DNA of 64,000 bases from Phycomyces nitens. Taxonomy: Eukaryota; Mucoromycota; Mucoromycetes; Mucorales; Phycomycetaceae. Position numbers and translations under genes: made by a program. Positions 1 through 64,000 of the stretch are shown here, piece after piece. Location: contig JAHRBC010000010.1 of NCBI GenBank assembly GCA_022702545.1, forward strand, positions 1 through 64,000. Direction: 5' to 3'. Positions within the stretch are counted from its first letter, which is position 1. The number at the start of each line of letters is the position of its first letter. Under the pieces are notes generated by a model. The model had not been told where the DNA came from and made no database searches. It saw only the letters and a list, made by a program, of their open reading frames with translations.

Positions 1-206
1 CCAACTGGAGAAAGGGCACTGTCGCAGGCCAGGGCCCAGGCCCTGACCCTGGGCTCTTCGACCCCGGAGAAAGAAGACCCCGAGGGGCCGCTCCCCTCGA
101 GAGGGTATCCCTAATCCCCCTCTCCTTCGGGGGTGGGAATTAATTTTTATTAATTTTAATAAAAATTGATTTTATAAGTAAAGGTTTAAAAATGAATTTC
201 TTTTAA

Positions 207-276
207 TGCGGGTTGATGTAATGGAAGCATGCTAGGCTCATGATCTAGAAGTGGTAGTTCAAATCTATCATCCGCA
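207..276 (+). tRNA. trnM: tRNA-Met(CAU), initiator-like, copy 1
   Basis: Cloverleaf with acceptor TGCGGGT/ATCCGCA, anticodon loop CTCATGA and T-arm GGTAG-TTCAAAT-CTATC. Its overall form resembles a bacterial-type initiator tRNA. The TTATAAGTA promoter-like motif ends at 180, 26 nt upstream. Confidence 0.85.
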
Positions 277-379
277 CAATCAACTTTAGCCCTGCCGGGT
301 CTCGTCCGGTCAAAGCCCCCTCAGCTTTAGATTTTTTATAAAAATCCAATATCAAACATCTTTACCTGAAGGGAGAGAT

Positions 380-896
380 AAGATTAATCTTAGGAACTAT
401 ATTAGTTAAATCAACTACAATTAAATTTGGAGGAAAGTCCGGGGCTTTAAATTTACAAAAACCTTTTCCGGCGCCGGCAGAGCCGGCATGGACTAAGGAT
501 TTGAGTGAATAAACCACAGTGGAACAAACATCTGGTGTGAACCAGGGTTATAGTAAGAAAATATGCTATTTTTATTCTCAGGCCACGGCGTTTAAAACAT
601 TAAGGGCGTCATACTTACAAATATATATCACCCAAGTGAATAAGGTAAATAGCAGAGTAATTTAACCAATGGGAAGCCTTATATCTCTAAATTTAGGAGA
701 TACCGGGGGGATCAAAACTCCCTGGGTATCACGAGAGTGGCACCTCGAAAAGAAAAGGGTGGCTTCGCCGCTCCCCGAGAGTGTCATCCCCGAGAGTGGC
801 ACCTTTAATTGGTGCCGATGATCTAAAAATTTGGTAGATCGAGATAGCTTAACTACATTACAGAATCCGGCTTATATAGTTCTAAGAAATAATCTT
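380..896 (+). ncRNA. rnpB: Mitochondrial RNase P RNA, copy 1
   Basis: RNA subunit of mitochondrial RNase P, which matures tRNA 5' ends. The first universal block is at 429-444 (GAGGAAAGTCCGGGG) and the distal block at 860-876 (ACAGAATCCGGCTTATA), the canonical bacterial order. The ends are set by helix P1: 380-401 pairs with 875-896. It is about 517 nt, close to bacterial length and less reduced than in many yeasts. It lies between two trnM genes. No protein subunit is visible here. Confidence 0.88.
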
Positions 897-1076
897 GGAA
901 TTTAAAGGCCCCATGCACATTTAATAAATTAAACCGACTAAACTGACAAAATAATTTAATTAATAAAATTTAAATGATTAGAACGGGGGCGCGGATCAGA
1001 GATCCGCGCGTTCCGCGGGTGTTGGAACCCCGCCTAACTCTCTATTTTAAGTTAAAAGAAACAATTAAATATTATC

Positions 1077-1148
1077 GCCTGGACAATTTGAATGGCAAAA
1101 CGTTTATCTCATACATAAAATTTGGAAGTTCAAATCTTCCTCCCGGTA
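1077..1148 (+). tRNA. trnM: tRNA-Met(CAU), elongator-like, copy 1 (degenerate)
   Basis: Corresponds to 18480-18550 but has altered bases in the acceptor (GCCTGGA against GCCGGGA) and in the D-arm. The acceptor stem gains a mismatch. Anticodon loop CTCATAC is kept. Probably a decayed or mis-sequenced copy. Confidence 0.6.
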
Positions 1149-1359
1149 CTTATATTTTTGATAGAAATCTTCCCTCGGCCCGTGGATTTCCGCTCCCCAT
1201 GATTCATGGGGGACCTCTCCCCGGGCTCCCACTGGGAGATTGGGAGACCCCCTGTCCCGGACCCCCGAATCAAAAACGATTCACGAGGGATCGGAGGTAT
1301 TAATAATTACCTTCCAACCTCTGCCAATTGGGCGCAACAGTGCCACCGGCCGGTTGTTC

Positions 1360-1442
1360 GCTTACTTGGAGAAATTGGCAAACTCTCCGAATTTAAAACT
1401 TCGGTGCCGCGAGGCTTGTGGGTTCGAGTCCCACAGTAAGTA
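1360..1442 (+). tRNA. trnL: tRNA-Leu(UAA), copy 1 (8-nt anticodon loop)
   Basis: Copy of 18763-18844 with acceptor GCTTACT/AGTAAGT and a long variable arm. One extra A gives an eight-base anticodon loop (TTTAAAAC instead of TTTAAAC). The extra base lies in a homopolymer. Confidence 0.65.
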
Positions 1443-2029
1443 ATATAAAAATAAATCCCAAGCTAGGGGGACGAGGGGGCGGGCGTGTCCTACCGGGCCC
1501 CTGGGGGCCCGGCGAAGTCAGAGCAACGAATTTCTTTTCGTCTCCAATCCTCATCAGTGTGAATAGATGTTCCATTCTGACGTCTGTGACGTCAAGGGAT
1601 ACATTAGAGATTTTCTCGTTTCCCCGAGAGAGTCGGGGACACGGACTCCCGCGAGCGAAGCTCGCGGGGAACGTAGTATGGGCTTTTCACTGGGAAATCG
1701 TTTCAGTTCTTCTAGGTTCATCCATCTTCTTGGTTTTCTTCTAACCAACGGAGTTGGGTCTTGAGAAACTAGGTAGCATGTCTTGGCCTACGGCTGTCTG
1801 ACTCCGTCGTAGATCCCCCCATGTAAAAGTCCCCATTTATAAAGGAATTTCCAATAAAGAGTGGTGTTAAAAGATCAATTATACCCATCCTAATTCTGCC
1901 TAACGCAATGCCCTTGCCTCAATCGGGACTCCGGCGGAGCCGGGATCCACTTCGTTGCTCTGACTTCGCCGGCCCCCAGGGGCCCGGTACGCCCGCCCCT
2001 CGTCCCTAACTTGGGATTTATTTTTATAT

Positions 2030-2111
2030 TACTTACTGTGGGACTCGAACCCACAAGTCTCGCGGCACCGAAGTTTAAATTCGGAGAGTTTACCAATTTC
2101 TCCAAGTAAGC
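2030..2111 (-). tRNA. trnL: tRNA-Leu(UAA), left arm
   Basis: Mirror of the right-arm trnL. Acceptor GCTTACT/AGTAAGT, anticodon TAA and a class II variable arm are intact. Confidence 0.88.
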
Positions 2112-2318
2112 GAATAACGCCGGCGGCATTGTTGCGCCTAATTGGCAGAGGTTGGAAGGTAATTATTAATACCTCCGATCTCTCGTGAATCGTTTTGATT
2201 CGGGGGTCCGGGACGGGGGTCTCCCCAATCTCCCAGTGGGAGTTCGGGGAGAGGTCCCCATGAATCATGGGGAGCGGAAATCCACGGGCCGAGGGGAAGT
2301 TTCTATCAAAAATATAAG

Positions 2319-2389
2319 TACCGGGAGGAAGATTTGAACTTCCAAATTTTATGTATGAGATAAACATTTTACCATTAAATTATCCCGGC
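2319..2389 (-). tRNA. trnM: tRNA-Met(CAU), elongator-like, left arm
   Basis: Acceptor GCCGGGA/TCCCGGT, anticodon loop CTCATAC. Identical in structure to the right-arm copy. An Ile(CAU) tRNA with a modified C34 cannot be excluded from sequence alone. Confidence 0.8.
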
Positions 2390-2560
2390 GATAATATTTA
2401 ATTGTTTCTTTTAACTTAAAATAGAGAGTTCGGCTCAACACGGAACGCGCGGATCTCTGATCCGCGCCCCTGTTCTAATCATTTAAATTTTATTAATTAA
2501 ATTATTTTGTCAGTTTAGTCGGTTTAATTTATTAAATGTGCATGGGGCCTTTAAATTCCA

Positions 2561-3066
2561 AGATTATTTCTTGTGAACTATATAAGCCGGATTCTGTAAT
2601 GTAGTTAATATATCTGATCTACCAAATTTTTAGATCATCGGCACCAATTCAAGGTGCCACTCTCGGGATGACACTTGGGGAGCGGCGAAGCCGCCCCTTC
2701 TTTTCGAGGTGCCACTCGTGATACCCAGGGGTTTGATCCCCCGGTATCTCCTAAATTTAGAGATATAAGGCTTCCCATTGGTTAAATTACTCCGTTATTT
2801 ACCTTGTTCACTTGGGTGATATGTCTTTTAAGTATGACGCCCTTTAATGTTTTTAAACGCCGTGGCCTGAGAATAAAAATAGCATATTTTCTTACTATAA
2901 CCCTGGTTCACACCAGATGTTTGTTCCACTATGGTTTATTCACTCAAACTTAGTCCATGCCGGCTCTGCCGGCATAGAAAAAGGTTTTTGTAAATTTAAA
3001 GCCCGGATTCTCTCCAAATTTAATTATAAATTTGGTTAATTATTATAGTTCCTAAGATTAATCTTA
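2561..3066 (-). ncRNA. rnpB: Mitochondrial RNase P RNA, left arm (altered)
   Basis: Mirror of 17786-18300. The distal block (2581-2600, reverse) is intact. The first conserved block at about 3001-3016 reads GGAGAGAATCCGGGC instead of the universal GAGGAAAGTCC. P1 is still formed by both ends, with one mismatch. Because that block belongs to the catalytic core, this copy is probably weak or non-functional, or contains sequence errors. Confidence 0.75.
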
Positions 3067-3161
3067 TCTCTCCTCAGGTAAAGATGTTTGATATTGGTTT
3101 ATAAAAATCTAAAGCTGAGGGGGCTTTGACCGACGAGACCCGGCAGGGCTAAAGTTGATTG

Positions 3162-3234
3162 TGCGGATGATAGATTTGAACTACCACTTCTAGATCATGA
3201 GCCTAGCATGCTTCCATTGAACATCAACTCCGCA
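3162..3234 (-). tRNA. trnM: tRNA-Met(CAU), initiator-like, left arm
   Basis: Mirror of 17617-17686. It has small changes in the acceptor end (TGCGGAG) and the D-arm. The anticodon arm is unchanged. Confidence 0.7.
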
Positions 3235-3588
3235 TTAAAGAAATTCATTTTTAAACCTTTACTTATAAAATCAATTTTTTATTAAAATTAATAAAAATTA
3301 ATTTCCACCCCCGAAGGGGAATTGGGGATACCCTCTCCCCTCGGGGTCTTCTTCTCCGGGGTCGAAGAGCTCAGGGTCAGGCCGCCTGACGGGTGCCTCT
3401 TTCCAGTTTCGAAGAGCCCCGGGGTCAGGGCCTGGGCCCTAGCGGAGCAAGTTTGTTAAAAACTAGCCGAGGGTCGACTGACCCCGAGGTGAGTCCCTCG
3501 GGGCTAGAGCAATTGGGCGGAGTAAAATAAATAAATTTTTATTCAAATCTCTTTTAGCCTAGGCCCTGCCCCTTGGCCTTATGTTATT

Positions 3589-3672
3589 TGAGGAAAGAGG
3601 GATTCGAACCCCCAAGGAGCACTAGGCTCACGAGTTTACAGCTCGCTCACTGACCAATCAACAGTAGCTCTC
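3589..3672 (-). tRNA. trnY: tRNA-Tyr(GUA), left arm (damaged acceptor)
   Basis: Mirror of 17152-17234. Its 5' acceptor strand is altered (GAGAGC in place of GAGGAAA), so it no longer pairs fully with TTTCCTC. Anticodon and variable arm are intact. Confidence 0.7.
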
Positions 3673-3818
3673 GTCTCGGGGCCCAACGAGGCGGCCCTGT
3701 CGCCTGGGATTAATCCTTTACTTATATAATATCGAATCAAAATGCCCCTCCTAATTATATGACTCGAGCAGGTAATAAAGAGAAGGGAAACGATAAGGGG
3801 AAACACGCCCCCATAAAT

Positions 3819-3889
3819 TGAGGTCGTAGGGAATCGAACCCTAATAATCCCGATTAAAAGTCGGGTACTTTACCGATTGTTACAACCCC
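3819..3889 (-). tRNA. trnK: tRNA-Lys(UUU), left arm
   Basis: Mirror of 16911-16983. Acceptor GGGGTTG/CGACCTC, anticodon loop CTTTTAA. Two bases are missing from the D-loop. Confidence 0.8.
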
Positions 3890-4093
3890 TTAGTCCATTA
3901 CTTATACTAAAAATTATAAAATCAAAAATAAAATAAAACAACTTAATAACTCATTTACCAATTATACATTTCGCGAGTCCGTTCTCGCTTATTAGCTTTC
4001 GCGCGTTCACCATTTTCGGGTGTGGACTCGGGGGCCCCTGAATTAAAATAGTCCATTCACATTTAAAAATCTGTCAAAAAACTTTTTAAAAAG

Positions 4094-4120
4094 GTTAACC
4101 GAGTTAACCGAGTTAACCGA
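4094..4120. repeat. 9-bp tandem repeat GTTAACCGA x3 (left arm)
   Basis: Three perfect units at 4094-4102, 4103-4111 and 4112-4120, mirrored near 16679-16706 in the right arm. The unit contains the palindrome GTTAAC. It sits in an otherwise gene-free AT-rich stretch between trnK and trnC. Confidence 0.85.
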
Positions 4121-4685
4121 GGTAAAGGTTTAAATAAATCGAAACCTTTATGAGTGGTGTATAGTGACAAGATTATCTATAAACTTTTCAATCTTTGAAT
4201 TTAAAATAGAATTTATTTTAACTATAAAAATATAATTATTATATAAAATTCCAGATGAATTTCTGACCAACACAATGGATTTAAACCGAGATAATTGAAA
4301 TCCATCGACAAATTAAAAAGAAATGAATTTCTTTTTATTAAATTAAAAATTTAGGGCCCCCAGGTAAACCTTTTAACCGTGGACTCGGGGGCGCGGAGCG
4401 CCCCTCGGTCTACACAATTTACATTCGAGAATTACGTGCTAAGCTCCCAATAAGAAAGGGATAAACCGAGAGGGTATTAATGTAAATAAGGGTTTAAATG
4501 AAGAGAGTCTGTTCTCGCGAGATGGCCTCGACCCGCCTCCCGGTTTCTTCTTCAGCTCCATTCCTGGCTGACATCGCCTTCTTACGTAGGTGCCCCTAGG
4601 TCGGGGTATAGCCGAGGGGGCGCCCTCGCCTTAAAAGTGATTATTATAAGTAAAGTTAGTATATTAAACATTAATCAGAAACTCA

Positions 4686-4758
4686 GACAAACTAGCATAA
4701 TTGGTAATGCGATAGATTGCAAATCTTCCAGATAAGTGTTCAAGTCACTTGCTGGTCT
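4686..4758 (+). tRNA. trnC: tRNA-Cys(GCA), left arm
   Basis: Anticodon loop TTGCAAA with discriminator T, the usual Cys identity base. The acceptor is damaged here (GACAAAC/GCTGGTC) relative to the perfect right-arm stem GACCAAC/GTTGGTC. Confidence 0.72.
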
Positions 4759-5211
4759 ATTTATGTATAAATGATAAATCTATTGAATAATATTATCTTG
4801 TATATCGAATTGTTTAATTATTAATTCACTCCGTTGATGAAATGGATATCTCGGCGAGTTGCCACCCACAAAGTGGGGATCTTCGGGGGGATGACGCAGA
4901 TTCGAAGGGGCTAAGATTAAGGGCCCCCGTCGGAATACTCCCATTAATCTAACAAATCTTAATCTAAATCTGGGGCGGCCCCACTCAATTGGGCCGCCCT
5001 CATTTGGGGTGAGCGCGCCGCGGCACCCCGGAAATAGTAGACTTCGCGTAATTGGGAGCTGTACTTTGTACAGTTCCCCGCGAGATATTTCTTAGACTGT
5101 CTAATTATTTAACAGAGGCCCGCCCCGACGGGCCGCAGCCGCAGTTTATCCCCGAATTGGGTCACGACCCATGGTACTCCAATTTTAATAATGGATATAT
5201 AAGAAATAGTT

Positions 5212-5283
5212 AGGAGTGTAGTTAACTTGGTTATAATAGGATCTCCAAAATCCCGGTAGCGGGTTCAAATCCTACCTCTCCTG
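5212..5283 (+). tRNA. trnW: tRNA-Trp(CCA), left arm
   Basis: Anticodon loop CTCCAAA gives CCA, which reads only UGG. Discriminator G. The anticodon stem and T-stem each have one changed base relative to the right-arm copy. Confidence 0.8.
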
Positions 5284-5591
5284 TTACTTAATCGATAATT
5301 AACAATATAATAAAGATAATGATTCGAAATTGCGGCCCATCCCCAAATTTTGTCTAAAATTGCGGCTTCGCCGCCGTGGCTAGCCCCGAGGTCGGGGTCA
5401 GTCGACCCCGAGGTTAGTTTTGGCAACTTGCTTGCCAAGACAAGCTTGAAAGAGTTTTGCAACTTGCCAAGACAGCTTGAAAGCTAGGGGATTCTGGGAG
5501 GCCTCGGCCCTCGCTTCCCGATCCTATCGGATCGGGATACTCCGTCTCCGTTCCCGACCACGAGGGGGAACCGAGAGAGACGGGGCTCAAT

Positions 5592-5663
5592 TGTCTTGTA
5601 ACTCAATTGGTAGAGTGATATGTTGATAACGTATGGCTAGAGGTTCGAACCCTCTCCAGACTA
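5592..5663 (+). tRNA. trnI: tRNA-Ile(GAU), left arm
   Basis: Anticodon loop TTGATAA, T-arm AGAGG-TTCGAAC-CCTCT. The first acceptor base and two variable-loop bases differ from the right-arm copy. Confidence 0.8.
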
Positions 5664-5859
5664 TTTAACCCCGGCCGGGGACCTCCGGTCCCCTCGAAAC
5701 TAATATAATTTAATTAATAATCCCGAGGTCCCCCGCCCGGGGCGGCCGGCCCACGATTCTGATCGTCATTAAAAATCATTTGATTTTTTACTTCGGCCGC
5801 CCCCAATTGGGACTTATTTTTAATTATAAAATTGTTTCCATTGAGTTTCTAATAAATTA

Positions 5860-5931
5860 AGGTATATGGCTGACTGGTAAAGCATTTTACTTGAAATAAA
5901 ACATATGTGGGTTCGATTCCTACTATACCTA
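5860..5931 (+). tRNA. trnS: tRNA-Ser(UGA), short variable arm, left arm
   Basis: Perfect acceptor AGGTATA/TATACCT, anticodon loop CTTGAAA (UGA) and a Ser-like D-arm. The variable region is only about 5 nt (CATAT), unlike the class II arm of trnS(GCU) in this genome. Identical to 14802-14873. Confidence 0.85.
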
Positions 5932-5944
5932 AAATAAAACTAAT

Positions 5945-6230
5945 TGAGGCAGATGGCTGATTAATCCCGCGGCTCGCCGCTCCGGACCCCCGGGGCCGAA
6001 TTCCGCCCCGGGGACCTAAATAAATATAATTTTTTTGTAATGGGGATATAATTCATCGCACCTTTTAGTAGATACAAGGGTATTAAGATAGATCTAACTT
6101 CGCCTATTTTTGAGTATAAAAGTTTTAAAGTGTTCACTCTCTTCACACTCTTCACCAAATACTTAAAGAGATTAAGAGAAAGGTATTAATAGTGAGGGTT
6201 TCGATCCTCTTAAGTCCCTTCCTTTCTAGG
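5945..6230 (+). pseudogene. tRNA-like relic split by a GC-rich insertion (left arm)
   Basis: At 5947-5966 a Ser-like 5' half (AGGCAGATGGCTGA) resembles the start of the adjacent trnS. About 200 nt later, a T-arm-like segment (GAGGGTTTCGATCCTC) appears near 6196-6211. Between them lies a GC hairpin and AT-rich sequence. No anticodon arm or matching acceptor 3' strand is visible. Possibly a dead duplicate of trnS. The mirror copy is at 14510-14790. Confidence 0.3.
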
Positions 6231-6390
6231 CCAAACTAACTTATAAGTAATTAGAATAGGCTACATAGCTTCGAGGGGGCCATTTGAATAGCGCCCTCGG
6301 AGTGCCTGAAATCAATTTATTTATCGATGGATTTAATTCCATCTCTTCAAGTGTTTAACCTAACTAGCTTTTGGCTAGATAAAATATATT

Positions 6391-6609
6391 ATGTAGCAGC
6401 AGCTAAAATTTTAGAGTTGATTAGCAACAATTGTCTAGCAGGTGCTGGAGTTGAGTTGGATTAGTTTTCGCAGCTTTAATTAACTCTACTTCTCGAAACC
6501 CATCTCTACGACTCAATTATTCTCTTACACAATTCTGGGTTCGCTTTAACAGAAGCAATCGGTCTTTTCGCATTAATGATGGCATTCTTACTTCTATACG
6601 CAGCGTAAT
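6391..6609 (+). pseudogene. atp9: atp9, left-arm copy, frame broken
   Basis: Mirror of the intact atp9 at 14110-14334. At least five small deletions, mostly one G, C or T lost from a short run, destroy the frame from the second codon on. The sequence is otherwise nearly identical. It is a non-coding copy, or an unpolished assembly of the same gene. The TTATAAGTA motif at 6241-6249 is retained upstream. Confidence 0.85.
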
Positions 6610-6890
6610 TTTCCGTATAATAGTATTAATACTTAATTAATCTATTAATCTTATCGGGGGTTACCCTAAAAAGTAACCCCCCTTATTATTTATAATCCCT
6701 TTACCCTACCATTTATTAAACCTATATAAATATTAAATCGAATAAGCAGAAACCAATAAGAAATCTATATAGATTTCTTAATGGAGATGGTTGTCTGTTT
6801 ATTTAATAAACTAAATGAATAAATTATTCTTAGAGGATTACGGGCCCCGTAGCATTAGACCTACTTTACCAGCTCTTGTAACCCAGACTA

Positions 6891-7238
6891 ATGCTTCCTT
6901 ATTTTATTGGTAGTTATCGAGAGGGTAGAAATGAGTCTTTTAGTTATGGAATTGACTCATCATCAGTTTGGGACCATTATGACTTAACTGGTGCTTATGC
7001 AACAGGTTTAGGTTTAGCCGGGTCTCCGGCTTATGAAAAGGGTGAGATTGTAAATAATAGTTTTAATCTTTTAAATTTCTTAAACTCTCCTAAAGTGTTA
7101 AATAGTTCGAGTAGTTTTGAGGTAGAGTTTGTATTCTCAGAACTCCAATATTTCAATACCATATTCTTCGAAAGACTTGACATCGTTAAAGTGAATCCGG
7201 CTCAATCCCAACACCTCATGACTAAAGCTTTAGGGTGA
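6891..7238 (+). pseudogene. dpo: Fragment of family-B DNA polymerase, left arm
   Basis: Mirror of 13471-13809. Both the YREGRNESF and the YDLTGAY segments are present. The frame changes near residue 80 through a deletion relative to the right arm. See the right-arm entry for the assignment. Confidence 0.55.
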
Positions 7239-7493
7239 AAAGACCATGATACAAACAAATTAAAGAATCTCTCAACGCATAAGCCTTGAAACTTTCAGGG
7301 TCTGAATCAAAATTCGGAATCGCACAACAGTTGAAACCCCCGGGATTTTCACTGTTGTGCTAGATTTTTGTGTCCGTCCATTATCCGAAGACTCTGTAAG
7401 TTCATTCTAACTCCATTGTTACATCATCTCCTCAGTTTCATATAATGTTGCCTCAGGTGGGCTCAGTGTTGTTAGAAGGATAACTACGGATAC

Positions 7494-8073
7494 TTATTTA
7501 ATCTTGAGATCGACATGAAATGGGGATATCACAAACTTGTATCTACTATTTATCCAGGAAGAAACCCTCCTGGATAATGTAATGAGGAGATATCTCGGAC
7601 TCCCGGAGGAATCATCGGACTCTGATCCGATTCCGGGGACGAAGATATCTCTAATTATATCTCTAATTATACTCATGACGATTCTTCACCAAGAAGATTC
7701 TTGGGATTAATCAGATACAGATATACACAGGATACTGGTCAAACCGAAGGGAATCTTGGGGTTGAGGCTCTAAATGAACGAGCGATTCTCCATCATCTTG
7801 ATAACGATCATCCTTTGATCGGGGATGGACCTCCTCTTGAAAGAAGGTTAATCCTTACCCCCGGGATCCTCATGGTTTTAATCTAGACGTGGATGGGGAT
7901 TCTTTATCTAACACAGGGTCTGAAGATTCTAATTCTTTCAGACCCCGATTCTCGGGGGTTCTCCCCTGAAGCCGGGGTAGAGCTCATCCCCGAAAATCGG
8001 GGGCTCAGCCTCACTCCACACAATTAACGCGAGAATACTAAGATTTAGAGGATTATTGAACACTATTCTATAG
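7494..8073 (+). pseudogene. Unknown acidic ORF, left arm, broken
   Basis: Mirror of the 182-codon ORF at 12612-13160. Indels split it into short pieces, the longest at 7701-7886. No recognised domain. Confidence 0.4.
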
Positions 8074-8183
8074 AAAGAAAAGTTTTATTAAATAGTATTC
8101 ACTATACATCATTTAAAGTTTTCTACTATTTTGTATTAAAGGTCTTTATTAATGAAAGTGAGGGATTTTGGTCCCTCCGATAT

Positions 8184-9525
8184 ACCATTTGCCCCGAACG
8201 GCTGGCCTTGTTATGACTTCAGACCAGTCGTTTACTATCCTTGGATGTCTATTTCAATGGACACCAATTATTAAAATTAATAATGACTCCGTAGAAAATC
8301 AACAACTTCAGGTATAGCTTACTCCCAGCCCGTGACAGGCAGTTAGTAGATCTTGAAGCTTTAATTTCACCGCGACGTGGTGATTCGCGATTACTAGCAA
8401 TTCCTAATTTCATGAGCTCGAGTTACAGAGCTCAATCCACAAAGGGGAAATTTGGGGATTACCTCCAAGTTACCTTATTGGATCCTATTGTATTCCCCTA
8501 GCTGCACGTCTGTAGCCCACTCCATAAGGGCCATGAGGGCTTGTCTTAGTCCTAATTATTCCAGTTTATCACTGGATGCTTCAATTAGAAATTAACTAAT
8601 TGCAAGGGTTTTGTTTGTTATGCGGACTTAACCTACATCTCACGACACGAACTGAAGACAGCCATGCAACGCCTGTGTAACATTCAAGGAGTGGTAAGAT
8701 GTTGTGCGGATCATCACATTAAACAACATGCTTCACTGCTGGTTTTCAAGACCCTCTATACTTTTGGGTTTCAACCTTGCGGCAGTACTCCTCAGGTGGA
8801 GTGCTTTAATCTACATTTATAGACTGATTTAATAACCAATCTAAGGCACTCATCGTTTACGGTATGGCACGGGTCTCTAATCCGTTTTGCTCCCCATACT
8901 TTCGTATTCAGCGTCAGTGTTTAGTTAGAAAGAAGCTCGCCTTAAGCGGTCTTCCGAGGATCAATAGATTCCATCCTTACTTCCGAGTTCCTCTTCCTCC
9001 ATTACACTCTAGTTTCATAGTTAGCTGGAAAGCTTATTCATTTAGTTCGAGACCATCCAGTCTTATGAGACAGCCTACGTACTTTTTAGACCCATTAATG
9101 ATGAATAATGCTTACCCTCTCGGCGACGCTGGCACGAGATTGGTCGGGATTAATAGGAAAGTACAGTCATTATCCTCCTTTCCGTTAGACTTTATCAAAT
9201 TAATGTTTTCATCCTTCTAGGTGACACTTTCGGCCATTGCCAAGATTACTGCTGCCGTGTGGGCCTTCACTCGTGGTTGATCATCCTTCAGACCAACTAT
9301 AGATCATTGGCTTGGTAAGCCGTTACCTTACCAACTACCTAATCTATTCAATAGGTACATCCATAGCGGAAATTATCCTTTCAAAATTTGGTATTCCACC
9401 AATCCTATGGGTAGCTTGCCTATTCATTACTCACCTGTTCGCCATGGTCCAAACACATAGTGTTTGGCATTTCGACTCGCATGTGTCAAGTCCCTAGATA
9501 GCATTCACTCGAAACTAAGTTTAAA
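8184..9525 (-). rRNA. rns: Small-subunit rRNA, left arm (defective copy)
   Basis: Mirror of the right-arm rns. About 9 nt are missing from the universally conserved 530 loop near 9119-9135 (the stretch carrying CGCGGTAATAC). About 25 nt are missing near 9240-9290. The 790-loop equivalent and the 3' end are kept. A ribosome could not use this RNA, so it is a pseudo-copy or a badly assembled one. Confidence 0.8.
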
Positions 9526-9575
9526 TTTTTACTTACTATTCTGATAGAAAATATCAGAAATTAAAATCTTATTGT

Positions 9576-9584
9576 TACTTATAT
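9576..9584 (-). promoter_or_regulatory. ATATAAGTA promoter-like motif, left rns
   Basis: Exact ATATAAGTA on the reverse strand about 50 nt upstream of the left rns 5' end. Mirror of 11034-11042. Confidence 0.6.
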
Positions 9585-10219
9585 AAAACTAAAATTATTA
9601 TTAGTATAGATCTCGGGGCTAGGGAGAAATCAAATAGATTTCTCCCCTCAAAATAGCTTAGTGTTACTGGGACAACTCTATTCTTTTATACCAGTCCAAT
9701 ATATTTTATCCATTAATTAAACCTTTATCTATACTATGAACACATCACCTTTTGATAAAGTTTTTAAAATATTTGTGAATCATTAAATTCAAAAGACAAA
9801 AAAAAGTTTTTGTGTTCTAAAACTATACATTCATACATCATTTGAGGAGGCCCTCTTTACGTGTCTGGGCATAGTGTAATTTTCCCGCTCTCTCGAAGAA
9901 TTCCTACGAAGCGCATTTTAAAGGTCTTAAGGATGAGAGTGACAGCCAAAGCTTCTGGGGGTGATTGGGCGTAGCCCGCCCTCGAATGGGGCGGCGGGGC
10001 CCCCCACCTCAGGCGCTGTCATGCCCTACCCCCTCTTTCCTTCAAATCCTTTTTTCATTCATAAAATCTGCTGTGCAACTGTGCCAACCTTTTCAAAACT
10101 TTTAAACTTTTTGATTTTCTTAAAATTAATTTTAATTTAAAATTTCAAAAGTTTTGTTAAAACTTTTATCTTCTAATCTTCGGCTAGCTCCTCCCAGCCG
10201 GCTCCCACGGGTTTTTCCC

Positions 10220-10303
10220 TGTTCAAGGGGTTGGTTAGTGAGGAGACCCAAGGTCTCTGTTTAAGGTTTAGTAAGGCCACCTTACTTATAACAAAGGGGG
10301 TCC
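10220..10303. other. Central spacer of the giant palindrome
   Basis: About 84 nt between the complementary blocks gctcccacgggttt (ending near 10219) and aaacccgtgggagc (starting near 10304). The spacer has no ORF and no tRNA that I can fold. The flanks continue into perfectly mirrored AT-rich sequence at 10100-10200 and 10380-10460. Such a centre would extrude as a cruciform, or mark a template-switch point. Confidence 0.7.
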
Positions 10304-11033
10304 CCTGAAACCCGTGGGAGCTTAGCGGCCCCAATTAATTGTTGTTTTCTAATCCCGGGAGAAACAGCCCGAGATTAGAAGATAAAAGTTTTTAACAAAA
10401 CTTTGAAATTTTAAATTAAAATTAATTTTAAGAAAATCAAAAGTTTAAAAAGTTTTGAAAAAGGTTAGCACAGTTAACACAGTCAACATTTTCTATTTTT
10501 ATGAAATGAAGAACTCTTAAAGAGATTTGAATATTAGAGGGGTACCGAGGGTGGCAACACCGGGAGTGGGCTGAATCTGGGCGGGGGGCCCCGCCCCCCG
10601 CCCTCGATTCGAGGGGGCGGGGCTACGCCCAATCGCCCCCAAGAATAAAGCTTTGGCTCACTCCTCCTCTCATCCTTAAGACCTTTAAAAGAGTACCCCT
10701 TCGGAATTCTTCGAAAGAGAACGGGGAAAGGGTACACTATCACCAGAGACACATGTAGAAAGGGCCTCCTCCGGTTTAAATGATGTATAGTGTATAGTTT
10801 TAGAACACAAAACTTTTAATCTTTGAATTTAATGATTCTAAATATTTTAAAAACTTTTATCAAAAGGTGATGGTGTTCATAGTATAGATAAAGGTTTAAT
10901 TAATGGATAAAATATATTGGACTGGTATAAAAAAGAATAGAGTTGTCCCAGTAACACTAAGTTGTTTTGAGGGGAGAAATCTATTTGATTTCTCCCTAGC
11001 CCCGAGGTCTATACTAATAATAATTTTAGTTTT

Positions 11034-11042
11034 ATATAAGTA
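11034..11042 (+). promoter_or_regulatory. ATATAAGTA promoter-like motif, rns
   Basis: Exact match to the yeast mitochondrial nonanucleotide promoter ATATAAGTA, about 50 nt upstream of rns. A short hairpin (CTGATA...TATCAG, 11061-11077) lies between the two. The downstream context AAGTAACAAT also follows the motif in front of cox1. Confidence 0.65.
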
Positions 11043-11094
11043 ACAATAAGATTTTAATTTCTGATATTTTCTATCAGAATAGTAAGTAAAAATT

Positions 11095-12500
11095 TAAACT
11101 TAGTTTCGAGTGAATGCTATCTAGGGACTTGACACATGCGAGTCGAATGCCAAACACTATGTGTTTGGACCATGGCGAACGGGTGAGTAATGAATAGGCA
11201 AGCTACCCATAGGATTGGTGGAATACCAAATTTTGAAAGGATAATTTCCGCCTATGGATGTACCTATTGAATAGATTAGGTAGTTGGTAAGGTAACGGCT
11301 TACCAAGCCAATGATCTATAGTTGGTCTGAGAGGATGATCAACCACAGTGGGAATGAGAAAGGCCCACACGAGCAAAGTATCGGCAGCAGTGCGGAATCT
11401 TGGTCAATGGCCGAAAGGCTGAACCAGTCACCTAGAAGGATGAAAACATTAATTTGATAAAGTCCTAACGGAAAGGAGGATAATGACTGTACTTTCCTAT
11501 TAATCCCGACCAATCTCGTGCCAGCAGTCGCGGTAATACGAGAGGGGTAAGCATTATTCATCATTAATGGGTCTAAAGGGTACGTAGGCTGTCTCATAAG
11601 ACTGGATGGTCTCGAACTAAATGAATAAGAGCTTTCCAGTAACTATGAAACTAGAGTGTAATGGAGGAAAGAGGAACTCCGAGAGTAGGGATGGAATCTA
11701 TTGATCCTCGGAAGACCGCTTAAGGCGAAGGCTTCTTTCTAACTAAACACTGACGCTGAGGTACGAAAGTATGGGGAGCAAAACGGATTAGAGACCCGTG
11801 TAGTCCATACCGTAAACGATGAGTGCCTTAGATTGGTTATTAAATCAGTCTATAAATGTAGATTAAAGCACTCCACCTGGGGAGTACTGCCGCAAGGTTG
11901 AAACCCAAAAGTATAGAGGGTCTTGAAAACCAGCAGTGAAGCATGTTGTTTAATGTGATGATCCGCACAACATCTTACCACTCCTTGAATGTTACACAGG
12001 CGTTGCATGGCTGTCTTCAGTTCGTGTCGTGAGATGTAAGGTTAAGTCCGCATAACGAACAAAACCCTTGCAATTAGTTAATTTCTAATTGAGCATCCAG
12101 TGATAAACTGGAATAATTAGGACTAAGACAAGCCCTCATGGCCCTTATGGAGTGGGCTACAGACGTGCAGCTAGGGGGAATACAATAGGATCCAATAAGG
12201 TAACTTGGAGGTAATCCCCAAATTTCCCCTTTGTGGATTGAGCTCTGTAACTCGAGCTCATGAATTAGGAATTGCTAGTAATCGCGAATCACCACGTCGC
12301 GGTGAAATTAAAGCTTCAAGATCTACTAACTGCCTGTCACGGGCTGGGAGTAAGCTATACCTGAAGTTGTTGATTTTCTACGGAGTCATTATTAATTTTA
12401 ATAATTGGTGTCCATTGAAATAGACATCCAAGGATAGTAAACGACTGGTCTGAAGTCATAACAAGGTAGCCGTTCGGGAACGAGTGGCTGAATGGTTATA
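11095..12500 (+). rRNA. rns: Small-subunit ribosomal RNA (right arm, intact)
   Basis: Mitoribosomal small-subunit RNA of strongly bacterial type. Landmarks in order: the ACACATGCGAGTCGAATGC region near 11130, the 530 loop (GTGCCAGCAGTCGCGGTAATAC) near 11518-11540, the 790 region (ATTAGAGACCC and GTAAACGATG) near 11785-11822, and the decoding-site end (AAGTCATAACAAGGTAGCCG) near 12453. The ends are estimated by comparison with E. coli 16S. The length of about 1.4 kb is ordinary for early-diverging fungi. No intron is seen. Confidence 0.92.
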
Positions 12501-12570
12501 TCCGGAGGGACCAAAATCCCTCCCCTTTCATTAATAAAGACCTTTAATACAAAATAGTAGAAAACTTTTA

Positions 12571-12584
12571 AATGATGTATAGTG
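12571..12584 (+). repeat. Recurrent 14-mer AATGATGTATAGTG
   Basis: Same 14-mer at 10779-10792 and 41795-41808, with a variant (GGTGTATAGTG) at 4156-4166 and mirrors in the left arm. Here it lies just after rns. Function unknown. Promoter, processing site and replication signal are all possible. Confidence 0.6.
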
Positions 12585-12611
12585 AATACTATTTAATAAA
12601 ACTTTTTCTTT

Positions 12612-13160
12612 CTATAGAATAGTGTTCAATAATCCTCTAAATCTTAGTATTCTCGCGTTAATTGTGTGGGTGGGGGCTGAGCCCCCGATTTTCGGGGATG
12701 AGGGGGGCTCTACCCCGGCTTCAGGGGGAGAACCCCCCCGAGAATCGGGGTCTGAAGAATTAGAATCTTCAGACCCTGTGTTAGATAAAGAATCCCCATC
12801 CACGTCTAGATTAAAACCATGAGGATCCCGGGGGGGGTTAAGGATTAACCTTCTTTCAAAGAGAGGTCCATCCCCGATCAAAGGATGATCGTTATCAAGA
12901 TGATGGAGAATCGCTCGTTCATTTAGAGCCTCAACCCCAAGATTCCCTTCGGTTTGACCAGTATCCTGTGTATATCTGTATCTGATTAATCCCAAGAATC
13001 TTCTTGGTGAAGAATCGTCATGAGTATAATTAGAGATATAATTAGAGATATCTTCGTCCCCGGAATCGGATCCAGAGTCCGATGATTCCTCCGGGGGTCC
13101 GAGATATCTCCTCATTACATTATCCAGGAGGGTTTCTTCCTGGATAAATAGTAGATACAA
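12612..13160 (-). CDS. Unidentified acidic ORF (182 codons)
   Basis: Open from a possible TTG start; an in-frame ATG is not obvious. Residues 25-40 are Ser/Asp/Gly-rich and acidic. A Pro/Gly-rich stretch near 140-160 comes from a GC hairpin. I do not recognise a domain. It lies on the same strand as, and downstream of, the polymerase fragment at 13471-13809. It may be the decayed remainder of the same plasmid-derived gene. It may not be expressed. Confidence 0.3.
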   Translation of the reverse strand: MYLLFIQEETLLDNVMRRYLGPPEESSDSGSDSGDEDISNYISNYTHDDSSPRRFLGLIRYRYTQDTGQTEGNLGVEALNERAILHHLDNDHPLIGDGPLFERRLILNPPRDPHGFNLDVDGDSLSNTGSEDSNSSDPDSRGGSPPEAGVEPPSSPKIGGSAPTHTINARILRFRGLLNTIL

Positions 13161-13470
13161 GTTTGTGATATCCCCATTTCATGTCGATCTCAAGATTAAA
13201 TAAGTATCCGTAGTTATCCTTCTAACAACACTGAGCCCACCTGAGGCAACATTATATGAAACTGAGGAGATGATTAACAATGGAGTTAAGAATGAACTTA
13301 CAGAGTCTTCGGATAATGGACGGACACAAAAATCTAGCACAACAGTGAAAATCCCGGGGGTTTCAACTGTTGTGCGATTCCGAATTTTGATTCAGACCCT
13401 GAAAGTTTCAAGGCTTATGCGTTGAGAGATTCTTTAATTTGTTTGTATCATGGTCTTTCACCCTAAAGCT

Positions 13471-13809
13471 TTAGTCATGAGGTGTTGGGATTGAGCCGGA
13501 TTCCTTTAACGGTGTCAAGTCTTTCGAAGAATATGGTATTGAAATATTGGAGTTCTGAGGGGGGAATACAAACTCTACCTCAAAACTACTCGAACTATTT
13601 AACACTTTAGGAGAGTTTAAGAAATTTAAAAGATTAAAACTATTATTTACAATCTCACCCTTTTCATAAGCCGGAGACCCGGCTAAACCTAAACCTGTTG
13701 CATAAGCACCAGTTAAGTCATAATGGTCCCAAACTGATGATGAGTCAATTCCATAACTAAAAGACTCATTTCTACCCTCTCGATAACTACCAATAAAATA
13801 AGGAAGCAT
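13471..13809 (-). pseudogene. dpo: Fragment of plasmid-type family-B DNA polymerase
   Basis: 112 codons. Residues 9-16 (YREGRNES) match the conserved SYRGGRxE segment of protein-primed family-B polymerases. Residues 28-34 (YDLTGAY) fit motif A, which is normally YDxNSLYP. Residues 78-86 (EVEFVFPPQ), followed by IP and SG, fit the beta-region after motif A. Motifs B and C and the exonuclease domain are absent, so it is a relic. Such genes come from linear mitochondrial plasmids. Assignment rests on motif reading only. Confidence 0.6.
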
Positions 13810-14036
13810 TAGTCCTGGGTTACAAGAAACTGGTAAAGTAGGTCTAATGCTACCGGGGGGCCCTACGGGGCCCGTAGTCCTCTAAGAATAATTTATTCAT
13901 TTAGTTTATTAAATAAGCAGACAACCATCTCCATTAAGAAATCTATATAGATTTCTTATTGGTTTCTGCTTATTCGATTTAATATTTATATAGGTTTAAT
14001 AAATGGTAGGGTAAAGGGATTATAAATAATAAGGGG

Positions 14037-14060
14037 GGGGTTACTTTTTAGGGTAACCCC
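14037..14060 (-). terminator. Stem-loop downstream of atp9
   Basis: GGGGTTAC pairs with GTAACCCC across an 8-nt loop, about 50 nt beyond the atp9 stop codon. It could protect or define the mRNA 3' end. Mirrored in the left arm near 6657-6682. Confidence 0.45.
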
Positions 14061-14109
14061 CGATAAGATTAATAGATTAATTAAGTATTAATACTATTAT
14101 ACGAGAAAA

Positions 14110-14800
<691 letters not shown>

Positions 14801-14801
14801 T

Positions 14802-14873
14802 TAGGTATAGTAGGAATCGAACCCACATATGTTTTATTTCAAGTAAAATGCTTTACCAGTCAGCCATATACCT
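14802..14873 (-). tRNA. trnS: tRNA-Ser(UGA), short variable arm
   Basis: Same sequence as the left-arm copy. Acceptor AGGTATA/TATACCT, anticodon loop CTTGAAA, T-arm GTGGG-TTCGATT-CCTAC. The variable loop is about 5 nt where serine tRNAs normally carry a long arm. Confidence 0.87.
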
Positions 14874-15076
14874 TAATTTATTAGAAACTCAATGGAAACA
14901 ATTTTATAATTAAAAATAAGTCCCAATTGGGGGCGGCCGAAGTAAAAAATCAAATGATTTTTAATGACGATCAGAATCGTGGGCCGGCCGCCCCCGGGAT
15001 TTCGGGGGGACCTCGGGATTATTAATTAAATTATATTAGTTTCGAGGGGACCGGAGGTCCCCGGCCGGGGGTTAAA

Positions 15077-15149
15077 TAGTCTGGAGAGGGTTCGAACCTC
15101 TAGCTTATACGTTATCAACATATCACTCTACCAATTGAGTTACAAGACC
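15077..15149 (-). tRNA. trnI: tRNA-Ile(GAU)
   Basis: Acceptor GGTCTTG/CCAGACT with one mismatch, anticodon stem-loop ATATG-TTGATAA-CGTAT, T-arm AGAGG-TTCGAAC-CCTCT. Confidence 0.88.
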
Positions 15150-15479
15150 AATTGAGCCCCGTCTCTCTCGGTTCCCCCTCGTGGTCGGGAACGGAGACGG
15201 AGTATCCCGATCCGATAGGATCGGGAAGCGAGGGGGCCGAGGCCTCCCAGAATCCCCTAGCTTTCCAAGCTTGTCTTGGCAAGTTGCCAAAACTCTTTCC
15301 AAGCTTGTCTTGGCAAGCAAGTTGCCAAAACTAGCCTCGGGGTCGACTGACCCCGAGCACCTCGGGGCTAGCCACGGCGGCGAAGCCGCCCAATTTTAGA
15401 CAAAATTTGGGATGGGGCCGCAGGCCCAGGGGATTTCGAATCATTATCTTTATTATATTGTTAATTATCGATTAAGTAA

Positions 15480-15552
15480 CAGGAGAGGTAGGATTTGAAC
15501 CCACTACCGGGATTTTGGAGATCCCTATTATAACCAAGTTAACTACACTCCT
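15480..15552 (-). tRNA. trnW: tRNA-Trp(CCA)
   Basis: Acceptor AGGAGTG/CTCTCCT, anticodon stem-loop GGGAT-CTCCAAA-ATCCC, discriminator G. The anticodon is CCA, not the UCA needed to read UGA. This fits the exclusive use of TGG in the core genes. Confidence 0.9.
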
Positions 15553-16032
15553 AACTATTTCTTATATATCCATTATTAAAATTGGAGTACCATGGGTCGT
15601 GACCCAATTCGGGGATAAACTGCAGCTGCGGCCCGTCGGGGGCGGGCGCCGCTCTGTTAAATAATTAGACAGTCTAAGAAATATCTCGCGGGGGAGCTGT
15701 ACAAAGTACAGCTCCCAATTGCGCGAAGTCTACTATTTCCGGGGGTGCCGCGGCGCGGCACCCCCGCAAATGAGGGGCGGCCCAATTAATTGGGGCCGCC
15801 CCAGATTTAGATTAAGATTTGTTAGATTAATGGGAGTATTCCGACGGGGGCCCTTAATCTTAGCCCCTTCGGGTCTATACCCGTCAAGCCCCCCCGGGCT
15901 TAGGAAGGATCCCCCACTTTGTGGGTGGCAACTCGCCGAGATATCCATTTCATCAACGGAGTGAGATTAATAATTAAACAATTCGATATACAAGATAATA
16001 TTATTCAATAGATTTATCATTTATACATAAAT
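15553..16032. other. Spacer trnW-trnC with GC hairpins
   Basis: No gene seen. Contains several GC hairpins: 15690-15720 around gagctgtacaaagtacagctc, 15737-15775 and 15780-15805. Short ORFs here are composed of hairpin sequence. Mirrored at 4760-5210. Confidence 0.6.
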
Positions 16033-16105
16033 AGACCAACAAGTGACTTGAACACTTATCTGGAAGATTTGCAATCTATCGCATTACCAATTATGCTAGT
16101 TGGTC
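16033..16105 (-). tRNA. trnC: tRNA-Cys(GCA)
   Basis: Perfect acceptor GACCAAC/GTTGGTC, D-stem GCAT/ATGC, anticodon loop TTGCAAA, T-arm AAGTG-TTCAAGT-CACTT and discriminator T. Two pairs of the anticodon stem are mismatched. Confidence 0.85.
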
Positions 16106-16138
16106 TGAGTTTCTGATTAATGTTTAATATACTAACTT

Positions 16139-16147
16139 TACTTATAA
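16139..16147 (-). promoter_or_regulatory. TTATAAGTA promoter-like motif, trnC
   Basis: Reverse-strand TTATAAGTA, 34 nt upstream of trnC. Confidence 0.5.
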
Positions 16148-16892
16148 TAATCACTTTTAAGGCGAGGGCGCCCCCCTCGGCTATACCCCGACCTAGGGGG
16201 GGCACCTACGTAAGAGAGGCGATGTCAGCCAGAATGGAGCTGAGAAGAAGAAACCGGGAGGCGGGTCAGGCCATCTCGCGAGAACGGACTCTCTTCATTT
16301 AAACCCTTATTTACATTAATACCCTCTCGGTTTATCCCTTTCTTTATTGGGAGCTTAGCACGTATTCTCGAATGTAAATTGTGTAGACCGAGGGGGCGCT
16401 CCGCGCCCCCGAGTCCACGGTTAAAAAGGTTTACCTGGGGGCCCCTAAATTTTTAATTTAATAAAAAGAAATTCATTTCTTTTTAATTTGTCGATGGATT
16501 TCAATTATCTCGGTTTAAATCCATTGTGTTGGTCAGAAATTCATCTGGAATTTTATATAATAATTATATTTTTTTATAGTTAAAATAAATTCTATTTTAA
16601 ATTCAAAGATTGAAAAGTTTATAGATAATCTTGTCACTATACACCACTCATAAAGGTTTCGATTTATTTAAACCTTTACCTCGGTTAACTCGGTTAACTC
16701 GGTTAACCTTTTTAAAAAGTTTTTTGACGGATTTTTAAATGTGAATGGACCTATTTTAATTCGGGGCCCCCGAGTCCACACCCGAAATGGTGAACGCGCG
16801 AAACAATAAGCGAGAACGGACTCGCGGGGAATGTATAATTGGTAAATGAGTTATTAAGTTGTTTTATTTTATTTTTGATTTTATAATTTTTA

Positions 16893-16901
16893 GTATAAGT
16901 A
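16893..16901 (+). promoter_or_regulatory. GTATAAGTA promoter-like motif, trnK
   Basis: One-base variant of the nonanucleotide, ending 9 nt before trnK. Confidence 0.5.
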
Positions 16902-16910
16902 ATGGACTAA

Positions 16911-16983
16911 GGGGTTGTAACTTAATCGGTAAAGTACCCGACTTTTAATCGGGATTATTAGGGTTCGATTCCCTACGACCTCA
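16911..16983 (+). tRNA. trnK: tRNA-Lys(UUU)
   Basis: Acceptor GGGGTTG/CGACCTC with G-T pairs, anticodon stem-loop CCCGA-CTTTTAA-TCGGG, T-arm TAGGG-TTCGATT-CCCTA. Confidence 0.92.
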
Positions 16984-17076
16984 ATTTTATGGGGGCGTGT
17001 TTCCCCACTTATCGTTTCCTTCTCTTTATTACCTGCTCGAGTCATATAATTAGGAGGGGCATTTTGATTCGATATT

Positions 17077-17085
17077 ATATAAGTA
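17077..17085 (+). promoter_or_regulatory. ATATAAGTA promoter-like motif, trnY
   Basis: Exact ATATAAGTA, 66 nt upstream of trnY. Confidence 0.55.
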
Positions 17086-17151
17086 AAGGATTAATCCCCC
17101 AGGCGACAGGGCCGCCTGCGGAACTCGTTCTGGGCCCAATTGCCCCGAGAC

Positions 17152-17234
17152 GAGGAAACTACTGATTGGTCAGTGAGCGAGCTGTAAACTCGTGAGCCTA
17201 GTGCTCCTTGGGGGTTCGAATCCCTCTTTCCTCA
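17152..17234 (+). tRNA. trnY: tRNA-Tyr(GUA), class II variable arm
   Basis: Acceptor GAGGAAA/TTTCCTC, anticodon loop CTGTAAA. A long variable arm (GAGC..GCTC) as in bacterial tRNA-Tyr. T-arm GGGGG-TTCGAAT-CCCTC. Confidence 0.92.
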
Positions 17235-17582
17235 AATAACATAAGGCCAAGGGGCAGGGCCCCTGGGCTAAAAGAGATTTGAATAAAAATTTATTTATTT
17301 TTTACTCCGCCCAATTGCTCTAGCCCCGAGGGACTCACCTCGGGGTCAGTCGACCCTCGGCTAGTTTTAACAAACTTGCTCCGCTAGGGCCCAGGCCCTG
17401 ACCCCAGGCTCTTCGACCCCAACTGGAGAAAGGGCACCGTCGCAGGCTAGGGCCCAGGCCCTGACCCTGGGCTCTTCGACCCCGGAGAAAGAAGACCCCG
17501 AGGGGCCGCTCCCCGAGAGGGTATCCTCAATTCCCCTTCGGGGGTGGGAATTAATTTTTATTAATTTTAATAAAAATTGATT

Positions 17583-17591
17583 TTATAAGTA
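17583..17591 (+). promoter_or_regulatory. TTATAAGTA promoter-like motif, trnM-rnpB
   Basis: TTATAAGTA, 25 nt upstream of trnM. It could drive a trnM-rnpB-trnM-trnL transcript. Same motif at 172-180 (copy 1) and 3260-3268 (left arm, reverse). Confidence 0.55.
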
Positions 17592-17616
17592 AAGGTTTAA
17601 AAATGAATTTCTTTAA

Positions 17617-17686
17617 TGCGGGTTGATGTAATGGAAGCATGCTAGGCTCATGATCTAGAAGTGGTAGTTCAAATCTATCATCCGCA
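17617..17686 (+). tRNA. trnM: tRNA-Met(CAU), initiator-like
   Basis: Acceptor TGCGGGT/ATCCGCA, anticodon stem-loop CTAGG-CTCATGA-TCTAG, T-arm GGTAG-TTCAAAT-CTATC. General likeness to bacterial initiator tRNA. The other CAU tRNA at 18480 would then be the elongator. Confidence 0.85.
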
Positions 17687-17785
17687 CAATCAACTTTAGC
17701 CCTGCCGGGTCTCGTCCGGTCAAAGCCCCCTCAGCTTTAGATTTTTATAAACCAATATCAAACATCTTTACCTGAAGGGAGAGAT

Positions 17786-18300
17786 AAGATTAATCTTAGG
17801 AACTATAATAGTTAACCAAATTTATAATTAAATTTGGAGGAAAGTCCGGGGCTTTAAATTTACAAAAACCTTTTCTATGCCGGCAGAGCCGGCATGGACT
17901 AAGGATTTGAGTGAATAAACCATAGTGGAACAAACATCTGGTGTGAACCAGGGTTATAGTAAGAAAATATGCTATTTTTATTCTCAGGCCACGGCGTTTA
18001 AAACATTAAGGGCGTCATACTTAAAAGACATATCACCCAAGTGAACAAGGTAAATAGCAGAGTAATTTAACCAATGGGAAGCCTTATATCTCTAAATTTA
18101 GGAGATACCGGGGGGATCAAACCCCCTGGGTATCACGAGAGTGGCACCTCGAAAAGAAAAGGGTGGCTTCGCCGCTCCCCGAGAGTGTCATCCTCGAGAG
18201 TGGCACCTTTAATTGGTGCCGATGATCTAAAAATTTGGTAGATCGAGATATATTAACTACATTACAGAATCCGGCTTATATAGTTCTAAGAAATAATCTT
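17786..18300 (+). ncRNA. rnpB: Mitochondrial RNase P RNA (right arm, reference copy)
   Basis: Bacteria-like RNase P RNA. Helix P1 is formed by AAGATTAATCTTAGGAACTA (from 17786) with TAGTTCTAAG..AATAATCTT (to 18300). The first universal block (GGAGGAAAGTCCGGGG, about 17835-17850) and the distal block (ACAGAATCCGGCTTATA, about 18264-18280) are both intact. The RNA is about 515 nt and would release tRNA 5' leaders in the matrix. It is co-oriented with flanking trnM genes and a TTATAAGTA motif, so it is probably cut from a tRNA-rnpB precursor by its own product. Confidence 0.92.
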
Positions 18301-18479
18301 GGAATTTAAAGGCCCCATGCACATTTAATAAATTAAACCGACTAAACTGACAAAATAATTTAATTAATAAAATTTAAATGATTAGAACGGGGGCGCGGAT
18401 CAGAGATCCGCGCGTTCCGCGGGTGTTGAACCCCGCCGAACTCTCTATTTTAAGTTAAAAGAAACAATTAAATATTATC

Positions 18480-18550
18480 GCCGGGATAATTTAATGGTAA
18501 AATGTTTATCTCATACATAAAATTTGGAAGTTCAAATCTTCCTCCCGGTA
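18480..18550 (+). tRNA. trnM: tRNA-Met(CAU), elongator-like
   Basis: Acceptor GCCGGGA/TCCCGGT, anticodon stem-loop TTTAT-CTCATAC-ATAAA, T-arm GGAAG-TTCAAAT-CTTCC. Could be Ile(CAU) with lysidine, but trnI(GAU) is also present. Confidence 0.85.
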
Positions 18551-18762
18551 CTTATATTTTTGATAGAAACTTCCCCTCGGCCCGTGGATTTCCGCTCCCC
18601 ATGATTCATGGGGGACCTCTCCCCGGGCTCCCACTGGGAGATTGGGGAGACCCCCCCGTCCCGGACCCCCGAATCAAAACGATTCACGAGGGATCGGAGG
18701 TATTAATAATTACCTTCCAACCTCTGCCAATTGGGCGCAACAGTGCCACCGGCCGGTTGTTC

Positions 18763-18844
18763 GCTTACTTGGAGAAATTGGTAAACTCTCCGAATTTAAA
18801 CTTCGGTGCCGCGAGGCTTGTGGGTTCGAGTCCCACAGTAAGTA
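18763..18844 (+). tRNA. trnL: tRNA-Leu(UAA)
   Basis: Acceptor GCTTACT/AGTAAGT, anticodon stem-loop CCGAA-TTTAAAC-TTCGG, class II variable arm, T-arm GTGGG-TTCGAGT-CCCAC. Confidence 0.93.
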
Positions 18845-19061
18845 ATATAAAAATAAATCCCAAGTTAGGGGACGAGGGGGGCGGGCGTGTCCTACCGGGC
18901 CCCTGGGGGCCCGGCGAAGTCAGAGCAACGAAGTGGATCCCGGCTCCGCCGGAGTCCCGATTGAGGCAAGGGCATTGCGTTAGGCAGAATTAGGATAGAG
19001 TATAATTGATCTTTTAACACCACTCTTTATTGGAAATTCCTTTATAAATGGGGACTTTTAC

Positions 19062-19394
19062 ATGGGGGGGATCTACGACGGAGTCCCAGACTTAGCCGTA
19101 GGCCAAGACATGCTACCTAGTTTCTCAAAGGACCCAACTCCACGTTGGTTAGAAGAAAACCAAGGGGGATGGATGAACCTAGAAGAACTGAAACATTTCC
19201 CAGTGAAAAGCCCATACTACGTTCCCCGCGAGCTTCGCTCGCGGGGTCCGTGTCCCCCCCGACTCTCTCGGGGGGGAAACGAGAAAATCTCTAATGTATC
19301 CCTTGACGTCACAGACGTCAGAATGGAACATCTATTCACACTGATGAGAAGATGGAGACCGAAAGAAATCGAGAGAGTTATGAGACTGATGTAG
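19062..19394 (+). CDS. Unidentified ORF at the outer end of the right arm
   Basis: 110 codons, open across the arm boundary. The first half is not hairpin-derived and has a protein-like composition (Trp/Glu/Pro-rich). Residues near 55-70 come from a GC hairpin. No family recognised. The left-arm equivalent near 1540-1850 is frame-broken. May be plasmid debris, since a polymerase-like fragment follows at 19738. Confidence 0.25.
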   Translation: MGGIYDGVPDLAVGQDMLPSFSKDPTPRWLEENQGGWMNLEELKHFPVKSPYYVPRELRSRGPCPPRLSRGGNEKISNVSLDVTDVRMEHLFTLMRRWRPKEIERVMRLM

Positions 19395-19495
19395 AAAACT
19401 CAAGCGGACAATCCGCCAGGACTCCGATAAAGAACCTTCGAAGGGATGCTCGAAGGGGATGAAGAGAAATCATGTAAGACATCCAAACTGTAACT

Positions 19496-19562
19496 TGGGC
19501 TGGGCTCGAAGAGCCCAGCCCTCGATGCGAGGGCGCAATTGGGCGTAGCCCAATTGCGCCCA
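19496..19562. mobile_element. GC-rich double-hairpin element
   Basis: Two adjacent hairpins: GGGCTGGGCTC/GAGCCCAGCCC, then GGGCGCAATTGGGC/GCCCAATTGCGCCC. The reverse complement of the same element sits at 19953-20022, so one family has two insertions in opposite orientation 400 bp apart. Confidence 0.65.
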
Positions 19563-19737
19563 GGCAACAGGTTATGCTGTCAGAACACCTGGGGGCAGTC
19601 GTGCCTACGGAGTGGTACACTCCGGAATCAAGACTGGATGCGTCCCAGGGGTTTGATTATAAGAAATAGAAATAAAAAGTTTTTCAATAACCCTTCACTC
19701 TCGTCACTCTCGTAATTAAAACCCTTTAAACAGAGGG

Positions 19738-20115
19738 GTGGGGGCTTCGCGATCCGGCTTCATTGACGATGGTACTTTAAATTGCTGGTTGAACGTGCTG
19801 AGACACAGTCTCGGCAGCACTTGCCTATTCGTTATTATGAAATTCAATATTGCGTTGTACAACAAGTACAACATCCCGAATGTTGCGGGCATGAAGTTGG
19901 GCGAAAGATTAGGTGAACAAATGCTCCTTAAACAAGAGCAAGTGGTCTATGCTTGGGCGCGGGCTACGCCCAATTGCGCCCTCGCATCGAGGCCGGGCTC
20001 TTCGAGCCCAGCCCAAGATGCAGAATGGACCTCCCAATTGGGGGACCACAGATTAAGTTTAATTTACGGGTCTCTACTTTGTAGATGGATTAGTCATTAT
20101 TCTATCTATTTATAA
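19738..20115 (+). pseudogene. Possible plasmid DNA-polymerase fragment, related to 34390-34626
   Basis: Residues around 25-70 read LRHS...NKYNIPNVAGMKLGERLG. The ORF at 34390 contains LRHC...NKYNIPNIASMELGGKLG. The two are clearly homologous at protein level though far apart. The segment could be the third exonuclease region of a family-B polymerase, but this is weak. The C-terminal half is hairpin sequence. Confidence 0.35.
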
Positions 20116-20118
20116 GTA
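20110..20118 (+). promoter_or_regulatory. TTATAAGTA promoter-like motif, cob
   Basis: TTATAAGTA 299 nt upstream of the cob ATG with no gene between. Confidence 0.5.
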
Positions 20119-20417
20119 AGAATTAAGGAATTTTAATCTATTCTAATAATTTACTTAAACCCGGGTGGTGCCCTATCATGGTCCCCAACCGAGTAAAAAT
20201 ATAATTTAGGCGAGCCCCGCTGCAATTGCAGCGGGGCTGAACCCTCGCCAATTGGGCTGTGCCCGGCGACGGCTTTGTCTAATGGTCCTGCGTTTTTACA
20301 CGTTTCATAGAGATTAAACTTAATCACTATAAATTTAAATCAATCTAAATCAACTTAATGGAATTATCGATAAATTGAGGTAACTCCTCTTATCAGCCTA
20401 AATTATATTTTATTTAA

Positions 20418-23400
20418 ATGAAATTACTAAAGAGTCATTCCCTTTTAAGTCTTGCTAATAGTTACGTTATTGATTCACCTCAACCTTCTAATCTTAACTA
20501 CGCGTGGAATTTCGGATCTTTACTAGCTTTATGTCTTGGAATCCAAATTGTAACAGGAGTTACTTTAGCTATGCACTATACTCCAAACATTGATCTAGCT
20601 TTCATCAGTGTAGAGCATATTATGAGAGATGTAAACTACGGATGGATGATTAGATATCTTCATGCTAATACAGCATCATTCTTCTTCCTATTTGTATATC
20701 TTCATATTGGTAGAGGATTATATTATGGATCTTATAAATCTCCTAGAGCATTACCATGGAGTATTGGTGTTATTATCTTAATTTTAATGATGGCTACTGG
20801 TTTCCTGGGTATTTTAAATATTTGCCCAAAATGGTTAGACGACGAAATGGAGGTACTCTTAATGACAAGTAATTTAATGATTTCTCCACAACTTAAATCA
20901 GTATTGGATGATCATAAGATCAAACCAATTTTAGTTTTCGAAGAACTTAATAAGGAAGAAGTTAAAGAAAATCTTAGAAACGAAACTAGAAAGAAATCTG
21001 GTATTTATGGTATTTTTAACTTAATTACGGGATATTTCTATATCGGAAGTGCTGTAACTAATAAATTTTACAGTAGATTTTACAAACACCTTATTAGAGG
21101 ACTTGGTAATAAGAATATTGCCAATGATCTTGATAAATATGGAATTGAATCTTTTGCATTTACTATTTTGGAATATTTTCCAGAGGAAGTAACTAAAAAG
21201 AATAATCCTAATTTAATAGCTTTAGAAACTTATTGGATCCAAACTTATTTACCATCATATAATATTTTACTGGAAGCTGGTAACTCTTTAGGGTATGAAC
21301 ATACCGAAGAAGTTAAACAGAAAATGAGAGATATTTATTCAGACGAGCGAAGAAAACAAATCGGTCTATTGAATAAAGATAAATCATTACCAGATTCTGT
21401 TAAATCCTTAATGAGAGAAGCAGCTTTAAATAGATCAGATGAAGTTAAACAAAAATATAGATTAGCTTCTTCTAAACCAGTAACATTATATAACGAAGAT
21501 GGAACAGTTTATATGAAATTTGAAGGAATTAGAGTTATGGCTAAACACTTTGGGTGCGACCATAAAACAATTAATAAATTCATTAATTCAGAGAAATTAT
21601 TTAAAAAACAATGGTATGTTAGATTAGACTAACTACCATATGTCATGAGAGGACTCCGGGCCCCGCGTAGCGGGGCCCGGGGTCTCTCGGGGGGCGGCTT
21701 TGCCGCCCCCCTCGGACTCATTTATAATTTAATCATAGTCTTACGTCGGAGAATTATGCAATCTATACAGAGAAATAATTCAGTAGCGTAAAATACCCTG
21801 ACAGGGGTATTGAAGAGCAGAACGATCTCTTTGGCTATATCGATGAAAACGGTCAAAGATTAGACATCTTTTTCAAGACCGTCGGTGGTGTATACCATCG
21901 CTACAGACTGGGTCATCGATAGGTGCCTGAAATGGTGCTTAATGTACAGTCGGATTTCCGAGAATCTTGTCCCTATTCTCCACAAGGCCTTAGGTGATAT
22001 TTACTAGAAAGAGAACTAACGAGCTCAAGGATTAGTAAATTGATAAGGTACATGAAATATAGACCAGATGTCAATAAATGGTGTCTATATTTTGGAAATT
22101 GTATGTTTTACCTTGGGGTCAAATGAGTCTATGGGGAGCAACAGTAATTACTAATTTACTTTCTGCTATCCCTTGGATTGGTAAAGATTTAGTAGAATTC
22201 GAGCCTTTAGAAAATGGGTCTATTTATTCAAATATCGTAGAATTAAGTATTTTACCTGTTATCGGTACTGTTAATAGTAAAGCCATGAATAAGATTAAAC
22301 TTCGAACAGAAAAAGAAAAATTAGAGGCCCGGCCGGGCGACCCATCGCCCGGTTGGGCTCCGGCCGGCCCGCCCGGCCCGAGGCACTAAAAATTTCTAAG
22401 AGTTTTCTAGCTATGCTTGTTGGTTTAATCGATGGTGACGGATATATCGCCATTACTAAAACACCAAAAGATTATATTAGAATTGATCTTGTTATCTCTT
22501 TAGATTTAAGAGATCGTCGGCCGCGCAGCGGCCGGGATCGTCGCGCTGCGCGGCCCCTCGGATCTAGATTTACTTAACTATATTCACTCGGTGCTTAAAG
22601 TAGGTCGAATTAATAAATATCCTAAATCGAATCTTGTTAAGTTAACTATTCCTAGAACAGATTTACAAACAATTTTATTTCCTCTGTTTATTTATTACAA
22701 TTTATACTTTTTAACAGAAACACGAAGAGCTCAATACGATAAAGTATTGTTTATTCTTCAATCTAATCTTAAAAAGTATTCGGAACTACCTAAAGAATTC
22801 CCAGTTTATAATAATTTACCTGTAACTGCAAGTGGTTATAGTGAATTAGATTTCTTTAAAAACTGGACTGTTGGTTTTACAATGGCTTCAGGATCATTCT
22901 TTATGAAAAATAATAAGGATATTTGTTTTTCGTTAAAACAACGAACACATGAATTATTATTCGAAGCATTCAGAATTATTTTTGATACAAAAGTAAAAAT
23001 CAATAACTTTGATGGCTATTCTCAATTTATGGTTAGTTCTATTAAAGATCTTCAAACAGTAGTTAATTTCTTTTCTTTCTCAGATTTACATCCTCTTGTT
23101 GGTTATAAATTAACACAATATGAAGTATGGTTAAATCAGATTCAAGAACATCCGCGATATAAAAATATTAACTTACCTTAACGATAACATTGGGTAAAGA
23201 CTTACGACTTAATAGATAAAATAAAATTAAACATTCATTTTCTAAAACCTGGGATATACATCCTGGGTATTAATCCCCGAAGCTTTTATGGCTTGGGGAT
23301 TAATAATATTATGAGTTCCATTAAGCTTTAAAAAGCTTAATTGCAAATTGGGTGAATTGCAAGAAACTCTCTATTTATAGAGACAATTTGCAGCGAAGCA

Positions 23401-26400
23401 TACATCAGTGTTTTAATAGATGTATGAACGTTCAACGACTAATCAGTGAGCTACACTAGCAATAATCTGGACACGAGTGCCCAACGACATAGCCAACTTA
23501 TTAATGGACAATACATTTAAGTTAGGAATGGTCGATGACATAGTCTAAACTTATTAGTGATAATAAGAAGGTACAGTTAAATGCTGTACCGATAATAATA
23601 TTGTCATCTGGGGTGGTTTTAGCGTAGATAATGCTACTCTAAACCGATTCTTCAGTCTTCACTACTTATTACCATTCATTCTAGCTGCTCTAGCAGTAAT
23701 GCATTTAATTACTCTACACGAACATGGATCAAGTAACCCATTAGGAATTACAGCAAATGCTGATAGACTTTATATGCATCCTTATTATACATTTAAAGAT
23801 CTAGTAACTATTTTCTTATTCTTCTTAGTACTAGGATTATTCTTATTCTATGCTCCTAATAAACTAGGTCAAACTTCCGGGATGGCCGTTCAACAGTGTA
23901 AATTGTTGAATTATAATATCGCTGTATGCTGGGACAGTTTAGATATAACTTGTACTCGAAATGTAAGTGCAATCTTAGTGCCCTTTTCAGTAAAAATCAA
24001 TTATATTGCAGACCAATCAGCAGGAAACCAACAAAATACTAATCGTATGTTGGGCTCCTCAGAGACTACACGCGATATTTCCGATTTAACTTTATCTAAG
24101 TCGGATACAAAAGATATTCATGATTTAGATAATAATGAAAATTTTAATTATTGGCTCGCCGGACTAATCGACGGCGATGGAACATTATCTGTCTATAAAA
24201 ACAACGCCCAAGCCTGTGAAATTACTTTAGGCGAAGAAGATGTTAAAACTTTACACAAAATTAAAGAAAGATTCCATGGATCTGTTTTAAAGAGAAGTAA
24301 AGTTAAAGCTTATAGATGAAGAGTTTATAAAAAACTGTATGTAACAAATGTTGTTAATTCAATTAATGGTAAATTATTAACCGATTCAAAACACGTACAA
24401 TTAGTTAAAATCTGTAATAAATTAAACATTGAACCAATTACTAATAATAAAATTAGTAAAGACAATAGTTGGTTCACTGGATTTTTTGACGCAGAAGGTT
24501 ATTTTAGTATTAGAAATAACTATACTTTAACAATTAGCGTAAGCCAAAAATAAAGAAATTTTAGAAGAAATTCAAAAAGTTTTTGGAATTGGTAATATTT
24601 ATTATGATAAAAGCTGGAATGGCTATAATTATGTCATTACAGATTTACAAGGAATTAAAACAATGCTTGCATATTTTGAACAATATGGATTAAAAACAAT
24701 AAAACATACAGATTTCATTACAATAAGAAGATTGGTATTGTTTATTGAAAGAGGTTATCATTTAAAAAATCATCCTCTCAAATATAGAATTGATAACTTA
24801 ATTAAAATTTTCAAAAATCGGAAAAAGATATAGTCCACTAACGCATCCCGATAATTATATTCCAGCTAATCCAATGCAAACTCCTGCGTCAATTGTACCA
24901 GAGTGGTTAAAAGATGCCTCTCTTTAAAAATCTCGCTATATGCTTGGAAATCCTTCCCATTATCGCATCGATACTTTAAAGTAACAACTCGATCGAGAAA
25001 GGCTACAAGCAAGTAAAAATTATAAATTTGACTTCAGAGATTGCACGCGAGATGTAGATATAAATCTACAAAGATACAATCCAAACTTAATTGGATCCCC
25101 AATGGGATCTTCTTTGTACAATTTGTTTTTATAGTACTTCAACAAAAGGAAAAAAGATTGTCAAGAGAAGAAAGACAACTTATCAAGTTGTCTTCCAATA
25201 GTTCTCAAGCACTTATTGGTATTTTACTTGGAGATGGTCATCTTCAAAAAAGATCTTCAACAGCTAATAGCAGATTTATGTTTGCTCAAACATCTGTAGA
25301 TCACAAAGCTTATTATGAATTTGTGTTTAAATTATTTGAGCCATACTGTACAGCTGATATGAAATCATATTTAAAAACTTGGACAGACAAAAGATATGGA
25401 AAGGTTTATCAATCATTATCTTTTGCTACGATGGCTTTACCTTGTTTTAATGTTTTTAGAGAATCTTTTATCCAAATGGGAAAAATTGTACCCGTCAACA
25501 TCGGTGAGTTGTTGACGGATATTAGTTTAGCTCATTGGATTATGGATGATGGATCTAAACAAGGAAAAGGTATTCACCTAAATGTATATGCTTTTTCTGA
25601 AGAAGACATTAAAAGACTTACTGATACATTATCCAATAAATTTGGATTAAAGTGTTCTGTTCATACACCTAAAAATAAACCAAGAATTTATTTAAAAGCT
25701 GAATCAATGATTCAGTTGAGAACTATTGTGAAACATCATATGCATCCTTCGATGTATTACAAAATTGATTTAATCAATTAAGTGAAGATCTTCTACCTTT
25801 CTATGCAATTTTACGATCTATTCCTGATAAATTAGGAGGAGTAATTGCTATGTTTGGTTCTCTATTAATTCTTCTAGCTATGCCAGTATTAGATACTTCA
25901 AGAGTTAGAGGTTCAGCTTTCCGACCATTAATGAAATTAGCTTTCTGGCTATTAGTAGTAGATTTCTTAATCTTACTATGGTGTGGTGGATTTTAATTGA
26001 CTGCCGTTCCTGTGGATTCTATGAACCACGGAATTATTACATTACTAAATGCTAAAACATCCTTAGATATTAAGTACTTTTAAGCTTGAAAGAAGTATGT
26101 TAAATTGTATACTTGTTTGTCAAGCATAAGTAACAATCTTAATAATTGGATTATTAGCAAGAAACCTGTATTAATCAGGGATCTTCAGAGACTATACGTA
26201 ATGCCCATCGACAAAGTAGATGGTGAAGAGATAGTCCAAATCTTATTATTTAAGTATTTGTAAAGTTTAAACTTTACAAAATTATCATAAAATAAACTTA
26301 GGGTCAGCACGTAGAAGAGCCCTTTATTACTTTAGGTCAACTAGCTACTGGATTTTATTTCTCTTGGTTCTTAATTCTAGTTCCTATGATCGGAATCATT

Positions 26401-27406
26401 GAGAATACTCTTATTGATTTAGCTGGTGAACATCCAAATACTGTAATTCCAAACAGTAAATTTTCGAATAAACCTTATTTAGGTAAATCTTATTTTCATA
26501 CAAGTTGTATCCCGTCTTCAAAAAAAGTAGGTATTAAATTAACTAATGCTCAAAAAGCTTCCTATCAATTAACTCCTTATTTAGAAGAAGTTATTTTTTA
26601 GGTTGTACATTAGGAGATGGTCCTATTGAAAGACGAAGAAAATCTCTTACAGCTAATAGTAGATTAAGATTTGAACAATCTACTATTAATAAAGATTACC
26701 TATTTCATCTTTATGAATTATTTAAACCTTATTGCGTATCCGCTCCTGCTGAACGAGTAAGAACAAGAAAAGATGGTTCGAAATTTGAAGGAATTCATAC
26801 TGCTTGGTATTTTGGTACTTTGACTTTACCCGGGTTTAATCTTTTTCGAGAACTTTTTATACCGCTGAGGGTAAAAAAGTAATTCCAACAAATATTAAAC
26901 AATTATTAACACCAGTAAGTTTAGCTTATTGGGCTATGGACGATGGAACAAAACATTCTTCTGGATTCAGATTACAGACTGATTCTTATTCAGAAAATGA
27001 AGTCAAATTGCTTGTAAAAACATTGCAAGACAAATTTGAACCCTAATGTTCTTACAGTCTAATAAAAGGGAAACCTGTGATTTATATTTTTGCAAAATCA
27101 TTACCAAAATTTAAATCTATTGTAAAACCTTATTTTCATAATAGTATGTTATATAAATTAAATAGTTAATATTAACTATTTAATACACTTTTCGTTGCTA
27201 AAATCTAAGATTTATTTTATTTATTCAAAATAATAAGATTGGGTCAACATGTTGAAGAGCCATTCATTACTTTAGGACAATTTGCAACAGGATTCTACTT
27301 TGCTTGGTTCTTAATTTTATTACCAGCAATTGGAATTATTGAAAATACTCTAATGGACTTAGCTCCTGAGAATAATGATAAATACCCGTCGACACTCCAA
27401 GATTAA
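20418..27406 (+). CDS. cob: Cytochrome b (six exons, five group I introns)
   Basis: Membrane core of complex III, carrying both b hemes. Exons: 20418-20810, 22102-22198, 23604-23869, 24844-24907, 25788-25987 and 27242-27406, joining to 394 residues, a normal length. Each exon ends in T and each intron in G, as group I introns require. Heme ligands are visible in exons 1 and 3 (HAN and HL contexts), and the Qo loop PDNYIPANP starts exon 4. An alternative 3' exon at 26302-26424 would give a different C-terminus fused to an endonuclease. All tryptophans are TGG. Confidence 0.93.
20811..21632 (+). CDS. GIY-YIG endonuclease of cob intron 1
   Basis: The ORF continues in frame from cob exon 1. GIY-YIG motif at [19 protein letters not shown], followed by the downstream Arg (SRFYKH) and Glu (ALETYWI), then a NUMOD-like repeat tail. 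Intron 20811-22101 ends with G. Its core at 21830-21975 (aaaacggtc...gaccgt, ctacagactgggtc) is group I. Probably translated from unspliced RNA and trimmed. Confidence 0.88.
22324..22384. mobile_element. Double-hairpin insertion in cob intron 2 ORF (a)
   Basis: GC-rich double hairpin flanked by direct repeats GAGGC (22324-22328 and 22380-22384). The net insertion of 56 nt shifts the frame. Confidence 0.75.
22512..22564. mobile_element. Double-hairpin insertion in cob intron 2 ORF (b)
   Basis: Flanked by GATC (22512-22515, 22561-22564). The 5' end GTCGGCCGCGCAGCGGCCG and the terminal CCCCTCG match the element at 52434-52492, so both belong to one family. The net 49 nt shifts the frame. Confidence 0.8.
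23870..24833 (+). pseudogene. LAGLIDADG endonuclease of cob intron 3, with TGA and a frameshift
   Basis: Continues from exon 3. The ORF first runs through the intron core (CAGCAGGAAAC near 24018, CAGAGACTACACG near 24060). It then has motif 1 [15 protein letters not shown] and, after the breaks, motif 2 [17 protein letters not shown] at 24317-24319 stands where the family has Trp (YR-W-R). A TAA at 24550 follows an A-run and marks a frameshift, after which the homologous frame continues to 24833. Intron 23870-24843. Likely inactive, or foreign code plus one sequence error. Confidence 0.82.
25041..25781 (+). CDS. LAGLIDADG endonuclease of cob intron 4
   Basis: Member of the LAGLIDADG_2 type. 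Motif 1 is [11 protein letters not shown] (about residues 57-67) and motif 2 [11 protein letters not shown] (about 165-175). The length fits a two-motif monomer. It is not joined to exon 4 and ends 6 nt before the intron end. Intron 24908-25787. Related to the endonuclease at 26425-27169. Confidence 0.85.
25988..26301 (+). other. cob group I intron 5, ORF-less form
   Basis: 314 nt between GGT (exon 5) and the first of two possible 3' exons. The core signature TTCAGAGACTATACGTAATG lies near 26185, and the intron ends in G. If the second 3' exon is used, the intron extends to 27241 and includes the exon copy and endonuclease. No ORF in the short form. Confidence 0.75.
26302..27169 (+). pseudogene. 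Second cob 3' exon fused to a LAGLIDADG endonuclease (element-borne C-terminus)
   Basis: 26302-26424 encodes the last cytochrome b segment ([12 protein letters not shown]...ENTLIDLA). About 35 of 41 residues match the exon at 27242. It then continues in frame into an endonuclease with motifs GCTLGDGP and AYWAMDDGT. The reading frame needs one extra T at the T-run near 26594-26599 and another near 26850. A TAA lies near 27044. This resembles the Allomyces atp6 case, in which a foreign C-terminus came with an endonuclease gene. Which 3' exon is used in vivo is not decidable here. Confidence 0.78.
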
Positions 27407-28593
27407 AGGATGGACGGAAACAAAATAGTTTCGTTATTAATCCGAATTCGGATTAATTAATCATCTTTATTGAGAAAACATCAAAATACATCTTGATTCT
27501 TCTCACTAAGTCGTCTAATTGAGAATATTGAAGTATTTGATAATTCTTTATCTTGGGGGCGGACTTTGTCCGCCCCTCGTTCCCCAATTGGGAGCGAGGA
27601 AAGCGCGAAGCGCTTTCCGGGGCCGCGTGGGGGGGCCCCACGGCAACGTGGGGCCCCCCCCCAGCTTCGCTCGCGGGGTCCGGGTCCCCCCCGATTTTCT
27701 CGGGGGGGAATCGAGAAAGACTGGGTTAAATCTACTTAGATCGAAATTTTTCTTTGTAGGTTAAATTTATTATTTACCCGAGGGGGGCCTTCGGCCCCCC
27801 GAGAGGTCCACGGAGAATTGGGTTTATCCCAATTCTAAGTGGACCCTTAAAATTAATCACCACCCCCTCGATACCTGATTTATGCCTTCTCGTGGCGGTA
27901 TTGTAAGTAAAGATCATCTTGAAACTAAATAAATCATTGAACAAACCCCGAGGGGGGCCGCGTAGCGGCCCCCCGGGGGGCCCGAACATTATCACCCCTC
28001 CCTTTTTTATTGATTTAAACCTTTACTAAGATTAATTTGGCCCCCTTACTAATCCCCTTAATTAAATAACTGGATACACTTAGTTACGAGAAAGAGATTG
28101 ATTTAAACCCTTTATCATAAAGGCTATTGGAATTTCTTCACTGACCCCTTTGACTTCTTCCTCTTTCGAGGTTGAACTCTCCACGATTCCATAAGTACCC
28201 GTCCAAATGGGAAACCAAAAGATATTTCAAATTTTTCATCTTATATTTTCCTAGATTTACTAATGTTGTATGCATGATGTTAGGACCTAGAAAGTAGGCT
28301 TTGACCCAAAGCTAGAAGACGGACTAGAGAAGGTAGTCTGCTTATTATTTAATAAACTAAATAATTAATTATTCTAAATCCCCTTATAATACTATAGATC
28401 CGAGGGGGCGCTAAAGAAAACCTTTATGGATTGGAGAGGTTTTAAGCCAGAGGAACCCCCCGCCGTTTCGCTATTAAAATAAACCTTCCCCCAATTGGGC
28501 ACCGCCCCAATTGGGTCTTATTAAAGAATATAATTCCGCAGGGGCCCCCTCGATTCTTCGAATCTTTGGATATTAGAGTTTATCAATAAAAAT
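27407..28593. other. GC-hairpin-rich spacer after cob
   Basis: No gene recognised. Hairpins at 27553-27578, 27597-27620, 27633-27662, 27690-27712, 27780-27803 and 27950-27985. One copy of the 'CCATAAGTACC' element (about 28165-28235, diverged). No tRNA until trnR(UCU). Confidence 0.6.
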
Positions 28594-28664
28594 TACTCAC
28601 CCCAGGTTTCGATCCTGGATTTGGGTATTAGAAGTACCCTGTTCTTCCTTTGAACTAGGTAAGC
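28594..28664 (-). tRNA. trnR: tRNA-Arg(UCU)
   Basis: Acceptor GCTTACC/GGTGAGT, anticodon stem-loop GGGTA-CTTCTAA-TACCC, T-arm CCAGG-ATCGAAA-CCTGG. The reverse-strand ATATAAGTA lies 17 nt upstream. Confidence 0.88.
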
Positions 28665-28680
28665 TATTAATTAATACTTT

Positions 28681-28689
28681 TACTTATAT
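28681..28689 (-). promoter_or_regulatory. ATATAAGTA promoter-like motif, trnR(UCU)
   Basis: Exact motif on the reverse strand, 17 nt upstream of trnR and divergent from the motif at 28739-28747. Confidence 0.6.
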
Positions 28690-28738
28690 AAGAATAAGTA
28701 ATAGCGGCCCCCCGGGGCGCCGGGAATTCTAATCAATA

Positions 28739-28747
28739 ATATAAGTA
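28739..28747 (+). promoter_or_regulatory. ATATAAGTA promoter-like motif, trnL(UAG)
   Basis: Exact motif ending 13 nt before trnL(UAG). Forms a back-to-back pair with 28681-28689. Confidence 0.6.
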
Positions 28748-28759
28748 ACACCTCTTTAA

Positions 28760-28843
28760 ACGATTGTGATGAAATTGGCAAACATGGTTGATTTAGGTTC
28801 AGCTGGTAGTAATACCTTGCAGGTTCAAGTCCTGCCAATCGTA
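28760..28843 (+). tRNA. trnL: tRNA-Leu(UAG)
   Basis: Perfect acceptor ACGATTG/CAATCGT, anticodon stem-loop GTTGA-TTTAGGT-TCAGC, class II variable arm, T-arm GCAGG-TTCAAGT-CCTGC. Confidence 0.93.
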
Positions 28844-29188
28844 TAACACATTTATATAACTTATTAAAGGGCCACCCTAGGTCGGTAGGGCACCGTCTGG
28901 GTTAAAGTTAGTACCCGGACCCCTTTTAAAGTCCCCGCCGCCCTCGAGGTCGGCTTTATTAAACCCGAGGGGGGCCGCTACGCTTAGGATTCCTATTTGC
29001 CAAAATTTGGAGTGATGATCGGTCCTCACGTTATAAATTGGAGATGCATCCGGGAGAGAAACCGAAACCAGATTCTTTCTGGGGATGGTTAATCAAACAC
29101 AAGAAGACACTCTGGTGCAGTAGCAAGACTAATGAATCCTCCCAAGCTTACGCATGGTTGTCGAAATGGATGAAACTACATCCGGAAA
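28844..29188. other. Spacer after trnL(UAG)
   Basis: No convincing gene. A 65-codon ORF (29038-29235) has a Trp-rich composition but no recognised domain and runs into a hairpin. It may be plasmid debris. Confidence 0.4.
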
Positions 29189-29470
29189 CTAGCGAAAGAC
29201 CGCGGGCCGCGCGAAGTAAAAATCAATTAATTTAGAAGTACCCGGATTAGAAATTTTATTCTTGAAACCTTTCTTTTCAACTAGAGTCATATATGTAGTT
29301 TGTTTAATAATTTGAATATTTGTTTTCTCCCAAATATTCTTATTAAATTTATACCACTCTAAGGATTCATTATCAAATACATAATTAGAAAGCTCATTAG
29401 TAGCTAATTCTCTAGCTACCTTTGAAGTAGGAGGTAATTTATTTAAAGATTCTCCAGAAACCAGATTCAT
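29189..29470 (-). CDS. Unidentified ORF fragment, possibly plasmid primase/helicase-like
   Basis: 93 codons. The middle (YVFDNESLEWYKFNKNIWEK) has the paired W-Y...W pattern seen near the N-terminus of phage/plasmid D5-type primase-helicases. No Walker motifs are present. The C-terminus comes from a GC hairpin. Free-standing, no promoter motif nearby. The assignment is a guess; it could be another plasmid-derived remnant. Confidence 0.25.
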   Translation of the reverse strand: MNLVSGESLNKLPPTSKVARELATNELSNYVFDNESLEWYKFNKNIWEKTNIQIIKQTTYMTLVEKKGFKNKISNPGTSKLIDFYFARPAVFR

Positions 29471-29620
29471 CTGGAAAGATTGTATTAAATGAAATTAAAC
29501 TTAATAAAGAGATTTATAGTAATGAAGAAAAGAAAGTAAACCTTTTTAAAAATATCTTCGGGAAGGGTCCCCACCCATATCACCACTCTCACCACCTTTT
29601 TCACTTGTACAATTGTAATA

Positions 29621-29675
29621 AGACTGGCCCGCGCGTAGCGCGGATTGTCATGGGCCCTGCGGGCCCCCGCGGACT
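29621..29675. mobile_element. Double-hairpin element (i), GACT family
   Basis: Between AGACT (29621) and GGACT (29671). Starts GGCCCGCGCGTAGCGCGG and contains GGGCCCTGCGGGCCC, nearly identical to the elements at 46036-46093 and 63073-63128. Confidence 0.75.
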
Positions 29676-29844
29676 TAAAAGATGTGTCTAAACACATCAA
29701 TTACTCAACCTATGGCTATAGAAGAACCCAAAGAGTGAATTTCAAAATAACACCTAAAAGGTTAAATGTAAAAGATTAGTAGTTCTAAATCAAGTAGTTC
29801 TAGAAATTGGGGACGAGACCTCCTAGAATCCCCATATTGAGAAG

Positions 29845-29862
29845 GAGAGGGGTGGTAATTAA
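29845..29862 (-). promoter_or_regulatory. 3' motif ATTACCACCCCTCTC after cox3
   Basis: Reverse-strand TTAATTACCACCCCTCTC, about 40 nt beyond the cox3 stop. The same motif follows nad4, nad3, cox1 and atp8. Likely a 3'-end or stability signal. Confidence 0.5.
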
Positions 29863-29901
29863 TTTTTATTTAATAGTAATTATATGGGTTAATAGTCCGG
29901 A

Positions 29902-30713
29902 TTATCCTCCCCACCAGTAAACACTGATGAATAGGAATAACCATACTACATCTACAAAATGCCAATAAAGAATTGCTTGCTCAAATCCTAAATGATGATG
30001 ATCAGTTAGATGGTAAGACAATACTCTAAATAATCCTACAGTTAAGAAGATTGTACCGATCACAACGTGAATTCCGTGAAATCCAGTAGCCATATAGAAT
30101 GTAGAACCATAAACACCATCACTAAATGTGAATGGAGCATTGTAATACTCAAATCCTTGGAAACCTGTGAAGATAGTAGCTAAAACTACAGTAGCAATTA
30201 ATCCATAAATAACTCCTGCTCTGTTACCTTGGATTAGGCTATGATGAGCATAAGTTACAGTAGCACCTGAAGAAAGTAGAATTACTGTATTTAATAGTGG
30301 TACCTCCCAAGGATTTAGTGTCTCAATACCAGCTGGTGGCCAGTGAGCTCCTAATTCAACTGTTGGAGCTAGAGATGAATGGAAGAATGCCCAGAAAATA
30401 CTAATGAAGAAGAATACTTCTGAAATTACAAATAGAACAAAACCTAAGCTTAATCCTTTTGTACTGCAAAAGTATGATGTCCTTGGAAAGTACCTTCTCG
30501 AGTAATATCTTTAAACCATAATGTCATAGTAGCAATTGTCGAGATTAATCCAAGAGTTAATAAGAATAAACCATTAGAGTATCCATGGAATGTCATTACC
30601 CCTGATAGAGTTGTAACTAATAAAGAAAATGATACTGCAATTGGCCAAGGCGAAGCTTCAACTAAATGGAATGGATGCGCCTGAACTGATCTGTTAATTA
30701 ATTTTGTTGTCAT
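29902..30713 (-). CDS. cox3: Cytochrome c oxidase subunit 3, one-base frameshift
   Basis: Subunit III of complex IV. The ATG at 30711-30713 starts [24 protein letters not shown], a standard N-terminus. The frame is open to about 30450, where GHHTFAVQK runs into a stop. One more A in the CAAAAGG run restores the frame, which then runs through the typical [21 protein letters not shown] and [14 protein letters not shown] segments to YWWGG-stop. The repaired length would be 270 residues. Sequence error or an unusual frameshift; no intron. ATATAAGTA lies 366 nt upstream. Confidence 0.93.
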
Positions 30714-31382
30714 ATTGTATATGTAAATACCTATCATACATTTCCCCCCTTCGACTCGATGCCCCCCGAATCAAAGATTCGGGGGCATCGATAAGTGAAA
30801 TTTATCACTGGGGGGGGCCCGCGCAGCGGGCCCCCCGGAGATCGGGAGCGGCGGCCGCTCCCGTTCTCAAGACTAGAAGGGGGGAAACGTCAATAATAAA
30901 TTATTGAAATAGTAGTTTATCTCTTTTTAACACCCTACCCAAGGTTTAGACCCCAATTGCGCCCAACTCTGCGAGAGCTGAGAGGGCCCAATTGGGGTCA
31001 GGGGCTCTGCCCCCTGGATTAAACCCCGGGTGGGAAATAAGTTAAATTTTTTTGTGCTTATGAGTCAGCATTCAACCTTTACTTATATTAATGGAATCGG
31101 AATAACATTGGAATTGGGAACAAAGAATCGGAGGTATTTCCAATGGTGGCCCCTAATCGAATTATAAAGCTCGGCGCGGGGCGAAGTAAAAATCAATTTC
31201 TTTATTTTTATAAAATTTAAATTTAGCCCCGCGACGAACAACGGGGGTGGCTCTTTAATGTATTCTTAAGCCCTTTATAGACATAAAAGAGAGCTGAGGG
31301 GGCCCCACGCTGCCGTGGGGCCCTCAATTGCCCCGGAAAGCGCGTAGCGCTTTCCTCGCCTAATTATCAAGAAATGAATTGA
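30714..31382. other. Spacer upstream of cox3
   Basis: Hairpins at 30752-30790 and 30809-30862, a GC-stem/AT-loop hairpin at 31174-31236 and hairpins at 31296-31355. The promoter-like motif at 31080-31088 points to cox3. No gene recognised. Confidence 0.55.
31080..31088 (-). promoter_or_regulatory. ATATAAGTA promoter-like motif, cox3
   Basis: Exact motif on the reverse strand upstream of cox3, no gene between. Confidence 0.5.
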
Positions 31383-31649
31383 TTGATTATTCGGGGCCGG
31401 CCCAGCTTAGAAACTAATTTTGTAAACTGGGTTTTAAACAACCCAGTTGAAAACTTTAAAGATTTAACAGACCCAAACATTAATAATCGTCCTGCGCCTA
31501 ATATTGCATATGAAGTAAATCCATTATTAGATTGGATTAATAAAAAACTTGAATATAAAAAAGAGTCCCCGGCGGGCTACGCCCGCCGGGGAATCCTCGG
31601 GGCCCCGTCTTCGGGGCCCCTCGATTCAAAAGTTAAAGTTGGTCATTAG
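31383..31649 (+). CDS. Unidentified ORF fragment with an internal hairpin element
   Basis: 88 codons. Residues 8-62 look protein-like (NFVNWVLNNPVENF..., Asn/Lys-rich). The rest is a double hairpin (31561-31625) between GAGTC and GATTC. No domain recognised. Possibly one more plasmid-gene fragment. Confidence 0.25.
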   Translation: MIIRGRPSLETNFVNWVLNNPVENFKDLTDPNINNRPAPNIAYEVNPLLDWINKKLEYKKESPAGYARRGILGAPSSGPLDSKVKVGH

Positions 31650-32357
31650 GTAACCCTTAATCGAATTAGGGTGATGATTATGTTATTTATGAAAAATCGG
31701 CTGCCCCTTAAAGAAGAATAGACGACGCTTACTAACCTATTATCTATTAGTTGATTCTCGGCGGGAATCTCCCCGCCGAGAAGTTACGGAGACTTCAACA
31801 CTCCGCCGCGGGGCTTGGGAACTTGCATGTGAAAACATGCTTGAACGCTAGCCCCCGAGGTGCTTACCTCGGGTCTGTCGACTTCTCGAGTAGTTTAGTT
31901 TTCCGAGGATAGCCTGTCTTCAACAGGTTATCCACTAATCCTAACTTTCAATCTCTAAAGTCCCGAGGGTCTATGAACCCTCGGGGATTAGACCATCGGG
32001 TCTAAAGATTTAAATAACTGTTACAAGGGTTTTATTTATGAGGGGGGGTCCCCCATGGGATTAAGGGTAAGGCCCCGCTGTAATTGCGGGGCCTCGCCTC
32101 AATTGGGTATTTTATTAAAAGAAAATATAAAATCACGCATCGATAATTTTTAAAGCTAGGCGCCCGGGTCCTATGAGGACCCGGGCCCGATGTCCCCAAT
32201 TGGGGGCTAAAATTCGAATATTTATAATCTTCCCCCAATTGCGGGGATACCCAAGGGGCAAGCCCCCCAATTGGGCTTAGAATTCATAATAACCATTATC
32301 TTATTCTAAGATGTAACTGTTCCCCCTATTTAAGAAGTAACAATCTAAAAATAAACT
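31650..32357. other. Spacer upstream of nad4
   Basis: Hairpins at 31757-31783, 32062-32100 and 32157-32190. TTTAAGAAGTAACAATC (32329-32345), 13 nt before the nad4 ATG, is a degenerate relative of the promoter context TATAAGTAACAAT. No gene. Confidence 0.5.
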
Positions 32358-33785
32358 ATGATTTTATCACTATTGATTACACCGATTTTAGGTGTTATTG
32401 GTGTTATCCTATCTGGAGAAAATTCATCTCTACAAAAAAGGGTAGCTCTTGCTAGTTCATTATTAACTTTTGTTTTATCTTTAGTTCTTTGGGCTGGATT
32501 TGATTCTAATTATAACGGATTCCAATTTGTTAGTTCTTTTCCTACTGTAACTACTAAAGAAGTAGTTGGAGTAGATGGTATTTCTCTATTCTTTGTTTTA
32601 TTAACTACATTTATTATTCCTATTTGTATTTTATCTAGTTGGGATAGTATCAAAACAGGAATTAAATATTTCCTAATTGCTTTCTTAATTCTAGAAACTT
32701 TATTAATTGCAGTATTTGTCGTTCTAGATTTATTATTATTCTATATTTGTTTCGAGAGTGTTTTAATTCCTATGTTCTTAATCATTGGTATTTGGGGTGC
32801 TCGAGAAAGAAAAATCCATGCAGCTTATCAATTCTTCCTGTATACTTTATTAGGTTCTTTATTCATGTTATTAGCTATTCTAGTAATTTACTTCGAAGTA
32901 GGTTCTACAGACTATCAAGTATTAGCTGTAGCAGATATTAGCGAAACTCGACAAAGAATCTTATGGTTAGGATTCTTCTTATCATTCGCTGTTAAAGTTC
33001 CTATGATTCCATTCCATATTTGGTTACCGGAAGCTCACGTTGAAGCTAGTTTAGCTGGATCCATTATTTTAGCTGGTATTTTACTGAAATTAGCTGGTTA
33101 TGGTTTCTTACGATATTCTATCGGTATTTTACCAGATGCTTCTGCATTCTTCACTCCTCTAGTATATTCTCTAGCTGTAATTAGTATTATTTATTCAAGT
33201 TTCACTACTTTAAGACAAATTGATCTGAAGAAAATTATTGCTTATTCATCTGTAGGTCATATGAATATTACTTTATTAGGATTATTCAGTAATACTATTC
33301 AAGGAATTGAAGGATCTCTAATTCTTATGCTTGCTCATGGAGTAGTATCTCCTGCTTTATTCATTTGTGTAGTAATTCTATATGATCGATATCATACTAG
33401 ATTATTAAAATACTACCGAGGACTTACTCAACATATGCCAGTATGGTCAGTTATGTTCTTCCTATTTACACTAGGAAATATTGCGGTTCCATTATCTGCT
33501 AACTTTGTTGGAGAGTTCATGACATTTACTGGAGCTTATCAACAAAATCCGGTATTAACAGTATTAGGTGGATTAGGAATGATCCTAAGTGCTGCGTATG
33601 GTATCTGGTTATATAATAGAACTGCTTTTGGAGCACAAAGTAGATATCTAGCACCATTAGGTGATATTAACCGAAGAGAATTTATGACATTATTACCATT
33701 ACTAGTTTTAATGTTTGTAATGGGATTATTCCCTAATCTTTTCCTAGAACCTATGCATCTAGCTGTATCTAATTTATTATATTAA
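32358..33785 (+). CDS. nad4: NADH dehydrogenase subunit 4
   Basis: Proton-pumping antiporter-like subunit of complex I. 475 residues, uninterrupted, the usual length. The conserved helix-5 region FLILETLLIAVFVVLDLLLFYICFE carries the key Glu. The segment VKVPMIPFHIWLPEAHVEA, which contains the second essential Lys and His, is present at about residues 213-231. No intron. The last about 175 nt are repeated at 38812-38985 (reverse) and 38999-39055. An ATTACC motif follows the stop. Confidence 0.97.
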   Translation: MILSLLITPILGVIGVILSGENSSLQKRVALASSLLTFVLSLVLWAGFDSNYNGFQFVSSFPTVTTKEVVGVDGISLFFVLLTTFIIPICILSSWDSIKTGIKYFLIAFLILETLLIAVFVVLDLLLFYICFESVLIPMFLIIGIWGARERKIHAAYQFFLYTLLGSLFMLLAILVIYFEVGSTDYQVLAVADISETRQRILWLGFFLSFAVKVPMIPFHIWLPEAHVEASLAGSIILAGILLKLAGYGFLRYSIGILPDASAFFTPLVYSLAVISIIYSSFTTLRQIDLKKIIAYSSVGHMNITLLGLFSNTIQGIEGSLILMLAHGVVSPALFICVVILYDRYHTRLLKYYRGLTQHMPVWSVMFFLFTLGNIAVPLSANFVGEFMTFTGAYQQNPVLTVLGGLGMILSAAYGIWLYNRTAFGAQSRYLAPLGDINRREFMTLLPLLVLMFVMGLFPNLFLEPMHLAVSNLLY

Positions 33786-33795
33786 TTTCTACTTA

Positions 33796-33813
33796 TTTAT
33801 TACCTCCCCTCTC
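33796..33813 (+). promoter_or_regulatory. 3' motif TTATTACCTCCCCTCTC after nad4
   Basis: Starts 11 nt after the nad4 stop. Repeated in the copies near 39065-39083 and 38783-38800 (reverse). Confidence 0.5.
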
Positions 33814-34158
33814 ACATATATTAATCCCCATATTTTATTAAGAGCCATCAAGGGCCAATTGAGATGTATCCAAGGTACGCCTACTCCCATTCTTTATACC
33901 TTTATCTTAAAGGTATTCTATACTTGGGTATTTCTTTCTTTAAGGGTCGACGGGGCCCGCGTAGCGGGCCCCGTTAACCCCGGGGGCCCGCTACGCGGGC
34001 CCCCTCGGGTCTTAAGGAGATCGGCAGAGTCAATCCACCCTCCCACAAAGTGGAGGGGGATTCGATCGATGATTCTTATAAGAAATCGGCCCGCACGCTT
34101 TCGCGTGCGGGATGATTTTATGGCGTGCTTCGCACGCCCGCCGAAATCTAAATTTTAA

Positions 34159-34230
34159 GGGGCAGTAGCTTAATGGTAGAGTCCTTACTTGTCACGTAAG
34201 AAGATATGGGTTCGAATCCCATTTGCCTCG
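34159..34230 (+). tRNA. trnD: tRNA-Asp(GUC), copy 1
   Basis: Acceptor GGGGCAG/TTGCCTC, anticodon stem-loop CTTAC-TTGTCAC-GTAAG, discriminator G as usual for Asp. Confidence 0.92.
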
Positions 34231-34389
34231 TAGTTCTTAGAATCGAATACAAATAAATATCTATCTTAATGGATATATATATATTTAAGGGGTTTATTTC
34301 AGGAGTCGGGATGAGGTTTCAGAAGAGGATTTCCCAAGATCTTACAACCCTTTCATGCTACGTGGTGGCAACGGGGTAACTCCTGGGGT

Positions 34390-34626
34390 TTGCAGCCAGG
34401 ACGATGGGGCTTCGTTGTCGATTTGCTACGGCACTGCACAGTTATGTTAGCTATGAGACAAAGTCTTATCCTATGGAATAAATACAATATTCCTAATATC
34501 GCGAGTATGGAGCTGGGTGGAAAATTGGGTTTTAATTCTTTCCTAAAGCAATCGGGTCTAATGAAAGTGGAACGGGGTAACCCCCAATTTTCCGTGGACT
34601 CTCGGGGGCCTAAATTTTTCATTTAA
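34390..34626 (+). pseudogene. Possible plasmid DNA-polymerase fragment, copy 1
   Basis: About 60 protein-like residues, with LLRHCTVML and NKYNIPNIASMELGGKLG, homologous to 19738-20115. Repeated at 37950-38201 (reverse) and 39662-39886. The upstream frame (from about 34310) is also open if TGA is read through. Could be an exonuclease-region remnant of a dpo gene. Confidence 0.35.
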
Positions 34627-34935
34627 TAAAAATAAATGAATTTATTAGAATTCCCGGCCACCCTCGGTCTTAAGAAATTAATTCAAGGCCGGGTATTCAA
34701 TTAAGTTTAATAATCTTCCCCGGTGCGGATATCGCCGCCCCGGGGTCTATTTCAATAATGAATCCAGGGGGCAGAGCCCCCCCCCGTCGAATCAAAGATT
34801 CGGAAAAAGAATGACGGTCCCACGAATCTTTGATGATGATGATGATTCGGGGGCCCCCCTGACCCGGGCCCAATGTTTGGGTGATCTAAAATTTATACCG
34901 GGCCCGAAGGTACATTGAACCGTATAATTAATAAA

Positions 34936-35019
34936 TGAATAGAGTGGGACTTGAACCCACAGGGATTGTTACATCCATAGTTTAGCAAACTACTTCCTTA
35001 CCGATTCGGTCATCTATTC
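34936..35019 (-). tRNA. trnS: tRNA-Ser(GCU), copy 1
   Basis: Perfect acceptor GAATAGA/TCTATTC, anticodon stem-loop GTAGT-TTGCTAA-ACTAT, class II variable arm (GGATGTAACAATCC), T-arm GTGGG-TTCAAGT-CCCAC. Confidence 0.92.
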
Positions 35020-35469
35020 AATTTTATTAACCTAAGCCCCCCAATAACCCCGAAAATTGCCCAATTGGGGGGCGGCGGCCCCGGCTTTTAATAAATGAAA
35101 TATTAACAATTTATGAAAATTTTTAATTGCGGGGCCGCCAGAGAATAACAAAATATAGTCCCCCGCGCGGTGGCACCACCACCGGCCCGGGGGGCCTTTG
35201 GCCCCCCTCGGGGCTTCGGTGGAGGAAATAGATTCCCCCCAGGCGACGCCATGATGGTGGCCCCAATTGGGGTCGATTGACAAAATATTAGATTTAGAAT
35301 CCCCCGCGCGCTCTGCGCAATTGCGGGGGATTTAGAAATAACAAAGCCACCTTTCTCCGGGGTCGAAGAGCCCGGGGACAGGGCCCCCGGCCAATCTTTG
35401 ATGATGATTCGGGGGCGCGGCCGCCTGCGGCCGCCGGATTTTTGTAAATAACGATTTACACGGTCAGCG

Positions 35470-35540
35470 TAGGGAATAGTAGAATCGAACTACTGCCAGT
35501 TATGTGTAAGATAACCACTCTACCATTAAGCTAATCCCCT
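35470..35540 (-). tRNA. trnV: tRNA-Val(UAC), copy 1
   Basis: Acceptor AGGGGAT/ATTCCCT, anticodon stem-loop GTTAT-CTTACAC-ATAAC, T-arm GTAGT-TCGATTC-TACTA region. Confidence 0.9.
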
Positions 35541-35634
35541 ATATCCCCGGTTAGACCGGTTGTGTTTGTCTATCACTATTTATACCGATTTATTCGATGA
35601 ATCGTTATGTTACTTATAATATTCTATGGGTAAG

Positions 35635-35710
35635 GGTGAAAACCCGGGATCGAACCGGGAGCCGTTAGTACCCACAAACTAACGCTCTACCAATTGAGCT
35701 ATTTCCCACC
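35635..35710 (-). tRNA. trnH: tRNA-His(GUG), copy 1 (extra bases)
   Basis: Contains one extra G in the acceptor (GGTGGGAAA) and one in the anticodon loop relative to copies 2 and 3, both in G-runs. Confidence 0.75.
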
Positions 35711-35823
35711 GTTTTTAACTTATTTCTACCGGCCAGGCCACCCTAGGTAGGGTACCGCTTTTTCGACATTTTATAACCCAAACATTAAATGTTTGGGATT
35801 TCGGCAGATTTTTAATATTTATA

Positions 35824-35904
35824 TAGCGTTTCAGAGGAGTTGAACCCTCTACCTACAAGAGGCCGAAATCCTGTGCTCTACCAATTAAGCTTTTCAGAAA
35901 CGCT
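35824..35904 (-). tRNA. trnR: tRNA-Arg(UCG), copy 1 (extra bases)
   Basis: Same gene as 41088-41162 with several inserted bases, including about four between the D-arm and acceptor. Probably not functional as read. Confidence 0.65.
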
Positions 35905-36698
35905 TATATTATTTACTTATAAATAGATTTTATTTAGTTCCGCCGGTGGCTCACCGGTAACCCAACACTGGGTCTCCCCTAAGCCACCGAAGAATTTAGT
36001 TTTCTTCGGGGTCCCCAAAAAAGCTGAGGGGGCCCCAGTTTTTTATTAGTGAGGCAAGACGCCCCCCGCCAATCAACGGGCTCAATTGGCCGGGAGGTGA
36101 CCATTAATCAAATAAAAGAAAGCAAGTGTAACCGACTTGGCTAATGTAGTTATCCGCCTGTAAGCCCCCTCTAGTAAAAGTCGCTTTTGCGGAGTCAGGG
36201 TCAGAGGAGACGGGCACCTCGGTCAAATCCACTGAACTTTTATTAAAAGAATTTAGGTCTGTTGTTTATAAAAAGTAGAGGTTCGAGGGGGTGGCTTTGC
36301 CCCCTCGACAGGACGCTACGCGGGGCGCGTCCTTCCTGTTTATAAGCAACAGATAAATTCTTTTAATAAAAATTCAGTGGATTGACCGGGCTAAACCCGT
36401 CTCCTCTGGACTTGACCCTGTAGCATAAGCGGCTTTACTAGAGGCTTGGAAGGATGCTACATTAGCCAAGTCGGTTACACTTGCTTTCTTTTATTTGATT
36501 AATGGTCCTCCCGGCCAATTGGCCCTGCTGATTGGCGGGGGGCGTCTTGCCTCACTAATAAAAAACTGGGGCCCCCTCAGCTTTTGGGGGACCCCGAAGA
36601 AAATAAATTCTTCGGTGGCTTGGGGGAGACTCAGTGTTGTCATTACCGGTGAGCCAATGGCGGAACTAAATAAAATCTATTTATAAGTAAATAATATA

Positions 36699-36773
36699 AG
36701 CGTTTCTAGCTTAATTGGTAGAGCACAGGATTTCGGCTCTTGTAGGTAGAGGTTCAACTCCTCTGAAACGCTA
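36699..36773 (+). tRNA. trnR: tRNA-Arg(UCG), copy 2
   Basis: Acceptor AGCGTTTC/GAAACGCT, anticodon stem-loop CAGGA-TTTCGGC-TCTTG. TTATAAGTA at 36681-36689 lies 9 nt upstream. Confidence 0.88.
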
Positions 36774-36883
36774 TATAAATATTAAAATTGTCGGGGAAAT
36801 CCCAAACATTTAATGTTTGGGTTATAAAATGTCGAAAAAGCGGTAACGCATCTAGGTGGCCTGGCCGGTAAAATAAGCAAAAC

Positions 36884-36957
36884 GGTGGAAATAGCTCAAT
36901 TGGCAGAGCGTTAGTTTGTGGTACTAACGGCTCCCGGTTCGATCCCGGGTTTTCACC
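36884..36957 (+). tRNA. trnH: tRNA-His(GUG), copy 2
   Basis: Encodes the G-1:C73 pair typical of tRNA-His (GGTGGAAA/TTTTCACC). Anticodon loop TTGTGGT, T-arm CCCGG-TTCGATC-CCGGG. Confidence 0.9.
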
Positions 36958-37048
36958 CTTATGGCTAAATATTATAAGTAACATAACGATTCATCGAATA
37001 AATCGGTAAATAGTGATAGATAAACACAACCGGTCTAACCGGGGATAT

Positions 37049-37118
37049 AGGGATTAGCTTAATGGTAGAGTGGTTATCTTACACATAACTGGCAGTAGTT
37101 CGATTCTACTATTCCTTA
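37049..37118 (+). tRNA. trnV: tRNA-Val(UAC), copy 2 (altered acceptor)
   Basis: One G lost in the 5' acceptor strand and C to T in the 3' strand relative to copies 1 and 3. Anticodon arm unchanged. Confidence 0.75.
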
Positions 37119-37561
37119 CGCTGACCGTGTAAATCGTTATTTACAAAAATCCGGCGGCCGCAGGCGGTCGCGCCCCGAATCATCATCAAAGATTGGCCCG
37201 GGGTTCTGTCCCGGGCTCTTCGACCCCGGAGAAAGGTGGCTTTATTATTTTAAATCCCTGCAATTGCGCAGAGCGCGCGGGGGATTCTAAATCTAATATT
37301 TTGTCAATCGACCCCAATTGGGGCCACCACTCATGGCGTCGCCTGGGGGGAATCTATTTCCTCCACTGAAGCCCCGAGAGGTTAAAGGCTTCGGCCGGTG
37401 GTGGTGCCACCGTGCGGGGACTATATTACATTGTTGTCTGGCGGCCCCGCAATTAAAAATTTTCATAAATTGTTAATATTTCATTTATTAAAAGCCGAGG
37501 CTGCTTTCGCTCCCCAATTGGGCAATTTTCGGGGTTATTGGGGGCTTAGGTTAATAAAATT

Positions 37562-37644
37562 GAATAGATGACCGAATCGGTAAGGAAGAAGCTGTTAAAT
37601 CATGGATGTAACAATCCCTGTGGGTTCAAGTCCCACTCTATTCA
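37562..37644 (+). tRNA. tRNA-Ser-like, copy 2, scrambled anticodon arm
   Basis: Copy of trnS(GCU) in which the anticodon arm reads GAAGCTGTTAAATCAT. The stem no longer pairs well and the apparent anticodon could be read as GTT. Acceptor and variable arm are unchanged. A pseudo-copy most likely. Confidence 0.5.
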
Positions 37645-37949
37645 TTTATTAATTATACGGTTCTGGAATGTAACCTTTCGGGCCCGGTATAAATTTTAGA
37701 TCACCCAAACATTGGGCCCGGGGTCAGGGGGCCCCCGAATCCATCATCATCATCAAAGATTCGTGGGACCGTCATTCTTTTTCCGAATCTTTGATTCGAC
37801 GGGGGGGGGCTCTGCCCCCTGGATTCATTATTGAAATAGACCCCGGGGCGGCGATATCCGCACCGGGGAAGATTATTAAACTTAATTGAATACCCGGCCT
37901 TGAATTAATTTCTTAAGACCGAGGGGTGGCCGGGAATTCTATAATAAAT

Positions 37950-38201
37950 TCATTTATTTTTATTAAATGAAAAATTTAGGCCCCCTGGAGAGTCCACGGA
38001 AAATTGGGGGCTACCCTGCTCCACTTTCATTAGACCCGATTGCTTTAGGAAAGAATTAAAACCCAATTTTCCACCCAGCTCCATACTCGCGATATTAGGA
38101 ATATTGTATTTATTCCATAGGATAAGACTTTGTCTCATAGCCAACATAACTGTGCAGTGCCGCAGCAAATCGACAACGAAGCCCCATCGTCCTGGCTGCA
38201 A
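37950..38201 (-). pseudogene. Possible plasmid DNA-polymerase fragment, copy 2
   Basis: Mirror of 34390-34626. Confidence 0.35.
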
Positions 38202-38361
38202 ACCCCAGGAGTTACCCTAGTTGCCACCACGTAGCATGAAAGGGTTGTAAGATCTTGGGAAATCCTCTTCTGAAACCTCATCCTGACTCCTGAAATAAAC
38301 CCCTTAAATATATATATATCCATTAAGATAGATATTTATTTGTATTCGATTCTAAGAACTA

Positions 38362-38434
38362 CGAGGCAAATGGGATTCGAACCCATATCTTCTTACGTGA
38401 CAAAGTAAGGACTCTACCATTAAGCTACTGCCCC
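38362..38434 (-). tRNA. trnD: tRNA-Asp(GUC), copy 2 (8-nt anticodon loop)
   Basis: As copy 1, but with one extra base in the anticodon loop (TTTGTCAC). Confidence 0.7.
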
Positions 38435-38811
38435 TTAAAATTTAGATTTTCGGCGGGCGTGCGAAGCACGCCCGCTAGGGATCATCCCGCACGCGAAAGC
38501 GTGCGGGCCGATTTCCTTATAAGAATCATCGATCGAATCCCCCTCCACTTTGTGGGAGGGTGGATTGACTCTGCCGATCTCCTTAAGCACTCCGAGGGGG
38601 CCCGGCGTATGGCCCCCGGGCTAACGGGGCCCGCTACGCGGGCCCCGTCGACCCTTAAAGAAAGAAATACCCAAGTATAGAATACCTTTAAGGAAGGTAT
38701 AAAGAATGGGAGCAGGCGTACCTTGGATACATCTCAATTGGCCCTTGATGGCTCTTAATAAAATATGGGGATTATTATATGCGGGAGAGGGGAGGTAATA
38801 AATAAGTAGAA

Positions 38812-38985
38812 ATTAATATAATAAATTAGATACAGCTAGATGCATAGGTTCTAGGAAAAGATTAGGGAATAATCCCATTACAAACATTAAAATTCAGTAA
38901 TGGTAATAATGTCATAAATTTCTCTTCGGTTAATATCACCATAATGGTGCTAGATATCTAGCTACTTTAGGTGCTCCAAAATGAC
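38812..38985 (-). pseudogene. nad4: nad4 3' end, inverted and degenerate
   Basis: Antisense copy of about the last 175 nt of nad4, with several small insertions. It diverges completely near 38985, where copy 3 starts. Confidence 0.8.
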
Positions 38986-38998
38986 AGTTACTAATTAT

Positions 38999-39055
38999 TA
39001 TTCCTAATCTTTTCCTAGAACCTATGCATCTAGCTGTATCTAATTTATTATATTA
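38999..39055 (+). pseudogene. nad4: nad4 last 17 codons, duplicated
   Basis: Direct repeat of 33733-33785 and the following spacer. No start and no upstream nad4 sequence. Confidence 0.8.
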
Positions 39056-39430
39056 ATTTCTACTTTATTTATTACACTCCCCTCTCACATATATTAATCC
39101 CCATATTTTATTAAGAGCCATCAAGGGCCAATTGAGATGTATCCAAGGTACGCCTACTCCCATTCTTTATACCTTTATCTTAAAGGTATTCTATACTTGG
39201 GTATTTCTTTCTTTAAGGGTCGACGGGGCCCGCGTAGCGGGCCCCGTTAACCAGGGCCCGCTACGCGGGCCCCTCGGGTCTTAAGGAGATCGGCAAGAGT
39301 CAATCCACCCTCCCACAAAGTGGAGGGGGGGATTCGATCGATGATTCTTATAAGAAATCGGCCCGCACGCTTTCGCGTGCGGGATGATTTTATGGCGTGC
39401 TTCGCACGCCCGCCGAAATCTAAATTTTAA

Positions 39431-39502
39431 GGGGCAGTAGCTTAATGGTAGAGTCCTTACTTGTCACGTAAGAAGATATGGGTTCGAATCCCATTTGCCT
39501 CG
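39431..39502 (+). tRNA. trnD: tRNA-Asp(GUC), copy 3
   Basis: Identical to copy 1. Confidence 0.9.
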
Positions 39503-39661
39503 TAGTTCTTAGAATCGAATACAAATAAATATCTATCTTAATGGATATATATATATTTAAGGGGTTTATTTCAGGAGTCGGGATGAGGTTTCAGAAGAGG
39601 ATTTCCCAAGATCTTACAACCCTTTCATGCTACGTGGTGGCAACGGGGTAACTCCTGGGGT

Positions 39662-39886
39662 TTGCAGCCAGGACGATGGGGCTTCGTTGTCGATTTGCTA
39701 CGGCACTGCACAGTTATGTTAGCTATGAGACAAAGTCTTATCCTATGGAATAAATACAATATTCCTAATATCGCGAGTATGGAGCTGGGTGGAAAATTGG
39801 GTTTTAATTCTTTCCTAAAGCAATCGGGTCTAATGAAAGTGGAACGGGGTAACCCCCAATTTTCCGTGGACTCTCGGGGGGCCTAA
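39662..39886 (+). pseudogene. Possible plasmid DNA-polymerase fragment, copy 3
   Basis: Same sequence as 34390-34626. Confidence 0.35.
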
Positions 39887-40208
39887 ATTTTTCATTTAAT
39901 AAAAATAAATGAATTTATTAGAATTCCCGGCCACCCTCGGTCTTAAGAAATTAATTCAAGGCCGGGTATTCAATTAAGTTTAATAATCTTCCCCGGTGCG
40001 GATATCGCCGCCCCGGGGTCTATTTCAATAATGAATCCAGGGGGCAGAGCCCCCCCCCGTCGAATCAAAGATTCGGAAAAAGAATGACGGTCCCACGAAT
40101 CTTTGATGATGATGATGATTCGGGGGCCCCCCTGACCCGGGCCCAATGTTTGGGTGATCTAAAATTTATACCGGGCCCGAAGGTACATTGAACCGTATAA
40201 TTAATAAA

Positions 40209-40292
40209 TGAATAGAGTGGGACTTGAACCCACAGGGATTGTTACATCCATAGTTTAGCAAACTACTTCCTTACCGATTCGGTCATCTATTC
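40209..40292 (-). tRNA. trnS: tRNA-Ser(GCU), copy 3
   Basis: Identical to copy 1, with class II variable arm. Confidence 0.9.
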
Positions 40293-40741
40293 AATTTTAT
40301 TAACCTAAGCCCCCCAATAACCCCGAAAATTGCCCAATTGGGGGGCGGCGGCCCCGGCTTTTAATAAATGAAATATTAACAATTTATGAAAATTTTTAAT
40401 TGCGGGGCCGCCAGAGAATAACAAAATATAGTCCCCCGCGCGGTGGCACCACCACCGGCCCGGGGGCCTTTGGCCCCCCTCGGGGCTTCGGTGGAGGAAA
40501 TAGATTCCCCCCAGGCGACGCCATGATGGTGGCCCCAATTGGGGTCGATTGACAAAATATTAGATTTAGAATCCCCCGCGCGCTCTGCGCAATTGCGGGG
40601 GATTTAGAAATAACAAAGCCACCTTTCTCCGGGGTCGAAGAGCCCGGGGACAGGGCCCCCGGCCAATCTTTGATGATGATTCGGGGGCGCGGCCGCCTGC
40701 GGCCGCCGGATTTTTGTAAATAACGATTTACACGGTCAGCG

Positions 40742-40812
40742 TAGGGAATAGTAGAATCGAACTACTGCCAGTTATGTGTAAGATAACCACTCTACCATTA
40801 AGCTAATCCCCT
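40742..40812 (-). tRNA. trnV: tRNA-Val(UAC), copy 3
   Basis: Identical to copy 1. Confidence 0.9.
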
Positions 40813-40880
40813 ATATCCCCGGTTAGACCGGTTGTGTTTGTCTATCACTATTTACCGATTTATTCGATGAATCGTTATGT

Positions 40881-40889
40881 TACTTATAA
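40881..40889 (-). promoter_or_regulatory. TTATAAGTA promoter-like motif, trnV
   Basis: Reverse-strand motif between trnH and trnV. Same position in copy 1 (35611-35619) and copy 2 (36972-36980). Confidence 0.45.
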
Positions 40890-40901
40890 TATTTATGTAA
40901 G

Positions 40902-40975
40902 GGTGAAAACCCGGGATCGAACCGGGAGCCGTTAGTACCACAAACTAACGCTCTACCAATTGAGCTATTTCCACC
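40902..40975 (-). tRNA. trnH: tRNA-His(GUG), copy 3
   Basis: 74 nt including the encoded G-1. Anticodon loop TTGTGGT. No extra bases. Confidence 0.92.
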
Positions 40976-41087
40976 GTTTTTAACTTATTTTACCGGCCAG
41001 GCCACCCTAGGTAGGGTACCGCTTTTTCGACATTTTATAACCCAAACATTAAATGTTTGGGATTTCGGCAGATTTTTAATATTTATA

Positions 41088-41162
41088 TAGCGTTTCAGAG
41101 GAGTTGAACCTCTACCTACAAGAGCCGAAATCCTGTGCTCTACCAATTAAGCTAGAAACGCT
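41088..41162 (-). tRNA. trnR: tRNA-Arg(UCG), copy 3
   Basis: Intact. Acceptor AGCGTTTC/GAAACGCT, anticodon loop TTTCGGC. TTATAAGTA (41172-41180) lies 9 nt upstream. Confidence 0.9.
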
Positions 41163-41171
41163 TATATTATT

Positions 41172-41180
41172 TACTTATAA
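41172..41180 (-). promoter_or_regulatory. TTATAAGTA promoter-like motif, trnR(UCG)
   Basis: Reverse strand, 9 nt upstream of trnR. Also at 35914-35922 and 36681-36689 in the other copies. Confidence 0.5.
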
Positions 41181-41667
41181 ATAGATTTTATTTAGTTCCG
41201 CCGGTGGCTCACCGGTAACCCAACACTGGGTCTCCCCCAAGCCACCGAAGAATTTATTTTTCTTCGGGGTCCCCAAAAAAGCTGAGGGGGCCCCAGTTTT
41301 TTATTAGTGAGGCAAGACGCCCCCCCGCCAATCAACGGGGCCAATTGGCCGGGAGGACCATTAATCAAATAAAAGAAAGCAAGTGTAACCGACTTGGCTA
41401 ATGTAGCATCCTTCCAAGCCTCTAGTAAAAGCCGCTTTGCGGGTCAGGGTCAGAGGAGACGGGTTTAGCCCGGTCAATCCACTGAATTTTTATTAAAAGA
41501 ATTTATCTGTTGCTTATAAAAAATAGCGTCCGAGGGGGGCGGCAAAGCCGCCCCCCGAGAGACCCCGGGCCCCGCTACGCGGGGCCCCGCGTCCTTCCTG
41601 TTTATAATAAATTAATACTATAAAGTATATTTTATACCATAATAATTTTATGTTATTGGTGTATTTT
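41181..41667. other. Spacer trnR-trnG, end of the tRNA block
   Basis: Contains the large GC hairpin pair 41532-41592 (GGGGGGCGGC/GCCGCCCCCC and GGGCCCCGC/GCGGGGCCC) at which copies 1 and 2 turn. No gene. Confidence 0.55.
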
Positions 41668-41676
41668 ATATAAGTA
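41668..41676 (+). promoter_or_regulatory. ATATAAGTA promoter-like motif abutting trnG
   Basis: Exact nonanucleotide ending 1 nt before trnG. If the last A is +1, as in yeast, the transcript starts almost at the tRNA 5' end. Confidence 0.65.
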
Positions 41677-41677
41677 A

Positions 41678-41751
41678 GCAAGTGTAGCATAATTGGTTAA
41701 TGCTCTCCCCTTCCAAGGGAACTATTGCGAGTTCGAGTCTCGCCACTTGCA
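41678..41751 (+). tRNA. trnG: tRNA-Gly(UCC)
   Basis: Perfect acceptor GCAAGTG/CACTTGC, anticodon loop CTTCCAA, T-arm GCGAG-TTCGAGT-CTCGC. Confidence 0.92.
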
Positions 41752-42367
41752 TATTAATATATGTCAAAAAAATCAAATAAAGTAATATATAATCAATGAT
41801 GTATAGTGTAGACTAATCTCTAAAACTTTTTTATTGTTAATATTTCCAATTACAGTGCTTATATAAAGAAATAAGGGATTTTATTACAATTGCACATTAC
41901 TTATATGTTAACACCTAATTTTCGTCGAACGGTTCGGGGTGACAACTCCAACTTTTTCAAAAGGTCTTTTTAAGAAATATCTCCAAATTTCCCGTATATA
42001 GCCCTGGTGCTAAGGGTGACGAAAGTGACGACCTTTTTCAAAAGTTTTCTGGGAGATTTTTTGACAAATCCCCATATAGAGAAAGCCCCGATCTCGACCC
42101 AATTAGAGACTTCTAATTGTTCGGGGGCTATCTTGTTTCGTCAAAAGAGAGGTGACAACCTTCCTTTTTTGAAACCCCCAGGATTTTTAAGAAATATCTT
42201 TAATTTGCTTGTATATTGTCCTGGTGCTAAGGGTGACGAAGGTGACGACCTTTTCAAAAAGTTTCCTGGAGAGAATTATTTATATTCTTGTAATGACTAT
42301 TATAATTCTAATCGAGTAATAAAAAGTATTTCCTTATAAGAGATCCCTAAAGACGTTAAAAAAGAAT
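41752..42367. other. Spacer trnG-trnA with an imperfect direct repeat
   Basis: Two related units of about 110 nt, 41938-42050 and 42150-42262, share ggtgac, aagaaatatct and cctggtgctaagggtgacga. Also AATGATGTATAGTG at 41795-41808. A 110-codon ORF (42007-42339) spans both units but has no recognised domain. Confidence 0.6.
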
Positions 42368-42438
42368 AGGACATAGTTTAATGGTAAAATCTCAGATTTG
42401 CGTATCTGAAGATATAGGTTCAACCCCCTATTGTTCTA
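42368..42438 (+). tRNA. trnA: tRNA-Ala(UGC), probable
   Basis: Acceptor AGGACA/TGTTCT contains the G3:T70 wobble pair that identifies Ala tRNAs. The anticodon arm TCAGA-TTTGCGTA-TCTGA has an eight-base loop, with TGC the best reading. One extra base or an unusual loop. Confidence 0.7.
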
Positions 42439-42546
42439 TAATTAATGTTTGATTTGACTAAGATTGATTACGGTTTTATTTAAATTGTTATTATAGGGTT
42501 TATTAAAGGAGATATAGGGTTTAAATATCTGATTTAATCTGAATGG

Positions 42547-53578
<11,032 letters not shown>

Positions 53579-53597
53579 TAACATTATTGTTAAAACA

Positions 53598-53613
53598 AAT
53601 TACCCCCTACTCC
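53598..53613 (+). promoter_or_regulatory. 3' motif ATTACCCCCTACTCC after cox1
   Basis: Begins 20 nt after the cox1 stop. Variant of the motif after nad4 and nad3. Confidence 0.45.
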
Positions 53614-53629
53614 TCGGAATCCCTTAAGA

Positions 53630-53690
53630 CCTACCTTTCCGTGGTGGATTCCATAAGTACCATTAAAATTAATGGGAAACCAAATGGTCG
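53630..53690 (+). repeat. Structured repeat 'GACCTACC...CCATAAGTACC...GGTC', copy A
   Basis: Shares about 55 nt with 55006-55062. Closing pair GACC/GGTC, hairpin ACC-TTTCCGT-GGT and hairpin CCATT/AATGG. A diverged third copy lies near 28165-28235. Confidence 0.6.
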
Positions 53691-54224
53691 ATGATCGAGA
53701 ACGCGTTATTTCAGCGTTCGCTCCCTGGTTGATTTAGTGTTACCACCTGTTCTCCGCCAGGATGAGCGCCTCGGGTCTCTAACGCTAACCGAGTATGGGT
53801 AGACTGCCACGAACTTTCGTGGACGCTCGCAGGTCCCGCAGTGAGTGCCCGTTGATTCGGGGAGAGGGCCCCTCGGGGGACAAAAAGAGCTTCTTCGAAA
53901 CCGGTCTAAAAGAAGCTCTCCGCTGTTTCTAAGAAGAGCGGGAAGATAAAGATGTGTAAAATATCCTCCAAAACTAAGGCCTGCTACGCTTGAACTTAAG
54001 ATAAAAATTAATTACCTTATTTATTACCACCCCTCTCCCATTAAATACTGTAAGCATGTTTTTACTCTCATCCTTAATACCTTTAAAATATGAGAGTACG
54101 TCCTGTAAGCATGTTTTTACTCTCTCACAGTACTCAGGAGTTACCCTGAACTCTCAGGAAAGTTGCTGGATGTACTAATTATTACTATTCCTATATTAAA
54201 TATTTTATTATATAAAAGAAAGAA

Positions 54225-54296
54225 GACCCCATGGTCAAATGGCTAAGACATCATAACTTCACTATGGAAATATCGGTTCGATCCCGATTGGGGTTA
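54225..54296 (+). tRNA. trnE: tRNA-Glu(UUC)
   Basis: Acceptor GACCCCA/TGGGGTT, anticodon stem-loop TCATA-ACTTCAC-TATGG, T-arm ATCGG-TTCGATC-CCGAT. Confidence 0.9.
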
Positions 54297-54593
54297 CTAT
54301 AAAATATTACTTAAACTCTTGGCGGCCCGTATTAAAATCTTTATATTTTGCCCGGGGCGGCGGCAGAAGCTAGCCGCCCCAGGTGAGGGGTAACTCCCGC
54401 ACCCCGAGGAAACTCGGGGTCACTCCCTCACTTTATTAATTTATTTTAATTAAGTATTTAGGATCCATATTTCCTGATTCTAAATCCCCGCAATTGCGCA
54501 GAGCGTGCGGGCATTTCGAATCCCCGCAATTGCGCAGAGCGCGCGGGGATTCTAAATCGATTTCCCTTAACCAATTAATATCTTTAGAACATT

Positions 54594-54740
54594 ATGCCAC
54601 AACTAGTTCCTTTTTATTTCCTTAACCAAGTATCATTTGCATTCCTTCTACTTATGGTTTTACTATATGTAGTATCTAAATATATCTTACCTAACTTTAT
54701 GTTAGTACAATCAGCTCGAATGTTCTTAGCATCTAAATAG
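54594..54740 (+). CDS. atp8: ATP synthase subunit 8
   Basis: 48 residues beginning [12 protein letters not shown], the hallmark start of fungal Atp8, one transmembrane helix (about 12-32) and a short basic tail. Peripheral-stalk subunit of the Fo sector. An ATTACC motif follows at 54874. Too short to be obvious by length alone, but the N-terminus is diagnostic. Preceded by a GC hairpin cluster at 54482-54551. Confidence 0.93.
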
Positions 54741-54940
54741 TTTGATTGAATAATTCGAACCAATAATCCGGATTATTTGAATTTTTCTAAGTTAGAATCG
54801 CGGGGCCGTAGGCCCCGTAATTCATCTAGCCCCGAGGGACTCACCTCGGGGTCAGTCGACCCCTCGGAATCTATTTATTACCCCCTCCTCGGAATCTAAT
54901 TGTGGGGGCCCTCCAAGAGGGCCCCCACAATTGAGGGGGC

Positions 54941-54998
54941 GGGCGAAGTAAAAATCAATTTATTTATTTTTATAAAATTTAAATTTAGCCCGCCCCCA
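54941..54998. repeat. GC-stem/AT-loop hairpin element
   Basis: gggcgggc ... gcccgccc enclosing gaagtaaaaatcaatt and ttttataaaatttaaattta. Nearly the same sequence at 31174-31236, and a partial copy at 29207-29232. Confidence 0.6.
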
Positions 54999-55005
54999 AA
55001 ATTAG

Positions 55006-55062
55006 ACCTACCTTTCCGTGGTAGATTCCATAAGTACCATTAAAATGGGAAACTAAATGGTC
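55006..55062 (+). repeat. Structured repeat, copy B
   Basis: See 53630-53690. Folds as a three-way junction closed by GACC/GGTC. Confidence 0.6.
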
Positions 55063-55338
55063 TTTTAACGACACTTTCTGGTCCCCCGCCCCGCTAAGCG
55101 GGGCGGGGGCCCCGAAGACTAAGGGGCCCCGGCTCTCGGGGCCCATTCCTTAGGTTTCAGGGAAAGAAACTCTTCGAGTTTCTTTCCTAGAATACCGGAG
55201 GGGGACCCGGCTGTCGGGGCCCCCTCCAGGTTTCAGGTCCCCCGCCGCTCTGCGGCGGGGGCCCCCGGCCAATTGGGCGTGACTATGCCACCGATCGGGG
55301 GTCCGGGACGTTCCTGAAATTAAGTTGTTAAGTGAGTA

Positions 55339-56844
55339 ATGGTTTTATTCAGTGTATTAACCATGATTTTAGCGATTGCCCTATTTTCCCTTCGAATTCC
55401 TGCGATTTATTTTAACCGAATTACAATTATTATTTTACTTTACTCTGCATTACTATCGTATAATACACTTTATACAGATTTTGGAAGTTCAGGAGTAGGG
55501 TTATTCGGTGGATTATTTCAAGTAACAGCCATTACTCAAAGTATTGATGTATTCATTTATCTATTAGGAGCATTAGTGCTTTTATTAGGAGAGAATTCAA
55601 CTTTAGTTAGTAAAGGTAAAAAATTATCAGTACTAGCTGAATATCCTCTTATTGCATTATTATCCGTATTAGGTATGAGTAGTTTAATTTCAAGTAGTGA
55701 TTTAGTATCTATGTTTCTATCTATTGAATTACAAAGTTTTGCTGTATATATTTTAGCAACTATTTATAGAGAATCAGAATCTGCTACAGCAGCAGGACTT
55801 AAATATTTCCTATTAGGTAGTTTATCTTCAGCTTTAATTCTATTAGGAAGTAGTCTATTATATGGTTTCACAGGACTAACTAGTTTTGAGGGATTATATA
55901 TGTTATGTTCTACTACAACAACAAATCATGCTGCAATTGAAATTAGTGTACTATTAATGGTTGTAGGTTTACTATTCAAAGTATCAGCAGCTCCATTCCA
56001 TAATTGGGCTCCAGATGTTTATGATGGAGTACCTACAGTAGTAACAACTTGGCTAACAACTATGCCTAAAATTTCTTTCTTAGTATTTATCTTAGAATTC
56101 CAAGGATTTACTCAATTAGGTAATTGGTCTTCATGGACATATTTACTATTAATTAGTTCTCTATTATCTCTAGTAGTTGGTACGGTAGGAGGATTGGCTC
56201 AATATAGAATTAAACGATTATTAACATTTAGTACAATTTCTCATGTAGGATTCTTATTATTAGCATTAGCTATTAATAGTGAAGAATCAGTTGAATCATT
56301 CTTATTCTATCTAATTCAATACTCATTAACTAATGTAAATGTATTCTTCATCTTAATTGCCTTTGGATATCTATTACAGACTAAAGGACTATCTCCTTAT
56401 TCACCAATCCAATATATTAATCAATTAAAAGGTCAATTCCAAGCAAATCCTTTACTTGGACTAAGTCTAGCTATTTGTTTATTCTCTATGGCTGGTATTC
56501 CCCCACTTGTAGGATTCTTTGGTAAACAGATGGTTTTATATGCAGCTACTCATAATGGTAATTTCTTCTTAGCTCTAGTAGCTGTAGTAGTAAGTGTAGT
56601 AAGTGCAGCTTATTATCTAAGAGTTATTAAAGTTATCCATTTTGATCCTTTAAATGTTACTGAAACAGTTGAAACAAATAACGGTTCCTCGAACAATATC
56701 GGGGGCTCGGTTTCCGGAGTATTAACAACTTCAAGTAGTTTAGTAATTGCTACAATTACTCTTCTACTTATTTTCTTTATTTTAAATCCATCACCATTAT
56801 TAAATAGTGTTCACCTACTCACTCTAAATCTATTTTATTGGTAA
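55339..56844 (+). CDS. nad2: NADH dehydrogenase subunit 2
   Basis: Antiporter-like proton-pumping subunit of complex I. 501 residues, no intron. Typical segments: [28 protein letters not shown] with the conserved Glu, [23 protein letters not shown] with the conserved Lys, and [21 protein letters not shown]. The stop codon TAA shares its last A with the nad3 ATG. The two genes are therefore a translational pair, an arrangement common in fungi. Confidence 0.97.
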
Positions 56845-57206
56845 TGAGTACATTAACATTCTTTGTCTTATTTATTCCTGTATTAACTCTAGTTTTATTA
56901 GTTGTTAATCAATTATTAGCAGTTAATAAACCATACAGTGAAAAAGTATCACCTTATGAGTGCGGATTCACACCTTTAGGTGACGCACGACAGAAATTCT
57001 CTGTTCAATTCTACCTAGTAGCTATTCTATTTATCGTATTCGATCTAGAAGTTCTATTCTTATTCCCATTCGCAGTTTCTTTATATGAAGTTTCTTCAAT
57101 GGGGTTCTGGATTGTAATTATCTTCTTAATTATTCTAACAATCGGGTTTGTTTATGAATGGTCTAAAGGAGCCCTTAAGTTCACTAAAGATCCAAGAGAG
57201 GCATAA
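56844..57206 (+). CDS. nad3: NADH dehydrogenase subunit 3
   Basis: 120 residues, three transmembrane helices. The ND3 loop [20 protein letters not shown] carries the conserved Cys of the active/deactive switch. The start is ATG at 56844, overlapping the nad2 stop by one base. The TTG six bases upstream would extend it only by two residues and is not needed. Confidence 0.96.
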
Positions 57207-57710
57207 AAATTCTACTCATTTTTGGCTCCAGCCGGCCTTCAGCCGGCCGGAGACTTCGCGCACTATTAAATTAATCTAAATAAAAATTAATTACCACCCC
57301 CCTCTTAAGAAATCCCCATATTAGTGTACATTAACATCATATCTTAAACCTTTATTAGGTAAATAGAATTATAAAGATGCGTCGGCGTAGTAAAAAATCA
57401 AATGATTTTTTATGCGGAACGGCTCTGGGGCCCCACGTTGCCGTGGGGCCCCCAAGTCAAGGCTAGATGAATCCAGATTGGCAAATAATTTAATAAAATC
57501 TACCGATTCATTTATTTTTATAAAATTTAGATATTAATTAATTTAGTTTCACCTTGGCCCATTTGGGAGGGCATAGAACGATCAAGATCGTGGGGGCCCA
57601 TCTAAAGCCCGAGGGGGAACCCTCGGGGACGAGACCCTCGGGTCTAAAGGTTACTTACAGTATCACCACGAGAAGGTATTAATTATGATACCAGGGAGTA
57701 GGGAGTTTAT
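57207..57710. other. Spacer between convergent nad3 and nad5
   Basis: ATTACCACCCCCCTC motif at 57286-57306, hairpins at 57227-57248, 57385-57420 and 57427-57450. No gene. Confidence 0.55.
57286..57306 (+). promoter_or_regulatory. 3' motif ATTACCACCCCCCTC after nad3
   Basis: 80 nt after the nad3 stop. Same motif class as after nad4, cox3, cox1 and atp8. Confidence 0.45.
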
Positions 57711-60700
57711 TTATTTTTGATTTTTAAGGTTAGTGTTATTAGGTAATAATAATACTGCCCATAACAGAAGTAAGAATACTCTTGGATCTTCAATGAAGAA
57801 AATTAGAGTGATAAATAAGATTAAACCACTAAAAATATACATTGCATATGAAGGAATAAATCCTGAATCTAATGATGTAATTTTATTAGAAGCAGTTCTA
57901 AATACATTAACTAACCCATATGGTCCAACTAATTCAATAGCTCCTCTATCAAGGATTTTATTAGTTGTATAACCAAAATCTAATAGTTTATTTAAGATTA
58001 GATTATTGTAAATATTGTCAAAGAAATATTTTTGGTTAAAGAATCGGTAAATTCCTCTACCAAGACTAGAACTAATAAATTGGTTAGGTAATGTATCGAA
58101 AATCCAGTAGATAGCAAAAACACCTAGAGTACCTAAAAGACTACCAATTAATGGTAATAATTTAATTGAAGTAGGAAGTCCAAATTCAGTATCAACTAGG
58201 ATAGAATGATTTGGATGAACAAATAAAGAATTATTCCAGAAATCTGTTCCCATTCCTACAAATAAATCTTTAGTTACATAACCAAAGAAAATACTGAATA
58301 CTGCTAATACTACTAATGGAATTGCCATGATAAGAGGTGCTTCATGGATAGATTGATAGTTAATTTTTGGACCATTTGGATATCCTAAGAAAGTTAAGTA
58401 TAAAGATCGGATAGAATACATAGCTGTAAATACTGCAGCTACAGATGCTAACCAGTATACTAAATTACCTGAGAAACTGTAATGTCCATAAGCTAATTCA
58501 ATAATTAAATCTTTAGAATAGAATCCTGTTAAGAATGGTAAAGCCATTAGACTTAGAGATCCAATTACCATCATAGAATATGTGAATGGTAATAAATTAG
58601 CTAAACCACCAAATTTTCTTAAATCTTGTTCATCATTCATTGCATGAATAACAGAACCAGCTGATAAGAATAATAGGGCTTTAAACCATGCATGATTTAC
58701 TAAGTGGAATAATGCTACATTATATTGAGAAAGCAAATTCTAATCGAATAAATTAAAAATTATTTACAATCCAATTCTGTAATATATAGAAGAATGTAAA
58801 TAATCTACAACCAAAGTTTGGAATTTTTCCAATTCTTTCTTTGGAATAACAATTCTATATTGATCTTTTGTTTTTACACCACTAAGTTTAAGATATGTTT
58901 TGATATTATACTTCTTTAATAAAACATCTTGGAGGACGTCACATTCTTCCTTTGTAAAATTATCTGTACAAATAATAACTCTACTTTTTGACTTATCAAA
59001 TGTTCCATCTCCTGCAACCCAATAAGCAATGGCTAGAGGAGTAAGAAATTTTTCAATGTCAACAGGAATTATTTTAACAGTAGTCTTACCTACTTTCTGA
59101 TACCATCGTTTATATAAATCAGTAAAGTAAGGAAGAGTAAGAGTTTGGAATCCATAAGCAATTGTTGTATTGTTGAACCTTTTGTCTACTCTAATCAATT
59201 TTTTAACAGGGTTGACAACAATATCAAATCTATTGCAAATAATCCAAAGATGATCTACAAACTCTTTATTTTTCTGTTGAACACTTAGCAAAGCATGTTT
59301 ACCGTTCATTCTAATGTTTCCATCACCAAGCATCATTCCTGTATTAATCTCATCAAATGAAGAAGGAAGAGCTTTAGAAAGTTTTTCTTTATCTTCTGGA
59401 GAAACATAATGACGAAACAATCCTAAAGAAGGAACAAAAGCATAACTTGTGTTTAAAAGATCAGTAAAAAATTGAAGGTTATAAATTAGCCTTCACTAAA
59501 ATAATCGATTAAGTGAATGGGACTATTTCTTAATTCTCGTTAAACAACAAGAATTCATCATATGTAGTCTCTGAGGTATATTTAAAATATACCTGCTAAT
59601 TGTCCGTCCAGTAGTAGAGATTGTCACTATTAAAGTACTCTATACCTTGAGATCTCTTAGCATTAAATGATGTTTTTATTTGAAGCCTTTTGACCACAAA
59701 CTAGGAATAGAAGACCTAATTGAGAACAAGTAGAGTAAGCAATTACTCGTTTTAAATCATTTTGTAGTAAACCAGTAGTAGCTGCAAAGAATGCAGTTAA
59801 AGCACCTACCCAAGTAATTAGAATTAAAGGAGTAGACCCATACTCTAAAATAGGAGAAGATCGTAGAAGTAAATAAACTCCTGCAGTTACCATTGTAGCT
59901 GCATGAATTAATGCTGAAACTGGTGTTGGCAAAATATGTTGATATCCTCTCGTAAGAGGATATACGCAGTTACTCTCATAACTGTTCGGACTATATCTTC
60001 ATTAAGATTTTTTATTGATTTTATTCATTAAATCTTTAACTCGGTTAAGACCATCTTCGTTAAAGTGGTCTTTGTTAACAACTAATTTATACACTTTAAG
60101 CCAATTGAAGTAATCAATATACTTTTTAGTCTTTAGAGAGTAAATATTAAAATAACTAATTACTTTATGTAATTTAGATAAATTAACAGTCATATTATAT
60201 CCATCATAACTTTTTAGATAGGTTACTTTACCGTCAAACAGTGCTGCAATCTTAGTCATAAGCTCAAGTTCATTCTTTTGTGATAAAATGTATCGCACTT
60301 GAACTTGATATGATTCTGATCGTTTAATAACACTAACCGTAAAACATCCTTCTGAATCTTGGTGGGGACTCGAAGAGTCCCCACCTCGATTCGAGCGCGC
60401 AGGGAACCCTGCGCGCAAGAATCAGAGAATCCAGATAACCAAGCATTATCTAAAGTTGGATTATTATCATTTTGGATTAATTGAATATCCATTTTATAGG
60501 CCTTATTAAAAGCCTCCAACCATAGTTTGAATTGGTTATTTTTTCTCTCTGTTAATAAGTTACCATTGAAGATATGAATTAGTTTTAAAATACCTTTTTG
60601 ATCTCTCACTCTAAAATGATGAGTTTTATTGTTCTTATCTTGTACTCGTACTTGGGGGTGCGCAAAGCGCGCCCCCTCGTACGTACTACCGCGCGCGGAG

Positions 60701-61794
60701 CGCGCGGAAGCTCGTACAGAACCAAATCCTAATTCTTTTTTAATATAGAATAAGATTTGTGCATCAATACTAGATTGAGTTACTTTGAATTCTAAGTAAC
60801 CATTTTTGTTAACAATAAATGACCCGTCACCTTCAGTGAAACCAATAAACCAGTATTTGAAATTTGAGTTGAAATTTAATGAATTATCGATATCGTTATT
60901 ACTTAATGTTTCGCGTGTAGTCTCTGAGGAGCCCAATACATTATCATTTGATAACATTTGGTTTCCTGCGGATTGTCCTACCATCTGAATTTTTCCGAGC
61001 AAGAATAACTCTTGAGTGGACCAGATGGTTTCAGGATGTTCCCGCATATAGCGAAATTTAAGGAGAGCCCTATACAAACCCTCCATTGCGTCGGGTAGCC
61101 AAGTATGAAGACCAATTTGAGCAGATTTACCCATAGCTGCTACTAATAGGCAAATAGAAATAATAGTAATTACTTCTTCACTAATAAATGGAGCTAAAGA
61201 GAATACTGTAGTAAAGTCTAAGTTACCAAAAGTCCAGAAAATAGCCCATAGACCAATACTGAACCCCCAGTCACCTACTCTATTCATAACTAAAGCTTTA
61301 ATTGCTGCTTTATTAGCTTGTAGTCGAGTAAACCAGAAGTTAATTAATAGGTAAGATGAAATACCTACTCCCTCCCAACCGATAAACATTAGAAGATAAT
61401 TATCTCCTGTTACAAGCATTAACATGAAGAATGTGAACATTGATAGATATGAGAAGAATCTTTGATTATGAGGATCCTCGCTCATATAACCAACAGAATA
61501 AATATGTACTAGCGCAGATACAATAAGTACAGGTAGTAACATTGATACTGTTAAACTATCGTAAATAAATCCCCATGATACTAATAAGAATTCTGAATCA
61601 ATCCAGCTCATTAATTTAATAGAAACTGGTGATTGACATAATCCTACTTCGTAAAAAGCTACTAAAGCTAGTAGAGCCGTTAAAACTAGAGAACTACAAG
61701 TAATTAAATGACTACCTGTTCTACCTACTTTTCTTCCTAAAAATCCAGCTACAGTAGCTGATAATAGAGGTAGTGTAAGAATAGCTAAATACAT
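57711..61794 (-). CDS. nad5: NADH dehydrogenase subunit 5 (three exons, two group I introns)
   Basis: Antiporter-like subunit of complex I with the long lateral helix. Exons on the reverse strand: 61078-61794, 59693-59929 and 57711-58733, joining to 658 residues. Exon ends obey the T|...G| group I rule. The conserved segments [49 protein letters not shown] and [21 protein letters not shown] span the joins. Its ATG overlaps the nad4L stop by one base (TAATG). Confidence 0.95.
58764..59420 (-). CDS. LAGLIDADG endonuclease of nad5 intron 2
   Basis: LAGLIDADG_2 type. Motifs [13 protein letters not shown] and [13 protein letters not shown]. About 218 residues, free-standing and possibly starting somewhat upstream. 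Ends 30 nt before exon 3. Intron 58734-59692 carries the core signature CAGAGACTACATATG (reverse, near 59560). Confidence 0.85.
   Translation of the reverse strand: MFRHYVSPEDKEKLSKALPSSFDEINTGMMLGDGNIRMNGKHALLSVQQKNKEFVDHLWIICNRFDIVVNPVKKLIRVDKRFNNTTIAYGFQTLTLPYFTDLYKRWYQKVGKTTVKIIPVDIEKFLTPLAIAYWVAGDGTFDKSKSRVIICTDNFTKEECDVLQDVLLKKYNIKTYLKLSGVKTKDQYRIVIPKKELEKFQTLVVDYLHSSIYYRIGL
60354..60423. mobile_element. Double-hairpin insertion inside LAGLIDADG motif 2 (g)
   Basis: Two hairpins (GGTGGGGACTC/GAGTCCCCACC and GCGCGCAGGG/CCCTGCGCGC) between direct repeats GAATC (60354-60358, 60419-60423). Net 65 nt. Confidence 0.88.
60645..60717. mobile_element. Double-hairpin insertion in nad5 intron 1 ORF (h)
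   Basis: Flanked by CTCGTAC (60645-60651, 60711-60717), with an internal CGTACGTAC. Net 66 nt = 22 codons, rich in Arg/Ala. Confidence 0.8.
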
Positions 61795-62060
61795 TATGAT
61801 TTAATAGCAATGCTACCTCTTAATCTATAGTATGCAACTAGAATTCCTAGTCCAATAGCTGATTCCGCTCCTGCAATTGCAATAATATAAATACCATAAG
61901 TTTGACCTAAAATATCATCAAAACTAAAGGAACTTAAGATAATTAATAGCGTAACAGCTAATAGCATAATTTCGATGGAGATCAGCATTAGGATAATATT
62001 TTTTCGGTTAAGAATAAATCCTAAAATCCCAATTAGGAATAATACCATCGATAAATTCAT
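61794..62060 (-). CDS. nad4L: NADH dehydrogenase subunit 4L
   Basis: 88 residues, three transmembrane helices. Conserved Glu in [16 protein letters not shown] and again in [10 protein letters not shown]. The stop overlaps the nad5 ATG by one base. No promoter-like nonanucleotide was found within the 300 nt upstream, so the transcript may start elsewhere. Confidence 0.96.
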
Positions 62061-62514
62061 TATGTTTATTTGTAGTTAACTTTATAATCGTAATACCCTT
62101 TTATTTTCATTTATTTCTTAAATTTTATAGCCCCCGGATTGACCAGGGGCCCAGACACGCTAAGACATGTCAAGACAAAAATGACTTAAATTTTAAATCA
62201 AAGAAATAAGACACATTTCACAAAAAATACCTGCCCCCGGCCGGTGGCATGTTACGCCCAATTGGCCGGGGATTTTATCAAAAAAATTCATTAAATTAAC
62301 AATCAGGATATTTATTTACTTTTATCTATTTCTATAAAATTTAGGGGGGCAGAGCCCCCCCCAGTTCCCAATTGGCCGAGGAGTGGCCGTTGTTCCAGAA
62401 ATAAACCCCAGCCGTAGTCCAATAAACACGCCGCGCTGGGCTCCTAACTTACAACCAAGGTTAGGCCTGAGGAATCATCCGGATTTATAGCCCTCCTCCA
62501 CATTTCTCAGTGGT
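62061..62514. other. Spacer upstream of nad4L
   Basis: No gene. Hairpins at 62130-62155, 62232-62272 and 62340-62365. Confidence 0.5.
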
Positions 62515-62579
62515 GGATTGAGCGCCTGGATTGAGCGCCTGGATTGAGCGCCTGGATTGAGCGCCTGGATTGAGCGCCT
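62515..62579. repeat. 13-bp tandem repeat x5 inside an inverted repeat
   Basis: Five perfect units of GGATTGAGCGCCT. Flanked by CCTCCTCCA (62492-62500) and TGGAGGAGG (62579-62587), so the array sits in the loop of a hairpin. Confidence 0.9.
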
Positions 62580-62587
62580 GGAGGAGG

Positions 62588-63062
62588 CAAAATTGGGATC
62601 ACACGGGTTACAACTCGGGGATCACTCCTATATTAATTCCTTTATAAACCAACTCGGAGATTCGACTCATTCCCAAGTTCTGAAACCGCGATCTGCAGCT
62701 CTATGTTGAAGCGAGGGAAGCGCGAAGCGCTTCCCGGGGCCGAGGGGCCCCCACGGCAGCGTGGGGCCCCCTCAGCTGCAGATCGTCCACTAAATCAATG
62801 CTATTGTACCAAGCTGAACTTCTACTATTCTTGACCGGACCCCGAAGGGGTCCGGGGGGGTATAGGATCTTCTGGACGCTTTAAACTACTAATCCACCTA
62901 TAGATGACAAACTTATTATTCATCTTTTTTAGCGATAGCTTTTTATTCTCTTCAAATTCCTGCGATTTAAACTCTTTCAAAGCCCCCGCGCCAAGGCGCG
63001 GGGGTCTTGAATAGGGGGCGGACATAGTCCGCCCCCAGTTCAAAGAGTTTATTTCAAGTTAC
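62588..63062. other. Spacer with GC hairpins and a partial copy of downstream ORF sequence
   Basis: attaattcctttataaacca at 62630-62649 recurs at 63582-63601. Hairpins at 62711-62737, 62745-62773, 62836-62858, 62984-63004 and 63016-63037. No intact gene. Confidence 0.5.
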
Positions 63063-63649
63063 ATGGAAATTAAGACGGGCCCGCGCGTAGCGCGGACTGT
63101 CAGCGGGCCCTGCGGGCCCCCGCGGACTCTTGGTTGTCTTGAGTTATCTTTATTTCCATCTATAGTGTCCTTCTCTAAAAACACTACTTCAAATCCCCCG
63201 GGAGAAACATCAGTTGATTCTATTAATGAATCAGAAGTATTAGTAAATTTAGGTTTTAACCCTTCTAAAATTCTTGATTTTGATAATTTTAGAAACAAAA
63301 ATTATGATTGGAAAAAGGGTGAATCTAAATATTTTAAATTATATAGTTATGGAACTAATGGAGTTACTAGTATTACTGAAATGTTAAATATTTTTAGTCC
63401 GCGTCCTAATAAATTATTTTTAGAATTCCAATGGTTATTAGTGGAAGACATGTATATTGTTTATCTAGACAATTACTTGTTACTAATAAAACTGATCCTA
63501 AAGAAATCTTTGATTTTATTGAATTTAAGATGGAGTTAGAATCATTAAAATATAACTTAAAGTTAGGTGATACAATCTATATTAATTCCTTTATAAACCA
63601 ACTCGTATTTCAGCCATCCATCCGGAGTTGGCGGTCGACCTTTATCTAA
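63063..63649 (+). pseudogene. Plasmid-like ORF fragment, frame-shifted
   Basis: Frame 1 runs 63063-63430 (NESEVLVNLGFNPSKILDF...YDWKKGESKYFKLYSYG). It continues in another frame from about 63431 (VISGRHVYCLSRQLL...FKMELESLKYNLKLG) to 63649, so one indel near 63430 separates them. The pattern resembles the N-terminal region of plasmid-type dpo or rpo genes, but I see no diagnostic motif. The 5' end is a GACT-family hairpin element. Confidence 0.4.
63073..63128. mobile_element. Double-hairpin element (j), GACT family
   Basis: GGGCCCGCGCGTAGCGCGG and GGGCCCTGCGGGCCC between AGAC and GGACT. Third copy of the family at 29621 and 46036. Confidence 0.75.
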
Positions 63650-63651
63650 GA

Positions 63652-63667
63652 GTGGGGAGGTAATTAA
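63652..63667 (-). promoter_or_regulatory. ATTACCTCCCCACTC motif (reverse)
   Basis: Same class as the post-stop motif. No known gene ends here on this strand. Confidence 0.3.
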
Positions 63668-63822
63668 TTTAATTTTAGCCCCCGGGTCGGGTTCACCCCG
63701 TACCTGAGGGTACCGGGGCGCCCCGCCCCGGGGAGTAAATTTGTTCCAAAATTGGTTAATCCCCCTAAATCTTTTAATTGAACCCCGGGCCACAGCCATC
63801 CGCCCGGGAAGTTAAATTTAAT

Positions 63823-63894
63823 TGTTCTGGGGAGGAATTGAACCTCCTCACTACGATTTTCAGTCGTACGCTCTACCATTTAAGCTACCAAAAC
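63823..63894 (-). tRNA. trnF: tRNA-Phe(GAA)
   Basis: Acceptor GTTTTGG/CCAGAAC, anticodon stem-loop TACGA-CTGAAAA-TCGTA, T-arm GGAGG-TTCAATT-CCTCC. Confidence 0.92.
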
Positions 63895-64000
63895 TATTCA
63901 TTTCTTTTAATGTCCTCCCCGAACCAAAGGTTCCCAATTGGGCTCCGACTGCGACGTCGTTGAAATAATACCCCGATCTCTGCAAAGTACCGGATTGCCC

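Follow-up and report, generated by a model that had tools for sequence, protein, structure and literature searches.

Two diverged 3' exons of mitochondrial cob around an endonuclease gene in Phycomyces nitens, and a predicted P9 helix from a single group I core to the distal exon

Results

Layout of the locus

The mitochondrial cob gene of the mucoralean fungus Phycomyces nitens was found to carry two 3' exons, A and B, behind a single group I ribozyme core, with a LAGLIDADG_2 endonuclease gene between them (Table 1). Positions are those of the window, the whole 64,000-nucleotide stretch of DNA that was analysed. Because there was a single core, from which a 13-bp helix was predicted to reach exon B, the P9 loop probably houses exon A and the endonuclease gene as a cassette, with exon B as the apparent regular 3' exon.

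Table 1. Features of the 3' part of cob in the window
Feature	Position	Strand	Remarks
cob exon 5	25788..25987	+	Peptide end ...LLWCG; 5' splice site after 25987; sequence reading
Group I intron ribozyme core	25988..26260	+	Rfam RF00028 match 25984-26260
Guide sequence	25997..26007	+	P10 strand UUGACU 25997-26002; P1 strand GCCGU 26003-26007; fold of 25970-26320
5' strand of proposed P9 helix	26239..26251	+	Just after P7; 13 Watson-Crick pairs with 27228-27240
Exon A, alternative internal copy of cob 3' exon	26302..26424	+	41 codons
Open extension of exon A toward endonuclease	26425..26598	+	58 codons; TAG at 26599-26601
LAGLIDADG_2 homing endonuclease gene	26601..27169	+	PF03161; frame discontinuous as assembled
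3' strand of proposed P9 helix and terminal G	27228..27241	+	Strand 27228-27240; G 27241 at exon B splice site
Exon B, cob 3' exon	27242..27406	+	54 codons and TAA

Comparison of exons A and B

An earlier note on this DNA had described a short group I intron after exon 5 and two cob 3' exons, the second with a clean stop, which agreed at about 35 of 41 residues, each following a G and beginning with GGTCA. All of this was borne out, the actual agreement being 36 of 41 residues and 96 of 123 bases. Exon 5 itself was the same at 67 of 67 residues in the relatives P0121 and P0134. The identities of exons A and B at codon positions 1, 2 and 3 were 36, 40 and 20 of 41, and the divergence (dS of 2.68, dN of 0.075) indicated strong protein-level constraint between them. 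Since the synonymous sites were saturated at a protein identity of 88%, the two constrained copies must have evolved separately for a long time. The duplication was above chance: with the inverted repeats left aside, A and B were the sole diverged duplicate of a core gene in the 80-kb unit (at least 50% identity, E ≤1e-3). The 5' boundary of exon A fell exactly on the exon junction.

Codon use was scored against that of resident genes. It was observed that 312 of 394 core windows scored at or below exon B and 39 at or below exon A; among 48 cob windows, the counts were 32 and 4, respectively. Exon B was weakly closer than exon A to resident codon use, but this signal (39/394 vs 312/394 core windows) was too weak for codon use to be taken as proof of exon origin.

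Group I core, guide sequence and P9 helix

The Rfam match of the core reached 47.2 bits (E of 1.7e-10), slightly under the gathering score of 50, and indicated that a conserved group I ribozyme core was present at the cob intron. No second group I match was found in 25900-27500 at E ≤10. A reading with two introns, before and after exon A, was ruled out because there was no second group I match in 26425-27241 and just 72 bases lie between the end of the ORF and exon B.

The further features expected of a group I intron were found as well, namely a terminal G before exon B, a U25987-G26003 wobble of P1 at the 5' splice site, with a P1 pair probability of just 0.30 in the long fold (25970-27260), and a P10 strand that pairs with both 3' exons (duplex energies of -4.9 kcal/mol for A and -5.2 kcal/mol for B). 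The 13-bp helix was perfect, A+T-rich and directly adjacent to the terminal G of exon B. A directly adjacent match of 13 bases was unique to the exon B site among 15,452 G positions, whereas the exon A site had at best 6 pairs to the stretch after P7, with an offset of 5 nt. In the fold of 25970-27260, the pair probabilities of the helix were 0.56-1.0, 10 of 13 being above 0.9. When the last 20 bases were shuffled ∼20,000 times, 29 shuffles reached at least 12 pairs, and among 2,412 control duplexes, the best one differed from the helix by no more than 0.1 kcal/mol. Intron bounds of 25988-27241 are supported by this predicted helix.

Endonuclease gene and contig quality

The extension of exon A had no stop in its own frame, whereas the other two frames had 6 and 5; 332 of 20,000 base shuffles were equally open. 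The first readable piece of the following gene matched PF03161 (E of 9.6e-13, 48.9 bits against a cut-off of 25), suggesting that its product would act as a LAGLIDADG_2 endonuclease; no solved structure matched this piece at E ≤0.1. The database protein P0241 was 94% identical over 177 columns, and the last part of the 58-codon extension was conserved in it, in one frame onward into the same endonuclease. The earlier statement that exon A runs on into a LAGLIDADG gene held as far as the 58 open codons with PF03161 downstream. The fused frame closed at the TAG, and the endonuclease went on in another frame, with a further change near 26854 and a stop at 27044-27046. An open cytochrome b-endonuclease fusion, which had also been put forward, is therefore not supported as assembled.

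The contig was an unpolished concatemer that had inverted repeats and ends of poor quality. Over the ∼13.5 kb compared between the two copies of the locus on it, there were 49 indel bases and 3 substitutions, and 37 of the 49 indel bases fell at runs of at least 4 equal bases. Exons A and B were unchanged across both copies, the intron core was without differences, and both strands of the P9 helix were present in each. The second copy was open through the middle break of the endonuclease frame (166 codons, 98734-99231); the first and last breaks were also there. In the essential gene cox3, the window copy had a frame break near 30457; the second copy was open. Because the contig was unpolished and cox3 was broken as well, the frame breaks were regarded as untrustworthy, and those of the endonuclease may be assembly errors. 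A DNA search of the same genome for nuclear copies with an older arrangement gave, among the best candidates, to which scoring was confined, the two mitochondrial copies and a 28-base palindromic self-match in each. No relatives were confirmed by protein-derived patterns in viral contigs or by one exact degenerate pattern in genome and viral contigs.

Origin of exons A and B

For the comparison of Cob proteins, 22 (P0121-P0142) of 120 Cob matches were tabulated. Among these, exons 1-5 were nearest to P0121 and Rhizopus. Exon A was nearest to Rhizopus (37/41) and exon B to Umbelopsis nana (39/41). The tree of exons 1-5 contained the window and the 22 database proteins; that of the 3' segment contained A, B and 26 database proteins (the 22 of 120 listed Cob matches and 4 of 54 from another search). 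The phylogeny of the 41-residue segments proposed in the earlier note gave different nearest relatives for the two exons, but no supported branch for A or B, 41 residues being too short to settle the donor.

Topology tests were made for six groupings on 41 columns, the groups being named after the identities were known. With these limits, the grouping of B with P0121 was rejected (p-AU of 0.0025) and that of A with P0121 was borderline (0.056). For the grouping with Rhizopus and P0121, p-AU was 0.066 for A and 0.028 for B, and for B with Umbelopsis it was 0.47. Between P0121 and the window, 5 of 340 residues were different over exons 1-5; over the last segment it was 9 of 41 for B and 7 of 41 for A (Fisher p of 1.1e-6 and 5.4e-5, respectively, for a pair picked after the hits were known). 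This step hints at a replacement of the 3' end; nevertheless, the last segment evolved faster in control pairs too, e.g. P0133-P0135 (8/340 vs 6/41). The earlier proposal that a foreign 3' exon had been captured together with its endonuclease stood in that two long-separated exons flank an endonuclease gene. That exon A is the foreign one was not supported by these comparisons, on which any direction of transfer between lineages is putative.

Discussion

Proposed mechanism

The reading to which we incline, with confidence a little above even, is that of one intron with a cassette in its P9 loop and regular splicing to exon B. The whole of 25988-27241 would be a single group I intron, with the core at its 5' end and its 3' end directly at exon B, and the 13-bp P9 stem would be split by an insertion of ∼976 bases in the loop. 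This insertion would be a homing-endonuclease cassette, in which a diverged cob 3' exon (A) lies upstream of the LAGLIDADG_2 gene and brings its own usable 3' splice site. Joining of exon 5 to exon B would be the regular splicing and give ordinary cytochrome b, and occasional joining to exon A would give a fusion of Cob with the endonuclease, and the latter could then be set free. Splicing to A would thus permit translation of an ORF behind the core despite the stops between that ORF and exon 5. Exons A and B would have diverged in separate lineages and later been united by the mobility of the element.

In favour of this mechanism, a Cob 3' exon was also found to run into other ORFs in P0271 (GIY-YIG) and P0257. 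In P0257, this exon is preceded by non-Cob sequence, which ends exactly at the same exon boundary. Against it are the A+T-rich helix, the low P1 probability, the Rfam score below gathering and the endonuclease frame, which has two breaks common to both copies. The closest published anatomy, the cox2 gene of Glomus sp. DAOM-229456, is also against it, since the inserted end is expressed there and the native end is not, according to the parts of PMC3630166 consulted.

The pairing of the P10 strand with both exons suggests that RNA splicing to either copy is possible, and it is this alternative choice of 3' splice site that would make the element of interest. More tentatively, and with the balance of probability against it, the element may contain a built-in 3' splice-site switch. 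One core would reach either the distant acceptor B through the P9 helix, yielding plain cytochrome b, or the near acceptor A, yielding the fusion, and the captured exon would serve as a translation lead-in for an endonuclease gene behind its own core.

Alternative explanations

The locus might instead be a hybrid of the Allomyces or Glomus type, in which the inserted exon A is spliced to exon 5, B is the displaced and unexpressed original end, and cytochrome b carries a C-terminal extension. We consider this unlikely. In Glomus cox2, the order is host gene, group I intron, inserted C-terminus, LAGLIDADG mORF and native C-terminus, and the native end was not detected in mRNA (PMC3630166, in the parts consulted). 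Exon A is the exon nearest to the core, it has the P10 pairing, a palindromic hairpin (26257-26280) lies just upstream of it, and cob-i2 of Tremella fuciformis was included in cDNA (PMC7315562, in part). However, the 13-bp helix abuts the splice site of exon B, and B is intact, with its stop, and the same in both copies, whereas A overruns the end of Cob by 58 codons; resident codon use, weakly, also fits B better. Equally unlikely is a reading of exon A as a relic with an unused splice site. Exon B alone would then be spliced, and translation of the endonuclease would start, or would once have started, internally. The intron bounds would be as in the P9-loop explanation, with whose structural part this is compatible. 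An in-frame Met codon inside exon A, the predicted start of P0241 at a Met within the extension and the endonuclease frame broken as assembled are in line with it. Against a relic, the boundary of exon A lies exactly at an exon junction with the G before it and the P10 pairing kept, and the A/B constraint at the protein level is strong.

A recent tandem duplication of the last exon in this lineage, named in the earlier note as an outcome that would go against its reading, is very improbable. The grouping of A with B as sisters was not rejected on 41 columns (p-AU of 0.31), but saturated synonymous sites at this protein identity need a long separation of constrained copies, and the nearest rows are different, Umbelopsis for B and Rhizopus for A, on branches without support. 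Still harder to credit is an assembly artefact, that is, a second exon from another mitochondrial type or a misassembly. The concatemer contig with its inverted repeats, poor ends and cox3 indel error would allow for one. Nevertheless, both contig copies have the exons unchanged, and the helix and P10 are consistent across the whole unit. In addition, P0242, which is encoded on another contig (66,542 bases, filed under the name Mucor saturninus) that may not be from an independent strain, has an identical exon A peptide beside the endonuclease.

Relation to known elements

The element belongs to a known kind, that of homing elements with a copied exon of their host gene, and is a new instance of it. 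Such elements turn selfish DNA into a vehicle that swaps parts of essential genes between species, and single-gene cob trees and annotations can blend 3' ends of different origin. With the present case, cob of a mucoralean fungus joins them, and ribozyme, copied exon, endonuclease and second exon all lie next to one another; the RNA signals allow a direct test of how such an element could remain harmless and still express its endonuclease.

Like mobile-ORF hybrids, the locus has a divergent duplicated C-terminal segment with an endonuclease ORF between the copies, its frame discontinuous as assembled. It shares with Glomus cox2 the order of parts and two segments diverged in DNA, but the gene is different, the inserted end is the expressed one in Glomus, and a helix to the native end is unmentioned in the parts of PMC3630166 consulted, whereas a helix to B is predicted here. 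Allomyces macrogynus atp6 was described as having two copies of its C-terminus that flank an endonuclease ORF (PMC3630166 and PMC4019555, in part) or, in the wording of PMC4019555, as having an additional intron with an endonuclease; it is alike in the duplicated C-terminus and endonuclease and unlike in the gene.

The earlier note knew of no such case for cob, which does not hold against the following records. In T. fuciformis, the introns nad4-i1, nad4-i2, cox1-i2, nad3-i1, nad5-i1 and cob-i2 were reported with a copy of the following exon, and nad4-i2 was found by PCR of cDNA to be a real intron (PMC7315562, in part). In these predicted introns, the copy is 5'-terminal and resembles the following exon; here too, a copy of the downstream exon lies inside the intron bounds 25988-27241, which were taken from the predicted helix. 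However, cob-i2 was part of the cDNA, and at the present locus the copied exon comes after a ribozyme core. Endoconidiophora resinifera has a second cob C-terminus downstream, with three degenerate LAGLIDADG ORFs between, but the duplication is in an intergenic spacer and an alternative splice site is undescribed in the parts of PMC6279837 consulted. In P0271 (ENA, 263 aa), too, a homing-endonuclease domain follows a Cob C-terminus in frame; unlike in the present case, this domain is GIY-YIG and not LAGLIDADG, and the C-terminus directly extends the Cob sequence before it, in an ORF without an intron at the site. The 13-bp helix between the core and exon B was absent from the earlier note.

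Two diverged 3' exons of cob

Downstream of cob exon 5 (end at 25987), two versions of the last exon were found, an internal copy (exon A) and a copy with a TAA stop (exon B), separated by an endonuclease gene. We regard the element as real and as one of a recurrent kind, in which a homing-endonuclease cassette brings along an exon of its host gene; here the cassette most likely occupies the P9 loop in a cob group I intron. The two exons were identical at 36 of 41 residues and 96 of 123 bases (36, 40 and 20 of 41 at codon positions 1, 2 and 3). By the Nei-Gojobori method, dS was calculated to be 2.68, a saturated value, and dN 0.075; exons A and B have long been separate under protein-level selection. 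The earlier note had proposed phylogeny of the 41-residue segments as a check; a sister relationship of A and B was not rejected by the 41-column tree alone (p-AU 0.31), and it is the saturated dS against the low dN that makes a recent duplication practically excluded. The pair was the only diverged core-gene duplicate found in the 80-kb unit, outside inverted repeats, at ≥50% identity. The exon A peptide was identical in Mucor saturninus INT47_004843, which was matched by an exon A-endonuclease query.

Features of the cob region and other parts of the window
Feature	Position	Strand	Remark
cob intron 2 group I core	23291-23567		Rfam
Proposed group I intron	25988-27241
Group I core	25984-26260		Rfam
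Guide bases	25997-26002		UUGACU
13-bp helix, 5' strand	26239-26251		directly after P7
Exon A	26302-26424
Extension of exon A	26425-26598		58 codons
LAGLIDADG_2 gene	26601-27169		PF03161
13-bp helix, 3' strand	27228-27240		adjoins terminal G preceding exon B
Exon B	27242-27406		TAA stop
cox3	29902-30810	-	one-base frame break near 30457
G+C-rich clusters	22330-22390, 22510-22560, 27560-27700
tRNA calls, four-base anticodon	1360, 35634, 38362, 42366		ARAGORN

Group I core and pairing with the two exons

A single group I core was detected by Rfam, with a score of 47.2 bits just under the gathering score of 50 (E 1.7e-10), and no second core was found up to 27500. In the predicted fold, U25987 and G26003 form the wobble pair of P1 at the 5' splice site; the probability of P1 was 0.30 in the long fold (25970-27260). 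The guide bases pair with both exons, with GGUCAG in exon A at -4.9 kcal/mol and with GGUCAA in exon B at -5.2.

The two helix strands are complementary over 13 bases, and each contig copy has a single occurrence of either strand. When 25970-27260 was folded, the helix pairs had probabilities of 0.56-1.0, with 10 of the 13 above 0.9. Among 15,452 G positions in 80 kb, a directly adjacent 13-base match occurred once, at exon B, and a match of this length anywhere in the upstream 20 bases three times; at the exon A splice site the best pairing was 6 pairs, 5 bases off. The helix is A+T-rich: when the terminal 20 bases were shuffled ~20,000 times, 29 shuffles gave at least 12 pairs, and among 2,412 control duplexes the most stable came close to it (-9.7 vs -9.8). 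Because a short stem (CTTATTA/TAATAAG, by eye) occupies the corresponding place in the core of cob intron 2, the 13-bp stem is read by us, by analogy, as P9, which would put exon A and the endonuclease in its loop. Exon B is most likely the one spliced for ordinary cytochrome b.

Reading frame of the endonuclease

The frame after exon A stayed open for its 58 codons before TAG at 26599, with 6 and 5 stops in the other two frames; such openness arose in 332 of 20,000 shuffles. The LAGLIDADG_2 domain (E 9.6e-13) continued in a frame other than that of exon A, shifted again near 26854 and met a stop at 27044. The two 3' exons and the endonuclease gene described in the earlier note were recovered, and the fusion frame that it proposes stops as assembled. 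In the second copy of the cob region on the same contig, the middle break was absent, and the first and last were present. P0241, a database protein from a different contig (94% identical), was open across the first two break places and held the end of the extension; its own end diverges ahead of the third. More distant relatives (P0243-P0247, 40-53% identity) covered the domain to its end. Exon A may sometimes be used, which would give an endonuclease fusion provided that the frame is truly open. A 31-residue LAGLIDADG_2-like piece at 79892-79984 of the contig (- strand) shared 61% identity with the endonuclease of cob intron 4 (window 25671-25763).

Origin of the two exons

Among the first 22 of 120 listed Cob proteins, exons 1-5 were nearest to database protein P0121 (335/340), then Rhizopus microsporus (327/340), with Umbelopsis nana far (289/340). 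In the same 22, the 3' segments ranked differently: exon A was nearest to Rhizopus (37/41; Umbelopsis 36, P0121 34), and exon B to Umbelopsis (39/41; Rhizopus 35, P0121 32). With groups named after these identities were seen, AU tests rejected B + P0121 (0.0025) and B + P0121 + Rhizopus (0.028), were borderline for A + P0121 (0.056) and A + P0121 + Rhizopus (0.066), and accepted B + Umbelopsis (0.47). No supported branch held A or B in the 3'-segment tree. Neither the nearest relatives nor the AU tests favoured the direction first suggested, with A foreign and B native. The opposite direction, A native and B foreign, is not proven, and codon use, more resident-like in exon B, points mildly the other way. 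Exchange of the cob 3' exon has probably taken place on more than one occasion in Mucoromycota. Another Cob, P0134 (ENA), departed strongly from the window in the first exon (99/131) and was identical to it in exon 5 (67/67); it looks like a chimeric cob, which suggests exon exchange again.

Comparable arrangements

Glomus sp. cox2 has the same segment order as the present cob: group I intron, inserted C-terminus, mORF, native C-terminus (PMC3630166). Six predicted introns of Tremella fuciformis, one in cob, carry a copy of the following exon; cDNA PCR showed nad4-i2 to be a true intron and cob-i2 to be part of the cDNA (PMC7315562). In Endoconidiophora resinifera, three degenerate LAGLIDADG ORFs lie between a cob C-terminal duplication and cob (PMC6279837). 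In P0271, a GIY-YIG domain is fused to the C-terminus of Cob. With these cases, the statement that none was known for cob falls. Phlebia radiata cob extends 43 residues beyond the last conserved residue; in this fungus, alternative 3' ends are described for atp6 and cox2 (PMC4019555). In searches of mostly open-access literature, covering listings and selected passages, no earlier report was found of such a layout for Mucor cob, or of a comparable helix or alternative acceptor. In P0257 (480 aa, 2,133-base contig), a Cob 3' exon began at the same exon boundary after non-Cob sequence and ran in frame into a long unrelated ORF with no Pfam domain listed.

Mitochondrial contig and sequence quality

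The window is part of a mitochondrial contig of 187,003 bases (assembly 49 Mb, 11 contigs), in which the cob region is present twice, ~72.2 kb apart. The contig is concatemeric: it contains direct copies at this spacing and large inverted repeats (rns twice in the window), and its end part had only 87-88% identity to the remainder. Between the two cob-region copies (20,000 to ~33,500), 3 substitutions and 49 indel bases were counted, 37 of the latter at runs of ≥4 equal bases; no difference lay within cob exons 1, 3 and 5, the intron core, exon A, the extension or exon B. Since the essential gene cox3 is frame-broken in the window and open in the second copy, single-base indels are partly assembly errors, and the break is a sign of an unpolished long-read assembly. 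The four-base anticodons in 4 of 38 tRNA calls are possibly indel errors. G+C-rich clusters recur through the mtDNA, and by eye they interrupt the endonuclease region of cob intron 2. The nearest named nad4 relatives were Dichotomocladium elegans (97%), Absidia glauca (96%) and Gongronella (95%). Two records under other names also contained fungal-like nad4: P0040, Helobdella robusta (99%, over 63% of the query length), and P0083, Vibrio parahaemolyticus (61%); both records are likely contaminated.
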